Under the pieces are notes generated by a model. It had not been told where the DNA came from, ran no database searches, and worked only from the letters and a program-made list of their open reading frames with translations. Both the position numbers and the translations under genes were made by a program. Shown here piece after piece: positions 1 to 64,000 of a stretch of DNA of 64,000 nt; the stretch's first letter is position 1, and every line of letters starts with the position of its first letter. Source of the DNA: Branchiostoma floridae. Its lineage: Eukaryota > Chordata > Leptocardii > Amphioxiformes > Branchiostomatidae. The stretch spans positions 21,469,026 to 21,533,025 of the forward strand of contig NC_049990.1 of assembly GCF_000003815.2 (NCBI RefSeq). The letters are read 5' to 3'.

Positions 1-1483
1 GGTGCACAATATTCCAGAATAGGCCTGATAAATCCACAGTACACCGTTACCAAGTCAGCCACCGGTAGTCCGAACGTCTTAAACAGTTTCAGATTGTACC
101 CATGGGGAAGCAAGTCCGAGGAAGCTTATTCCATAGCGATGTCAGGTTGATCCGTCTTCTACTCGTATGGTCTGGCCAATGCTTGACTGTGTCTTTTTTA
201 TCAAGTGATAATATCCAGTCTATTATCTTGTTAATAAACTATAGTCTGTGTGGACTGTCTTTGGCTGAGTTCATGTTAACTTTCAAAACGTGTTAGTTCC
301 TAGATTAGTGTTAGTATTAGAGAGTTAGTGTTAAAGTGACAAAACAAACTTTTGAGAAAAACAGTGAAACATTAATAAATCAACAGGAAATCAAACTCAA
401 CAGGAACAAAACGGATAAATCAATAGATAATATAAGATAAATCGGTTCTTCCGTGACAGCACATCTCCATCCTCAAACTTTGACGGTATTGACAAACCTG
501 AAGAATGGGAATACACTACATTAGTCATGATCAACATAATGCACTGGTCAACTAGCCACCGAAAGTGATAGTGATTTCAAAAAGTTGGCATCCTAAAAAA
601 ATTGTTAAATTACCCTAGTTAAAAAGTGTAACATAAAAGGAAATATGTAATAAACAAAACAGTATCAACTCTGTAGCTCGTTTATTCATATCGAGATATT
701 CCTACATTATCCTGTTAATCGGGGCCTGACGCCTGTCATGACCTCAAGTGACCTCCAGTCGGTGCGTTAAAACCGACACATTTCCAACATCTATTGGGAA
801 CGCATCGGAAGACTGACGGAAAAACAATGGGCGGGCGCCATTGATTTGGCCTGATTTCTGGATTTCTGTCGGATCCAACATCGGAAAATCTGAATGTGAA
901 AATCCGACACAAATCTTACATAATTATGTTACCAACCCATTGACAATCCGACCTCCCCGTGCACTGTGTAATGGATCCATATCAATCAATATTCCCATTC
1001 AGTCAATGCAGAGGATACAGCGATCGTGAAGGTGATGCTGGCAGTCAGTAATTATGACCAGGTGAAAGAAAATTGAGGATTGATTTAGTTTACATATCGA
1101 TTTGTAATTCGATATGCTGATTTGCATATTGAAAAGCAATTATTGTGTCTGCTGACCAGCTGGTACCAGTAGGTAGGCACCAGTCATAGAATACACCAGA
1201 TGAATACTCATATTCATAATTACATGATGATACCCCTGTTGTTTCAAATAGCATATCCTCAGATTTAGTGAAATGTGTTGTCTTCCATATTACATTTTGC
1301 CATTATATAAATCAATATATACTTAAAAGCTTTAATAGGTAGTATAAATGTATACATAACGTTTCATCCTACCATAAGCGATCATATCAGTGCCTGGCGT
1401 TAACTAGACACTGGGATGAATATCCAAAACTATATGTTCCAAAGAGGAAGAATATTTAAAGGGTTTTCTATCAAGCTATTTAC
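1..1483. other. Non-coding stretch, probably intron of the leftward zinc-finger gene
   Basis: I see no supported exon here. The ORFs are short, lack family similarity and are not bounded by convincing splice sites. Because the exon at 1484-1666 reads leftwards and ends in a splice donor, this stretch is most simply its first intron, with the remaining exons beyond the window edge. The 720-1000 part is richer in GC and CpG than its surroundings, but I cannot assign it. Confidence 0.4.
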
Positions 1484-1666
1484 CATGCACAAGAAGTGGG
1501 CGGCCACCCCGTCAGCCACATACAGCGTATCGCAGGTCCTCTCCACTTCATACCCGAGGTTACAGAACCCGCACCGGGCCGCCTGGGCTTTCGGGCCGGG
1601 ACTCTTCCCGCTAACATCGCCAGTAGATCTGATCTTCGACGATTTCTTTGTTCGATTAGCCGACAT
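1484..1666 (-). CDS. First coding exon of an extended-PHD-like zinc-finger protein (partial)
   Basis: Reading leftwards from ATG at 1666-1664, 61 codons end at a donor (CATG|GTAAAT) in phase 0. The first 30 residues are basic and Ser/Lys-rich. They are followed by a CxxC pair (residues 32 and 35) and then an AAHFLC motif. This C2...HxxC arrangement is what opens the extended PHD fingers of PHF6-, PHF7- and G2E3-type proteins, where the half-finger precedes a canonical PHD. A chromatin or ubiquitin-ligase role is therefore possible but only inferred. The second half of the finger is not in the window. An in-frame upstream ATG at 1753 would add 29 residues; I prefer 1666 because the longer N-terminus has no recognisable character. 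Confidence 0.5.
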
Positions 1667-2060
1667 GATGCCACTTTCACTTTCTGTTGTTGTTGGGCCC
1701 TCCCACTCCCAGCATGCAGCAGCTACACAAAGGATGACGGTCCGGTACTTCAAGCAGATATTTGGAGGGGATCTCAGAACATTTTTTTCGCGACGATGTT
1801 TTCTGATAGTCTACAATCGCAAGGCAGTGAAAATATATGCATATTCTGATATGTGTAGATTGGTAAAATCCTATTGATTGATACTATGAGTAGTCAGCCA
1901 ATGAATGAGCAGTACAATGTTTACAGTACAACCCAGCCACGCGTGGCCACGCCCCCTCCAGCAGAGTTTCAAAACAACCAAGATGGCGCCCTAAGAATGG
2001 ACCGGGGACTCTCCAGAAAATGGAGCTTTCCGTGGTATATCAACAAGTCTTAGTAGTTAT
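1667..2060. promoter_or_regulatory. Putative promoter of the leftward zinc-finger gene
   Basis: Immediately upstream of the leftward first exon the DNA turns locally GC- and CpG-rich around 1930-2030. It contains a YY1-type core AAGATGGCG at about 1979-1987, on the plus strand. Such sites often lie at TATA-less start sites. No TATA box is obvious and the transcription start cannot be fixed from sequence alone. Confidence 0.3.
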
Positions 2061-2888
2061 CCTCGTGCCTAATGTTTCTTAAGACCTTTGTGCGCCAGGA
2101 CAGGACCGTTAGATCTATGTTGCATCTCAGAGACGACTAATATAACGCCATAGAACCATAGAAACTAACATGGTTATTGTACACTCTTTGTGACATTCAT
2201 AATTTTATAACACGTTTAACGTCAAGTTACTAACTGTTACATGTAACGTTATCATGGTTAGCTCTGAAGGCTCTTGATCTTAGACTTTCTGAAGTTTCAG
2301 ACCCCCCTGATGATATTACATCAAATGAATAATTTGCATTGAATAATACAATTATTGTCATGATCATTATTAATCCGAAGGTAAAATGTCATTTGCATGG
2401 TGGCATGAACATCAGAGAGTTTGATAGTACACATTGTACAGTTATACAGTATTTTTGAGTCCATGAGTATCAGGTCATTGTTGGAAGGAGTGAGTGACCT
2501 GATTTGACCTTTGCGCCAAACATCATACAAAAAACTCTGAGCTTGTTAATCATCAAACCAAAGTAAATATCTCCTAACAGTAACAGCACAGGCTGCTTGT
2601 CTAAAGTGCACTTCTGAATGGAATAAAGTCATGCCAAATCTGTACGTCCAAAGTTACAGTGAAGAATCATACAAACAGTAAGTGTTCAACAATTTACATA
2701 GAATGCTCTTCTTCAATTAGGGATGCACAAATAATATGCTTTTCAGATTTTGACAAAATTTTGAAAAACCCGGTCATGAGTCAGGGGGGAGTCTCTCTAC
2801 CTCAAGTCTGTTTTACACAGATTCAGGGAGCAAATACAGTTAGGTTCCAATTTTCTCTCACTGTTTTCATCTCAATCAGTTGCCGCTA

Positions 2889-3085
2889 GTTCACCTTTAT
2901 CTGTGGGGTAACCTATAACAATTTGCTGTTAGAAACAATGTTAAGGGATCCAGATATCAAGTCAGTTTAAAATTCAATATCAAAATACTGCAGTTTGTAA
3001 CCTGGCACCGCCGTCAATTTGAAGTCCCTAAATGCCCCAGCTTTAAGAGTAACGGATATAGGTTACCCCGTGGATAAAGGTGAAT
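2889..3085. mobile_element. MITE, family A copy 1 (hAT-like)
   Basis: The ends are inverted copies of each other: GTTCACCTTTATCTGTGGGG on the left and its diverged complement ending GGATAAAGGTGAAT on the right. The interior has no coding capacity. The same ends bound the elements at 18335-18516 and 53586-53788, so this is a three-copy family in the window. It lies just upstream of the first PGGHG exon. Confidence 0.7.
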
Positions 3086-3156
3086 AAGCATTACAGCAAT
3101 CATTGTTTAAGACCAATCTGTTCCTTTTTTCTCTAAGGCAATTTTTGCAGACAAGG

Positions 3157-6100
3157 ATGAGGACTCGCCGTCTGTACCTGGCCCTGTGCCTCACCCTTGT
3201 CCTGTTATTCATCAATGTGGCTGCCTACCAGACCATTCTTGGGAACAACAGCAAGAGAACAAAACTGTTTGCCACAAATGACCAGACTCGGAACAAGTCA
3301 AGGAGAAGGAGACAGGACGCAGATGTGCCTGATATCAGCAACAGTCCTACCATTTTTGAATCTGATAGGTAAGTAACTTGTTGATACATGTCAAAGGCAG
3401 AGACCATACAGGAAGTAGTTTGTATTCTACTGTAACTGTATGATCAATGTATGTATGTATGTATGTATGTAACTGTGCTTCCAAGGTCCATATTGGAGAG
3501 TGGAGCCCAACCCTCTCTTCCACTGCCTTTTTCCACTACAACCAAAGTCAGTTCATTTGCACACAGTTCATTCTTTTCTAGGAGCCAAACTGTTAATATC
3601 TCAACCCCTTATGCCGTCCCTTATCTAGTTTATCAACCAATAGCTATCACTGCCAGTGTTATAATAAAATAAAGACCCAGAAGGGTGAGTATTTATTTTT
3701 GCACTGGCAGTAATATGTGTGGTAATGTTTCATGTTACTACTTTTTCTTCACTTTCAGCACATTCTTTATGGGTTCCCCAAAATTAATTTCGCAACTGAA
3801 CTTGCTGAACCTGTCACACATATGTAATGGAAGTTGCATTCATTGGATGTAATGTGTTGCGGTGTTATTCCATTTATTCCATATAATAGGCTACCAGTGA
3901 CAGGCAACTCCACCATTGGCTACACCCTGAACACACGCCTCATGGCATCCATTGGCAACGGTCACCTAGCAACAACAGTGTACAGCGACACTATATTTGT
4001 CAACGGACTGTACAGTGGCGATGGATTTAAAGGTAGCACATTTTGACAATACTTTATCAGCAAAGTTATAGGCAAAGGCTCTATGTAAATCAAACAGGAT
4101 TGCTTTAGAGGTTATTTGAAATACTGTATATGTACATGCTAATACATGTAAAGCTGTAGCACACCATGTATGTCATTACTAGTAAAGTTTACGTATACAT
4201 GTATTGTAGGAGTGCCATTGTTGTTTGTTGCTTCATGTTTTCATTCACTTCAGGCAGAAGTCATCGGGCTACAATTCCTTCTCAAAACAACATTCGGGCA
4301 ATGCTGCCTTCTGAAGAGGGTGCAGTGCGGAGATTTGCACTTGATGTTGAGAGAGGTATTGTTGAAAACACACTTTACCTTGACTTAAAGTTGAATTTGA
4401 TGACAGTTTCTCAGAAACTTGTTTAGATATAAGTTCCAATTCTGTGGTACATGATTGTGTTTATAGTTCAGTTTCAATTCCTATACAGGTGTTTTCTTTG
4501 AGACCATGACAACAGACCAGGTAACCGTGGAACAGCGAACATACGCACACCAGTTCTACACGCGACTTCTGGTGACGGAGATTCACGTGACACGGGGGCA
4601 AGGCACCGGGGACATTGTGATTGGCTTAACAACAAATCCTGGGTCTGATGGCCAAGACTTCCTGTGGGACTCCATCTCCTCCCCTTCTGTAGCTAGCCGG
4701 TATGGGAGGAGATATGCATAAATTCTTAGACTTTTGAGAAGTAATACATGTACATCGACAACGACTTACAAGTAATGAGCCATTGTCAAAGACTGATTTC
4801 ATTCGCTTGAATGACAAATGAATGTGAACAGAAAGTTGATTTCCTTATCAGCATGCATAGATAATACTACAGAAGTGAGAATGCAATGCGATTAGTATTT
4901 GACATGCTTCAACCTTTCATTTCCTAGATGTACATGATTTGCTTTACTGAACACTTCATTGTAGGTACAGACACGGTACCATCAATGTGACAGAAACAGC
5001 AACCAGCACCAGATCTGAAGTACACATGTACTGGACACCAGTTCCGAGTTCCATCACACTGGCAAGTTCTGAGTACGTATAACTCTGAATGCCATCCCTG
5101 TCCCTTAGCCTGAATGCTGTCCTTTGTGCTGAATGCTATCCCAGACCCTGGTTTTGAATGGTGTTTCTGGTACTGAATGCTCTCTGTTTTGTTTGGTATT
5201 GTATGCTGAATGCTATCCTGGGCACTGGATTTGAAAACTGTCCCTGTCCTTGGTGCTGAAGAGTGCTTATCAATTGGTATTAAGCACTATCCATGTATTT
5301 ACACTGAAGAAACAATAATTATAATTGTCTAACATAGGTGGCTAAAAGTACACAGACTTTCTGTCATGAAAGTAATAGATTATCAGTTGTTTTGTTTTGT
5401 TTTCACAAAGCTAATGTGTAATATGTTCTTTAACACCTACGCCACTACTTGTACGACCAATTTATTTGTTTAATAGTTGTTGCCATGCATTTCAGCTTGT
5501 ATGATTGTCAAGTAATATTTTGTTCATTCATCACAGATCACAGAAGAGCGTTTCATACATCGCCTCCATCGACACAGACCAAGCAACGGCCAGGGAATCC
5601 TTCGAAATCGGGCGACAGTTTGCTCGCAGCGATCTCTACCCAACTCACTTGGCAGCCTGGAGAAAGGTGTGGGATGCAGGACGTATTGAAGTGGAGGGGA
5701 ACTTGAATCTACAGAAGATCATCAACGGTGCTCTGTATTATATCCTGAGCTCTCTACCTGCTCAGGAACACTACGGGACAGCTAATCAGTTCTATGGACT
5801 CAGTCCAGGAGGACTGGCCAATGGGAAACTTCTACAGGTTATTTTTAACATTGATTTCTTATGTTAACATACTGCAGTATTTCTAGTAAGTGGATGGTGT
5901 CCCTTACATCGAGAGGTTATTGGAACAGCTCTTTGAAAATCAATTGCTTTCTTGGAAAATATGTTGGAAATTTTGCTCCTAGCATGTTAAAAGCACTATT
6001 AATATCAATAAGGACTGTGGTGATTTCAGGATAACTTAAAAGGTGACAATGAGATATGGTAAAGTAGAGATCTGAGATAAGTTAAGAAGTGGATTCCATC

Positions 6101-9100
6101 TCAATTGGAACCAATTGAAACTTAGCTGTCTGCTTTTTTTTTTTTTTTTTTTTTTTTGTTGAATAATGTGCTAGCTATCTCATTGGTCCTAAATGAATCT
6201 CATTTTGCTGAATAATGTGCTGGTTTTCTTGTCACCAGGACTACCAAGGCCACTCGTTCTGGGACACAGAAACCTGGATGTACCCACCTATCCTCATGCT
6301 GCACCCAACACTAGCTAAGGACATCCTGAGCTACAGGATACATGTCAGAGGGCCTGCCTATGATCGGGCACAACAAAATGGGCACCAGGGACTCAGGTTC
6401 CCCTGGGAAAGTGCTTTCACTGGTGTTGAGGTATAGGTTTACCTGGCTTATTAGATGTCAGAAACCATCTGTTAATTGTGCTGTTTTCCAAAAAATGATG
6501 TTTGTAGTGTAACTATATGTGTATTTCTTTTAGAGTTATCATTTTTTCATCTTTATGTGAGTTATATAGACGTAATTTCCCGACATTTTGGTCATGTGAA
6601 AGTTTTTGTAGGTAATGGGGAGAAAGTGCCATCATTATTTACACAGTATTTAGACTTATAACACTGGCCTGTGTTTACACAATCTCTCACTGGCTAAGGT
6701 TAATGACCCTCTCCCGAGGTGGCGGCAACTATAGGGCCGGTGGTTAGGAGCACAATTTTAGTCAGTTTGATACGGGTAATACTTTTTTCAGTTGTTTTCT
6801 TTGAGACTCATAACAGACCAGGTAACCGTGGAATAGGGGATATACGCAAAGTATTTCAGTGAAAATGATTATGGTTTTCAAGAACTAATTTGTAGAAGGA
6901 ATTGCCTTATCACTGTTCTATAATCTGCAGGTCACTCCAGGTGACATCTGTTGGGAGTGCCGAGAAAACCAGCAGCACATCACCGGAGACATCGCGTTCG
7001 CAGCCCGCCAGTACGTCTCCGCGACACGCGACCTCGGCTGGTTACAGGACGAGAACGGCTGGGAGCTCATCAGGGAGACGGCCAGGTTCTGGAAAAGCCG
7101 ACCGACCTTCAATCGGAAAAGGGGGCTGTACGATATAAATGGTTAGCCTCTGAAGTTGAACCTATACTTTCACAGCATGCATGGTTGTCATCTTAGCACT
7201 CTGAAGTAGCCTTTGAAATACCCTATCTGTACTGGTTATGGAGATAGGTAGGAGGGAGAGGGTTAAACAGATGCCTGGCTTCAATCCAATCATCCAATGA
7301 AAATTGTACCATCAGAAAGACTTGTATATAAAGATATTGCACATAGATGTGCATGATTATGTTTGCAACATTTTTCCAATCAATGAGTACCATTGTAACA
7401 GTGTACAGAAAAGTAGACAGAGATGAAAATAGCTCAAAATACATGACAGGCCAAGACTGTATGTGTTACAACACTCTACATTTAGGTAGATAAATGTAGA
7501 TGTGCATTGTGCTGCCCATACCATTGGCTTTAAAACACAAAACACAAGAGTTGTAACTTGTTACTATTATCTCCAAACTGGAGCAATTCATTACTGTGAT
7601 TGCATGTTTCTTGACTGTATTATTTTATCTTACTGTACAAACAATGCAGGGGTCATGCCACCGGATGAATTCCACCATACAGTCAACAACTCCATCTACA
7701 CCAATGTGGTGGCCAAACTCAGTATGGACTTTGCTAACTACACGGCATGTCTGGTGGGAGAGGCAGAGGAAACAGCTGGGGAGGTGGAGTCCTGGGTCAC
7801 AGATGTGGGGGATAGGCTTTACCTACCAGAGATTACTGATGAAAAATATCACCCAGAGTTTGAGGGGTATCCAAAAGGTAAGGACCAGAAGTGATTCATG
7901 TGCATGTACATGTATTTTACTTTGGTTTGCCTCATTTTTAACCCTCTCAGCACGTCATAAAATTTTTTCCTGTATACCATATACGACATATAATTTCAGT
8001 CTATACAGGTGTCAATTAGTACTTTTTGTTAATTATTATTACAGCTGCTATGTAAGGAGTAGACTAGGAAAACTATATATTTCTGGAAAGCTCACAGACT
8101 GGCCTTTCCAATAAAAGCAAAATAAACATCATACCATCAATCTGATAGTAGTAATAGTAATAACAATAAACAAAAACACAATATGCAAAACAAAACAAAA
8201 ACATGTCTCACAAAATAAAAAGTCCATTCAGGGGCAAAAACATACTTTACTTATCCTGAAACTACACAGAAATACATTATAATACAAGAGCAATGCTGGT
8301 ATTATGTGATGGGCATCAAACATCTTCACACTGCTCATCATCTTCATCGATGTTGTCACTGCTGGATGCTGGGGAGAAAACCAAAATATAGTTTATAATA
8401 ATCACATGTTTTGTTGTTGAACAATTGTATTGTTGTATTATCATGTGAAATTGTTGTTTTGTTGAGGAAAAATTGTAGTAATATTATTTAAAAATAGTAC
8501 AACTTCCAACCACTTTCATTTATATGTTCACATAAGTATAACTACAAGCTCTGACAATATCTAAAAAAAAAAAATTTGAAAAAAAAAAATTTGAAAAAAA
8601 AAGGTTTGCTATCGCAAGCCTGTAAAACAGAACAGGTTCTGCTATCGCAAACCTGTAAAATGCAGCTAGATATTAGCAGTACGAAACCGCAAACCTGGCA
8701 TGAACAGACAGCAGCTAATATTCAACAAAAAACCCCGTTGTTTACCTTGTTGTTCGTCACTTTCCCCGCTGGTGGGAGCCTTCATTATCGGCCGATGAGG
8801 CCCCTGAAGCACTCATGATTATCTAGCGTCTGGATTACGTTCAAATAAGGTTTGAATGAAGTCAAAATGCTGTATGTTTTCTGATTGATTGGTTCTCTTA
8901 CAATTACCAGCGTTCTAGTTGTGGGATTCGTCATGATGGTGGGCAGGGAGTTCAAAATCCAAAATGTGACGTACGAAGCCCCGTACGTGGCTTCTCGCGG
9001 TCTACGGGAAAGCCACGAAAATGGCTTTTCGTGCTGAGAGGGTTAACAAGGTTTTGAATACTAGATGATTATTTTTGTATTTGTGGTGAAATGAAACCAT

Positions 9101-11831
9101 TGCTGAATTGCCTTTTCGTTGTTGTTGTGCCTGTCCCTGGTGCTGAAAGCTAATCCAGACCCAGGTTCTGAATGCATACGTAGTATTGAATGCTGTCCCT
9201 TGTGCTTGTTATTGTACCTGTCAACAGTACTATATGCTATCCCTGCCCCTAATACTGAATGTTGTCCATTGTGCTAAATGCTAACTTAGACCCTGGTTTT
9301 GAATGCTGATCTTGGTACTGAATGCTCTCTAATTTGTTTGCTGTATTGTGTGCTAAATGCTATCCCGATGGCACTGGTTCTGAAATGTACCTGTCCTTGG
9401 TGCTGAAAGCTGCTTTTTGTCCCTTTGTATGGATGCTGAACACTACCCCAACCCCTGAATACTGCCGTTGTCAATGGATGTTAAGTATTATCCCTGTCCT
9501 TGGTACTGAATGCTGTGTGTGCTAGTGAATGTTAGTATTTTAGTAGCTGATGTATTTTATATCTGAACTGTCAATCATTCCTGTTGCCAGGAGAACTGAT
9601 CAAACAGGCAGATGTCATCCTCCTGGGCTACCCCTTGATGTGGAAGATGTCAGATGAAGTAAGGAAGAATGACCTGAATGTCTATGAAGAGGTAAGGAAA
9701 TGGAATTGAAATAGCATAGAGAAGAGCTACAGTAACTATTGATGCCTTTTGTGCTTTTATTGCTATGTTTGTACATTGTGGAGGTGTTTTGATGTATGCT
9801 ATTAACTAAAGAATTGGAATGTTTTTTTTTTTATGGTAGCCTTTCTACTGCAAAATTATAAAATACGACCAGCAAGTTCTTGCGCATGGCCCCTCCCCTT
9901 GCTTCAACACAAGCTTAAGACATTGTGAATCTTTCTTTTCCTATTATCCCAAAATCATGTACCCTTAAGATGAAGTATTTAAGACTAGAAATAAAACTTG
10001 GACTGTACCATTTCAGGTGACGGACCCTACAGGCCCAGCCATGACATGGAGCATGTTCTGTATTGGGTGGTTGGAGCTGCAGGAGTACAGCAAGGCCAGT
10101 CAGATGTTCCAGGACAGCTACAGTATCTATGTCAAGGAGCCTTTCAAGGTCAGGAAAACTACAAAAAAATCTGTCAATAACAATATAAAAAGAAGGCCGG
10201 AGCTTAAATGTCCTATTGAGAAGGGAAGCGGTCAAGGAAAGATACATGTAATTACAATACAATCAGTCATGTAAGAATATAATTGAAGTAAGGAGTGAGG
10301 AACATGTCTTGATGGCTTTCTCCTCCACTTTTAGGTGTAATATCCATCAGGAATGATATTTTCTAATGTCAATTTTAGTAATTTTAGTAATTTAAGAGAT
10401 ACTATAATATGTGATAGCAAATGTCCTTACTTATGAATTTCTTTTATCCAGTGCACTAAAATGTAAATATCCACTATCTTGCCTCTTATAAATTGAACAT
10501 TATAAAGCATTTGCATGTCCACAGAAACTCAAAGTTCATATTGTTGCTTTTCCTCAGATTTGGACAGAAGCACACCAGGGTTTGGGTGCAGTTAACTTCA
10601 TCACAGGCATGGGAGGGTTTCTGCAGGCCGTGCTGTTTGGGTACGGCGGGTTCCGTCTACATGTGGACCATCTGGACCTCAACCCTGTTCTACCACCAGA
10701 CACAGACAGGTAACCATGTTTACAGTTTGTTTGGCTTTGAATGGGATTCTTCACAGCCAGTATTATGCAAGATTAAACAGTTACTTATTATAAGCAACTG
10801 GATAGGTCTGTAAATGGTCAGACGTGTCAGCCAGCATCCACTGTATTTTGTCAGTGACTGGACCTGAAACTGGAGTTTACCAAGTATTGAAACAAAACTC
10901 TGAATTAGTATTTTTATCTGGTACATTTTGGTTAAATACCTGGCAAAGTCTTCACTATTTTTCCTATGATCACACTTACTGTACATTCTTCTTCTATGCC
11001 CTGTTCTTTTGTATGGTGGTGATGATATTGGAATAGTCCATTTTCCCCACAAAGAAAATGGTAGAGTCCATAATTAGAACCATTGACTAGCCTACCTGCG
11101 CAGGATTTTAATAATCCTCTTTTGTCATTCTATCCCAACAGCATGAAAATCTATGGTTTAGACTACTTGGGTTCCTCTTTAGACTTCACCATCAGCAGGG
11201 ACCAGGTCACCATTAATGTAACCTCCCTGGGAGGGGACTATCCATTAGAGATAAAGGCAGGTGATACCAGCTACACTCTCCAGGAAGGTATGTACTTGAT
11301 CCATGTTGTTACCTAATTTAGCCCTACAAAATATAGAAGCTTACTCTCCAAGCAGAGGTTTAGCTCCGGCTGTTTTTTGACCCGCGAAACATCAAGAAAA
11401 CAGTACAAAATAGAAAGCCTGATAAAGATGCCTAAAAAAAGCAGAGCTTAAACTTCAAATTCATTACACAATTCAAGTACATGATTTGAATGCATGTCAA
11501 GGTTAACAGCAATGATTTATGCTCCCCTTGATGCAAGCAGTTTTCCTTTTTGTATACGTATGAACTAGTCTATTTGAATGTATATAAATGCATAATTTAT
11601 ATGCCTTCAGTTTCATCTATATAAGTTTGTCCAGATATCGTATCCCCTTCATTGTTCTGTTGCACCACAGGAGTTCCAGTACAGCTGCCCCGTGGTCCTG
11701 CTTCCATAGCAACAACCAGGCAGGACTCTAACAGATGCACGCCCCCTGTGGTGGGAGACGGTACTGCAGACAGGCTCAAAGCTACCCTCTGGATGCTCCT
11801 GCTTTCTGTGCTTCTAATAGCAATGCAATAG
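3157..11831 (+). CDS. PGGHG: Protein-glucosylgalactosylhydroxylysine glucosidase (GH65, ATHL1-type), 14 exons
   Basis: Family role: removes glucose from the Glc-Gal disaccharide on hydroxylysine of collagen. Coding exons: 3157-3368, 3890-4032, 4254-4355, 4489-4699, 4965-5072, 5537-5837, 6239-6430, 6931-7141, 7650-7877, 9591-9691, 10017-10148, 10558-10709, 11142-11287, 11671-11831. All phases agree and give 799 residues (human about 737). Visible signatures are FWDTETWMYP (D368), PPDEFHHTVNNS (E500) and IWTEAHQGLGAVNF (E651). These align with the three catalytic carboxylates reported for the human enzyme (Asp301, Glu430, Glu574), with a steady offset of 67-77. The N-terminus (about residues 6-24) is a hydrophobic signal or anchor. 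The C-terminus ends in a hydrophobic tail (about 785-799) after a spacer, resembling a GPI-attachment signal. Both ends are unlike the usual description of the mammalian enzyme and suggest a secretory or surface form. A polypyrimidine tract plus AG at 3149-3150 suggests an upstream 5'UTR exon. Confidence 0.9.
3448..3472. repeat. (TGTA)n microsatellite
   Basis: Short perfect run of TGTA/ATGT units in intron 1 of the PGGHG gene, about 80 bp after the exon 1 donor. Confidence 0.8.
5070..5270. repeat. Minisatellite in PGGHG intron 5 (CTGAATGCT-type units)
   Basis: About eight imperfect units of roughly 22-26 bp built on CTGAATGCTGTCCCTGGTG start right behind the exon 5 donor. The same irregular order of units recurs in intron 9 (9125-9530), so the two stretches are copies of each other rather than independent slippage. 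Confidence 0.75.
6131..6157. repeat. Poly(T) tract in PGGHG intron 6
   Basis: Run of more than 20 consecutive T bases. About 100 bp later comes the exon 7 acceptor. A similar ATAATGTGCT phrase occurs on both sides, a short direct duplication. Confidence 0.8.
6780..6856 (+). pseudogene. Decayed copy of PGGHG exon 4 start, with acceptor
   Basis: This stretch of intron 7 reads CAG then TTGTTTTCTTTGAGACT... and ACAGACCAGGTAACCGTGGA, almost identical to the first 50 or so bases of true exon 4 at 4489. It keeps a pyrimidine-rich acceptor. Relative to exon 4 it has small indels and substitutions that break the reading frame and create a stop (GGAATAG region). It is an internal exon duplicate that has decayed, not a usable exon. 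Confidence 0.8.
7942..9042. mobile_element. Non-autonomous piggyBac-like element in PGGHG intron 9
   Basis: Termini are CCCTCTCAGCACG on the left and CGTGCTGAGAGGG on the right, perfect inverted repeats. Each is flanked by TTAA (7938-7941 and 9043-9046). A TTAA target duplication with CCC-starting ends is the hallmark of piggyBac transposons. At 1.1 kb it cannot encode a transposase. On the minus strand it keeps two short exon-like pieces: an ATG-starting segment at about 8740-8816 ending in a donor, and an acidic Asp/Glu-rich segment with a good acceptor at about 8312-8370. Both look like remnants of the acidic N-terminus of a lost transposase, the first now closed by a stop. Internal repeats with GCTATCGCAA lie at 8600-8700. 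Confidence 0.8.
9125..9530. repeat. Minisatellite in PGGHG intron 9, copy of the intron 5 array
   Basis: Imperfect units on CTGAATGCT / CCCTGGTGCTGAAAGCT, in the same irregular order as at 5070-5270, including the phrases GACCCTGGTTTTGAATG and GGTACTGAATGCTCTCT. It lies just downstream of the piggyBac-like element. Confidence 0.75.
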
Positions 11832-12985
11832 CTGAAATAATCTGAAATAGTCGTTTTCCTTCACTCCAAAGGAGTATTGTTTTTGCATTGTCTGTATGTG
11901 TTTCTATAGACAAGAGTTTCTGTCTGAGGGGGGTTGAAATCTTCCATCTCTGATTGCCTTTTTGAAAAGTGTATTCAAGCTCAGTGCCAAAGAATGGGAG
12001 CATGTGCCAAAGTTACTTTTAGTGTTTGAGTGAAGTGGCGAGGCCCAGGGACTGATTTGTACACTTAAAGCATTGTGCCTGTTAGAATTACGGTACATAA
12101 ATGTGGAAGTACTTATTTTTTGTCTGCTACGCTAGTAATTAATGTTGCGGCTAAAAGCTTAATAATCTCAGGAATGTAATATTGAAAGAATGAAGATGTC
12201 CAGACTTGTATCAAGTTGATGATTTCCTGGGTGCTTATTAGATGTCTGATTATGGTTATGAAATAGCCATGTCAGATATTGGTAGCCAATTAAGATTAAA
12301 TCTTAAATGAGTGGATGCCTCCTACTAATCCCAAAATTCAGATGTATATGGATTTGTTTTAACATTATGTTTGATGCTTAGTGTCATGATGTCAGTGTCA
12401 GTGTCACAATAATGTTTTCAATTCTTGTTTATAATTAGTGAACCTCATCAATGAGAAATGTGGAAAATACATATTGCTGATTTACAATGTCTAGGACATA
12501 AATAGAATTTGTACAAATCTAACAGTATCAGGTATCAATGAAATTGATAATGTCCACTCAGGCAAATGTATATTTTCAAATTCTTGTGCATTTATTCAAT
12601 AGTGCATCATTTTAGACTGACTTGCTGCAACAAGTTAAACTTACATCACACATACTAGTTGTCACATTGTTTTAATTAACATACATGTGCCTTTTACTAC
12701 CACAAATAGACAATCCTACACATATCTAGCTGACAAATTTGCCTTTTAGTACATCTTTGAGCTCGAAAGAGGATAAATACAATAGCTAATAAGAAGCATA
12801 TTTTAAACATAAGGCAAAACATATTTTTATGTTTCATTCAAAATATCAATGTTATTTGATTTGAACATTACCAAGGAAGATTATTACTTTATATTTTCTA
12901 TTATAAGGCAGAGAAAAGCTTATAATATTTTGCATATGGAATGATTTGCACACAAAAATAAAGTTTTATAACATTTGCATTTTGT
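11832..12985 (+). other. PGGHG 3'UTR with polyadenylation signal
   Basis: AT-rich sequence after the PGGHG stop with no coding content. A canonical AATAAA at 12957-12962 is followed by a T-rich stretch near 12980-13000, a plausible cleavage region. The reverse-strand CARS1 gene ends at 13599, so the two genes are tail-to-tail with about 600 bp between signal and opposing stop. Confidence 0.6.
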
Positions 12986-13598
12986 TGTCTTTTTTCCTTT
13001 TTATCAGAGCTTTGTGAACATAAAACATGTAGAACATTGGGTATTGTCTGGCTTCCACATTTTGAAAAATAAGTTATTGTTTAAGTAGTAGTTAAATACA
13101 TGTAAGTCACAACATTTGTGATTTTAAACTGGGAGCTTCAAATAACAAATTACTTTCAGACAACTTGCTTCAATAGTTACTAACAATGAATGGAAGCCAA
13201 CTTAAAATTCCTTATCAAAATTCCTTGAAATATTCACGGAATACTTCATTATCTAAGGATATGACAACATAAACTTATGTCTATGATTAATTGCTTAATA
13301 TACTTTCTTAGTATTTGGGTTCTTTCTTTCATGGGTAAAAACATTATCTATGGAAGGATTTTCTTTCCAAGGTATAAGTTAAGAGCAGTGGTGGTGTACA
13401 TGTATCTCCAGTTGGTACTAACCCGTAAATTCAGTGTAATAGCCTGTGGGTGGAGTGGCGTCATATTTTGTTTGTGAAGGGTGCAGGGTATAATGTTACG
13501 TAACAGTGGGGTTGATACTAGCAACCATTCTACTAACAACCATTTTTGTTGAGACGATGCTTAAACTATTACTGACTGTCCACTTATTTAGTTTATCA

Positions 13599-16500
13599 TC
13601 ATTTCCCCTCCGCACCATTGATTAGCCCGTCCTGTTGACTCTTCAAAAACTCACTGTACAGTTTTTCCTGAGCTTCGTACAGCTTCCGCAACTTCTTCTG
13701 CTGGCCCTTGCTGAGCTCTTTTCCCTCCTTGTCATGTGTTGGGAACCCCTGAAAAATGATGAGAAGATAGACAATCAAACCTGTCTATGGGTGAAAGAAA
13801 AGGCTGTTTTGGAAAGACTGCCTTTCTATACAAAGTCCCTTTCTCTTTGATATAGAGGCTGCGACTGTTCAGCAACTAAACATTTTGCAGATTTCTCAAG
13901 GAATTTCTAAAAAATTTCTTATGTGTGTTTTACTGTCATTTAAATTGTACATCTTGTATCAAGGTTACAAAAATCAAATTTTGGATCCTGTACCCTTGCT
14001 CACCAATCACCGTCGTCAAGAAGAAAGGAGACCTTAAAAGTTTTCTAATGAAATGTGGCCGTACCGTGTCGTCAAAGCTGGAGTACTTGTCTGTGTCCTT
14101 CAGGAACATCTCTGATGGAGGGATTCTTCTCTTGGCCTCTTTGGCTGCCTGTTAGTGAAAATGCATTAAAGATTTCATTAACAAGACTTAGAACTGCTTG
14201 TTTATAAAACTTGCTACTGTCATATTTGAATGGAAATTATATTTTTTCATGTTGACATACTAAATTGTAAGCCTATAGAGAATGCAAAGTATATATACTA
14301 ATGATGCAAGTACTGATTCTTTGGTCCTTGGACTTGATTAATGCACTGAAGTAGCAACTTCTAGTTAAATACAGTTACTGTAGAAGCCAGTTACATGTAA
14401 TTGCACAACGGATTACTAGTAATGCACACTTCTGTTTACTGCACGGAATTCCAAAATCCCAAACCAGTGCAGTCCAACTGGTTAACTTCACATTATTGCA
14501 CAAGCCTGATAATTGCACAAAATACGCTGGCAAATAGGCTGTGCAGTTAAACTGCTTCTACTGTACCCCCAAATTAACCAAAGGTACCTGAAGTTCTTGT
14601 TGTTTCCGTTGTTTTTCTTCTTTCTGGCGTCGCTTTTCTTCTTCAATCTTGGGATAAAAAAGAATTGTATCAAACATGTAAAATGACTCATTTACTTGGA
14701 GGAAAAAATTTGGTTTCATCAAGAGGAAATTCTATTAGTCTTTTGAGTCGGAGCCCTAAAAAACATTTTCAAAGTACTCTTCAAGACAAATAACAACGGA
14801 ATTCTAAGAAGCCTTACTTTAATCTTCTCCTCCCTCTCCTTGAGAAGAGTCTCCTTGTCCACTAATTTGACGACCGGAGGCAGCCCCTCGTGGTCCTCCA
14901 GTCTCACCCCCAGCTGCGGCAGGACATCGTCACGCAGCCCGTCACACAGCTGCAGGATCTCTTTAGCTGCAGGAAACAATCCCTGCCTTTTTACTTCATG
15001 AAGTATTCTACACAATACAAGATCATGGTCATGATTACACTATTTCTTTCCTGTGAATGTAACAACAATGATATGGGTTGAACATGCTTTTCTTGTTATA
15101 ATAGGCAGGGTCACATTTCTAAAAGAAAAGTGTGACCATTTAAAAGACAACAAAATGTATAAAATAATTGGCACATACTACTAGTAAGAGTACATTTATA
15201 CACTTCTTGATATACACTTTTATTTATCATTCCAATGCATACATACAGCCCAACCAGTCCCCTAGCATAATGGATGACATGCAAGAGTAGTATAAATACA
15301 TGTAGTACTCACAACTCATTATGTTTGTACAACAAGAAACAAACAAGCTCTTTTGATACAAGGAGAAAAAGTTATTTAGACAAAATAGCCCATTTGTTGT
15401 ATAAAAAAGAAATAGAAAAAGAGTTCCAATTCAACATACCTTTCTCTTGGCGAGCTACTTGCCGCACCTTGTCTCTGAACTCAGCCATTGTGCTGAGGTA
15501 CGGCATCACTGTTTCTTCCAACTGGAAAAAATTGACATCTGGCTCAAAGCACTGCTACAATCTATGTCCAGATCCTTTGAATTGCCCATCAATGATTTCA
15601 TCATCATTCGCTGTCTTCTTTATCTACAGTCTTTGATTTACCTATGGAAATCTCAATCAAATGAGCTTAATGTGGTACATCTTATTTAGTTATAAAGTTA
15701 CTCACATTTGCTGCCTGACTTGTACCACCCACAGGGAAACCTATAAGCTCTTCTCCTTCAATAGCACCAAAGATCTGCAAAGAGAAAACATTGATATTGA
15801 CCGATATTGTCTTTGGCTGACTTTTATTTTTGAACTTCTGTATTTACCTACTGTTGTGAAAAAAGAGGTTTTAGCAGTGTGGAAAAATAAAACAACTGTA
15901 AAAGTTTCGAAATTTACAGTATCTTTTTGTACCCAAACTTGGAATGAATTATGAAACACCTGATTCTTTTTTTATCATCAACCAAATTCAATGTAAAACC
16001 CACTGGACAAAGCTGCTAGGAACTGTGGTGAGAAGATTAGCCAACTTATGCCTACCCATGTCAGGGACTCCAGCAGCAGTACAAATACTGGATACTACTG
16101 AATACTACTACACAACTGTTACCTTCAGCAGCAGTACAAATACTGGATACTACTGAATACTACTACACAACTGTTACCTTCAGCAGCAGTACAAATACTG
16201 GATACTACTGAATACTACTACACAACTGTTACCTTCAGCAGCAGTACAAATACTGGATACTACTGAATACTACTACACAACTGTTACCTTCAGCAGCAGT
16301 ACAAATACTGGATACTACTGAATACTACTACACAACTGTTACCTTCAGCATTCTGGTGAGGTAGGCTGCTATGTCCCTGAGCAGGGCGTGGTCAGGCTGT
16401 TGCCGGGCGTCTCTCTTCTCCTTCAGGTAGACGTTACTGTCGGACACCAGCTCACGCATCTGGTCCATGGTCGCCCTCGTGTCAATGTTGTCTGTCCGAA

Positions 16501-19500
16501 AAGACAACAGCCTGATTTAAAGGTTGCATTTACAGATGGACAAACCAGATCAAAAATGATGTACTAGTTATGAAGGATAAAAAGATCAGCAAAAGCATGA
16601 TCAGCAAGATCTGTGATCTTCATCTATTCAAAACCTCAGTCTGTTTTAACAATTAAGATTTACATGACATTGTACTTACCACATAGTGCCTGGTGAACTC
16701 CTTCTTTCCTCTGTTGGAAACTGAGTAAAAGAGATGATTACATCAAGGGACTTCACAATTCAAATACTTCTTTTTTACTCGTGTCTTGTAACCTTTTTTC
16801 TACCCTAAAATGAAATAGTTAAAAACTGACCAATGTAAAAAGTCCTTTCATCATTGTCACTTTTACCTGGCACAATCCAAAGAGTAAAGAATAGTCACTT
16901 CTTAACAGCAGTCTTGCTTTCAACATATAAACCACATACAGTGTGGTACATTACACCACTATTAAAGGCACCAGTTCAGGACTGGATGTCTTACCTTTCT
17001 GCAAGCTGAAGCTCTGCCTTGTCCCACTTCAGAAAAGGGGGTGCATCTGTTCTCAAGACATCCTTTACAGTCAGGAAAAACTCCTGTATGGCATGAAATA
17101 TAATAAAATTGAGGCTTTAAAAGACAAGGTCCTAGCAATTTATGTGGTACCTAAACAACAAACAGTATACATAAAGAGCCCATGTACATGTATTGGATAT
17201 TACCTACATGTATAGAATGGTAGTGTCTTTTTGCTACATAGCTTTAAACAAATCCTAGAGTTAAGGCAAAAGATAGGAATGACAGGCTATTTGATGAAAT
17301 ATAATAAGCCAATACTGTGATGCTATTGGGTCACTATACAGGCTAAACAATACAGATACTGTAAATGCAGAAATGTTTGTGGTAGTCTCAAACGTAAAAC
17401 CACCACAAAGTTTAACATTTTTCCATTATATTATGTGACTACAGTTTATGGTGCTACTGTGAACTTAAAACCACAGCGAACACTCAATTTCCCCACTGCG
17501 GTGAAAATAAATCCCCGCGAACTTAAATACATTTACAGTAGCGACTTACATTGATCATCTTCTCATACTTGACGGCTGTGCCCATGGTGTCCGAGCTGTA
17601 GCCCAGCGTGCCAAAGACCGGTTATACAGATAAACAACAGAGATACAGATGCACACAGACTAGACTTACATTGATCATCTTCTCATACTTGACGGCTGTG
17701 CCCATGGCGTCAGAGCTGTAGTCCAGCGTGCCTAAGAGCAGTTATACAGATAAACAGAGATACAGATACACAGAGACTAGACTTACATTGATCATCTTCT
17801 CATACTTGACAGCTGTGCCCATGGCGTCAGAGCTGTAGTCCAGCGTGCCTAAGAGCAGTTATACACTCAGATAAACACAGATACAGATACACAGAGACTA
17901 GACTTACATTGATCATCTTCTCATACTTGACAGCTGTGCCCATGGTGTCCAAGCTGTAGTCCAGCGTGCCTAAGAGCAGTTATACACTCAGATAAACACA
18001 GATACAGATACACAGAGACTAGACTTACATTGATCATCTTCTCATACTTGACGGCAGTGCCCATGGTGTCAGAGCTGTAGTCCAGAGTGTCCTTCCATGA
18101 GTGCAGCAGGAAGCCCAGCCGGAGCTGGCGGGAGCTGTACTTGGACAGGGCCTCCTGGATTGTGATGAAGTTCTTCAGGGACTTGGACATCTTACAGCCC
18201 TCGATGGTCAGGTGGCCGGAGTGGAGAAAGTAGCGCACCCAGTGGTCATTGTCGTAGTAAGCCTGCAAATGTTCAAACAGTGTTAAAACATTTTTACATG
18301 TGTACACTCAGTCTACATTGTGTATCTAATGCTAATTCCCCTTTATCCGTGGGGTACTCTATATCAGTTGTTTTGAAGAACATGGTTTTAAGGGGTATCA
18401 AGTTGCTACACAGTGTTTTCAAACTGTAAAATTGTCTGTCAACTTGATATCCCTAGATACCCAGTTTTTAGATACAACAGATAAAGGTTACCCCACGGAT
18501 TTAAAAAAAGGTGAACAAGCGTTATAAACATTTGAATGCCCTTTCTACTTTTTGCTTTAATCCCAATTGGCTAACAAGAATACATAATTGTGAAGTACAT
18601 TTTAATTTGTACACCTTAACTTACCACCTGCAATGCCTCAATGATCCAATGTTAACCCAAACCAGATACATTGCACATTTGTATTATACTAAATTTGCAT
18701 TATGGTCTTGTAAAGACTAGGCTAGCTGACTGCTGCCTAACCATGTCAGGGATCCCAGCAGCAGTATAATCATCAAATACCGTATACTTCTACCACTACC
18801 ACTCTAAAATAAAATATTCAAAAGAGAGAAAATACTAGGTAAGGTAGTGACGACATTGAATATAGCAGAAATTACAACCAACCTCGGCCTGTGCGATTTC
18901 GTTGTCATGATGAGGGAACTTGAGGTCGTACCCTCCTGTGTGGATGTCTAGTGAACCTCCCAGTATGGAGCTGGCCATCACAGAACACTCAATGTGCCAC
19001 CCTGGTCGACCCTATGGACAACAGTGGGAACAGTTTTTACATACAGCAATAAATAATAATGCTAGTAGAGAAAGCAGATGTTTCTGATCATTGTTTACAC
19101 TAATGTTTTAACTTATTGCATTGTTTCTCTGTTGCTTTTCATTTTTGGGCACTAACATTGTTATTATTTTATCTATTCACTTACTCTTAATTTATTCAGT
19201 CACTAGGTCTCACTCATTCACTTGCTCACTCATTCACCACTCACTCACTCACTGACTCTCACTAACTCTAGTCACTTACTTTAGACTCTATTCTCTCTCA
19301 CTCTACTCACTCACTCACTCACTCTACTCTCATTCTCTCTGCTCCCTCACTCTAGACTCTACTCACTCACTCGCTCGCTCTGTCACCCCCTCCTCCCCCT
19401 ACTCACCATGCCCCAGGGAGAGTCCCATGAAGGCTCCCCAGGTTTGGAGGCTTTCCACAGAGCGAAGTCAGTGGTCGACCTCTTCTCACTCAGACGGTCC

Positions 19501-22500
19501 TGGGATATACTCAAGTCACCTGTACAAAACATCAAGAGTATTAGGTTCACAAATTTGAAATTTGATAGAGAAATCAGTGCATTTCTTTGATAAGAAACAA
19601 ATATTTTACGCTTTAGTCATATATTTTTCATGATATTCCCATTATAAAGTCCTGGGTGACTTTATAAAGTCCTGGGTGACTGATTCAACTTAGAATACAG
19701 CAATGCCGTCTATGTACCACAGTCGAGTGAGATACCCCTCTTTCTCCTTGAATGTATAGGACTTAACCATGCAAGGGGAAACTCCTAAAGGTTTGAAGTA
19801 CAGGATTGTCCTACCTTCACCCTCTAACATTGCTTTGCTGTCTCCGAAGGCTTCAGGCACCAGTTTTGCATAGAAGTGGGAGTCTGCACCATCAAACTTG
19901 GTGGTGTCAAAATACACCGACTTGTTGGACTCATACCTTGGGAGAAACATCCACAGAAATTTGTCAGATATTGTATGAAGTACATTTAGTTTTATTCAAA
20001 TCAAACAAGATAATGGCAATATACTTGCATAATCTTGACTTTATTATATGTCTAACATTAAGTTTATGCTGTTCAACTGTTATTTTTTTATTCTCCTTTC
20101 GACAGATGAGGAGGTAGACAGGCTATTTGCCTGTTTGCCTGACCTGCACATGACTTTTTATGGTGAAGGAGGGGTTTGCAATTCCTTCTCCACCCTCTCG
20201 TCTACTGGAGCACTAAGTCTCACAGGGACAGAACGTATGCCACATGTGAGACGGCTCCAGTAGATGCAGCTTTGTTGTTTGGAGTATCCGTGTCCTAGAA
20301 GGACTTCCAACCAAGGATGTAAGGGGTTCCTCCTACCCCTGACTCGTGTAAGCGGGTGCGTCATGCCCGAACATGCCCCTAAGGCCTGTCTCAGCCACAA
20401 AGGCCTGCCACTGCCACTAGCCGCAGCTAGATACAAATGTACTCATTTACAACTGTTATTAGATCTAATGTAAAGCTTGAGGTAATGGTAGGGAGAACAT
20501 AGAAATTTTTGGTAACTACAAAACAGATGACACTCACCCATAGCCCTTGTCTATGATAGTCTGCACATATTCTATGACTTCAGGGATGTATTCGCTCACT
20601 CGGGTCAGGACATCTGCTGGCAACACCTGACAATAGGAGGGAGGATTTGAACAAATGAGGCTATCAGAAAACTGCAAACTAGGATATCACTTTGGCATTC
20701 ATTTAAATTTGTCGCTAGTTAAAAGTAGTTCTTCCTGCATTAGATAGTGTATAAGTCAGTGACCATCCACATTTCAATAGCCCTTAGGCCATGTGGGCAA
20801 AACAACACTGTGCAATCAATACAGCAGGGGACTAGTCAATTGATAATGTTCGACTACCTAAACTCCTTCACAAATGCTGAGTGCTAAGCAGAGAAAGCAG
20901 TATGTACCATTTCTATAGTCTTTGGTATAACTCAGCCAGGTTCGAACTCACAACCTACCAAATGCAATGCGAACACACTACCCACTTGGCCACTGCAAAG
21001 GAACAAATTAAAGTATTCACAAACATTTATCAATGAAAAACTGCACAGAAAAACTCACATCACTAAGTGTATATGAAAAGTCATGTCAGGTACATACATT
21101 CAGGGCTTCCATGTCCTTGTGAAATTCTGCCTCAAAATGCTGAGGCAACTTGGTGAAGATGGAGTTGTCAGTCACCTCAGACCCATGCTGAAATATCAAC
21201 ATACATTGTAGTAAGAAAAGGTAAAATTCTAGATTTTAGATGTTGAGATATGAATATTTAGTTGGACAAATGGTGAAGAACTTAAAGTCTGTAGCCCTGT
21301 AATACCCGTGACCCTTGTAGTGTGCGTACCCCCTGTTGTGTCCATATCCCCTGTAGTGTACAACCCCCTGTAGTGTCTGTACCCCCTGTAGCAGCGTATG
21401 CAGTATATAGTATATAGCATCAGTGTCCACAAATACTAACCATAGAGTCCAGCCACTCAGACAGTGGGTCCCTCGCATCCCCTACAAGAGCCTAGAGAAG
21501 GTGGAGAGAAGAAGACATTAAATCACATGACATGACTTGCCTGATTTTGGAATCACCACGAAGTTGTCAATGTAAAAAGATAATAACAACAATTAGAATA
21601 TGGGCTTATTATTTACCTTTTTGAGTTCATCCTCTTTACTGGCATCTGGGCTGTTTTCTGCTATCTGCTCCAGCTTTGCAACTGTTTCTTCCACTTTGTT
21701 CTAAAAAAATGTGCAGATAAGATTATCAATCATTTGTGAGAAAACGAATGTTTGTTGTGTACACAGCAACCTTTACATCTCACACAAATAGCTTTTTTTT
21801 CTAGAATTGTTGTGTGTTTAAAGGTTTAACACATTGGGCCAAACAATTTCCAAAAGCAACACACAATGCAAATCACAATTTGACAATACCTGTAAGGCTA
21901 CTTACTGTTATTCTCTGTAACATGGCCTTCTTGTCAGGGTCAGTTTCTCTGTCTAGTTTCTCCCTGTAAGGCTGCAGAAATATCTCATGAGAATATACTC
22001 ATACGAATTGTTTATACACATATGAACCTGGCAATTCATAGAAGTATAGCTTTTATTAAACTAGGGTAACCTATCACAACTAACAATGAGACTTTCTTTA
22101 CTGATCATCCTCTTTTTTTGAACTAGAACTTCCAGTGGCAAGATGGTAAGGGACCGTACGGCGTTTAGTGAGGGGGGGAGGGCCGGTCGCCAGAGGGTTG
22201 GGTCAAAATTTTTTTGCTAGGCCCTCCCCTTAGGTAAAAATTTTTTTGCTAGGCCCTCCCCCCAAGTCAAATTTTTTTTGCTTGGCCCTCCCCCTCCTAT
22301 CAACTTTGAAAAAAATATTCAAGACGCCAATAAAACACTGCGCTCCCATTTGGAAATGTGCTTTGCGTCATACTTTTTCATGATTTTCATCGAGAAGCAG
22401 ATCTCTCACCCCTAGTAAAAAAAGGAAAACAGAATGGCTCGAAATATCTGCTTAATAGAGGGATAAATATCTGCTTCATAGAGGCATAAATATTTGCTTT

Positions 22501-25500
22501 ATAGAAGCTATTTCATTGTTTTGATATTAAAACAACACCTACAAAGCATTTGTATCTGAATTTCTAGTAGATTTGCGCCACGAAGCGGTGCGCGCCCCGC
22601 TCCCTAAATTTACGTATTGCAAGCTCGCGGGTCTGAGCGGCTTGACGGAAACTATTTTTGATTTACATATATTTTGGACTTTTTCTTGGTTCTGTGGTGG
22701 TAATAACTTACGGTAAATCGGTGGGAAAATGAAAACAAAAACGACAGCACAATTCGACTACCAAAACTGTAGTGGGGAGGGGGGCGCCGACGCGTGACGC
22801 TGATTTTCCCACGGCGGGATAGACTGGTCGCCTCTCTCTAGCCGCCGGTGGGCGTGAGAACGCAGACTTGCAGGAGATCTTTTACTAGTTTTAGAAATGA
22901 CACGCTTTTTTGCCACGATTTCCTGTATTGCTTTAAGTTTTTTTATGGGAAAATTTGCTGGTTAGATGACATTTCTATGAAAAAAAAATACGAGGGTTTC
23001 AAGTTTTTGAGAACGACGTTCCGAACACCATGTCCGGCGCCAAAGGCACGAAGAATCGCAAGGTAGGTCCGGGAAAATTTTGAAATCTTGACCCTCTTAA
23101 AAGCTATTTCCTTCAGTTTGAGGGAAATATTTTGCTGACAAACAAAGCTAACTTTAATGGCATTTCAATTTAGAAATACAAAATTAAATCCCCCCAAACA
23201 CATTATCACGATGTCGGTCACCAAAGGCGCGAGGCCGGTCACGTCAAAAGGGATCCAGGGAAATTTGCAAATATTTACCCTCGAGCTCTGAAACGCCATT
23301 TCTTACATTTTGAGGGCAATAAGACAGTGGTAAATTTTGCTGGCAGACTAATCTAGAGTTTAATAGCATTTCTGTAAGTGAAAAAGGTTTTCGAGGGCGT
23401 CATTCCGCCCCCTCCCTTTCGCATTTTCACTGTGTCCCGAGCACCAACCTTGGGTGATCCCTTGCAGAGGTCCAGAAAATTTTTGAAATCTTGACCCTCT
23501 GAAACGCCGTTTCTTGGATTTTAAGGAACATATTTTGCTGGCAGACCAAACTATTTTTTTTTTTTTTGCTTAGCCCTCCCCCCAAGTCATTTTTTTTTGC
23601 AAGGCCCTCCACCCGGCAAAATATTTTTTTGCTTGGCCCTCCCCCCCATGGCCCTCCCCCCTCGCTAAATGCCGTACGGTCCCTAACTGCTGGCCAAGGC
23701 TGTGTCCATGGGCCACTGGGACTCACAGCAGTTACAATGTTACCACCAGACCTGCTTTGAAGTTAACCATTGTCTACATCTTCGCACTTCAATATTTTGT
23801 AGATTAATGAGTGAGCCCCTTTACCTTCATAGCTGTCTGTGTATCATCAAGAAGCTGCTTACGAGACGGCTTCTTGTCCATGTACTGTTCAAGTAGGTAG
23901 TTTTGTCTGGCACGTTTGATGATCTATTAAAGTTTGATGAAAACAAACCTACAATCATTGTCATGGCTTTTCCTTCAGGAGCTTTTCTTCTGTGCAAACA
24001 ATAGCTTCACAGTTAAAAGCAGCATGCTAAGTACTTAACTGCTAATTTCATGATCTTTTAATTGTAACTGAAGAGCTGTATCAAAAATGCTCTTCTCTCA
24101 TTCCTGATTTTTTTCTAGTTCTTTCACATCATCATTTTTTGACTTTGAAATCAACTTTGGCATTCTGTGATATTAGCAGACATTTTCCAAAACTTTTCTT
24201 GCTATTTATGTCATATATTTGCCTGTATTGCAGCTGTTCTGTATGATTTACAGTATGGTAAAAAAACTTGTCTCTTTGTGAATCAGACAAATGTTGTCCA
24301 CATAATCCAATCAATGTGGTCTAACATTCAACCAATAAGAAAACAGCTGGTACCTTGTCATCGATGTCGGTGATATTCATGGCGTACAGCACGTCGTAGT
24401 TGAAGTAGTCCTTCATGACCCTGCGCAGGATGTCGAACGAGATGTACGACCTGGCGTGACCCATGTGGGAGGTGTCGTACACTGTGGGACCACAGCTGTA
24501 CCAGCCGACCCTGCGCCCTTTCTGGGGCACAAAAACCTCCTGCAAAGGAAACCATGTGTGTTTGTTTGTGCCTTTATTTAAACTTGAGGAGGTACTTGTT
24601 ACTGTAAAAATGCCCAAATACTAACAAATAACACAGACGAAATCTTTGAACCTTGAATACATATCATTGATAAGTATACAAGTACATCATGATCCAGAGA
24701 GTATATATGGTAAGATCAGTGACAGTTATTCATGTACAGTATTGCCATAACAAAAGTGACCGTTCTGTCCATCTGTAGCACCCTTGCCCAATCCCTATTA
24801 CTATTAGGTGGTTTCTGACTGGTTTCCATTACCTGTATGGTGTGTAACTACATAAAGCTAGCATTGTGCTATCACACACTCAAAACCACTGCGAAACACT
24901 CCATTTTCTCCAAATCACATAATTTTACAGCCCTGCAAACTTGAAAGCATTTACAGTAGTTCTTACCTTCTTGCGGGTGAGACTATTGTAGAGTTTGAGG
25001 GGGGTGTCCTGACTCCCTGCTGGAGGGGCCCATGCAGGCTGAGTCCGCTTGCGACGAGCTGAACAGGTTTACAGGACACAGAAATTAGGGATTTCTTTTA
25101 CTTAGTCTTACCTAATAGAGACGTTGAATACAAGCACATAGTAATTAATAATCACATAGTTTGGACTTTGGAGGTAGTCTTACAGTAGTGTTGCATCATA
25201 TGTATCTGATTTTAGACAAGTATGCCTTTTTCTCAATTGAAAAAAAATTATTTGGTTTAATGTATAGTCGGGAAAATGTTGAATCTTTTATCATTTAGGG
25301 TCAGATTTAAAATCAAATTTCATACGCAAAAATTAGAAATTATTTCCCAAACAAGTTCTTTCGTATCTTCAAAGTTTTACTATCTAAGATCAGATCAGAT
25401 TTCATACGAACGTACAAAGAGTTAAAATCTTTTCCTGGATCAAAGATGTTGAATATACGAGAAAACAAACAAGTAAACAAAAACAAACAAACACACCCCC

Positions 25501-25741
25501 GCCCCTCCCCTGCCAGCATGGCTTCCCCATCTACAACATATGGCGCGCGTCCCGCTACCGACCAAATTTGGATCAGTTTTAAGAATGATCTATTCAAGCA
25601 ATGGTGACCAAACTACGTACAAAGTTGTCTCTGTTATTACACAATATTCCTGTCGTATTTTAGGCATATAATCCATTCGTTTAAGGTCAAGATCGTGGAA
25701 TTTCGGAAGATCCGGTTCTTACCTTGCTCTCCGTCCGCCAT
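13599..25741 (-). CDS. CARS1: Cysteine--tRNA ligase, cytoplasmic, 22 exons, with apparent 1-nt frameshift in exon 2
   Basis: Charges tRNA-Cys with cysteine in the cytosol (class I synthetase). Exons in coding order: 25723-25741, 24968-25058, 24354-24539, 23825-23923, 21906-21971, 21617-21700, 21441-21491, 21098-21187, 20538-20626, 19815-19936, 19407-19519, 18883-19011, 18029-18262, 16995-17083, 16680-16720, 16343-16491, 15706-15774, 15440-15521, 14818-14966, 14588-14647, 14065-14148, 13599-13748. Visible signatures: zinc-ligand region SCGPTVYD (Cys53), HIGH-type HMGH (62-65), WHIEC (342-346), HHDNE (371-375) and KMSKS (404-408), then a Lys/Glu-rich helical C-terminal extension as in animal enzymes. 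Length would be 748 residues, the usual animal size. Exon 2 is one base short in a G5 run (25000-25004): the first half matches the family N-terminus in one frame, the second half in the next. I take this as a sequencing error or rare allele. Exons 13 and 16 are followed by arrays of copies of their own 3' ends. Confidence 0.93.
14378..14563. mobile_element. TA-flanked MITE in CARS1 intron 20
   Basis: Left end CTGTAGAAGCCAGTT and right end AACTGCTTCTACTG are near-perfect inverted repeats, each bordered by TA. The interior, with repeated ATTGCACAA phrases in both orientations, is non-coding. TA duplication fits Tc1/mariner-type elements. Confidence 0.55.
16066..16345 (-). repeat. 55-bp tandem array duplicating the CARS1 exon 16 splice donor
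   Basis: Five donor-bearing units of exactly 55 bp, with donor ACC at 16121, 16176, 16231, 16286 and 16341 on the plus strand. Read on the gene strand each unit carries CTGCTGAAG|GTAACAGTTG, that is the last bases of exon 16 and the start of its intron. Only the 16341 copy adjoins the full exon. Copies are nearly identical. Use of a later donor would extend the exon by multiples of 55 nt and meet a TAG within seven codons. Confidence 0.9.
17359..17538. mobile_element. TA-flanked MITE in CARS1 intron 13
   Basis: Begins CTGTAAATGC and ends ATTTACAG between TA dinucleotides (357-358 and 539-540). The inner arms GTGGTAGTCTCAAACG and CCACAGCGAACACTC / CCCCGCGAACTT are typical of widespread invertebrate mariner-type MITEs. 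A truncated relative ends at about 24958, beside the exon 2 donor. This element abuts the mini-exon array at 17541. Confidence 0.6.
17541..18028 (-). repeat. Tandem array of four CARS1 exon-13-end copies (62-nt mini-exons)
   Basis: Units of 117-121 bp hold 62-nt copies of the end of exon 13 at 17550-17611, 17670-17731, 17787-17848 and 17908-17969. Each ends AAGATGATCAAT then GTAAGTC, the same donor as the true exon (18029). In the three units nearest the true exon the copy is preceded by CTGCTCTTAG, a good acceptor; the outermost (17550-17611) has TTTG instead and has lost the AG. The encoded peptide ([19 protein letters not shown]) is conserved in all copies with only a few replacements. Because 62 is not a multiple of three and the flanking junction is phase 0, inclusion would shift the frame and reach TGA inside the mini-exon. 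Confidence 0.92.
18335..18516. mobile_element. MITE, family A copy 2
   Basis: Ends ATTCCCCTTTATCCGTGGGG and the inverted partner GGTTACCCCACGG...GGTGAAC match copies at 2889 and 53586. It sits in CARS1 intron 12. Flanking octamers (TAATGCTA and AAGCGTTA) match only in part, so the exact element edge is uncertain. Confidence 0.65.
19190..19406 (-). repeat. (GAGT)n microsatellite abutting the CARS1 exon 11 donor
   Basis: On the gene strand the intron opens GTGAGTAGGGGG and soon becomes repeated GTGAGTGAGT and GAGTAGAGT units for over 200 bases. The repeat unit itself spells the donor consensus GTGAGT, so this is another place where donor-like sequence is multiplied directly behind an exon. It is a simple repeat and may have grown by slippage alone. 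Confidence 0.75.
19637..19682. repeat. Tandem 20-bp duplication in CARS1 intron 10
   Basis: The phrase TATAAAGTCCTGGGTGACT occurs twice in direct succession, identical by eye. No coding role seen. Confidence 0.75.
20105..20430. other. Unassigned GC-rich insert in CARS1 intron 9
   Basis: This 325-bp stretch is much richer in GC and CpG than the AT-rich intron around it and has open frames on both strands. Neither frame shows a family I recognise or usable splice sites. It contains short inverted arms around CCTTCTCCACC and GAAGGAGGGG. It may be a fragment of an older retroelement; I cannot prove it. Confidence 0.4.
20755..20998 (-). mobile_element. tRNA-derived SINE in CARS1 intron 8
   Basis: On the minus strand, a tRNA-like head shows an A box TGGCCAAGTGG (about 20983-20993) and a B box GAGTTCGAACC (about 20940-20950). 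A body with GCTTTCTCTGCTTAGCACTC and GGGCTATTGAAATG follows. The body recurs at 41485-41700, where the head is missing. Internal RNA polymerase III boxes plus a dispersed shared body define a tRNA-derived SINE. Confidence 0.65.
21295..21402. repeat. About 20-bp minisatellite in CARS1 intron 7
   Basis: Five to six imperfect units of the type CCCCCTGTAGTGTCTGTA lie in the intron just after the exon 7 donor (21441). No exon sequence is included. Confidence 0.75.
22150..23683. mobile_element. 1.5-kb PIF/Harbinger-like non-autonomous element in CARS1 intron 4
   Basis: Ends are GGGACCGTACGGCGTTTAGT on the left and the complement ATGCCGTACGGTCCC on the right. TAA directly flanks both sides (22147-22149, 23684-23686). 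A 3-bp TWA target duplication is characteristic of PIF/Harbinger transposons. Next to each end lie arrays of TTTTTTTTGCTTGGCCCTCC. The middle holds about three diverged 190-bp units with CTTGACCCTCTGAAACGCC and TTTTGCTGGCAGAC. No transposase or Myb-like ORF is present. Confidence 0.75.
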
Positions 25742-25940
25742 GTTGAAATGATGATGAAATAGCAGAGGGCGACAAAAGTACAAAACAACCACTGAAATTT
25801 CTAAGACTTCGGTATGTCACTTTAAAAAAGTAAATGGGCAAATAATGTGGTCAATATTTTGATAGATTATTATTTGATGCAATAGTGCCGACGTTATATA
25901 AAATTTATCGTTTTGCTGATATTTCCTCTCGAAAGCAAAA
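25742..25940. promoter_or_regulatory. Bidirectional promoter between CARS1 and FBXL15
   Basis: Only 199 bp separate the CARS1 start codon (minus strand, 25741) from the FBXL15 start codon (plus strand, 25941). Both start regions carry a YY1-type ATGGCG core: AACATGGCGG at the CARS1 ATG and AAGATGGCG within FBXL15 exon 1. A TATA-like TTATATAAA lies near 25894, about 45 bp before the FBXL15 ATG. The two genes almost certainly share control sequence; whether they are co-expressed cannot be read here. Confidence 0.6.
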
Positions 25941-28171
25941 ATGTATCCCTTCGCCTTTCCATCCAAGATGGCGACAGGGGAGGGTTTTGAAAAGTAAGTT
26001 GGCGTTTCTTTTGAAGATTTACTGAAAATGTAAAGGTGCTAAATGGTCCTTTCTAAAATGGATCTATCAGGGAGGTGAACAAGTTCTCAATCTATGATTT
26101 TTATGTCAATGGCGTTGCATTTTAGTGTTCTTCAGGGCCACAATACAGTTTGTTAGGGAGGGGGGCAGCCAAAATAATGTTGCTATTTTTGCATGATAAT
26201 GGGATCAATGAAGTTGACCAATTCTGTATATCTGACAAAAATGCATAATTTCATTAGACGAAGGCAAAAGAATCTCTTTTTAGTTGCCAAGTTTGCAATA
26301 GAAATAGTAACAAGTCAACATTCCTATAGTTGACCTACTTTGATTGTTGATAAAGTTTACTTTGTAAATAAAAATTGTTTCATGTTTTTTGCTTCATGGA
26401 TGGTAACGTTAACACTAAATGTTTGTTATGTTGTTATCACTCTCAGTCACAAATTCTGTGCTATGATTATGATTTAAAAATTTCGGTTATATTTTACCAC
26501 ATTTGGATGAGCAAAATCACAGTAACATACTAGTAACAATCTTCAAATACAATTCAATCTCTACTGGATGAAAAACACAGATTTAATTTTGGACATTTCA
26601 AGTGACATCCATCACTCTTCTTTGAGCATAACTAGAATGAACTGGCAGCCAATTCAATACAAGTACAGCTAACTTGTAAACTGGTTAAACATGTCAATTC
26701 ACTATCTCATAAGGATCTTAAACAAATGTCACTCAAATGTAAATCATAATTCATATTTACATGGTTTCCTATGGCAAGACAATAAGCTTTAATTTTCCCA
26801 TCTCCCATTTTTTCCTCTCCACACAGTTTGACAATGTTAGACATTCTACCATGGGAGGATGTCCTGAACAAACATGTCCTGCCTTGTCTCTCCATCCCGG
26901 ACCTGTTCCAGCTCCGACAGGTCAACTCCCAGGCTCTACATCTCGTCACTTCCTTCTTCAACTCAACCTTTAAGATCGACCTGTCACCTTACTGCAGCAA
27001 GATCACTCCAGATGCCTTCCGGTTGATCCTTGGAGAAAACGAAGTCCTGAACGCTCTCGTTTTGTCCGGTTGTAAGAACTGGCTTACAGATCGGCTACTA
27101 GTCCCTGTTTTAATTCGTAATGAAAGACTTCTACGACTGAACATTTCTAATTGTTTGCACCTACAAAGTGAGACGATACAAGCGGTAGCGGAAAGCTGTC
27201 ACTCACTGACTGCGCTATCACTGAAGGACTGCCATTGGCTGAATGTGCCGTCGTTTTTGATGGTCGCAGTGAGCTGTCGGGAGCTGGAGAAAGTGGACTT
27301 GACGTCATGTTGGGAAATTAATGATGAGTGTATCATGTCATTGGTGGTGGCGTGCCAGAAGATCACGCATCTTTCACTGGCAAAGATCTACGGGATAACA
27401 AACCAAGCGATCGACGCTGTGGCTAAAGGTTGCCCTCGGTTACAATATTTAGATGTACAAGGCTGTTGGAGAGTCAACAACTCTGCTATAAGGTGAAAAA
27501 AAATATAACCGGTATCAGTGCTCTAATAATTGTGGATATAGAATTACTAGATTGCAATTGGTAGCTTCCATTTCTTCCAAATTAGAATGTTTTTACCATA
27601 TTGTGTTGAATAAAGTAGGCACCCCAATTAGAATACGCCCCCTGATTTGGGGCAAGTCTCAGACAGATCTGTGGGACTGAAAGGTAGAATGGAAAAACTC
27701 AAATAAAGTATGCACCTCTTCTTCGCCAATTTTGAATAGAGCTTAAAAACTGATTGGATACATTAAGAAGATTGCACATTACTATTTCATCATCATTAGC
27801 ACTATTTGGCATGTGCAATCAAGATCAAAATAAAACTTAAAACATTGAAACTGCATCTGTTTTAGACATGCTACATAATTCTATAATTTAATGTTTGGAA
27901 TATCAGATTAGTTTCCTTCTAAATATATATATATATACAGGGTAATGAAGGAAAATTTCTTCTCTTCTGCAGGAACGTCGGAGAATACTGTAAATGTCTA
28001 CAGGTGATTAAAGTATCAGACTGTCGGGACGTGACGGAAGCCAGCCTGGCCCGTCTGCGGCTACGCGGAGTGAAAGTAGACGTCCCCGCTCCCGTCGGTC
28101 TCAACCTGTCGCGTTTAGAACACACGTTTGGTCACGGTGAGCTGGTCCCACCGCTGTACCTACAGATCTAA
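25941..28171 (+). CDS. FBXL15: F-box and leucine-rich repeat protein 15, 3 exons
   Basis: Substrate receptor of an SCF (SKP1-CUL1-F-box) ubiquitin ligase; in mammals it targets the BMP regulator SMURF1. Exons 25941-25993, 26827-27492 and 27973-28171 join in consistent phases to 305 residues (human about 300). An F-box occupies about residues 22-60 (LPWEDVLNKHVLPCLSIPDL). It is followed by LRRs of the Cys-containing F-box type: repeated LxxLxLxxCxxL modules such as LTALSLKDCHWL and LEKVDLTSCWEI. The C-terminal block LARLRLRGVKVDV matches the conserved end of FBXL15. A second in-frame ATG at codon 10 (within AAGATGGCG) has good context and could also start translation. An AATAAA at 28307-28312 gives a short 3'UTR. 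Confidence 0.9.
26520..26640. repeat. Dispersed repeat (shared with 54860-54985, opposite orientation)
   Basis: The phrases AATACAATTCAATCTCTACT, AACACAGATTTAATTTTGGA and TGACATCCATCACTCTTCTT recur in the same order, inverted and with modest divergence, upstream of BIVM. A more distant relative lies at 60930-61010. Element ends are not clear. It lies in FBXL15 intron 1. Confidence 0.6.
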
Positions 28172-29880
28172 TGGAGCTGGGAACTCCAGTGTGATACCCT
28201 CTACACAGTTATCTATACGATGAGATATGATATAGACTCTAAGGAGATGCAGTGTGCTGTGTATTTCTTGAGTTTTGGCAAGCAGGTTAACCTACTTTGT
28301 TTCAGTAATAAATACTTACTGCTTATGGATTGTTATAAAGAGTTATAGATAGCAAAAATGTTTCAAAAGTTCTTAAATCCTGAGACTTAGCTTATGAAGC
28401 TGATACTGTATATGCTGCTATTTAGAAATTTAATTGAGTACTGCAGTACATCTTTTTATATATGTGTCATAATGTGTGTGAATGATAGAGGAAAAGAAAA
28501 GCCATCATGAGATAGACCACCTCATAGTTAAATGTTACTGTGTGCTATCTTTCCATCTAAACAAAATTTGATTTTAAAGAATTGTAACATGCAGCCTTAA
28601 CTGGCTTAAGAGAAATGAATAAAAATTCATCCTGGACATTTTTTAATTTGATTTAAGTGGTATAGAAGGGTAGCTGAGTCAAAAATATAAAGGAAATTGT
28701 ACAAAAATAAATTGTCAGCTATGGTAGTTACTTGGTTCAGTTTTTATGATCTACAATATATTATCTATTCATTAAAAAACTTAGGGAGATCAAGAAGTCA
28801 TCCTGTTGTGTGGTTGAGACTTACATGATGAATGATGGGTAACAAACATATATGATAAATCAGTTATATTGACAGTGTCATGATTTCATTGTCACATGAT
28901 GTGCACTGTATACATCCTGTAAGTAACAAGGCTGTCCTTCATTGTACATTGTACTAAATTTTATTGATTTTGACTTACCTGTATTGTATGTGCCTTTATA
29001 TGTAGAAAGGTAAGTTGTTGAACAAAACTATGGGCCCAAACTGTTTAGGTCTGTTCAAGACCCACATACCTACCAAGTATCAAGACAACCCATTTAGGCA
29101 CTTACAAGTACCTAGTATCTAAGATGTTCACAGACAACAGACAAACATACTGGTTAAGGTAATAATAACATCAACGGTAGAAATAAAGAGAAATTGTTCT
29201 TTTGCCTTGGGCTGGCTATATACCGACTGCTCTAAACAGCACGTTTTTATACCATAAGAATTCCATATGCAGTGATATAGCTTGTTGTACATGTGTCTGT
29301 TAATGTCCCTGTACATGTCATGCCATTAAATATTTACAAAATCAATTGACATGGTATCCATTACCTATTTTTTTCATAATCAATGCAGATAGGTCATGCC
29401 AATAGTTCATCCACTGGGAATACATTATTCAACTGATTGTCATTGTGTTTGAATTACACACAAAAGAAGTAGACAAGAACATTGTTGCAAAAGAAGGAGA
29501 AGCTGAGTGTTTGAAAGCAATCAATGTGCCTAATAAATTTGGAAGATTAAAATGAGAATGTTATGTATTTCAGAACAGTATGTTTTGCTGGTTTGAAGTC
29601 TGTGTCAATTTTTCACTTATATGTGAAAAATCACGATCCAGCAATAAGCAAATTGCTGGAATTATTCAAATAATTGATTGTTTTTGTGTGATGTCATGAA
29701 TCATTTTATCATAATCAATTGTGACTTTGCAGAAACATTTAAATGACTTCAATTTACCCCGAAGTGCAGGAAGAATTATTTGCTTCACTGGGCAGATAAG
29801 TGGCACGTGACATATGTACAGACAGAAAAGAATACGCCATAAACAAGAAAATGACCAATAAATCACCCATTGTTTGCCAA
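28172..29880. other. FBXL15 3' end and FBXL15-CASTOR intergenic DNA
   Basis: AT-rich unique-looking DNA. The FBXL15 polyadenylation signal is AATAAA at 28307-28312. Beyond it I see no exon, RNA gene or repeat that I can support. Confidence 0.5.
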
Positions 29881-29997
29881 TACTGCAGTACTGTTTGAGA
29901 TCGCTAGGTGACGCGCATGTACGGAGCCTTGACCCCGCACGACACCACAGCCAGCCTCGATCTGAGCTTCACCCCCTGACCCCAGTCTGTCTCCATC

Positions 29998-30033
29998 ATG
30001 GCGTCAGGGAGGAACGGTGTGCCGCTTGTTTGA
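29998..30033 (+). other. Possible upstream ORF in the CASTOR leader
   Basis: An ATG with a strong start context (ATCATGG) opens an 11-codon frame, MASGRNGVPLV, then TGA. It lies in the GC-rich stretch that becomes the CASTOR 5' region, about 390 bases before the main ATG. If transcription starts upstream of it, it could dampen translation. The start site is unknown, so this is tentative. Confidence 0.3.
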
Positions 30034-30388
30034 CAAATGTTTCAGCCTGCTGACAGCCCCTGCTGAGTTCTTCTCCCCCATCAAACCGACGAACGTTTGC
30101 AGGAAGGTGACAGCTACTACAGGACGGTGTAAGAGCGGTGAAATCTGGACGGTTTTGGTGAAAATCGGGCGCCAACATGTAACGGACCCCGCCAGCCAAC
30201 ATCAAGCATTCTGATCAGCCTCATCAGGGCTATATTCTGTGCATAGCGAATCCAAACACTGGGGAGTACTTTGTCAATTTTGACAGCTCGCAAACAAAGC
30301 GTTATTCCTGTCGGGACGTGCTGGGTCGGCTTGAGTTCCCCGGCAAGGCCAGAAGGAGACTCCAGCTGCGGCCGAGACGCCGACAGGG

Positions 30389-31540
30389 ATGGAGTTGTAC
30401 GTGCTCGAGCACCGGCTGCAGGTGGGCAGTATCCCGCGGGACGCCATCGCCCCCTTCACGCACGGGCTGGTCAAACTCATCCTGCTACGGGACAAGACCA
30501 AGTGTAAGTTCCTCAGCCTGACCAGAACCGCCGATGAGTACTCCATCATCATCGACCAGGAAGGTCTGAAGGAACTGGAGCCGCTGAGCGATCAGCTCAG
30601 CCTGGTCAACAGCGTGTGGTACGCGCAGAACGTCTCGGCGGGCGCCTTGGGGAGCGGCACCGGCAAGGCTTCCGGGATCACCAAGATCGCCAAGGCGCTC
30701 ATCCTCCCGCTAGCCGAGGCGCAGGTCCCTGTCTTCGTCATGTCCACCTACCAGACGGACTTTATCCTGGTCCAGGAGAAGGATCTCGACACGTCTATCG
30801 AGTGCTTACGGTCACATTTCAAGATCTTCCGGGAGGTGGAAGGCGAGACCATCGAGGTGCCCAACAGCGGCTCCAAGGGCGAGACCACGCCCACCCGAGG
30901 TGAGACGAACAGCCGAGAAATCAGCCACCCGTTAGTGGCCCCTCCCACCCGCTTCTCTGTCACTAGCCTGGACCCAGACACTCTCCCTAAGGTTGCCACC
31001 ATCCTTCTGGACATCTTATTTTATGCCGACCCCTCCCCGGAAGGGAGCGATGCCGACTTTTTCTCCTTCTCCATCATCGATGGCGACATCTCCCTCGTCA
31101 TGGATACGGAAACCTTGACTCGATTTCCTAGCAACGCCCTGTTTACCTCGGCAACGGGGGAGTGTTGGAAGATGATCAAAATTGGGGCGGTGCCGCTAGG
31201 ATTTGACGAGTGCGGGATTGTAGCGCAGGTGTCTGAGCCGCTAGCGGAGGCAGACATCTCCATGTACTACATCAGTACGTACCGCTACGACCACACGTTA
31301 GTGCCAGAGGAAGAAATGGACGGAGTAGTAAAGGTTCTATTAAGTAGGAAAGCTAAAATCAATGGGGCAGCATCTTCCGAGGGTAAGGAAGGAGAGGAAG
31401 ACAAAGACAAGACGCAATCATCAAGTTGTACAGAAGGGATGGATTGTAGCGAAGCGCCGTCGTCTGCGCCGGTAGAACGAGAAGAAACGATGGAACAACA
31501 AGACCCCACGACAAGCGAACCTGCCAACACTTACTACTGA
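30389..31540 (+). CDS. CASTOR1: CASTOR-type cytosolic arginine sensor for mTORC1, single exon
   Basis: In mammals CASTOR proteins bind arginine through tandem ACT domains and release GATOR2, allowing mTORC1 activation. The 383-residue frame is open throughout and aligns end to end with human CASTOR1 (329 residues). Shared blocks: MELYVLEHRLQV at the start, VMSTYQTDFILV (118-128), LDPDTLP (194-200), PLGFDECGIVAQ (269-280), ADISMYYIST (288-297) and DHTLVPE (301-307). The Ser of STYQTDF (119) and Asp301 correspond to arginine-contacting Ser111 and Asp304 of human CASTOR1, so ligand binding looks kept. After residue 325 comes a Glu/Lys/Ser-rich tail of about 55 residues absent from the human protein. 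The gene has no intron in the coding region, unlike vertebrate CASTOR genes and unlike its neighbours. CASTOR1 and CASTOR2 split in vertebrates, so the symbol stands for the ancestral gene. Confidence 0.9.
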   Translation: MELYVLEHRLQVGSIPRDAIAPFTHGLVKLILLRDKTKCKFLSLTRTADEYSIIIDQEGLKELEPLSDQLSLVNSVWYAQNVSAGALGSGTGKASGITKIAKALILPLAEAQVPVFVMSTYQTDFILVQEKDLDTSIECLRSHFKIFREVEGETIEVPNSGSKGETTPTRGETNSREISHPLVAPPTRFSVTSLDPDTLPKVATILLDILFYADPSPEGSDADFFSFSIIDGDISLVMDTETLTRFPSNALFTSATGECWKMIKIGAVPLGFDECGIVAQVSEPLAEADISMYYISTYRYDHTLVPEEEMDGVVKVLLSRKAKINGAASSEGKEGEEDKDKTQSSSCTEGMDCSEAPSSAPVEREETMEQQDPTTSEPANTYY

Positions 31541-31739
31541 GCAACTTGATAGTCAAGCGTATTCCCCACTGTGAGTAAAAAAGGGTCCACAAGGATTTTA
31601 CCTAATATCAGCTTGAGCTTCCCCTCTCCCATAGAATGACACACGTAGATCACATAACACAAAAGCTTCCTGACCGCAGGGTCAAGCCAAGGCAGGAAAC
31701 AGGCATGCAGCTCATTTCCAGGGCACTGGGTGGTCAGTG

Positions 31740-31776
31740 GGTCAAACTGACCCCTTGTCAGTGGGTCAAATTGACC
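31740..31776. promoter_or_regulatory. Two perfect estrogen-response-element palindromes
   Basis: GGTCAAACTGACC at 31740-31752 and GGTCAAATTGACC at 31764-31776 both match the consensus GGTCAnnnTGACC without mismatch. They lie 24 bp apart in direct repeat, 200 bp behind the CASTOR stop codon. They arose from a local duplication of a GTCAGTGG-containing unit. Binding by a steroid-type nuclear receptor is plausible but not shown. Confidence 0.55.
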
Positions 31777-31799
31777 CCTAGCTTGGTTCATTAGCTTAC

Positions 31800-34700
31800 A
31801 CAGCCCACTTCACAGGTAGTCGCTAAACGTTCCAGGAAATGGGTGACTCCACCCCTACAGTAGAGTGTAGCATCAAAAACTCACACCTGGGAAATATTGT
31901 ACCCCCCTGTTAGAGGTGTGAGAGGAGTATGGTAGAAAAGGGAGATTTGAGAACTGTTGGTTGGTTAGAGAGTTTTAAACTGTTGTGTGAGATTTGAAAT
32001 GTTCCAAAATTTGATGAACAGTCTTGGAGCTAATATGTATTGATAAGTGTGTATCCGACTAAAAGAGGAATGTATTGCTGCTATCTGTATGTGGGCTCTA
32101 TTTCAGCATATCTTTAACCCTCCAGAATGCTTGCCATGGCTCTACAAAGACTACATCCACAGTTAGATGTATCATTGTCTGATGGCACTATGCTTCAGCA
32201 TATACTACACTTGAACATAGAATGGAAATCCTAGGAGTTTAAAAGGAATACACCACAGATAACTCTAGAAACAAAAAGTCTGGTGTTCAAATATTCTGCT
32301 ACTGTTAGGAAGAAAGCCCAGTAGGTGCTATTAAAGTCAAGCAAAGCTGAGGCAGAATGTCAGGCTATGTTCAGTCTAGAGCAAAAATTCACAACTGCAA
32401 GTAGGTCAAACTGTAAGGGTAGTAAGACTCCTAAATATCTGCTTGCAAGAACCAAGGCTCACAAGAAACTGCAAGATTCAGCTAGGTCTGAAATACACCT
32501 GTATCCGCTAAGCTACAGCTTACTACTGTGCCCCTAGTGGGTATGGATATTTTTGGGGCCACTCGCTTGTAAACTCTAGTAAGAAAATTTAGGCTTTCTC
32601 ATGGTACGAACGAGAATTCTCCCCGAGAAAAGATTGCAGCAAACCTAAAGGTAATGTTTTATATGTGATGTCATCCCAATGCTACGAAAACCTTTGCTCA
32701 GTGTTTGTATTTTATCCGTGATCAAACATATGATCTCATACTTTTTTTTAAACCTAACCCCACCCGTATTTGACGACTTTTGGAATAGTCAATATTGGTT
32801 GTAGCTGTATTATGGCATGCTGCTATACTGGAACAATTATTCATTCACTGCCAAATGAGGACAAAGTCTGGCATTGATTGGGTGTAGTTTGTGTAACAGT
32901 ATTATCGTTAACTACCTACAATTCAAACATGCACTTTGGCTCCGCCACGTCCAAGTTAAATTGTTGTATCACGGGACACAGCCCGCGTGAAATTTTTAAA
33001 CTGCAAGTATACATACCTGGTATTGCATCAGGTAAAAATTTGAAATGAAGGCAAAATTCCTTTTACTTGCACTGCAATGTTTAAAACACACTAGCAAAAA
33101 CTGCTTTATGGAGATTATGTCACTTCAGCTTTTGTAGCTTTAATATTACAAATTTGATGGCAAAGATAAAATGATACTTCCTTGCTAACAGAAGAAATCC
33201 TTTTTAGTCTGAATCTTAAAACAAAGATAGAGAAAAAGAAGTTTTAACCCAAGGTTTGAATGGTGAGGTGTTGTTCAGTGGGACAACAATATCACTTGGA
33301 CCTGTCACACTTAACTGTCTACAAATCAACTGGATGTGCCATACAAGCTGCTAAAATCTTATGTTCAATATGTCTTGAGTTGTGCCAATGGATTCAATGC
33401 TGTTGTTGTTATTATTATTTTTTTATGTTACCTCAGTGTGTAAATGCAATGTTGCCATTATTGTTTGAAGTTTTGTTATAAGAGTTACTCAGTCAGAAAA
33501 GAATTGCAAAAGAAGAGCTCGAAATTGTTGTTGCCAATTATTCTACAAATCCAGCCCAATTAAGTGTTCTTAAATGCTAATTCTGAAATGATTAATGAAT
33601 TATTCTTGCAAGCAAAATGATATCTTAGACATAATAATTTTTTATTGTATCCTGTTTAAGGGCAATTCCACTTGAAAGGTTCAAGGATTCTAACAGAAGG
33701 GTCATTTTGTCTTTGTTTTAGAGTAATTTCAATGTTTTTAAACACATTTTTTGCATTGTCTTTTGCTCTACCATATTATTACAAATTATGAAATACCTAC
33801 GTATACCCCCCATGGACCTTTTGAATGGAATGGCCTAATATATTGTCATATTTCTGAAAGGAATTATCCACCCTGCTTTAAGTAGTTGATGTTGTAGTTT
33901 GTCTAGGAAGGTAACCGCTTTCGACACAAAATTTCGAGCCCTGTCAATCTTGTAGATGGAACATTTCGTAATCACGTTTTCCTGCCAATAATTTGGCCGT
34001 GCTGATTCGATCACAATCACATGCCTCTCTACACCCAAAAATCAATCCTTGTGATTTATCAAATTGTTCTCTCTGTCTGAAAGTAAGCCAGGAAGGTCAA
34101 AATGATTGTTAATTCATTATCACTACAGTGTGATATATTTGTTAATCAATTTGGCAAAACCAGGTGCATAAATTTTCTGAACAAAATTTTTATAGAAAGG
34201 GTGTCCCTTTTCCCAAGAGAAAAAATATCTACTATTATCAAGCTTTTGCTAGTGCATGTATTTTGCATGATTATCCCTTTTTACATTTTAGCATAGACAT
34301 CCTCCAATTAATTGATGTACTTTTAATTACTGTCCCGCCCCCATGTTTAATGAGCATTTGAAAATAATCAGCACCTAACTGTCAATGTATTGTTCTTTGT
34401 GTAACTGCCATTTTGTCCAGTCATTGTCCCCTACTAGTACAGGCTTTCTATTCACTTGAAAAGATTCAAGTGTTTGAACCAGCATGGCCAAATTTACATC
34501 AGTAATTCTGTCTCTACACAATTCTCTGTCACTTACACATGTAATGTTCATGTATGAAAAGAATTAGACAATGTGGTCTACATTACAGATCTATTTCTTG
34601 TATGTATAACACCAAGAATGTGCATCTTATGTGAGTCCCTCCATTCCTTATCAGCTGCTTGAAGTGCCTCTAGTGTTGGCAGACGAGATCAGCCATGTCG

Positions 34701-37700
34701 AGATAAAGTCATAGCAAACACAAACGCTTCCAAGAAAAGCAAGGAAGATTGCCAGCATACTTCAAAAGCGATACATTTATGTTACGTTAGATCATCGGCA
34801 GCCACGTGCTGTGAGGTGAGGTATGCACAAGGGTTTCACATGGGCCAGTTTACACGTCACTTCCTGGCACCACAAAAGGTTAAAGCAGCTCCTGGGAGAG
34901 TTGAAGCCCTAACTCCAATTTTGTTCCAATGTGTGGAAAGCTTCCGTACATCCATGTGGTCCTTTTAACAGAAATGAGTGACATATTTCCACTCCTTTTT
35001 ATCCAATTTTTGTATTGGCTGGAGAGCAATTTTCCTCAGAACTGTACCATAGTTTGACATGTTCATGGTTGGTTCAGATTTCTTTTAGTGTAACCTCAGA
35101 TCAGGAGAAAGTGGACCTGAAGGCCCACAAACGTTTAGCCACATCTGGAACAAACCACTAGCGCTGTCTGCCCAGCGTGTGTTCAACCCTTTTCCTCTAT
35201 TCCGCAGGAAATGTGTATTCCAGTGAGAGGAGAAATACAAACCCTGTAAACCTTAGGTTGACCTTGTAGATGCTAAACTCATGATTTATGTTACATTTTA
35301 CGATCACAAACTTTAAGGTGATGACTGTTTCCATTACAGTGGAAATTCTACCAGCTGTAGATTGCTTGCTTTTGCAAGAATCTACTTTGACTTGCTGGAA
35401 TCATTGACATATATTTTATCTACAGGGAGCTTAAGAGTTTAGTAGGTGACTGTCCAAGTGTTATAGACAGCTGTAGTCTTAACCTATCTTTACACGGGTC
35501 AGCAAAAGTATGTCAGAAAGAACTGAACATAGAAGAAATATCTGCCACCAAAAATATCGCTTTAAGGCTTGCCATGTTCTAAATACTGGATCTTTGGGGC
35601 AGAGGTTAGATTACAATTCCCATGGTCACTGAGATTAGAGAATAGGAAGGGCCAAGGAGTTCTATCTGATCCCCTTATCTTACAGAAATGTTGACTGGAA
35701 TGAGGTCAGGATTTAGCTGTTGATAGACATATAGGGTTAAGATCTGGGCCTGAGGTTCGTGTCTGTGTTGGTAATTTTCTACACAGGTTAGTGTTGATAA
35801 AACCTGACCTTCTGGAGTTTCAATAACACTGGATATCATATTGTGTGGGTTACAAGTTTGTGCTTTATAATATGCTGTGGAGAGCTAAGCCTTTTGAGAA
35901 GGCTTCCATCTCTTGAGTCCATGTCTACCATTTGACTTTGAAATGGGGTCACTATTAGGTAAACTAAGGCTACTGACGAACCCAGAAAAAACTGTAGGTT
36001 ACTGCTTTTCCACTGTTTTAAAAACCTTTCTTTGTCTGTTTAGCACCTTGCATCTGTCGTATCATCTTCCTTATAAATCCAAATCTTACTTTGATTTTTT
36101 TCCTGATATGATATCTTTATTCGTACACATAGCCGTAGGCCCTCTACAATCCTCTATGCCTTTCCCTTACAAATAAATCCTTTACTTCTTCCTTAATGAG
36201 ACTCCTGGGCCACATAGCTTGGTTCTGGGCTACCAAGAAAATGACGACCACCAAGGCACAAAAAAATTATGGCCAAGGATTAGTCCATTCTAAATTTGGT
36301 AGAATTTGTATGAAGCAATTTTGTATTCTTAAAAGTTAAAGCTTACACAACTACTGTCTCCCATATAGTCCCTTATATGTTCTAACTATCTCATTATACT
36401 GGATAAGATCTGGACTTGCCTAATTGCACTGAGACATTACATGCTGCCATGTCCCCATTCCTTTGTTAAAACGTTTGTTAAGCCTCCATGTGACTGCTGA
36501 GCTGGTGCTTTCAGTCACATGGTTTGACTCTAGTTTTTGCATGTCTGGCAAGGTAGGAGAATTGTCCCAGACAGAATGAATAGCTGTTGTTAACAGCCTT
36601 TAACGACCATCTTAAGCGATAAGTATGTTTACAATATAGCATGATTGGCCTAGTATAGTGGTGCTTAGCAGCAAACAATATTGCATGGAGCCCTTAAGGC
36701 ATACCTGATTGTATAGCCTTAAGATTGATAACATGGTTTTTATTGCCCATAACGAGTACATAGCAACACTTTACAATGCCACTCCAAAGTATTTGTTCCT
36801 CAGGTCATATGAAATGTTAGGAAAACATTGCTTTGATTTTGACAACTGATTTTACATCAATGGGGCTTAGATGGCCAAGCACTATCAACAGAATACTAGA
36901 AATTTCTCCTCTGTGCTTTAAAACATTTTGTAGATTGGGAATCTTTGTTCTTCTTCCAAAAGATGACAATATTTTTTATGGGAAAGGCTAACTGTGACAC
37001 TGACTGACTGTGACATCATTTACCCTTATCTTTTTTGGAATTCACTGCAACACCTGATTTAAGAACCACTGTTGGAAACACTGAAGTTTGCCAATGATCT
37101 ACAGTAAGCACACAGCTGTGATAGACTAATGGTAAAGAGATTGGTAGGAAACAACTGCAGATGGTTGCTCTCTTTCTCATCATTATAGTCTTTTCTTCTT
37201 TGTAAGATGAAAAACGTGACTCTTTTGCCACCTTAATCACATTCCATGTCATTTTCCAGTGGTTGCATTTGTAAGACCTACAGTATTGCGCTGGGTTTGG
37301 AAATTTACTGAAGCCAGTGGGTGGCTTTATTTATAAAGCGTGCTCTGTACGGTTTGTTGCCAGCATACAGAATTTTGCCCCTGCCAAAAAAATGGCTATA
37401 TCTCATAAGTCCAATATTGCTAATGACTACAAGTCATTGTCAAAATTGAATGTGTATGTCAACAGAGGTAAAGGGCAGATATACATGTATGAGTTGTGTT
37501 CTATCAACCCTTTGCTTATTCTGTGCTTTGAGGTATTGTTTCCTTCAACAAATGGAAAAGCGATGGTTTATTTCAATATGGGCACAATCGTTTTAGCATC
37601 TGTCTTGGTGAAAGGATAGTTTGACCCCGCTTTGAACCCTCGGTATGGTTACAAGGGCTGCCCTGTCTTCTCATAAAGCTGTTGGAAAGGTCGCACGGCC

Positions 37701-39650
37701 ATGAAAAACTGCTCATTCAGCCTCCGGGCACCTGAATAAAAAACGTGAGGGCAACCTCAGGGTCTTCTGTTGGCCCTATGGGAGCAGTTTTTGATGAATC
37801 CAAACCTTAACAAAAACTTCACTTTCTAAGAAAATCAATTCATCATAGCCTGTTTTATGTTTTTGAATTGAATAGTTGTATAGTTGTTTTATGGTGAAGA
37901 AAATAAGTGAGAGACAAAGTCTTTTTTATTAGTAAACGTAACAACCACAAGTCGAAGTGTTGGTGACCGCATGTCATCTTGCTCTGGGCAATAATGCTAG
38001 GAATGTGGTTGTGAAGAAAGAACTTTGTCAGTCATTTACTGACTTGGTGAAATGATTAACGGAACAGGCTTTGAAGAAAACGGTAACGTTAAGCGTTTGA
38101 AGAAAAATCAAATTGTAGCCAGTGGTTAAAGACATTAAGGAGGTCCAAGTTTCACGGCCATTTTTTTCTCAGAAAAAGAAGTTCTGCCCAAAACCTAAAC
38201 CCTCTTTGTAGACCGTCCAATTGCAAGCTTAGGTAATATATTGATTGCTTCAAATGTATTCTTGCACACGTCTTGCAAGGGTCCGAGGTTGTTTAAAGTT
38301 GTCAGGTTTGGCTATTCTTATTATAGTGCCAAGAAACATTGGAGGTTTGGTGTCACTGGGCATCCTGGGACAGCAAAACGGTGTCTCTGAAAGTGGAGCA
38401 GACATGAGCACTAAATTTTATATTGAGCGACCTTGCCTGGGGCAAATGACTCTGCTGTCAGAGTCACTGCCTTTTTCTCACAGTCAATCGCTTGTCTGTC
38501 TCCGAACCTCCAGGGGTGGTGACTTCTTGAAACAACATCCAAACTTTATGCTAATGATTGCTATAAAAGTGCAGATTAAGGGTTTTTTGTACATGTAGTC
38601 GCAATTTCTCACAGTGTGAGAAAACCTATGTCAGTAACGTTGCAAACTGCATGAAAAAGCGGTTCAAACCAATAAACCAAAAATCCTTAACCTCCAAGCA
38701 AATGTGAAGTCCGGCTTGATTTGCGCATGTTATGGAATCAATTTGTCGTCACTACAAACTAGTCACCATACGAAGATGTTGATTGAGACATGAAAAACTT
38801 TAAAAAGTTCACCAATAGTAAGAAGTACAAAATTCTACTGAAATTTTGTAAAAAGAAACTAAAACAAGGATCCTACATCTGCTTGGAGATTAGGAATTCT
38901 GATTCCGTCCATGTACATGTATGAACTGTTCCATCATCACGTTTGAACTGTCTGACACCACTCCAGCATGGAGACCTCTAGTGCTACACTTGTCGTGCAT
39001 CATAGGAAAGAATGTATATCTGTTTCTGCTGTCAGTGTCCTGCACCGGTCTTGCGGTTATCCCATCTGGTGTTTCCGTTAAACGCTCTGTAATGTATTCC
39101 CCTGCCAGCAGAACAGACTTGTGTCCAAAACAGTCGCTACTGTTAAAGACCAGTGTTTTGAGCTGTTAGTGTTTGAAGGTGTTAGATATCAGGGAAAGGC
39201 CTTTGTATCCATGTTCTGTTATAGGCATCAGACAGTCTTCTGAAATGTTGAAAGAAAAAGATCAAATAAGGACAGCTTGATAGAAGGATCAAATAAGGAC
39301 AGTTTGATAGAAAGCAATGTTTGATATGAAAGAGGGAAGTGGGTATTGCTTATTGGTATTGGCAATTAGATTAGAAACCTGGGGGCTCACTCCTATACCA
39401 AAATCACACAAATCATGTGGTTGATTGAAAATTGTTCGCTTCAAAAATCTTCAACTGTAAAAACCCTTTGCTTCCCCGTACTAAAATGTCATTTTTCATG
39501 GCCATAGACATACATGTATTGAAGATGCTACAAATAGATGTTATACATCATAAGATATTGGCATTTTCAGCTTATTCAGTGAAGCTACATGGCTCCCAGA
39601 GAATTGACTCACTTCCAATTTACCACCTGTTCAACTATGTCCTATTCCCT
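31800..39650. other. Gene-poor intergenic DNA
   Basis: About 8 kb of AT-rich, mostly unique-looking DNA. The longest frames (35913-36176 and 38245-38598 on the plus strand) show neither splice structure, compositional bias nor family similarity. Part of the left end may be a long CASTOR 3'UTR, but I found no convincing polyadenylation signal close to the stop. Confidence 0.5.
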
Positions 39651-39657
39651 AAAGCTA

Positions 39658-39985
39658 AGGGCACAACCCGCCGTACGTGCAATTACGTGCTGTCTACGTG
39701 CCAAAACGTGGGCAATCTTTTGAGATCCGTAAGTGGTAAATACTACCTTCGTACGAACTCGTAGGGAATCCGATGGATTTTGGAGCACGCAGACACGCCG
39801 TAGAACTTTACGTGCAGGCAACACTTTGTGTGGCATCAGGCTGCGGATTCGCCCCCGGCCCGGTACGTGCCAGTACGGGCGATGCGCCTGCCCTGTACAG
39901 CCTTAACGTTTTCAGAAATATGTGGCCGACATGGCCTTCCAAAAAAAACGTACGGACAAATTGCACGTACGGCAGGTTGTGCCCT
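39658..39985. mobile_element. GC-rich MITE with AGGGCACAACC ends
   Basis: The left end AGGGCACAACCCGCCGTACG and right end CGTACGGCAGGTTGTGCCCT form inverted repeats of at least 25 bp. The flanks continue the symmetry (AAGCTA and TAGCTT), so the target duplication is ambiguous (AGCT or shorter). The interior is CpG-rich with repeated TACGTGC words and no coding content. The contrast with the AT-rich surroundings marks it clearly. Confidence 0.7.
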
Positions 39986-41161
39986 TAGCTTAACTGGCTT
40001 CTGTTTTGAGCCTGGCTATCTTCATTGCCTGTTTGTGTGCTTCTGTCTGCCCTGAAGTGTCCACCTGACACCCATACTGGCTCCTGGGTTATTTCAAGTA
40101 CCAGAACAAGTCAAGAAAACAACTGGAGGGGTAGGATAGGATGTCTTGAGGATTCTTGACAAGTGTTTACTCAAGAAACTCTTCTGTGTTTTCTCCAGGA
40201 TATAATATTACAAGAACCTTCAAGATCTATAATCGTTACTGTTTATGTCCCACAATTTGTGCAACAATTTTTAAATTCTAAAATGAAACATTTCATGGAA
40301 CGTAAAACAATTTTTGCAATTCCCCTCTAACATTTCATTGACAGTCATGAGAAAAAAATTGGTACACTGAACTTGGGCATCCCACCTTCAAATTAAAAAA
40401 GAATGAAGACTTGTTATGTTTTTTTTCTTTCCTTTATTGATTCCACAAAGCAGACATACACATGAAGGAGTATGGCTAAAATGTCTGAATTGTCTGGAAA
40501 AAATTATCTTGTTCATCATTTCGATCTTCCTTGGACTAATTGTTCTTGTGTTAAATGCTGGAATGGTACATTTGCAAATCAATATATATTGCATTACTGT
40601 CCGGGAGTACATTGCTAGACAGAGTCGTCCATTATGATAGAAAAGCTCATTGGATGACCTTTTGTATTGAGTGCTGAATTCATTTGTATTGTATTCAAGA
40701 AAAGGGGGGTGTCTACTCTCAATGATTGTAACACATGTTGAAGTGGTTACAAAATGTAATTTTTCATCGATTTCCCATCTTAAATTTGTTTGTAAATGTG
40801 TCTGTTGAAAGAATTACCTCCAAAAGTATGTATACTTCTATTGGCAAGTGACCTCTTTCATTGTCAGGAATTCTCAAACCCCAGGTTTTTCTCTGTCTTG
40901 TATTGAGAATCAATTTACCTCAAAGCAATGAATGATTTATTGGCTATTGACATTTAAACATCGCAGATTGAAATTCTTTTCAAATCCTGTCTAAATGATT
41001 ATTGTCATTATAAAATTTGCATCAATACCAAATTGAAGAAAATTGGGCATATCTTTTATCTGTAATTTAACGTTAGCACAAGGAGTTGACATGGGCAGCT
41101 CAAGTAGTTGTTGTGACGGCTTAGTATGGAGATGTAGTATTTCCCTTGGACACGTCTGTGT

Positions 41162-41362
41162 TTATCGCCTTCCTCCCTTACATAGTTGGCATAGCAGGTC
41201 TGGTGTAAGCTTAGCATAGACGGGGACATCCACACTATCAAAACACACAGGGCAGAGATCCTCGTCGTGCCTGGAACATGTTCTAAATACATCCATACCA
41301 GCTCGGTGTCTCTTTTTACGGACACACAAGACGATCATCGTTATTTCATCATCACTTGCCAC
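41162..41362 (-). CDS. Weak candidate: small Cys-rich ORF with two CxxC pairs
   Basis: A 66-residue frame with C-P-V-C and C-Q-L-C pairs about 17 residues apart (DLCPVCFDSVDVPVYAKL then LLCQLCK). The spacing would suit a small zinc ribbon or a RING-like half. A good donor-like CTAT|GTAAGG lies near the 3' end (about 41180), so it could be an exon of a leftward gene, but I see no partner exon. No family is recognised. It may be chance. Confidence 0.25.
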   Translation of the reverse strand: MASDDEITMIVLCVRKKRHRAGMDVFRTCSRHDEDLCPVCFDSVDVPVYAKLTPDLLCQLCKGGRR

Positions 41363-41484
41363 TGGAAGGCAGGGAGTCTTTGAACGCTTCGCGAAAACAT
41401 TTCAACAATGTCAATTGGCTGCTTAGTTTCCGTATTTCCTAACACCCATAGACCTATCTGTCCCATGCTGACTAGTTAAAAAAA

Positions 41485-41700
41485 GTTAAAGTCCTTCCTG
41501 TGCCTGATGGCGCATAGGGCGGCGCCCATCTCCGTTTCAATAGCCCTTGGGCCACACAACACAATCACTACAGCAGGGGGCTAGACCACTAGTAGTGGTG
41601 TGTGTTCAAAGTTCCATACTCTTTCCCGAGTGCTAAGCAGAGAAAGCAGCATGTACCATTTTTAAAGTCTTTGGTATGACTCGGCTGACTAGTCCAGCCA
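41485..41700 (-). mobile_element. SINE body, tRNA head missing
   Basis: On the minus strand this matches the SINE at 20755-20998: GCTTTCTCTGCTTAGCACTC and GGGCTATTGAAACGGAGATG, followed by a conserved 3' end GGGCGCCGCCCTATGCGCCA. The tRNA-like head is missing (5' truncation), as expected of a retroposed copy. Confidence 0.6.
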
Positions 41701-42391
41701 AATATAGGCAAACTTGGCTAGCCATGTGAGAAGTTCTTGCAACACTTATTTTCCAGTCACCGTTGTGTAATGCTTACACGAGCCCGGCTGGTTTTATTGG
41801 ATGATGTGTATATTTAGGGGATTAGTGTCGCCAGTTATGTAATACATCCTTGGCTGGGGTGCGAGGTCACATTCGGCTGGGCACAGTTGCCAAACATGGC
41901 CCCGGAGTCTATTGATAGACAGTGTGAGAGTTGGTGGTGAATTGTGTCCTGAGGGGTACAACCAAGACTGATGTCTACAAGCTGATATCTAACAGCTATC
42001 TGGAAAATGCAAATCAAAGGTTCTGCAAGGGTCACCATGACCTTAGCTAAGTCTCTACCAGATTCCATGTGTTTCTGAAAAACTTAGAAATTGCCAAGCG
42101 AGGAGACAGTCATACAATTCTAAGGTGCATCGTTCCCACATGGGCCAATTTCTCATTTTCCAGCCACTCTTTGGGTCGGGTACACTAGGCTAGGGTGGAA
42201 TATGCCTACGTAGTATATAATTTGAGAGAGATTTGGTTTCGTTGCCATACTAATACATGTAATACCTGTTCACTGCACCGCCATTTAGAGAAGTCTCGCT
42301 AGTTATATATAATCAACTCACCTGCTTCTTGATGTACGATGCCTGTTTCTTTTTCCAATAACCAATTACTGACCTTGTTCCTATTCGTATA

Positions 42392-42876
42392 CAGTCAGAC
42401 TTGCCCAAGACGACCACCCGGGAGACCGGAAAAAAACGGTCGATTTGGACAGGTGGTCGCTGAGAAGAGTATCGACTCAAAACATGCCCGATGCAAAGTA
42501 TAAATGGTTTCCGTTGTGTTTAGTGGCAAATAGCAAGCACACTGCACGCACGCAAAGAAGCGAGGTCTTTAATGTCAAATACAACACGCACACTGTAAAC
42601 TGTAAATTTAACCCCAAAATCCGACACAAACTGGCCGATTTCGGCACAAAATTGCGCTAGTTATCATAAAAAATCAATGAAAACCTCAATTTTGAAAATG
42701 ATGCGGTCGTTATGGGTCTCAATTTGGGCCAGTCGCGGTCGCGTTGGCCAGGTGGTCGCTGAGAAAAGGTCGCTTAATGCTTACGTCAATGGGAAAATAA
42801 ATCGGGACCGAGAAAAGGCGGTCGAAATGGCCAGGTGGTCGCTGAGAAGAGGTGGTCGCTCGGGCAGGTTTGACTG
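42392..42876. mobile_element. TA-flanked MITE with CAGTC ends
   Basis: Begins CAGTCAGACTTGCCC and ends GGGCAGGTTTGACTG between TA dinucleotides (390-391 and 877-878). Just inside each end are tandem GGTCGCTGAGAAGAG or CGACCACC words: the element has repeated subterminal motifs. TA duplication fits the Tc1/mariner/pogo group. No transposase frame. Confidence 0.7.
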
Positions 42877-42990
42877 TACTACCATATCGTCCATATACTT
42901 TGTGCCCTGCAGTGCACACTGAAAATTCTGTGTTCTTTATTTCTTCGGTTGTACAGTGACAGGGTCGTTGTTAACCATATCTATTTTTGT

Positions 42991-43010
42991 TTGTTTGTTT
43001 GTTTGTTTAT
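42991..43010. repeat. (TTTG)n microsatellite
   Basis: Five uninterrupted GTTT units. Confidence 0.8.
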
Positions 43011-45620
43011 CATTTATCGAAGGCCTACATGTGTACCCAGCGTAAGATACTGTCTGTTCCCAGTGGAAGTTGGTGCAGTAGTGTTGGGTAAGGCTGTGTT
43101 TGTGTTGGTCAGGTTTCACTGGTCAAACAGTGCAGGCTGCACCAAAGTCTGGTAAACATGCTGGACAAATAGGGTGCAAATACTTGTTTTCCAATCAGAC
43201 GTTTCACAGTTACTGACAACTTGAAGCTCACTAGGAGTCTGTTAAGATAAAAGTCCCATAGCCTTTTTGAGGCCATGTGTCACAATTTTAAAAACTGTGT
43301 TATGAAATGCAAACATGCAATACTTTTTTTCTGAAAATTGTTGTACATGTATATATTAGTTTCTTTCTGTTCTTCTATACAACATTCAATTTTCTCAGTT
43401 GGGGGGCACAATAGAACAAGTGGTTTAGTTCAAAATGTATGTGGCAACGTGAAAACGGTATGTTTCAACTTGACACATAATTTCAATTCAAAAGTTGATA
43501 TTTTACAAGACCCACATGGACATGTCTTCTTACTTCTTTAGGTCTTACACAGTTATGCCTTGGAATAGAGCTTCTGAACCAGGAAGTCTCCTAGAACGAG
43601 TTTTAAGTTCAAACTCCCTAAAAAGTAAAGCATCATGCATAACATTGTTGGCTCAACTAATCTAGGATCTCAACTCTTCAATTTTCTTTCCATACAACTG
43701 AATGACCACACAGTCAAGCATTTCCCAGGATGAAACCCTTGCAGCATTCTCCCGATTTGATGTGCAGCTTCGATTTCCATCTGGCAATGTTATTATTGTG
43801 TTGAGCAGCTATGGGGCAGACTAGGAAGAAACAAGTTAGAGAAGTTCAAAAAACTGAAAACAGAGGTGCTTTTTGACTTGAAAAAAAATGAGTCTTATTT
43901 TAGTGGAAAGCTTTAATAAGCCATGGAGAATTGAAAGAGGTCTACTGTGATGAACAACTGTTTTACCAGATAATGTTAAGTTTTTAACAGATGCTGATGT
44001 ACACTAATTGATATCATTGGTGATATATTTTACTTGTCATTTACAATTGATTGTTGTAACTAGTTAACAATGTGTATGATATTGTCTTAAAGAATCACAA
44101 AAATGATCAAGGGTAAAAAAAGGTGAAAATGTCTTTAATGTTTTATATGATTTTGAAAAATTCTGAGATTTTAGCCACACTACTAGACTCTAGAAATGTT
44201 TCAAATTAACTAATGATTGAGAGGAGGGAAATAATTCCACCGTTTCTTGAATGAAATAAAATTGTGTCTTCACTTTATTACCTTACGCCCCTCCCCTTCA
44301 AGTAGAAGAATCATAAGTCACAAGACTTGTATGTTGTAATGTTTGGTTATGATCCTTATCTCCAATGGGTGGACCTTACACTTGTATACAGGGTTGAAGC
44401 CTGACAACAGGCATTGCTTGTTTGCTGCTAAAGAGCTACCAGACTGTTTGTTATTGCCAAATCCCTCCAACAACTGTGTAAATAGCACCAGTGGGCAACT
44501 TTAGGTCAAACTTGTTGGTACGTCTTGGAATAAACATGTCTTTAAAAAAATTAGCATTGTCTTAAAATGCCTTAAAATAGTATTGGCTATGTTCGGCTTA
44601 AGAAACAAAAACTGAACATCAAAAGAACACAAATATCTCTCAAAATGGACTTTAACTAAAGAACAAAGAAGTTTGAGAACAACAAATTGACTCAAAGCTG
44701 CCCACATAGCCCAAGAATGGTACCATTTATTTTTCCAATGGAAAAGAGCGGAGTCTAGTACCTGTACGACACAGGCACACTGAATGTGTATGAGTTGAAG
44801 TGAAGTCTGTAACTAGAAGAAGGCCTGCAGTGAGCCTGGGTACAAGACTATGTCTCAAAGTGACTACAAAATGTAGGTCAAACAGTTTGAGTGGATGGGT
44901 CTTCATGATTGTTATTTTACAAGTTAAGAAAAAGCTTATAATTAAAGGACACTGTTGTACTAAAGAGAGATGCTTAGTTCCTGTGAAAATCTCTACATTT
45001 GTTCAATACAATTCTGTTAATATATATTAATACCATATCAACTGTTCCATGAATGTTTAGAGTGGAAGTTTTAGTGGTAGGGTTAGAAAGTGTATCCTAG
45101 CTTTAGCCCCATAGCGTTTTTGCATGCATTGAAGAATATTGAAAGCTGGCAATCTACGTAAGTGCACAGTTTTTCAGTGAAAACAATGATTTGTTGAAAG
45201 TTTGTTTTGTATAATTAGTGTACTGCAACTGATATTGTCACAACAGACCACAGCTCTGTAAAATGGTTGACAGCATTAATAAATTTAAAAGCACAGAGAA
45301 GATTGAGGACTCAGTGATTGTTGATGAATGAATGAATGAATGAACTGAACAATTTGATGAATAAATTATCCTAGGCTTGTAATACATCATAGGAATGGAT
45401 CTATTTTTAACCGTTTAAACCAGGCTTCGTGCTAAATCTCTATTCACCAAGGCACAGGATTGATCCCAATTTGCGAGTCCCATCCATCACCCATGATCCA
45501 AATCCGGCTCCAAGGGAGACCAAGCTGGATTCACTGAGTCGGGATTCATAAGTCAGATTACCTAGTAGGTGAGTCCAGATTTGTGAAGCCTGGTATGAAC
45601 AGGATCTTATACCACTATCT
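43010..45620. other. Intergenic DNA, nothing recognised
   Basis: AT-rich sequence without credible exons. A short (GAAT)n run lies near 45328-45345. Confidence 0.5.
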
Positions 45621-45627
45621 ATACTTA

Positions 45628-46208
45628 AGGTGGTATCTCACTGCACTTGGGGCACTGGTGCGGCACTACGGGGTTCAAAAGATTACTCAACGAATTTCAG
45701 AGATAAAAATGCATGAATTTTCTTACATTTTTTTTGTCTTTTCAGTCATGCTTTTATGTATTACCAGGGCTCGAAATTCATTTTTGGTATTAGGTGCACT
45801 AGTGCACCCAGCTTAGAAAATTGGGTGCACCAAATTTTTTTTGGGTGCACCATATATAATAAAGTAGAATGCCAGAAAAAACTAATAAAAAAACTTAATT
45901 ACAAGCTAATTTTGTTAATCTTTCTAACACTTAGATGTCAAGAATATGATGTATACTAGTCTAAGTATACTTTGATATTTTACATACATAAACCTAAGAA
46001 AATATTTGGGTGCACCCTGTGCACCCACAGAAAAGAATTGGGTGCACAGCTCCAATTTTGGGTGCACCTGGGTGCACATGCACCCAGTATTTCGAGCCCT
46101 GATTACGCAATATCAAATTTATAGAAAATTGGCAAAAATAACATTAGTGCCGCATTGAACGAACCCCCAGTTCCGCACAGGTGCCCCAAGTGCAGTGAGA
46201 TACCACCT
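45628..46208. mobile_element. PIF/Harbinger-like MITE (outer element of a nest)
   Basis: Terminal inverted repeats of about 28 bp start AGGTGGTATCTCACTGCACT on the left and close with its exact complement on the right. The trinucleotide TTA flanks each end directly (45625-45627, 46209-46211), the 3-bp TWA duplication typical of PIF/Harbinger. Without the inserted element at 45765-46101 it would be about 240 bp. The arms are close to identical, so it is not old. Confidence 0.8.
45765..46101. mobile_element. Nested MITE with CAGGGCTCGAAAT ends
   Basis: Ends CAGGGCTCGAAAT and ATTTCGAGCCCTG are exact inverted repeats flanked by the direct repeat ATTAC (45760-45764, 46102-46106). CAGGG-starting ends point to the hAT superfamily, and a 5-bp duplication to its hAT5-like group. 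The inside is full of GGGTGCACC words in both orientations, giving a strong hairpin. It lies inside the element at 45628-46208 and so is younger. Confidence 0.8.
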
Positions 46209-46214
46209 TTAGGT

Positions 46215-48330
46215 ATACAGTCAGATAACTTGGCTATATTAGTAAATGTAAATGACTTCTGACGACTTTCTGTAAAAAGTAGGGGCCAGTGGGCAAACCA
46301 TTATAATAGTGATGCTGGTTCAGAGGTATGTATGGATGCTACTTGCTATCAATACATGTCATATTAATTCTCAGTGGGAATGTAAATGGATCTTGGCCAT
46401 TAGGAAAATAAGCAATTAAGTAATTAGAATAACACGAGAAGCAGTTTATAATTCCAATCAAAGGTTGCATCACTTGGTGCTCTATACGAGGATTTATATT
46501 GAGTTCTTAATTGCTATCTTCTTGAAGGATGAATATTAGACACTTGAGATTTTAATCTACGACTGATGAGGGAAACAGAATATCATTGGCAGACAAATTC
46601 TGACACTCAAAATCATTTTTAATGCCAAAATTAGAACATTTCACTCACATTTCTCCAAAATAACTTTGTACGTAAGAGTTATATATACATCCATCCCTTT
46701 AATGTCACACAATTACAAACAAGAGAAGATATTTAAAAGTCAGCAAAAGTACCCATAAAACGATTGCTTACATCCTATCACAAACACTTAACAAAATCGT
46801 ACAAAACATAAAGCCTTGTTTACATCAATCCAAAACAACAGCTATGATAAACACAAACAGTTTACCTGAAACACAAACAACAGCCAAAACTTTGTACTAA
46901 ACAGATCCTCACACGTCAGTGACGAAGGCATGTTTGAGGCCATTCCTTCAAAGTGTCACCATTTTCAAACACAAAACAAGACACAGACATTAGAAAAAAT
47001 ATATTCAAGAAGAAACAAACACACCCATACACCACTTGATATGGTAAGAATTTTATCTGTGATAAATATCCTGAAAATGGTATCAATGTCGAACATTATC
47101 ATTGAATCCTGAACAAAAATTTTCTCAGTTTCTCCGGTCATTTAAGCCTTTGAGAAGGTCTTCCCATAGGACAACACTGAATTGTACAAAAAGTGAACCA
47201 AATCACATGGACCAGGCTTTTTATTGAGAAGTTTTCCCTTCAAACAGAATTCTTGAAAATCAACATTTTCACCTATAATTCATAATCACAGAATTCACAA
47301 TGATTATTAGTTTATCCATCTACCAATAAGTTCACTAGGAAAAGGCCATAAGCTGACACACTGTGTAAAATGACATTCAACACATTAAAAGCAAAAATTG
47401 TGCCAAGTCATATAGAAAATAAAAACAGTTACTGCATTCTTTAAAACTTTAAAAGAAACCACAGCACTTAAGGTTGCAGGGCAAACACTGCAATCAAATG
47501 AACCCAAATCCAGGCCACAGGAAAATTACATCAATTTTCATTAATGTTATTGATATGTACATCAAACAAGGAATTTGCCACTTTAAAAGCTTCAAGTAAT
47601 AAGATATGTGAGAAAAATGGAACCACAAAATATACATTCGTCAAACGATAGTCAAATGTAGCCAGAAATATAAGCAACATTTTTTGTCAATCTCTGTAGA
47701 CTATAGACTAATCACTCCTTATGAGATGTGATGCTATCTTAAGTTCATGTCCAGCATGAGAAAAGACAACCATTGTGTTTTTGTTCATCTCCACTTCAAG
47801 TAAGCAAAAGAAAATAAAGAGGCAACTTACATGTGTGAGAAGAATACAACCTCTTCTTAAAAATTATTGACACTCAAACCTTCAAAGGACGGACTTTAGA
47901 AATATGTTAATCACAATCTGACAAATGGTCGACTGAAATGTCCACAATTCATGCAGTACAACTAGCCACCTATTAAATATATTTTACCATCATAAAACCA
48001 CTGAGTTCTGCAATGTGTAGATACTCTATATCACTATATAATATGTGCACGTATCAAAGTACCCCAAAACACCTTACAAATAACACTTACTCTCAAAATA
48101 CACTCTGACTACCTCTTATAAAACACACTTGTACAGTTTGTAAGAGCACACTTAGAGACCTCCTACTAGTATAATCATATATGTACACCATAAACATCAG
48201 TCCTAACTAGCAGCATTAAAACTTCACCTACGAGACGACAAAAAAAAAGCAGCACGGTGAAGATTATGTTACAGAATCATACAGTCAGTCTAGCAACTTT
48301 GAAAATAAAACCATTACATTTTATATGCAA
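46215..48330. other. Downstream region of BIVM
   Basis: AT-rich, with CA- and AAC-rich words on the plus strand. No coding exon seen. It may contain the BIVM 3'UTR (transcribed leftwards); TTTATT (AATAAA on the gene strand) occurs near 47219 but cannot be proved to be used. Confidence 0.4.
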
Positions 48331-48650
48331 AGGTGAGAAGTACCACCTGCATATGCAGGTTAGTGCAGGTAAAAGTTGGGCTGTGCAGGTATTTCTTAAT
48401 GTATACCTGCACCAGGTATCACTGTGCATTATTGTAAGTGGACTTTACGTTACTGTACTGGTTGTATTGTCGCAAGTTATCTGATGCAACAAATAATAAA
48501 GATGATCAACTCCCAGTGTGATCTTAATCTTTATAAAATCGGCAAATATCTGTGCAGCACCGAATATGCTGATAGATGGTGCAGGTAACATTTCTCTAGA
48601 TCTGGTGCAGGTAATTTCAAAAGTTACCTGCATCTCCTACCAGGGAGATA
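48330..48650. mobile_element. Probable MITE with repeated TGCAGGTA words
   Basis: Both halves contain GTGCAGGTA in mirrored orientation (GCAGGTTAGTGCAGGTAAAA on the left; GTTACCTGCATC on the right), with more copies inside. The layout is like the GGGTGCACC element at 45765. Outer ends and target duplication are not resolved. It lies directly behind the BIVM stop codon and probably in its 3'UTR. Confidence 0.4.
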
Positions 48651-48680
48651 CCATTACCAAAGAAAGGGGGGGAGAAGTGT

Positions 48681-51600
48681 TTAGGCCTGTGTCTCTTCAT
48701 CCAGATCTTCAGTGCTGTCGCTCTCCTCAGTGCTGGAGGGTGCGGACCCCCTCCTGGTGCCTCTGTTTGGTTCCTTCCGCTGTTGAACACTGGCGGATCT
48801 CCAAATAGAGGGGCCCTGGAAAAGACGCAAAGTTGTCAATGACACACAAAGAATGTTTAAAAGTTCCTATAAAAAAGTAAATACTATATGCTTTGACTTT
48901 GGCTAGCCATCCATCCATGACAGATAGTGGCATTCTTTTTACTCTAAATATCACAAAGTTTTTTGCACATTATGACTGCTGAGGTATTGTTTTGGGCACT
49001 GACTAATTGAGAATCTTGATCCATTCACAGAAGGAAAATCCCTACAATCACCAAGGGTACCATGGGTTCACAAAGAACAAATACTTGGGGATCTACAATA
49101 CAAGAGTTTCTGACAAGCAATTCGCTTTTGTATCTAGTTTCCTGGATGTCTAACCTTCATTGACTCAGCAATCCATCCAAACTATGAATTTAGTATGATG
49201 TATTCATACACAAATATCAAGACCAACAACAATGTTTCAAACAGACTGAAAAATTTTCCCTAACATAAATCTTGATACAGTGTAGGTCCAGAGATACGAA
49301 CTACAAGTACACAAACACAAAGTATGTAATAAGAGGACCTCACCAGCCAGTCACTCTTGACAAAGGTCATGATACAGTGTAAATCCTGAGGGCTGATCTA
49401 CCAGACCATTGCACCTTACTGTAACAATTATAGTACAAGTACACCTTCACAACAAGACAAACACAAAGTATCTAGCTATATTAAGAGGACCTCACCTGCC
49501 AGTCACTCTTGACGAAGGCCATGATACAGTGCAGGTTGCCGCCAGTCTTGCGGGTTTTCCTGGTCTGCAGCCCGAGGTGCAGCCGGCGGATGTCCAGGTA
49601 CGTGGGGTTCTGACAGTTCAGGTCTGTGGAGATGTCACTCCATCTACAGGGTGGGAGGGGGGGGGTTGTCACACTGGTCAATGACTACTTGAACTGATCG
49701 TGAGAAATCTTAGGATCAAACTGTGATAAAGGTCATTTTCTCCCAAGTTAATTGCCCAGGGAGAAAAATAAGCATGCATCATCAAATGAAAGAGTTTTTT
49801 ACTTGCTTTAACCTAATCTAGAATCTTGTTCTAACCTTACTCTAACACACCTGACCACCCCCTCAACATGTTCATTAGATGTATGACCATGAGTGAAGCC
49901 TGTACAGTGTGTAGTCACCTGATACAGTGTAGACCTGGGTGTTTCCTACTGGGGTCACCAATCAGCAGCCATGTCTCAACTTCATCCTGCTGGAGGTCAG
50001 CTCTGGAAACACAGTTAACATTCAGTAAGCCGAGGGCCATATATAACAAAGCCCACTTGACATTTTTTCAGAAGCATCTTGAGATACTTTTGAGATGCTT
50101 TAAAAGTGTCTGAAAAAAATCTTGAAATCTTCTGAAAGAATCTTGAGACTTAATAAAAAGCTCTCAAGATTCTCATGAAAAATGTTAAGATTGACTTAAA
50201 ACATCTCAAGGTTTAACCACTAAATCTCATGATTATTGGAATAAATCTTTTAATAAGACTTTTTTTATTTTCAACGAGACGTGAAGACCTTTTTTCACGA
50301 CTTCAGGGAAATTCTGGCTGGTTCACATTGTACTGCAGCACAGGTGTCCCTCCTTACAGTTCAGATGTGGTCACAAATGTAAAGTATTTACACATGTACA
50401 GACCACTTTATATCCAGAGCACCATACATACCTGTAGGCATGAGTTGCTTTGAGAGGCACGTCTTCAAATCCAATAGGACAGAAATAGTGGTTCTGGCAG
50501 TGGTAAATAAACGTCATGTTGTCGTCGCGCAGACCGTTCTTCACGTTTGCCAGCGCCGTTTCGTCCGTGGTGCCCATGGTGCGCCCCTTCCCGTGAGGTT
50601 TGTAGAGGTAGTAAGCCCTCCCGCGCACCCCGTAGTGGTTGTTCAGGAGAGTAAACCACCTCATCAGTGTGGAGTTACCTGTGAAGGGTCCGAACCTGAT
50701 CTCACCGAACGGAGGTTTGAAGCCCAGAACATTCAGAGCCTCCTCCTGGGTGATGGGGCTGTGGCTGAGAGGAAAACAGCCTGATTAAATCTCGCTTATA
50801 GCAGCCTGTACATCATCTTACTATATTATCAGCTGGCCTCCAAGGGGCCAGTTACAGCCCCAGACAGCAGAGTCTGTCACTCTGTCTTGCACAGACAAAG
50901 ACGAAAATATAGGAGAGGAAGTTATTTCTTACACACTTCCATCACTAGGGGTGTGGGGGGTGGGGGGGGTTACCAGGTACAAAAAAATGTTTTTCTTACT
51001 GGACCAGTGCAGAAAAAAATGGACCTAAAAAAATCAGTGGACCGGATGTTGGACTGATTCAAAAAATAACAGATTATTTCGGCAGGCGTTCATTTGTATT
51101 GGGGCTTACAGATTCAAGAAAAGAACAAGAGCAAAGTAGACAAGAGGAGAGTTGATAGTCATTCTTATAATTGATAAGACTGATAGCATGTGAAAATGTG
51201 AATAAACTCATAGGTTTCTTAGTAAGCTTGATATGTTCCATACTTGATTAGTTTACATCATGCTCCAATTGTGCTAGCAGCTATTATAGAAAATATAAAC
51301 TAACTGAATGGTACATAGACTTCTTCCCAACTGTGACTTCAAGTTGGCATAATTTGGTCTGTTGTTTGACAAAGAAGGATGGATGAAATGACACTAAACA
51401 GTCCATCATATTGGTCACACTAACTTGATCACATCTTCTTCCCTGTAAACATGAACAGATGGTAAAGTAGCAGGTGATTGAATCATGGCTTGTAACAAAG
51501 AAAAAAGCTAACCTGCCACCCCCCAGTGTGCTGAATAGGAAGTTCCAGCAGGAGACGAGTGAAGAGATGCCACATGACTTCTGGTACTGGGGTCGGCTCA

Positions 51601-54600
51601 TGCAGTACCTACAGGAGGGGGGAGCAGGGTTAGAAACAACACCACCAGATGGACAAACAGGTAAGTCAATATATTCTCTATTTGTACATATACCTAAGGA
51701 GATGTACACATGAAAAGACTCTCCATGGGTAAACAAGTTGCTGGTACTAGTGGTAGATATTTCTAATTCAATCTACATGTTGAAATCCCTTAAAATTATA
51801 GCAAATATTAATCATTATAAATATATAGCTCTTATAAGCACAAGGCCTGGTGTTGGTTATGAAGTGAAAAAATTCATTTAGCACAGAATGAATCAATTTT
51901 AATCATTACAGCTTTTCATTCATAGTTACTACTACATCATGTACCACTTCATATGTTTCAACAGCTCGGACATGTTGTAACAGACTACATTCGTCTTTCA
52001 TAAGGGACATAGAATAGGAGTCCCGTGTTGCTTCAAGCACGTAAAAAAGCCTCAGATTACTGAGATTGGGTGCCTACTGGCTACAATGATACACCAAGGT
52101 GAGTTAACTAATTACAGTACATCATATCATAAATTGTGTCCAACTGTGCAGCAGCTCCCCCTACCATCTCCTGAGGTCCAGCACCTTCCTGAGAGCCATC
52201 TGCTCAGGAGTGACGTCTGTGGTGACGGCGGAATATTCCTTCTTCACATCCTTCTTCTCTTCCTGCTGTTTGTTGTCTGGCTCGGAGGTGTTCTGGACAT
52301 AACCTGAGACAACAAAAAGTAAACTTTAAGATGTTCCAAACGTCTTGATTTATACAACATACAAAAGAATCTAAATCCTTTTTATTTCCCCAAAAGCCTG
52401 TTATTCGTAGCTTTCTTCGGTGGCGGCGCAGATTTCGCCGTGCGGCCAATACTTCCTGATATTAGTGTGCAATAGCGGTAACGCGGTTTCGTCGCCTGAT
52501 TACCCAGATGGTACGTTCTATGTGCATTGTGGGTGTTTTAGCGCCTTCGGAGCTCGCGGAAAACGTATCCTCACGATTTCCCTTCTTTTTCCTCAGCATA
52601 CAAAGAAAATATTGACCTTTCTTGCCATATTAGTCATTATCCCAAGAAAACTATTTTTTTCCATTTTGAGGCCTGTAAAAAATGCCCCAAAATTGCAATT
52701 TTTTTGTAAAAATTGTATGTTATTCATCGTTTTTACCAAAAATAACATTTCTACAGAAAATGTGACCTGAGTCTGTCAGTCAGTGACAAGGCACCTTTTT
52801 CTATCCGAAACATTGAATTTTCTGAAAATCAATGTTTTGAGAAGCGCATAGTACTTTTCTGAGAGACAGTCAAATTGGCCCCAATTCATAAAAAAACTCC
52901 AAACCGAGACCTCCTTCCACCGCCTTTCACAAGGATGCAATATCTAGCAAGAAAGGCAAGGAATCCAACCCGTGACCTCCCTGTCTCGTGTCCGCTAGCC
53001 TAGCTACTCCACGATTTGACACCACAATACCTTTAATGAGGAAGGATGAGAAGCTGAAAGTTGACATCTCTTAGTCTTACCTCGTTTGACCTTTCTGTTG
53101 ACCTTGTTCTTGACCCAGCTGCTCATGTCCACCTCCCATGATTCCGAGCGGTGCTGCGGTGACCTCTGACCTGCCTGGCTCAGGTCAGCAGGGCAGGACT
53201 GGGAGGTCGGTACCTCGGTGACGGCTCCGCCAATCAAGTCTCGCAGCACGGCCTCAACCATGTCCTCTATCGGGGGTGCAGGTATCGCGGCTGTTTGTTG
53301 GAGGGGAAAGAAAATATGTTTCATATGATATGATTGGTTAACATTTTTCTCAAAAAATGTGACTTTCCAGAGAAGTTTTCTAAGAATTTTAGCTGAATTT
53401 TCCTGAGGTTTTGTGCCAGATTCTGGCGTGCCGGACCTCTATATTATAAGAATGAAATGGTACTGCAGGGAACTGCAGAACAATGGCTGCATTCGCCTTG
53501 CAAAGCAAAAGTTGCATCTAAATCCATGCCCTTCCAATATGTGTTGTTGTTAGTACTTACCGTTGTTGTTGGATGTGTAGCGTTAGTTCACCTTTATCCG
53601 CGGGGTAACCTATATCCATTGTGTTGCTAAACAGGGTGTCCATGGATATTAAGTCGATGGACGGTAGTTTCAAATTGTACTTTTTAAGAAATATTGCTGT
53701 TTGAATCCATCATCTGTCGACTTGATTTCCCTAAATATGTTGTTCTTAAAAAGAACAGATAAAGGTTACCCTACGGATAAAGGTGAACTAGCGTTAATTG
53801 TTAGAATGTTGGATGTGTTATTGTTAGAACTTACCATTATTGCTGGATGTGTTGTTGTCAGAACTAAGGTTGTTGTTGGATGTGTTGTTAGAACTTACCA
53901 TTGTTGTTGGATGTGTTGTTGTTAGAACTTACCATTATTGCTGGATGTGTTGTTGTCAGAACTAAGGTTGTTGTTGGATGTGTTGTTAGAACTTACCATT
54001 GTTGTTGGATGTGTTGTTGTTAGAACCATTGTTGTTGGATGTGTTGTTGTTAGAACTCACCATTGTTGTTAGATGTGTTGTTGTTAGAACTCACCATTAT
54101 TGTTGGATGTGTTGTTAGAACTCACCATTGTTGTTAGATGTGTTGTTGTTGGGACTCTCACACTCTGGATCACACCCACTATCCCTCTCCTGGTCCTGTT
54201 CTCTTGTCTCTACCACAGGCTCGCGCCCGTACTTCACACATGAAAACATGTCTTCATCCCGAAACTCGATCTCCACATCTGCATCTGAGACCGGGGAACT
54301 CAAATTCTCCGCAAATACACCTCTGTTTGTTTCCTCAACTTCGCTCCTACTGCATTCTGGGATAAAGTCTGTTTCTTCTTCATCTTCTGGGAAAGAGGAT
54401 CTCTTGGAGAGAGCCAGCTCTCCATTGGTCAGCTCAGAGTAGTTACACGCATCGTGATTGGTCGGTGAAGCAGCATCATGATGTTGTCCCTGTCTGAAGA
54501 TGTTCTCTTTATCGTCGGTGTTCCCACTGTTCTCCTCTTCAGTGAAGTCGGATTCTGGTTCGGATTCCGAGGACAGTGGCGTTCCCAGGAGGTTCCCCAT
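48681..54600 (-). CDS. BIVM: Basic immunoglobulin-like variable motif-containing protein, 8 exons
   Basis: Exons in coding order: 54126-54600, 53081-53290, 52165-52303, 51513-51608, 50432-50764, 49919-50002, 49496-49643, 48681-48815. Phases agree and give 539 residues (human 503). Exons 1-2 are acidic, Ser/Asn-rich and poorly conserved. From [11 protein letters not shown] (about 266-277) to the end of exon 7 (495) the match to vertebrate BIVM is high: [60 protein letters not shown] and [13 protein letters not shown]. The last exon is a short Ser/Arg/Glu tail. The function of BIVM is poorly known. I note a papain/C39-like pattern: Cys287 in QKSCGISS, His399 in NHYFCPIGF and Asp434 in IGDPS. 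The start at 54600 ([13 protein letters not shown]) also carries a Gly2 that could be myristoylated. Confidence 0.9.
49290..49395 (-). pseudogene. Decayed copy of the BIVM exon 7 end and its flank
   Basis: The phrases AAGAGGACCTCACC, CCAGTCACTCTTGAC and CATGATACAGTG occur here and again at the true exon 7 end (49486-49532), in the same order and with the same ACAAACACAAAGTA flank. The copy has CACCAGCCAG where the true donor region has CACCTGCCAG. It covers about 35-40 coding bases plus intron and lies in intron 7. It cannot encode a useful exon. Confidence 0.8.
50055..50235. repeat. Motif-rich repeat in BIVM intron 5
   Basis: About a dozen AATCTTGAGA / TCTCAAGATT-like words alternate in orientation, together with CTGAAAGAATC, giving potential for long hairpins. 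Probably a MITE with subterminal motifs; ends not resolved. Confidence 0.4.
53550..54130 (-). repeat. Asn-codon repeat multiplying the BIVM exon 1 splice donor
   Basis: On the gene strand, units AACACATCYAACAACAATG|GTGAGTTCTAACAAC follow one another from inside exon 1 deep into intron 1. The first donor (exon end 54126) is the real one. Similar GGTGAGT or GGTAAGT donors follow at about 54093, 54061, 53997, 53931, 53897, 53832 and 53561. The coding part gives the Asn-rich end of exon 1. Use of any later donor would read through TTCTAA, a stop. Family A MITE copy 3 splits the array. Confidence 0.85.
53586..53788. mobile_element. MITE, family A copy 3, with 8-bp flanking repeat
   Basis: Ends GTTCACCTTTATCCGCGGGG and the complement CCCTACGGATAAAGGTGAAC. 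Both flanks read TAGCGTTA (53578-53585, 53789-53796), a perfect 8-bp direct repeat as made by hAT transposons. The other two copies have only partly matching flanks, which could mean that these bases belong to the element. It is inserted in the BIVM exon 1 donor array. Confidence 0.75.
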
Positions 54601-54859
54601 CCTGATCTACTTGGATTCAATCTCCTAGAAGATGTAGTAGAGGAGAAGCTTGAAAATATAAATGGTAACATAAGTCAAGGAGGTTAAAAAACAACCTCCT
54701 TGCATGAGTCAACATCCCAAATGCAACATATTGCAGCAATTCATTTATGATGGTTAGACTAGATTTAATGTTACATATGAGTGACATTTGCATGTGATCC
54801 TTACAAGTTCAAAAGTTGCTTCTAGTTACATATAACGTTACTCGTACCTGTATTGAATC

Positions 54860-54985
54860 GTTTTGCCAATTCATTTTACTGACACTAAAGAAGAGTGATG
54901 GATGTCACTTCCGGAATTAAATCTCTGTTTTTATCCATGCACCATCCAATTGTAAAGATTCAATTGTATTTGAATATTACTGTAA
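54860..54985. repeat. Dispersed repeat (inverted relative of 26520-26640)
   Basis: AAGAAGAGTGATGGATGTCA, GGAATTAAATCTCTGTTTTT and ATTCAATTGTATTTGAATAT match the complement of the 26520 copy in order. It lies about 260-385 bp upstream of the BIVM start codon and so may overlap its promoter or 5'UTR. Confidence 0.6.
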
Positions 54986-55784
54986 TTTTTTTTCTGATTC
55001 CTTTATCTGAGAAGTCAGCTTGGCTCAGCATCATTCATAGTAAACTGTTAACGTTATATTGAAAATGAACACAACTCCGATCAGTAATGCTGGACAGAAA
55101 CGAGTGGAGACACAGATGTCACCTCCAAAAAGAGGATGAACTGAACTGAACTGAACATATGATAATTGCAATTTTTTATAGCAACATTTAATGAGCTTTC
55201 TTCTCTTAGTTTAACCTCCTTGTTACAACATTGCAGTTCTTTGCTGACTATATATTTTAATCAAGAATAGCAAAGTTAATATCTAACGATATTTCAGTAC
55301 TGAAGAACTCAAGATTGACCACGATTCCTGCAGTTGTCTTCATGCTGAGATGGAAACCAAACAACGGTTCTTTGTTCCTTCTTGGGTAAAATGATACATC
55401 TAGCCAAATGTTGTGGTTTTTCTACTTCCGCTACTTTGTAACATGCCAACACTGGCCTCTCTGTTAGAACACAACAAGTCTTTGTTACCGGCACTCTTTA
55501 TACAATACTCGAAACAAAGGCTGAGGAATATCTAGATGAACCGCCTGGCACCAAAAGCTAGCCCCCCTCCCAGCTGTTTGAAGTTTCTGTATTTTTTCGG
55601 ATCTGTTCAGAGCGTTTTCTTCCAAGATGATAAGACAAAGAAAGGTGTAAGAACCTGTAAACCTAACTCTTACCTCTTACCTTGAAATATCGACTGTTGA
55701 ACGGGCGGTGAAGACGTTACATGGTCGCAGTTTTGAACCCGCACTATTGTCTTTACGACACTGTTTGTTTTGGTTCAATTCAAA

Positions 55785-56087
55785 ATGGCTGGCCGACCCA
55801 GAATCTCGAAACGTTACTTCACCGTACAAAAGCGCCACCTAGCAGGTTGTTACATATTTGCATCAATCCTGATCGACCAAGAGGATTCCGGTGTTGCGCC
55901 AGGCAGTGTACTTCTCACTATGGCCGTTTCCAAGATTAAAAAAGTTTTCAGCCATACTGCAAATACTACACAGCAGCTTCAAAATAAGCATATACGTGCC
56001 GTGGGTTGCACACAAAAAAATGCTCTGATTGATAGACTGTCAAATATTAGCTGCGAATTACGATCAAAACTAGTGGCGGTTTTTTAG
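55785..56087 (+). CDS. Hypothetical 100-residue ORF, weak
   Basis: From ATG at 55785 (context AAAATGGCTGG) a 100-residue frame begins MAGRPRISKRYF. It is basic, with a leucine/isoleucine-rich helix-like C-terminal part (ALIDRLSNISCELRSKL). No domain is recognised and no splice partners are seen. It starts in a GC-richer stretch and is head-to-head with BIVM, 1.2 kb away, so it could be a real small gene; chance is also possible. Confidence 0.25.
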   Translation: MAGRPRISKRYFTVQKRHLAGCYIFASILIDQEDSGVAPGSVLLTMAVSKIKKVFSHTANTTQQLQNKHIRAVGCTQKNALIDRLSNISCELRSKLVAVF

Positions 56088-56528
56088 TTGTTTTCCGTCA
56101 GTTCCGCGAATTCCGTGTTGTTGTGTTTTGTACGTGTGTTTTCCAGTTCATAAATTGCGTTTAGGAACAATGTAAAAAGTTATGTAATGGTCTAGTCGAT
56201 GTAGCCAAGTCTGTCATAAAGAAATATCCAGCCTGTTCTATAGGCAATATTTGTGGCACACCCTTCGAATTCTAGCGAGCTTTATTTGGTGCTGTATATC
56301 ACAGGCAGTTGATGCAAAAATTGCGGCCTTGTGGAAAAACATCGATGAACCTGCCCTACGGTTCGCCCGCCTTTTCACGGTGCCGTGTATACAGTAGAGT
56401 TTCTTCGGCCAGGCAGGAAACGGCTGGTTCCATTTTAGGCCGCTCTTCGCTTTTACGTCACAGTCATGTTGTCCAGGGCCCGGTAGTCTGACAGGCCTCT
56501 CCATGAGGTAGCAGGACACAGTATTTAT

Positions 56529-56592
56529 GGTCTCATTGATGAGTTTTATGGTCTCATTGATGAGTTTTATGGTCTTATTGATGAGTTTTTTT
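56529..56592. repeat. 22-bp minisatellite, three units
   Basis: GGTCTCATTGATGAGTTTTAT three times in a row, the last with one change and then a T run. A (GATACA)n run follows at 56648-56668. Confidence 0.8.
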
Positions 56593-56669
56593 TTTCTTTC
56601 CATAGACTTCTATGTTATGAATCGTGGTTTACATGGGCGCTATATAGATACAGATACAGATACAGATAA

Positions 56670-58100
56670 TGAAGCTACGTGAAATATCAGCAAATTTGTC
56701 ATTCTATGTTGAGCACATTTACATTATATCGTGGGGAAAAATTGCCAACTTCAACTATACAGAGGTTATTTTTTTATAGCAATTATAAGCTACGATTAGT
56801 TAATCCCCACAAAAGGCACTCTTTCGCTGTTAGTGTACAGCCGCACTACTCAGAACCCAGGACCAGACTTAGCGCGCGGCTGCAAAAGTTTACCTGCTAA
56901 TTTCTTCAGTTACAAACAAGCTTTCACCAGTCTAACTTTTGAGATCAGTTCCGCTGGTAAAAAGGGAATTTCTCACAGCTAAAAACACGCGTCCATGCAG
57001 CCGTTCATTTCTTGGCTCGGATCTCGGAATAATACATCAATGAGACCTTAGGCGTACGAGTAAACTTGATGAAGGAGAGGTAAAATGCCTTGTTTAAAGG
57101 GGCAGCCAGATATAACCTGTGCTGCATGGTCACAGAAGGTGTCGACTCTGAGGCCGCGTATGATTTGGGTGGTGGTTGTGTATAAATGCGCCCCATTACG
57201 CAACTGCCCTTCTAGTGTGAGCTGGCTGCAGTTATTTGAACCCGCAGAGCGGCATTTCAAAGTGGACGCGAGAAGGCCGATAGGATTTTTAAAAAAAATT
57301 GTAGCTTGTATCCTGGTCTCGAACATATTCCTAAAGTGCACCCTAGTATATTTTTTCCGCGCCGAAGCCAGTCCACTTTGTGGCCCTTAAATATAGAAAT
57401 CCTCATTGGTTGAAAATGTGTTCTGCTCCCTTCAAAGCAATTTACGCTGGAAGAAACAACTGGGGTAGACTATTGCACTTCCACCTAACACGACAGTTAT
57501 TTGCCTTTCAGAATTATAGCTCCCGAGTCTCTTCTCTCCTCTACGCGTATCTTCAGGTACACTATGTTCGTGTGGGTCTTCGGAGCTTTTAGGCAACGCC
57601 AATTTCCTTTCTCTGCGCACCAGATATGGTACCCAAACCAATCTGCAAGACCGGACCAAAACTTTTGTACTACCGGGTCAAAGCTCAAATCTGACCGGAA
57701 TCGTTAATATAGGGCAACTTTCCGTATTTCCGGAAAGGCGCAGAGGACCCACTTTCAGCCTACTCAAAATGATTAGGTACCCTTGGCAAAAGTGCCTATA
57801 GAATGTTTTTGTTGAGATATGTTTGGATTTTAGAGGTGAATATCATAGGTAAGGAATATAGCCTGTATATTGTGTAGAAAAAAAACCACCAGATTTTTAG
57901 TGATATTTGTGGTTTCAGTAGGCCTTAGAAGTTAGGTGTTTTGGTGTTATTCACAGGCAGTGAACTGAAAAGGGGTGAAGAGGCCACATCCTATGTTTTG
58001 ATGGCGTATGATAAAATTCCGCCGTAAATTTTTTTTCTTTTTTTTTCCGTCAAATTACTCTTTAGAGGCCAGACAACCATGTAACCTTGCACAATTTGTT
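56670..58100. other. Intergenic DNA, nothing recognised
   Basis: Mixed composition with moderate CpG near 57000-57720. Short frames on both strands overlap one another and lack recognisable content. Confidence 0.45.
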
Positions 58101-59260
58101 TGAAATTTCTGAAGTCCGATCGTAAGGGGTCGCTTTCCTGCGGTTACCGAATGGTTCGCTGAGCGGTTAGCGGTTACCCCCATGTGAGCCTTCATTCGTA
58201 TGTAGAAAAGTGAAAAATAATTTTGGGTACTCAAATAACTTTCTACCTTCTCCCCACGTGTTTTACTATTACATTCAAGTGTTGAAAGTAACGCACACTT
58301 TTTTTTTAAATTTCTGAAGTCCGACCGTAAGGGGTCGCTTTTTTGCGGTTACCGAAGGGTTCGCTTAGCGGTTAGCGGCTACCCCTATGTGAGCCTTCAT
58401 TCGTATGTAGAAAAGTTACAAATTAATTTGGGGTACTCAAAAAACTTTCTACCTTCTCCCCACGTGTTTAAATATGATATTCAAGCGTTGAAAGTAACGC
58501 ACACTTTGTTTGAAATTTCTGAAGTCCGATCGTAAGGGGTCGCTTTTTTTGCGGTTACCGAAGGGTTCCCTTAGCGGTTAGCGGCTACTCCCATGTGAGC
58601 CTTCATTCGTATGTAGAAAAGTTACAAATTAATTTGGGGTACTCAAAAAACTTTTTACCTTCTCCCCACGTGTTTTACTATGATATTCAAGTGTTGAAAG
58701 TAACGCACACTTTGTTTGAAATTTCTGAAGTCCGATCGTAAGGGGTCGCTTTTTTGCGGTTACCGAAGGGTTCGCTAAGCGGTTAGCGGTTACCCCCATG
58801 TGAGCATTCATTCGTATGTAGAAAAGTTAAAAAGCAATTTTGGGTACTCAAATAACTTTTTACCTTCTCCCCACGTGTTTTACTATGATATTCAAGTGTT
58901 GAAAGTAACGCACACTTTGTTTGAAATTTCTGAAGTCCGATCGTAAGGGGTCGCTTTTTTGCGGTTACCGAAGGGTTCGCTAAGCGGTTAGCGGTTACCC
59001 CCATGTGAGCATTCATTCGTATGTAGAAAAGTTAAAAAGCAATTTTGGGTACTCAAATAACTTTTTACCTTCTCCCCAACGTGTTTAAATATGATATTCA
59101 AGTGTTGAAAGTAACGCACACTTTGTTTGAAATTTCTGAAGTCCGATAAGGGGTCGCTTTTTTTGCGGTTACCGAAGGGTTCGCTTAGCGGTCAGCGGCT
59201 ACCCCTATGTGACCCTTCATTCTTTGTAGAAAACTTAAAATTAATTTGGAGTACTCAAAT
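58100..59260. repeat. 205-206-bp satellite, about 5.5 units
   Basis: The anchor GAAGTCCGA recurs at 58111, 58316, 58521, 58727, 58932 and 59138. Each unit holds GTAAGGGGTCGCTTTTTTGC, GGTTACCGAAGGGTTCGC, a GCGGTTAGCGGTTACCCC arm that pairs with the previous one, and CTTCTCCCCACGTGTTT with a CACGTG E-box. Units differ by a few percent. The last unit breaks off at 59260, where the 365-bp repeat begins. A minus-strand frame opens in several units but shifts with the unit length and is not a gene. Confidence 0.92.
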
Positions 59261-60201
59261 AACCACGGAAGGTATAATCGCAACATATGGCCAGAAAGAA
59301 ACATCTATCCCCCAAACTATGCTGCCTATCCCCAGCGCCTTGGCCAGGTGCATGGCTGGGGACACATGGCTGTCGCACATGGCCTCGCCGCTCTTAAGGG
59401 CTCTTAAAAGAACCTCTCCCCATTGCAATGCATTGAGCGGCGTTCTTTTGCTCCTATTTTTTATATACCAAGCAAGTGCCGCCGGCTTTTAGCACCAAGA
59501 CATGCCCGTCGCCCGTCCGCATCGACCTGGTGCGAAAGATCCGGTGCCCGGAGCCCTCTGAGCGCCTGGGGCGGTGATACCGGGTGTTCACCTGGGCAGG
59601 GCTATGACGTCATCGTGGCCTTGAGAACCACGGAAGGTATAATCGCAACATATGGCCAGAAAGAAACATCTATCCCCCAAACTATGCTGCCTATCCCCAG
59701 CGCCTTGGCCAGGTGCATGGCTGGGGACACATGGCTGTCGCACATGGCCTCGCCGCTCTTAAGGGCTCTTAAAAGAACCTCTCCCCATTGCAATGCATTG
59801 AGCGGCGTTCTTTTGCTCCTATTTTTTATATACCAAGCAAGTGCCGCCGGCTTTTAGCACCAAGACATGCCCGTCGCCCGTCCGCATCGACCTGGTGCGA
59901 AAGATCCGGTGCCCGGAGCCCTCTGAGCGCCTGGGGCGGTGATACCGGGTGTTCACCTGGGCAGGGCTATGACGTCATCGTGGCCTTGAGAACCACGGAA
60001 GGTATAATCGCAACATATGGCCAGAAAGAAACATCTATCCCCCAAACTATGCTGCCTATCCCCAGCGCCTTGGCCAGGTGCATGGCTGGGGACACATGGC
60101 TGTCGCACATGGCCTCGCCGCTCTTAAGGGCTCTTAAAAGAACCTCTCCCCATTGCAATGCATTGAGCGGCGTTCTTTTGCTCCTATTTTTTATATACCA
60201 A
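59261..60201. repeat. 365-bp tandem repeat, 2.6 units, identical by eye
   Basis: Units start AACCACGGAAGGTATAATCG at 59261, 59626 and 59991; the third stops after 211 bp at TTTTTTATATACCAA. I see no difference between copies, so the duplication is very recent, homogenised, or an assembly artefact. Each full unit has a CRE palindrome TGACGTCA and is GC-rich in its second half. Frames cross the unit borders on both strands, but 365 is not a multiple of three and no protein family appears. Confidence 0.92.
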
Positions 60202-60680
60202 CACTGCATGAAAACTGCTCTTTAAGCACTCTTAAAGTGTGCTTAAGGGTACCGTATTGGCATTCTTTAAGTTACATTACGTCATGTTTACGCATTCGGA
60301 AATATTATATTTAAGCTATGATTACGTGCGTCCGTAAAGGACACGTTGTGGCACACATTTAAGCAACTTTTAAGTATCGTAAACTATGCTTAAATTCTTA
60401 CGTTTACACAGCGTTTAAGCACCGTAAATGCTGCTTAAATTGAGTGTCATACGTCGACTTAAATAGTCCGTAAAGCGCACGTAGTGGCACACATTTAAGC
60501 AACTTTTAAGTACTTTAAACTAAGCTTAAATCCAAATGTTTAAACATTGTTTAAGCACCGTAAATGTATCTTAAATCGTATATTTTTTTGCCTTACGTCT
60601 GGTTTAAGCAGGTTTTAAGTATTTTAATATAGTCTTAAATATTTTATTTAAGCTGCTTTTAAGAATCGTAATGCTCCTTA
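60202..60680. repeat. CTTAA/TTAAG-rich repeat with internal duplication
   Basis: More than 20 TTTAAG or CTTAAA words lie in both orientations at 12-25-bp steps. A unit of about 137 bp starting CCGTAAAG (60331 and 60469) is duplicated with divergence and includes GTGGCACACATTTAAGCAAC. The layout resembles transposon subterminal repeats, but no terminal inverted repeat was found. Confidence 0.7.
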
Positions 60681-60812
60681 AATATTGTGTGATGAATAGT
60701 ATTATATGCCGTGTAACCGTGTATGCTGCAGCAGGCATACATCCCTGTAAGAATGCTATCGACTTAACCTGAAGTATTGACAAACAGTCCACAATATCAA
60801 GTCAACATTCTT

Positions 60813-60818
60813 TTTATT
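60813..60818 (-). terminator. Candidate polyadenylation signal for the leftward gene
   Basis: AATAAA on the minus strand, about 465 bases after the stop codon at 61282. No earlier canonical signal was noticed. Confidence 0.35.
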
Positions 60819-61281
60819 CTCTTCTCAGAGTTCCATATACACAAGGCAATCACATTGAAAACAGCATGTTGTTGTATCAGATTATCTTAAACCGATTAAA
60901 AACATAGCTCATTTATGAATGTCAAAAAACGATATTGAATTCGATAACAATGAGATATTTCCGACTTACAGGCGGTTCGGGTGACATTAATCACTCTTCT
61001 TCAGTTTTACAAGGGTTGATTAACTGGTAGAATAAACAAGTAAACATACCTGGAAAAACCGGTTGAACATGTAAAAAACACTAACTCACAGGGACCGTAA
61101 TTACTAGTAGTATATTGTGTTTACATAGTATAAAGGACAAACAAATGTTGACATTAATTACTCAAATTGGTTGTTGCAAACGACTATTCTGTGGCTACAA
61201 ACTTGACTTTGAAAACTCTTTGAGAAAAAAACTGCTACACTAAACTAATCAAACAAAATCTGCTTCTAATTGTCTGTCGTC

Positions 61282-63803
61282 CTACTCGCTATCCAACTCC
61301 AGTCTCAGCTCGCTAACGTCAGTTGCTGGTGCTCTGCCGTTCTGATACCTTTTGCTGATCGCCCACTCCGGGGTCCCCTCTGGTACTTTTCTGTCCGAAA
61401 GCTCACGAGAAGGGATTCGAGGAGAGCCCCGAAGTGGCACGACAGCGTCCAGCGACTCCTTGATTTTGGTCATTTTTCCTGACTCCCAGGCCAGCTTTCT
61501 GACCTTGAAGGTTTTCGGCCCCTCCACTTCACTGTCGGAAGACTCCGACGACATGAAGTCTTTGTGGAGAGTCTCCTCCGCCCGTCTCCTAGACTTCTCT
61601 GACCAGCTGTCGCGTGCCAGGTTGTACGCCTTTCGTCGTCTCGCCAGTTTCTGAAATGAGATATGAGCCTGATGTCAAACATTTCTCCATGGTGAAGTAC
61701 ATACTATACAGCTAACTATCAATTGTCACTTGGTTGCAATACGATGGCTAAAATGTGCTTTTTGATGTAAGAATAATAAAAAATGTTATGCATACAAATT
61801 TGTATATATTCCTGTGGTATGGAGTGAAATACTATTAAACAATGCAATAGATAAGAGCCGTGCTTCAAGATACAATCTCCTATATATTATAAGTATTTTT
61901 TTCCTTGATATAAAGAAATACCGGCTCTCAGTAACATTGTGGCGTTATTTTCCTGGATTGAAAAGTTGATGAGAACGAGTCACAAAACTTCAGAATCACG
62001 ATTTCATATGTTAACTTTTAATCCTACAGGTATTGCGCTTTGACATTACATGTGTATAAGACTAACCTGTTGCTGCCTCCCGTTTCTTTTGACCGAGTGT
62101 CGGTGCTCCGCATACGTCCCCTTCTGGGCCCGCACCTGGTCGTCCCTCTTGGATCTATAGTACCTCTTGGCAGCATCTAGAATGAAGGAAAATGAACTTA
62201 AAACTTGCAGGCAAATCGGTTTCTACAACTGGATAAGATATGGGGATTAATTTCGGACATGAACTTACATAGAGGGCCAATACTGCTATACATGAGATGT
62301 CACTGGGAAAACCGGTTTTACCTGAGTCAACAAGACTTAGTCGTCACATATGCAAATGTGTTTGAATAGTTAATATAGGTTCTAAGGTAACGCCATAGAA
62401 ACTAAGATTTGTAAAAGTATCGTTGACACCGTGAAGTTTCTGCTCACTGGCCGTAGAGATTTAAAAGTCAGTGCTATTTGCACAATACATGCGATTTAGT
62501 GCTCCAACCCTGCTGCAGTATAACCGTAGTTGCATCTTGCACTGAATTTACAGTTTGAAAAAAAAAAGATATTTAGGGAGAAATCAGAGCTTGCTTCTTC
62601 AAACGATTAATCTTATATACTTGGTGTGTAATTTACTTACCCTTCAGTTCGGCTGATGAAAAAGGACACTTCTCAGGCCCTCCATGCTCTTTCATCACCT
62701 CGTCTCTCAAGATCTTCACAATGTGCTGGTTGGCTGCTGAGTCCATACTATGCCAAAAAATGAATAAATTATGTTATCAATCTACAAGTACTAGAGGAAT
62801 TCGTTTCAGGGCTTGCTTTTAAAGGAAGCCCTGGTGTTATGTCGTGACTATATTTGAAAGGGTGAACAGAGTTGCGTGGCTATTATCAAACAGGATGTTA
62901 TCATAGGGTTTCTTTCATGGTCATTACTGACGGAAGGGAGTCATATAAACATAATGAACATGTTAAACGGTACATCTGGTACTATTATCATGTCTTGACA
63001 ATGCCATGGCAAGAGAAACGATTTCATTGTCTTATTAAATAGGAGTTGCTATACCGTTCAGTAAGCCGAAAGCCCTGAAAGTCTCCTTCGCCTTCTTCCA
63101 TTGCCCGGTACACCTTGCGCACGGCATCCTGTAAAACATTTTAAACAAATGTATTAGCTGTCTTTGCGCGCAAGTTTGTAACACTCGCATGGGAAAATTC
63201 CTTCCAACAGTCATTGGGGAATACGTCTAATTTGGCTGTTGCTTTTGCCTGAATAATGCTACGGTCACATTATTGAAAAAAGACTCAACGGCACTTAACG
63301 GGCACTTTTGGGGAACCCCTTTTTTTCAGTCCTTCGGGTGTGAGCCATACATGGCCCCGTGTGACGCCCCGTGGCTAACGGGCATTTGGGGCAAGGGGTG
63401 GCCCCTGGGGGACCCCAACACCCCGGTATCTGGTCGTCCACCGGGACAAATTTGTGACGTCGGCGCCCGGTTGGGGTTACACCCCATACGGGCAACGATG
63501 CAAATATGACCAAAATGACAAAACTCAAAATAAATCACCTACCCTGCAAGTGGATGGAATAGAGGATTTCCTCCGAACCCTGCGGCGTTGGCGAGCGTGC
63601 CCTGGCGACGGGCTGTCCTCTCGGATGTCCCGCGGCGGTTCTTGATTAGCCTGCCGGCGTTCCTGCTCCTGGAGCTGTGCCTTCAGTGCCTGCAGTTCTG
63701 CGGTTTGAGACTCAAACTTCCTAACCATATCCTGAAGGATGATGGCAAGGTTCTCGCTGTCTCCTCGTTCCATGGGGTTGTCAGTACGAGAAATCGCGGA
63801 CAT
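61282..63803 (-). CDS. Unrecognised 306-residue basic protein, 5 exons
   Basis: Exons in coding order: 63543-63803, 63055-63128, 62641-62747, 62067-62176, 61282-61650. Each has GT-AG borders and the phases close exactly. I do not recognise the family. Residues 20-55 (LQDMVRKFESQTAELQALKA) form a heptad-like coiled coil, then an Arg-rich stretch. The middle has VKILRDEVMKEHGG, AAKRYYRSKRDDQVRAQKGT and KLARRRKAYNLARDSW, three basic helices that resemble a DNA- or RNA-binding core. An acidic Ser/Glu patch (SSESSDSEVE) follows, then WESGKMTKIKESLD and a C-terminal PEWAISKRYQ motif. Similar basic-helix proteins occur in many copies in some aquatic animals, so a transposon-derived origin is possible, but there is no terminal repeat around it. 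Two CCAAT boxes upstream and an intact frame argue for a working host gene. Confidence 0.7.
63280..63500. other. Unassigned GC-rich insert in intron 1 of the unrecognised gene
   Basis: GC and CpG content rise sharply, with runs such as GGGGCAAGGGGTGGCCCC and CCCCGTGTGACGCCCCGTGG. Frames are open on both strands only because of low stop density. Probably a repeat fragment; no ends found. Confidence 0.4.
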
Positions 63804-63960
63804 TTTGTAAAACGGTGAAAATGTTAACGTTGCACACTCTAGAATCGTCAGACTTAGAATGACGCTAGGTGTTCAGTTCAAAAATTCAAAACTTGCATCA
63901 TCAACGATGATTGGCCATCGTCATAAGGAAACTGCATGTGATTGGCTTATTTCTTATCAA
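63804..63960 (-). promoter_or_regulatory. Promoter with two CCAAT boxes
   Basis: On the minus strand CCAAT occurs at 63910-63914 (GGCCAATCATC) and 63941-63945 (AGCCAATCAC), 107-142 bp upstream of the start codon at 63803 and about 31 bp apart. Paired CCAAT boxes at this distance are typical of NF-Y-driven TATA-less promoters. Confidence 0.5.
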
Positions 63961-64000
63961 AATTTACATGTCCGATAGACACAATGACATGTGAATTGTC

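Follow-up and report, generated by a model that had tools for sequence, protein, structure and literature searches.

Four additional copies of the last 62 nt of the CARS1 exon that encodes the KMSKS loop, each still followed by its donor, lie in tandem in the intron behind that exon, and we hold with high confidence that this array is a lancelet minisatellite of the "mirage" type, on the donor side and close to neutral, whose copies are normally removed as intron. In the available text of PMC3087553, a mirage is an amphioxus tandem repeat that spans an exon/intron boundary, as in Adh3 and globin genes, and the available text of PMC3902484 reports further mirages in TnC (troponin C) and PGBD5. 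The CARS1 array adds a gene to this known amphioxus class. A topic search on mirages, minisatellites, amphioxus introns and intron gain, run without gene names and reaching few subscription papers, returned no title or opening of an abstract that placed a mirage in CARS1, BIVM or valyl-tRNA synthetase.

The array was found in a window of 64,000 nt, the whole stretch of DNA analyzed here. The translation of the KMSKS exon matches the cysteinyl-tRNA synthetase family PF01406 (Pfam, E = 1e-19), and its matches in the PDB are Cys-tRNA ligases; the exon joined after it is 17083..16995 on the minus strand. In all, 16 donors and 17 acceptors were placed in CARS1 on the basis of an open frame, a splice signal and, mostly, a match to vertebrate CARS1. 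Three small exons (21700-21617, 21491-21441 and 16720-16680) were added later, and the 718-nt and 503-nt CARS1 introns of the earlier model are composites that span such exons. Placed introns of CARS1 and of a second gene in the window, which resembles BIVM, range from about 125 to 1,853 nt. A PDB search with the read-through peptide gave no match, and neither did a tRNA scan and Rfam. The intron before the KMSKS exon holds an inverted repeat (window positions 18345-18500; 73 nt, 74% complementary, 10 nt between the arms), perhaps the remnant of a small mobile element. The features of the KMSKS exon and its array are as follows.

18262..18029, minus strand: CARS1 exon for the KMSKS loop, 234 nt, phase 0/0, 78 residues (Pfam PF01406, PDB, splice sites)
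18029-18090, minus strand: last 62 nt of the KMSKS exon, the exon part of the copied unit
17543..18089, minus strand: whole tandem array, 121-nt unit made of 62 exon nt and 55-59 intron nt (TRF, repeat search)
17908..17969, minus strand: mini-exon copy c1 (62 nt), preceded by AG and followed by donor GTAAGTC, departs from the exon tail at 6 positions
17787..17848, minus strand: mini-exon copy c2 (62 nt), preceded by AG, departs from the exon tail at 5 positions
17670..17731, minus strand: mini-exon copy c3 (62 nt), departs from the exon tail at 4 positions, strongest acceptor among the copies (4.7 bits)
17550..17611, minus strand: mini-exon copy c4, 62 nt, TTTG in front and hence no AG, 5 differences

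TRF reports a single array at 17543-18089 with a unit of 121 nt, 4.6 copies and 93% matches, and the repeat search resolves it into five copies whose spacings, in gene order, are 121, 121, 117 and 120 nt. On the coding strand there are five instances of the donor ATCAAT|GTAAGTC: one closes the true exon at 18029, and the others stand at 17908, 17787, 17670 and 17550; a reading made from the sequence alone, which had placed four 62-nt copies with this donor at the last four positions, proved exact to the base. It was also right that three of the copies have an acceptor: CTGCTCTTAG stands directly before c1, c2 and c3, whereas CGGTCTTTG, which lacks an AG, stands before c4. The AG of c1 to c3 sits at the seam between the intron end of one unit and the exon fragment of the next. 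When a copy of the 24-mer across each window boundary was sought up to 700 nt away, with 18 or more identical positions required, the 24-mer at 18029 recurred at 24/24, far beyond chance; boundaries that lack a copy (26 donors and 29 acceptors) had best matches of 12 to 15 of 24. The stretch that holds the array has one match in its own genome (513,431,437 bases in 431 contigs).

The exon parts of the copies differ from one another at 1 to 4 of 62 positions and from the true exon, at the edge of the array, at 4 to 6 of 62, which makes the copies closer to each other than to the edge unit, albeit with small numbers and with ranges that touch at 4. Between c1 and c3, the exon part differs at 4/62 positions and the intron part at 5/55. 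Two full-codon differences are common to all copies, both of them synonymous, and the changes present in only some copies comprise three replacements (S>L, T>A and D>G) and two synonymous changes; on these small numbers, the copies show no sign of constraint. The unit of the true exon and c1 differ at 6/62 positions in the exon part but at 0/59 in the intron part (P = 0.028, Fisher's exact test), a mosaic of the first two units that fits unequal exchange or conversion within the array. All eight variable exon columns fall within the first 38 of the 62 nt, and in the 24 nt beside the donor the five units are identical (P = 0.014, for a cut that was chosen after the data had been seen). This invariance may reflect recency or conversion, and some constraint would also fit. 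The near absence of frame-damaging changes, which the sequence-only reading had suggested may come from the same two causes, is weak evidence, since the copies differ from the exon by just 4 to 6 of 62 nt.

Acceptors were scored with a matrix built from the 29 window acceptors with leave-one-out, which is small and rough. On this scale, c1 and c2 each reach 2.4 bits and exceed 2 of the 29 real acceptors, c3 reaches 4.7 bits, exceeds 10 of the 29 and so lies inside the real range, and the c4 site scores -4.5. Four stretches of CARS1 intron, one of them with the array, contain 421 AGs, of which 63 outscore c1 and c2 and 49 outscore c3 (earlier matrix of 21 sites). Splicing from the KMSKS exon to c1 would need an intron of 59 nt, whereas the shortest intron placed in CARS1 or the BIVM-like gene has about 125 nt; the upstream introns for c2 and c3 would have 180 and 297 nt, and the downstream intron for c3 would have 586 nt. 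Given that the acceptors of c1 and c2 are weak, that of c3 is middling and c4 has no AG, c3 is the most plausible copy to leak, if any does.

As the sequence-only reading had predicted from the phase 0 junction and the 62-nt length, inclusion of copies leads to a TGA, and it does so in all 15 tested combinations, at codon 19 past the KMSKS exon. If the array is retained and any one of the four downstream donors is used, the stop falls at codon 36, and replacement of the KMSKS exon by one to three copies gives a stop in 14 of 14 tested combinations. The inclusion models also break frame past exon 17083..16995 because a small exon was missing from the model, and the stops reported here precede that break.

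These observations are consistent with the following history. The first event would have been a tandem duplication of the last ~62 nt of the exon together with ~59 nt of the intron behind it; growth to five units would have come from slippage, unequal exchange or conversion. The spliceosome would normally join the first donor, the only one in the array on a full exon with an acceptor of its own, to the exon at 17083, thereby discarding all copies as intron. Any inclusion that leaked through, most likely of c3, would yield an mRNA degraded by nonsense-mediated decay. An array in this position would be near neutral and would drift, which a c4 without an AG fits. On their sequence, the copies look tolerated rather than used.

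Weak, leaky splicing, in which c3 and perhaps c2 enter a few transcripts without regulation or any regulatory role and those transcripts are degraded, has a real though minority chance of being correct: the donor of c3 is identical to the real one, its acceptor outscores a third or so of the real ones (10 of 29), and leakage of this kind is compatible with a near-neutral mirage. A regulated role is a different matter. Poison exons are a class coupled to nonsense-mediated decay, and the sequence-only reading had suggested that the mini-exons may form such a cluster and could lower functional CARS1; under regulation, they would be included in some condition. They are formally complete small exons, with a donor throughout and an AG in three, every one of the 15 inclusions ends in a stop, and the introns on either side of c3 (297 nt upstream, 586 nt downstream) are of ordinary length. 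Beyond this frame arithmetic nothing was found to support the proposal: the acceptors of c1 and c2 stand above just 2 of 29 real ones, dozens of the 421 intron AGs score higher than these (63) or than c3 (49), c4 has no AG, and some copies carry replacements, with no sign of constraint. Published mirages, moreover, are said in the available text of PMC3087553 and PMC3902484 not to disturb regular splicing; in the former, globin RT-PCR and Adh3 data suggest as much, and its authors allow for cryptic use. We therefore regard a regulated poison-exon cluster as highly unlikely. The other suggestion of that reading, of tandem copies that have no function but are still visible to the splicing machinery, agrees with these observations and corresponds to a published amphioxus phenomenon.

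An assembly artifact, in which copies were misassembled from allelic or raw repeat reads, has a precedent, inasmuch as PMC3087553 states that the haplotype 1 mirage of BflGb6 appeared aberrantly assembled in the genome draft. Here, however, the units carry changes of their own, the greatest divergence is by and large that of the true exon, and boundary duplications of four different periods occur within the one window, all of which leave an artifact very improbable. The copies also keep most of the exon peptide, as would alternatives in a set of mutually exclusive full exons for separate CARS1 isoforms, but at 62 rather than 234 nt they are in the wrong phase and the 14 of 14 stops upon replacement rule this out by frame; its probability is close to nil. 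The near-neutral mirage is the best reading.

In the available text of PMC3087553, mirage units measure 10 to 72 bp in Adh3 and 150 to 160 bp at the 5' boundary in BflGb6, and the 3' boundary of exon 2 in BflGb9 is duplicated over 157 bp. Nine globin matches were found in the genome that holds the CARS1 array: the exon of one (L006) has a 157-nt donor-side duplication, and that of another (L010) has acceptor-side copies at 158, 158 and 154 nt. These two resemble the published mirages of BflGb9 and BflGb6, respectively, in side and period, and on the strength of this likeness the lancelet is very probably Branchiostoma floridae. The CARS1 unit of 117 to 121 nt lies inside the published range of 10 to 160 nt. 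Like the published arrays, it spans the boundary, carries splice signals and has an edge unit that is less homogenized; it departs from them in its gene, in its donor-side position with 62 exon nt, and in the AG that makes three of the copies formally complete mini-exons.

Potato RdRp is reportedly a case of intron gain by tandem duplication. The proposed route, in which AG/GT proto-splice sites are duplicated in tandem (attributed to Rogers in the available text of PMC3087553), is similar to the CARS1 array in that duplicated splice signals could yield new introns or exons, whereas the CARS1 copies lie inside an existing intron and no new intron splits the coding sequence. They share with poison exons the early stop on inclusion; unlike them, they are candidate exons by sequence alone, with weak to middling acceptors and no constraint seen. 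Dual-specific AG|GT splice sites are also known (available text of PMC10809524), and among the arrays of CARS1 it is a second one, with a 55-nt unit and AAG|GTAACA in its units, that resembles them; the 121-nt array differs, having acceptor AG|GC and mini-exons of 62 nt. Finally, complete or partial exons, some with splice sites, lie within introns of amphioxus VCBP3 (available text of PMC2632668), and the available text of PMC2206037 contains nothing on such intron-borne exons.

The other boundary duplications of the window are these.

16071..16350, minus strand: second mirage in CARS1, 5.1 copies of a 55-nt unit with 100% matches (TRF), spanning donor AAG|GTAACA of exon 16491..16343
53807..54150, minus strand: donor-spanning array of the BIVM-like gene, 34-nt unit, 10.6 copies, 81% matches, donor AACAATG|GTGAGT
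49327..49531, minus strand: two-copy donor mirage of the BIVM-like gene, 152-nt spacing, 92% identity over 53 nt, donor 49496

In the 55-nt array, AAG|GTAACA is present in every unit, and the four downstream sites score 3.9 as acceptors. A splice from unit to unit could restore the same exon end and donor, to judge from the letters, so that internal splicing would be traceless in the mRNA. The BIVM-like gene, so named from a match to vertebrate BIVM, has its 34-nt array where the first placed exon ends (54126), an end set by the open frame, without a homologue match. Its two-copy mirage contains a candidate 42-nt mini-exon (49344-49385, minus strand), a copy of the tail of the preceding exon that is preceded by CCCTCAG (6.8 bits) and followed by a donor. 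This candidate is in frame with the preceding exon, and its inclusion would add 14 residues without a stop.

By the 24-mer test, therefore, mirages mark 4 of the 30 window donors and none of the 29 acceptors: CARS1 18029 (121 nt) and 16343 (55 nt), and BIVM-like 54126 (34 nt) and 49496 (152 nt). The window was chosen because it contains a mirage. The two donors and one acceptor tested from the small CARS1 exons have no copy (best match, 13 to 14 of 24). Donors in TRF arrays (3 of 23) are not in excess over a rotation null (P = 0.27 for the whole window, P = 0.057 for its genic part). Since 8 to 14% of random gene-body positions in the window, with arrays left in place, are also copied, the 4 of 30 donors are not enriched (P = 0.20 to 0.62), and targeting of donors by duplication, beyond ordinary local repeats, does not emerge from these counts. 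At the same threshold of at least 18 of 24, local duplicates were found for 22 of 738 exon-internal and 559 of 3,920 intron-internal start points in CARS1 and the BIVM-like gene, and for 159 of 3,480 random points in the flanks of loci from elsewhere. The asymmetry between donors and acceptors in the window (Fisher P of 0.11) looked suggestive, but it did not recur in 58 loci elsewhere, where a looser scan gave copies at 1 of 28 donors and at 4 of 43 acceptors.

A stricter census took in 55 of these 58 loci, omitting three with long open frames that were taken as intronless, and a score cut left 34 donors and 41 acceptors. Mirages were present at 1 of 7 donors and 1 of 7 acceptors in globins, a family chosen for its published mirages, and at 0 of 13 donors and 2 of 12 acceptors in the PF00133 synthetases. 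None was detected at the 14 donors and 22 acceptors of the myosins, where the census covers 30 of 142 matches, nor, with no score cut, at the 14 donors and 14 acceptors of two chaperonin genes (14 exons of 60 matches). The synthetase loci include acceptor copies in L022 (90 nt), L014 (159 to 166 nt, three copies) and L018 (114 nt), all at G000:C8, 19.715-19.735 Mb; that of L018 was found by the looser scan and by eye and was missed by the stricter rule. These loci lie within 20 kb and, from a reading of their peptides, are presumably parts of one valyl-tRNA-synthetase gene. In one of them, the three upstream copies keep an AG after a pyrimidine-rich stretch. Mirages thus affect roughly a few percent of boundaries, donors and acceptors alike, and appear to be what is tolerated out of a high general level of local duplication that is not aimed at splice sites.

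A single mirage is ordinary for amphioxus, and the added value lies in the rate. Four boundary duplications in 64 kb and three in one apparent gene suggest that this is a good genome in which to watch the birth of exons and introns, and they raise the question of how the spliceosome chooses among identical donors a hundred bases apart. The in-frame BIVM-like copy and the AG|GT array make both donor choice and exon birth directly testable. A bolder view is that lancelet genomes continually trial new exons: boundary duplications would set mini-exons beside a few percent of exon edges, most of them silent poison exons as in CARS1, some spliced in as coding exons, as the 42-nt BIVM-like copy with its good acceptor and donor might be. 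We consider this view doubtful.

Two further repeats were seen in passing. In a chaperonin gene (L062, 2932-3023), two 35-nt copies stand 57 nt apart, each with a pyrimidine-rich stretch, an AG and CCACCCTT, and are perhaps another acceptor mirage. At positions 58089-60576 of the window, large tandem arrays lie side by side, with units of 205 nt (5.7 copies), 365 nt (2.6 copies, 100% matches) and 136 nt (1.8 copies).
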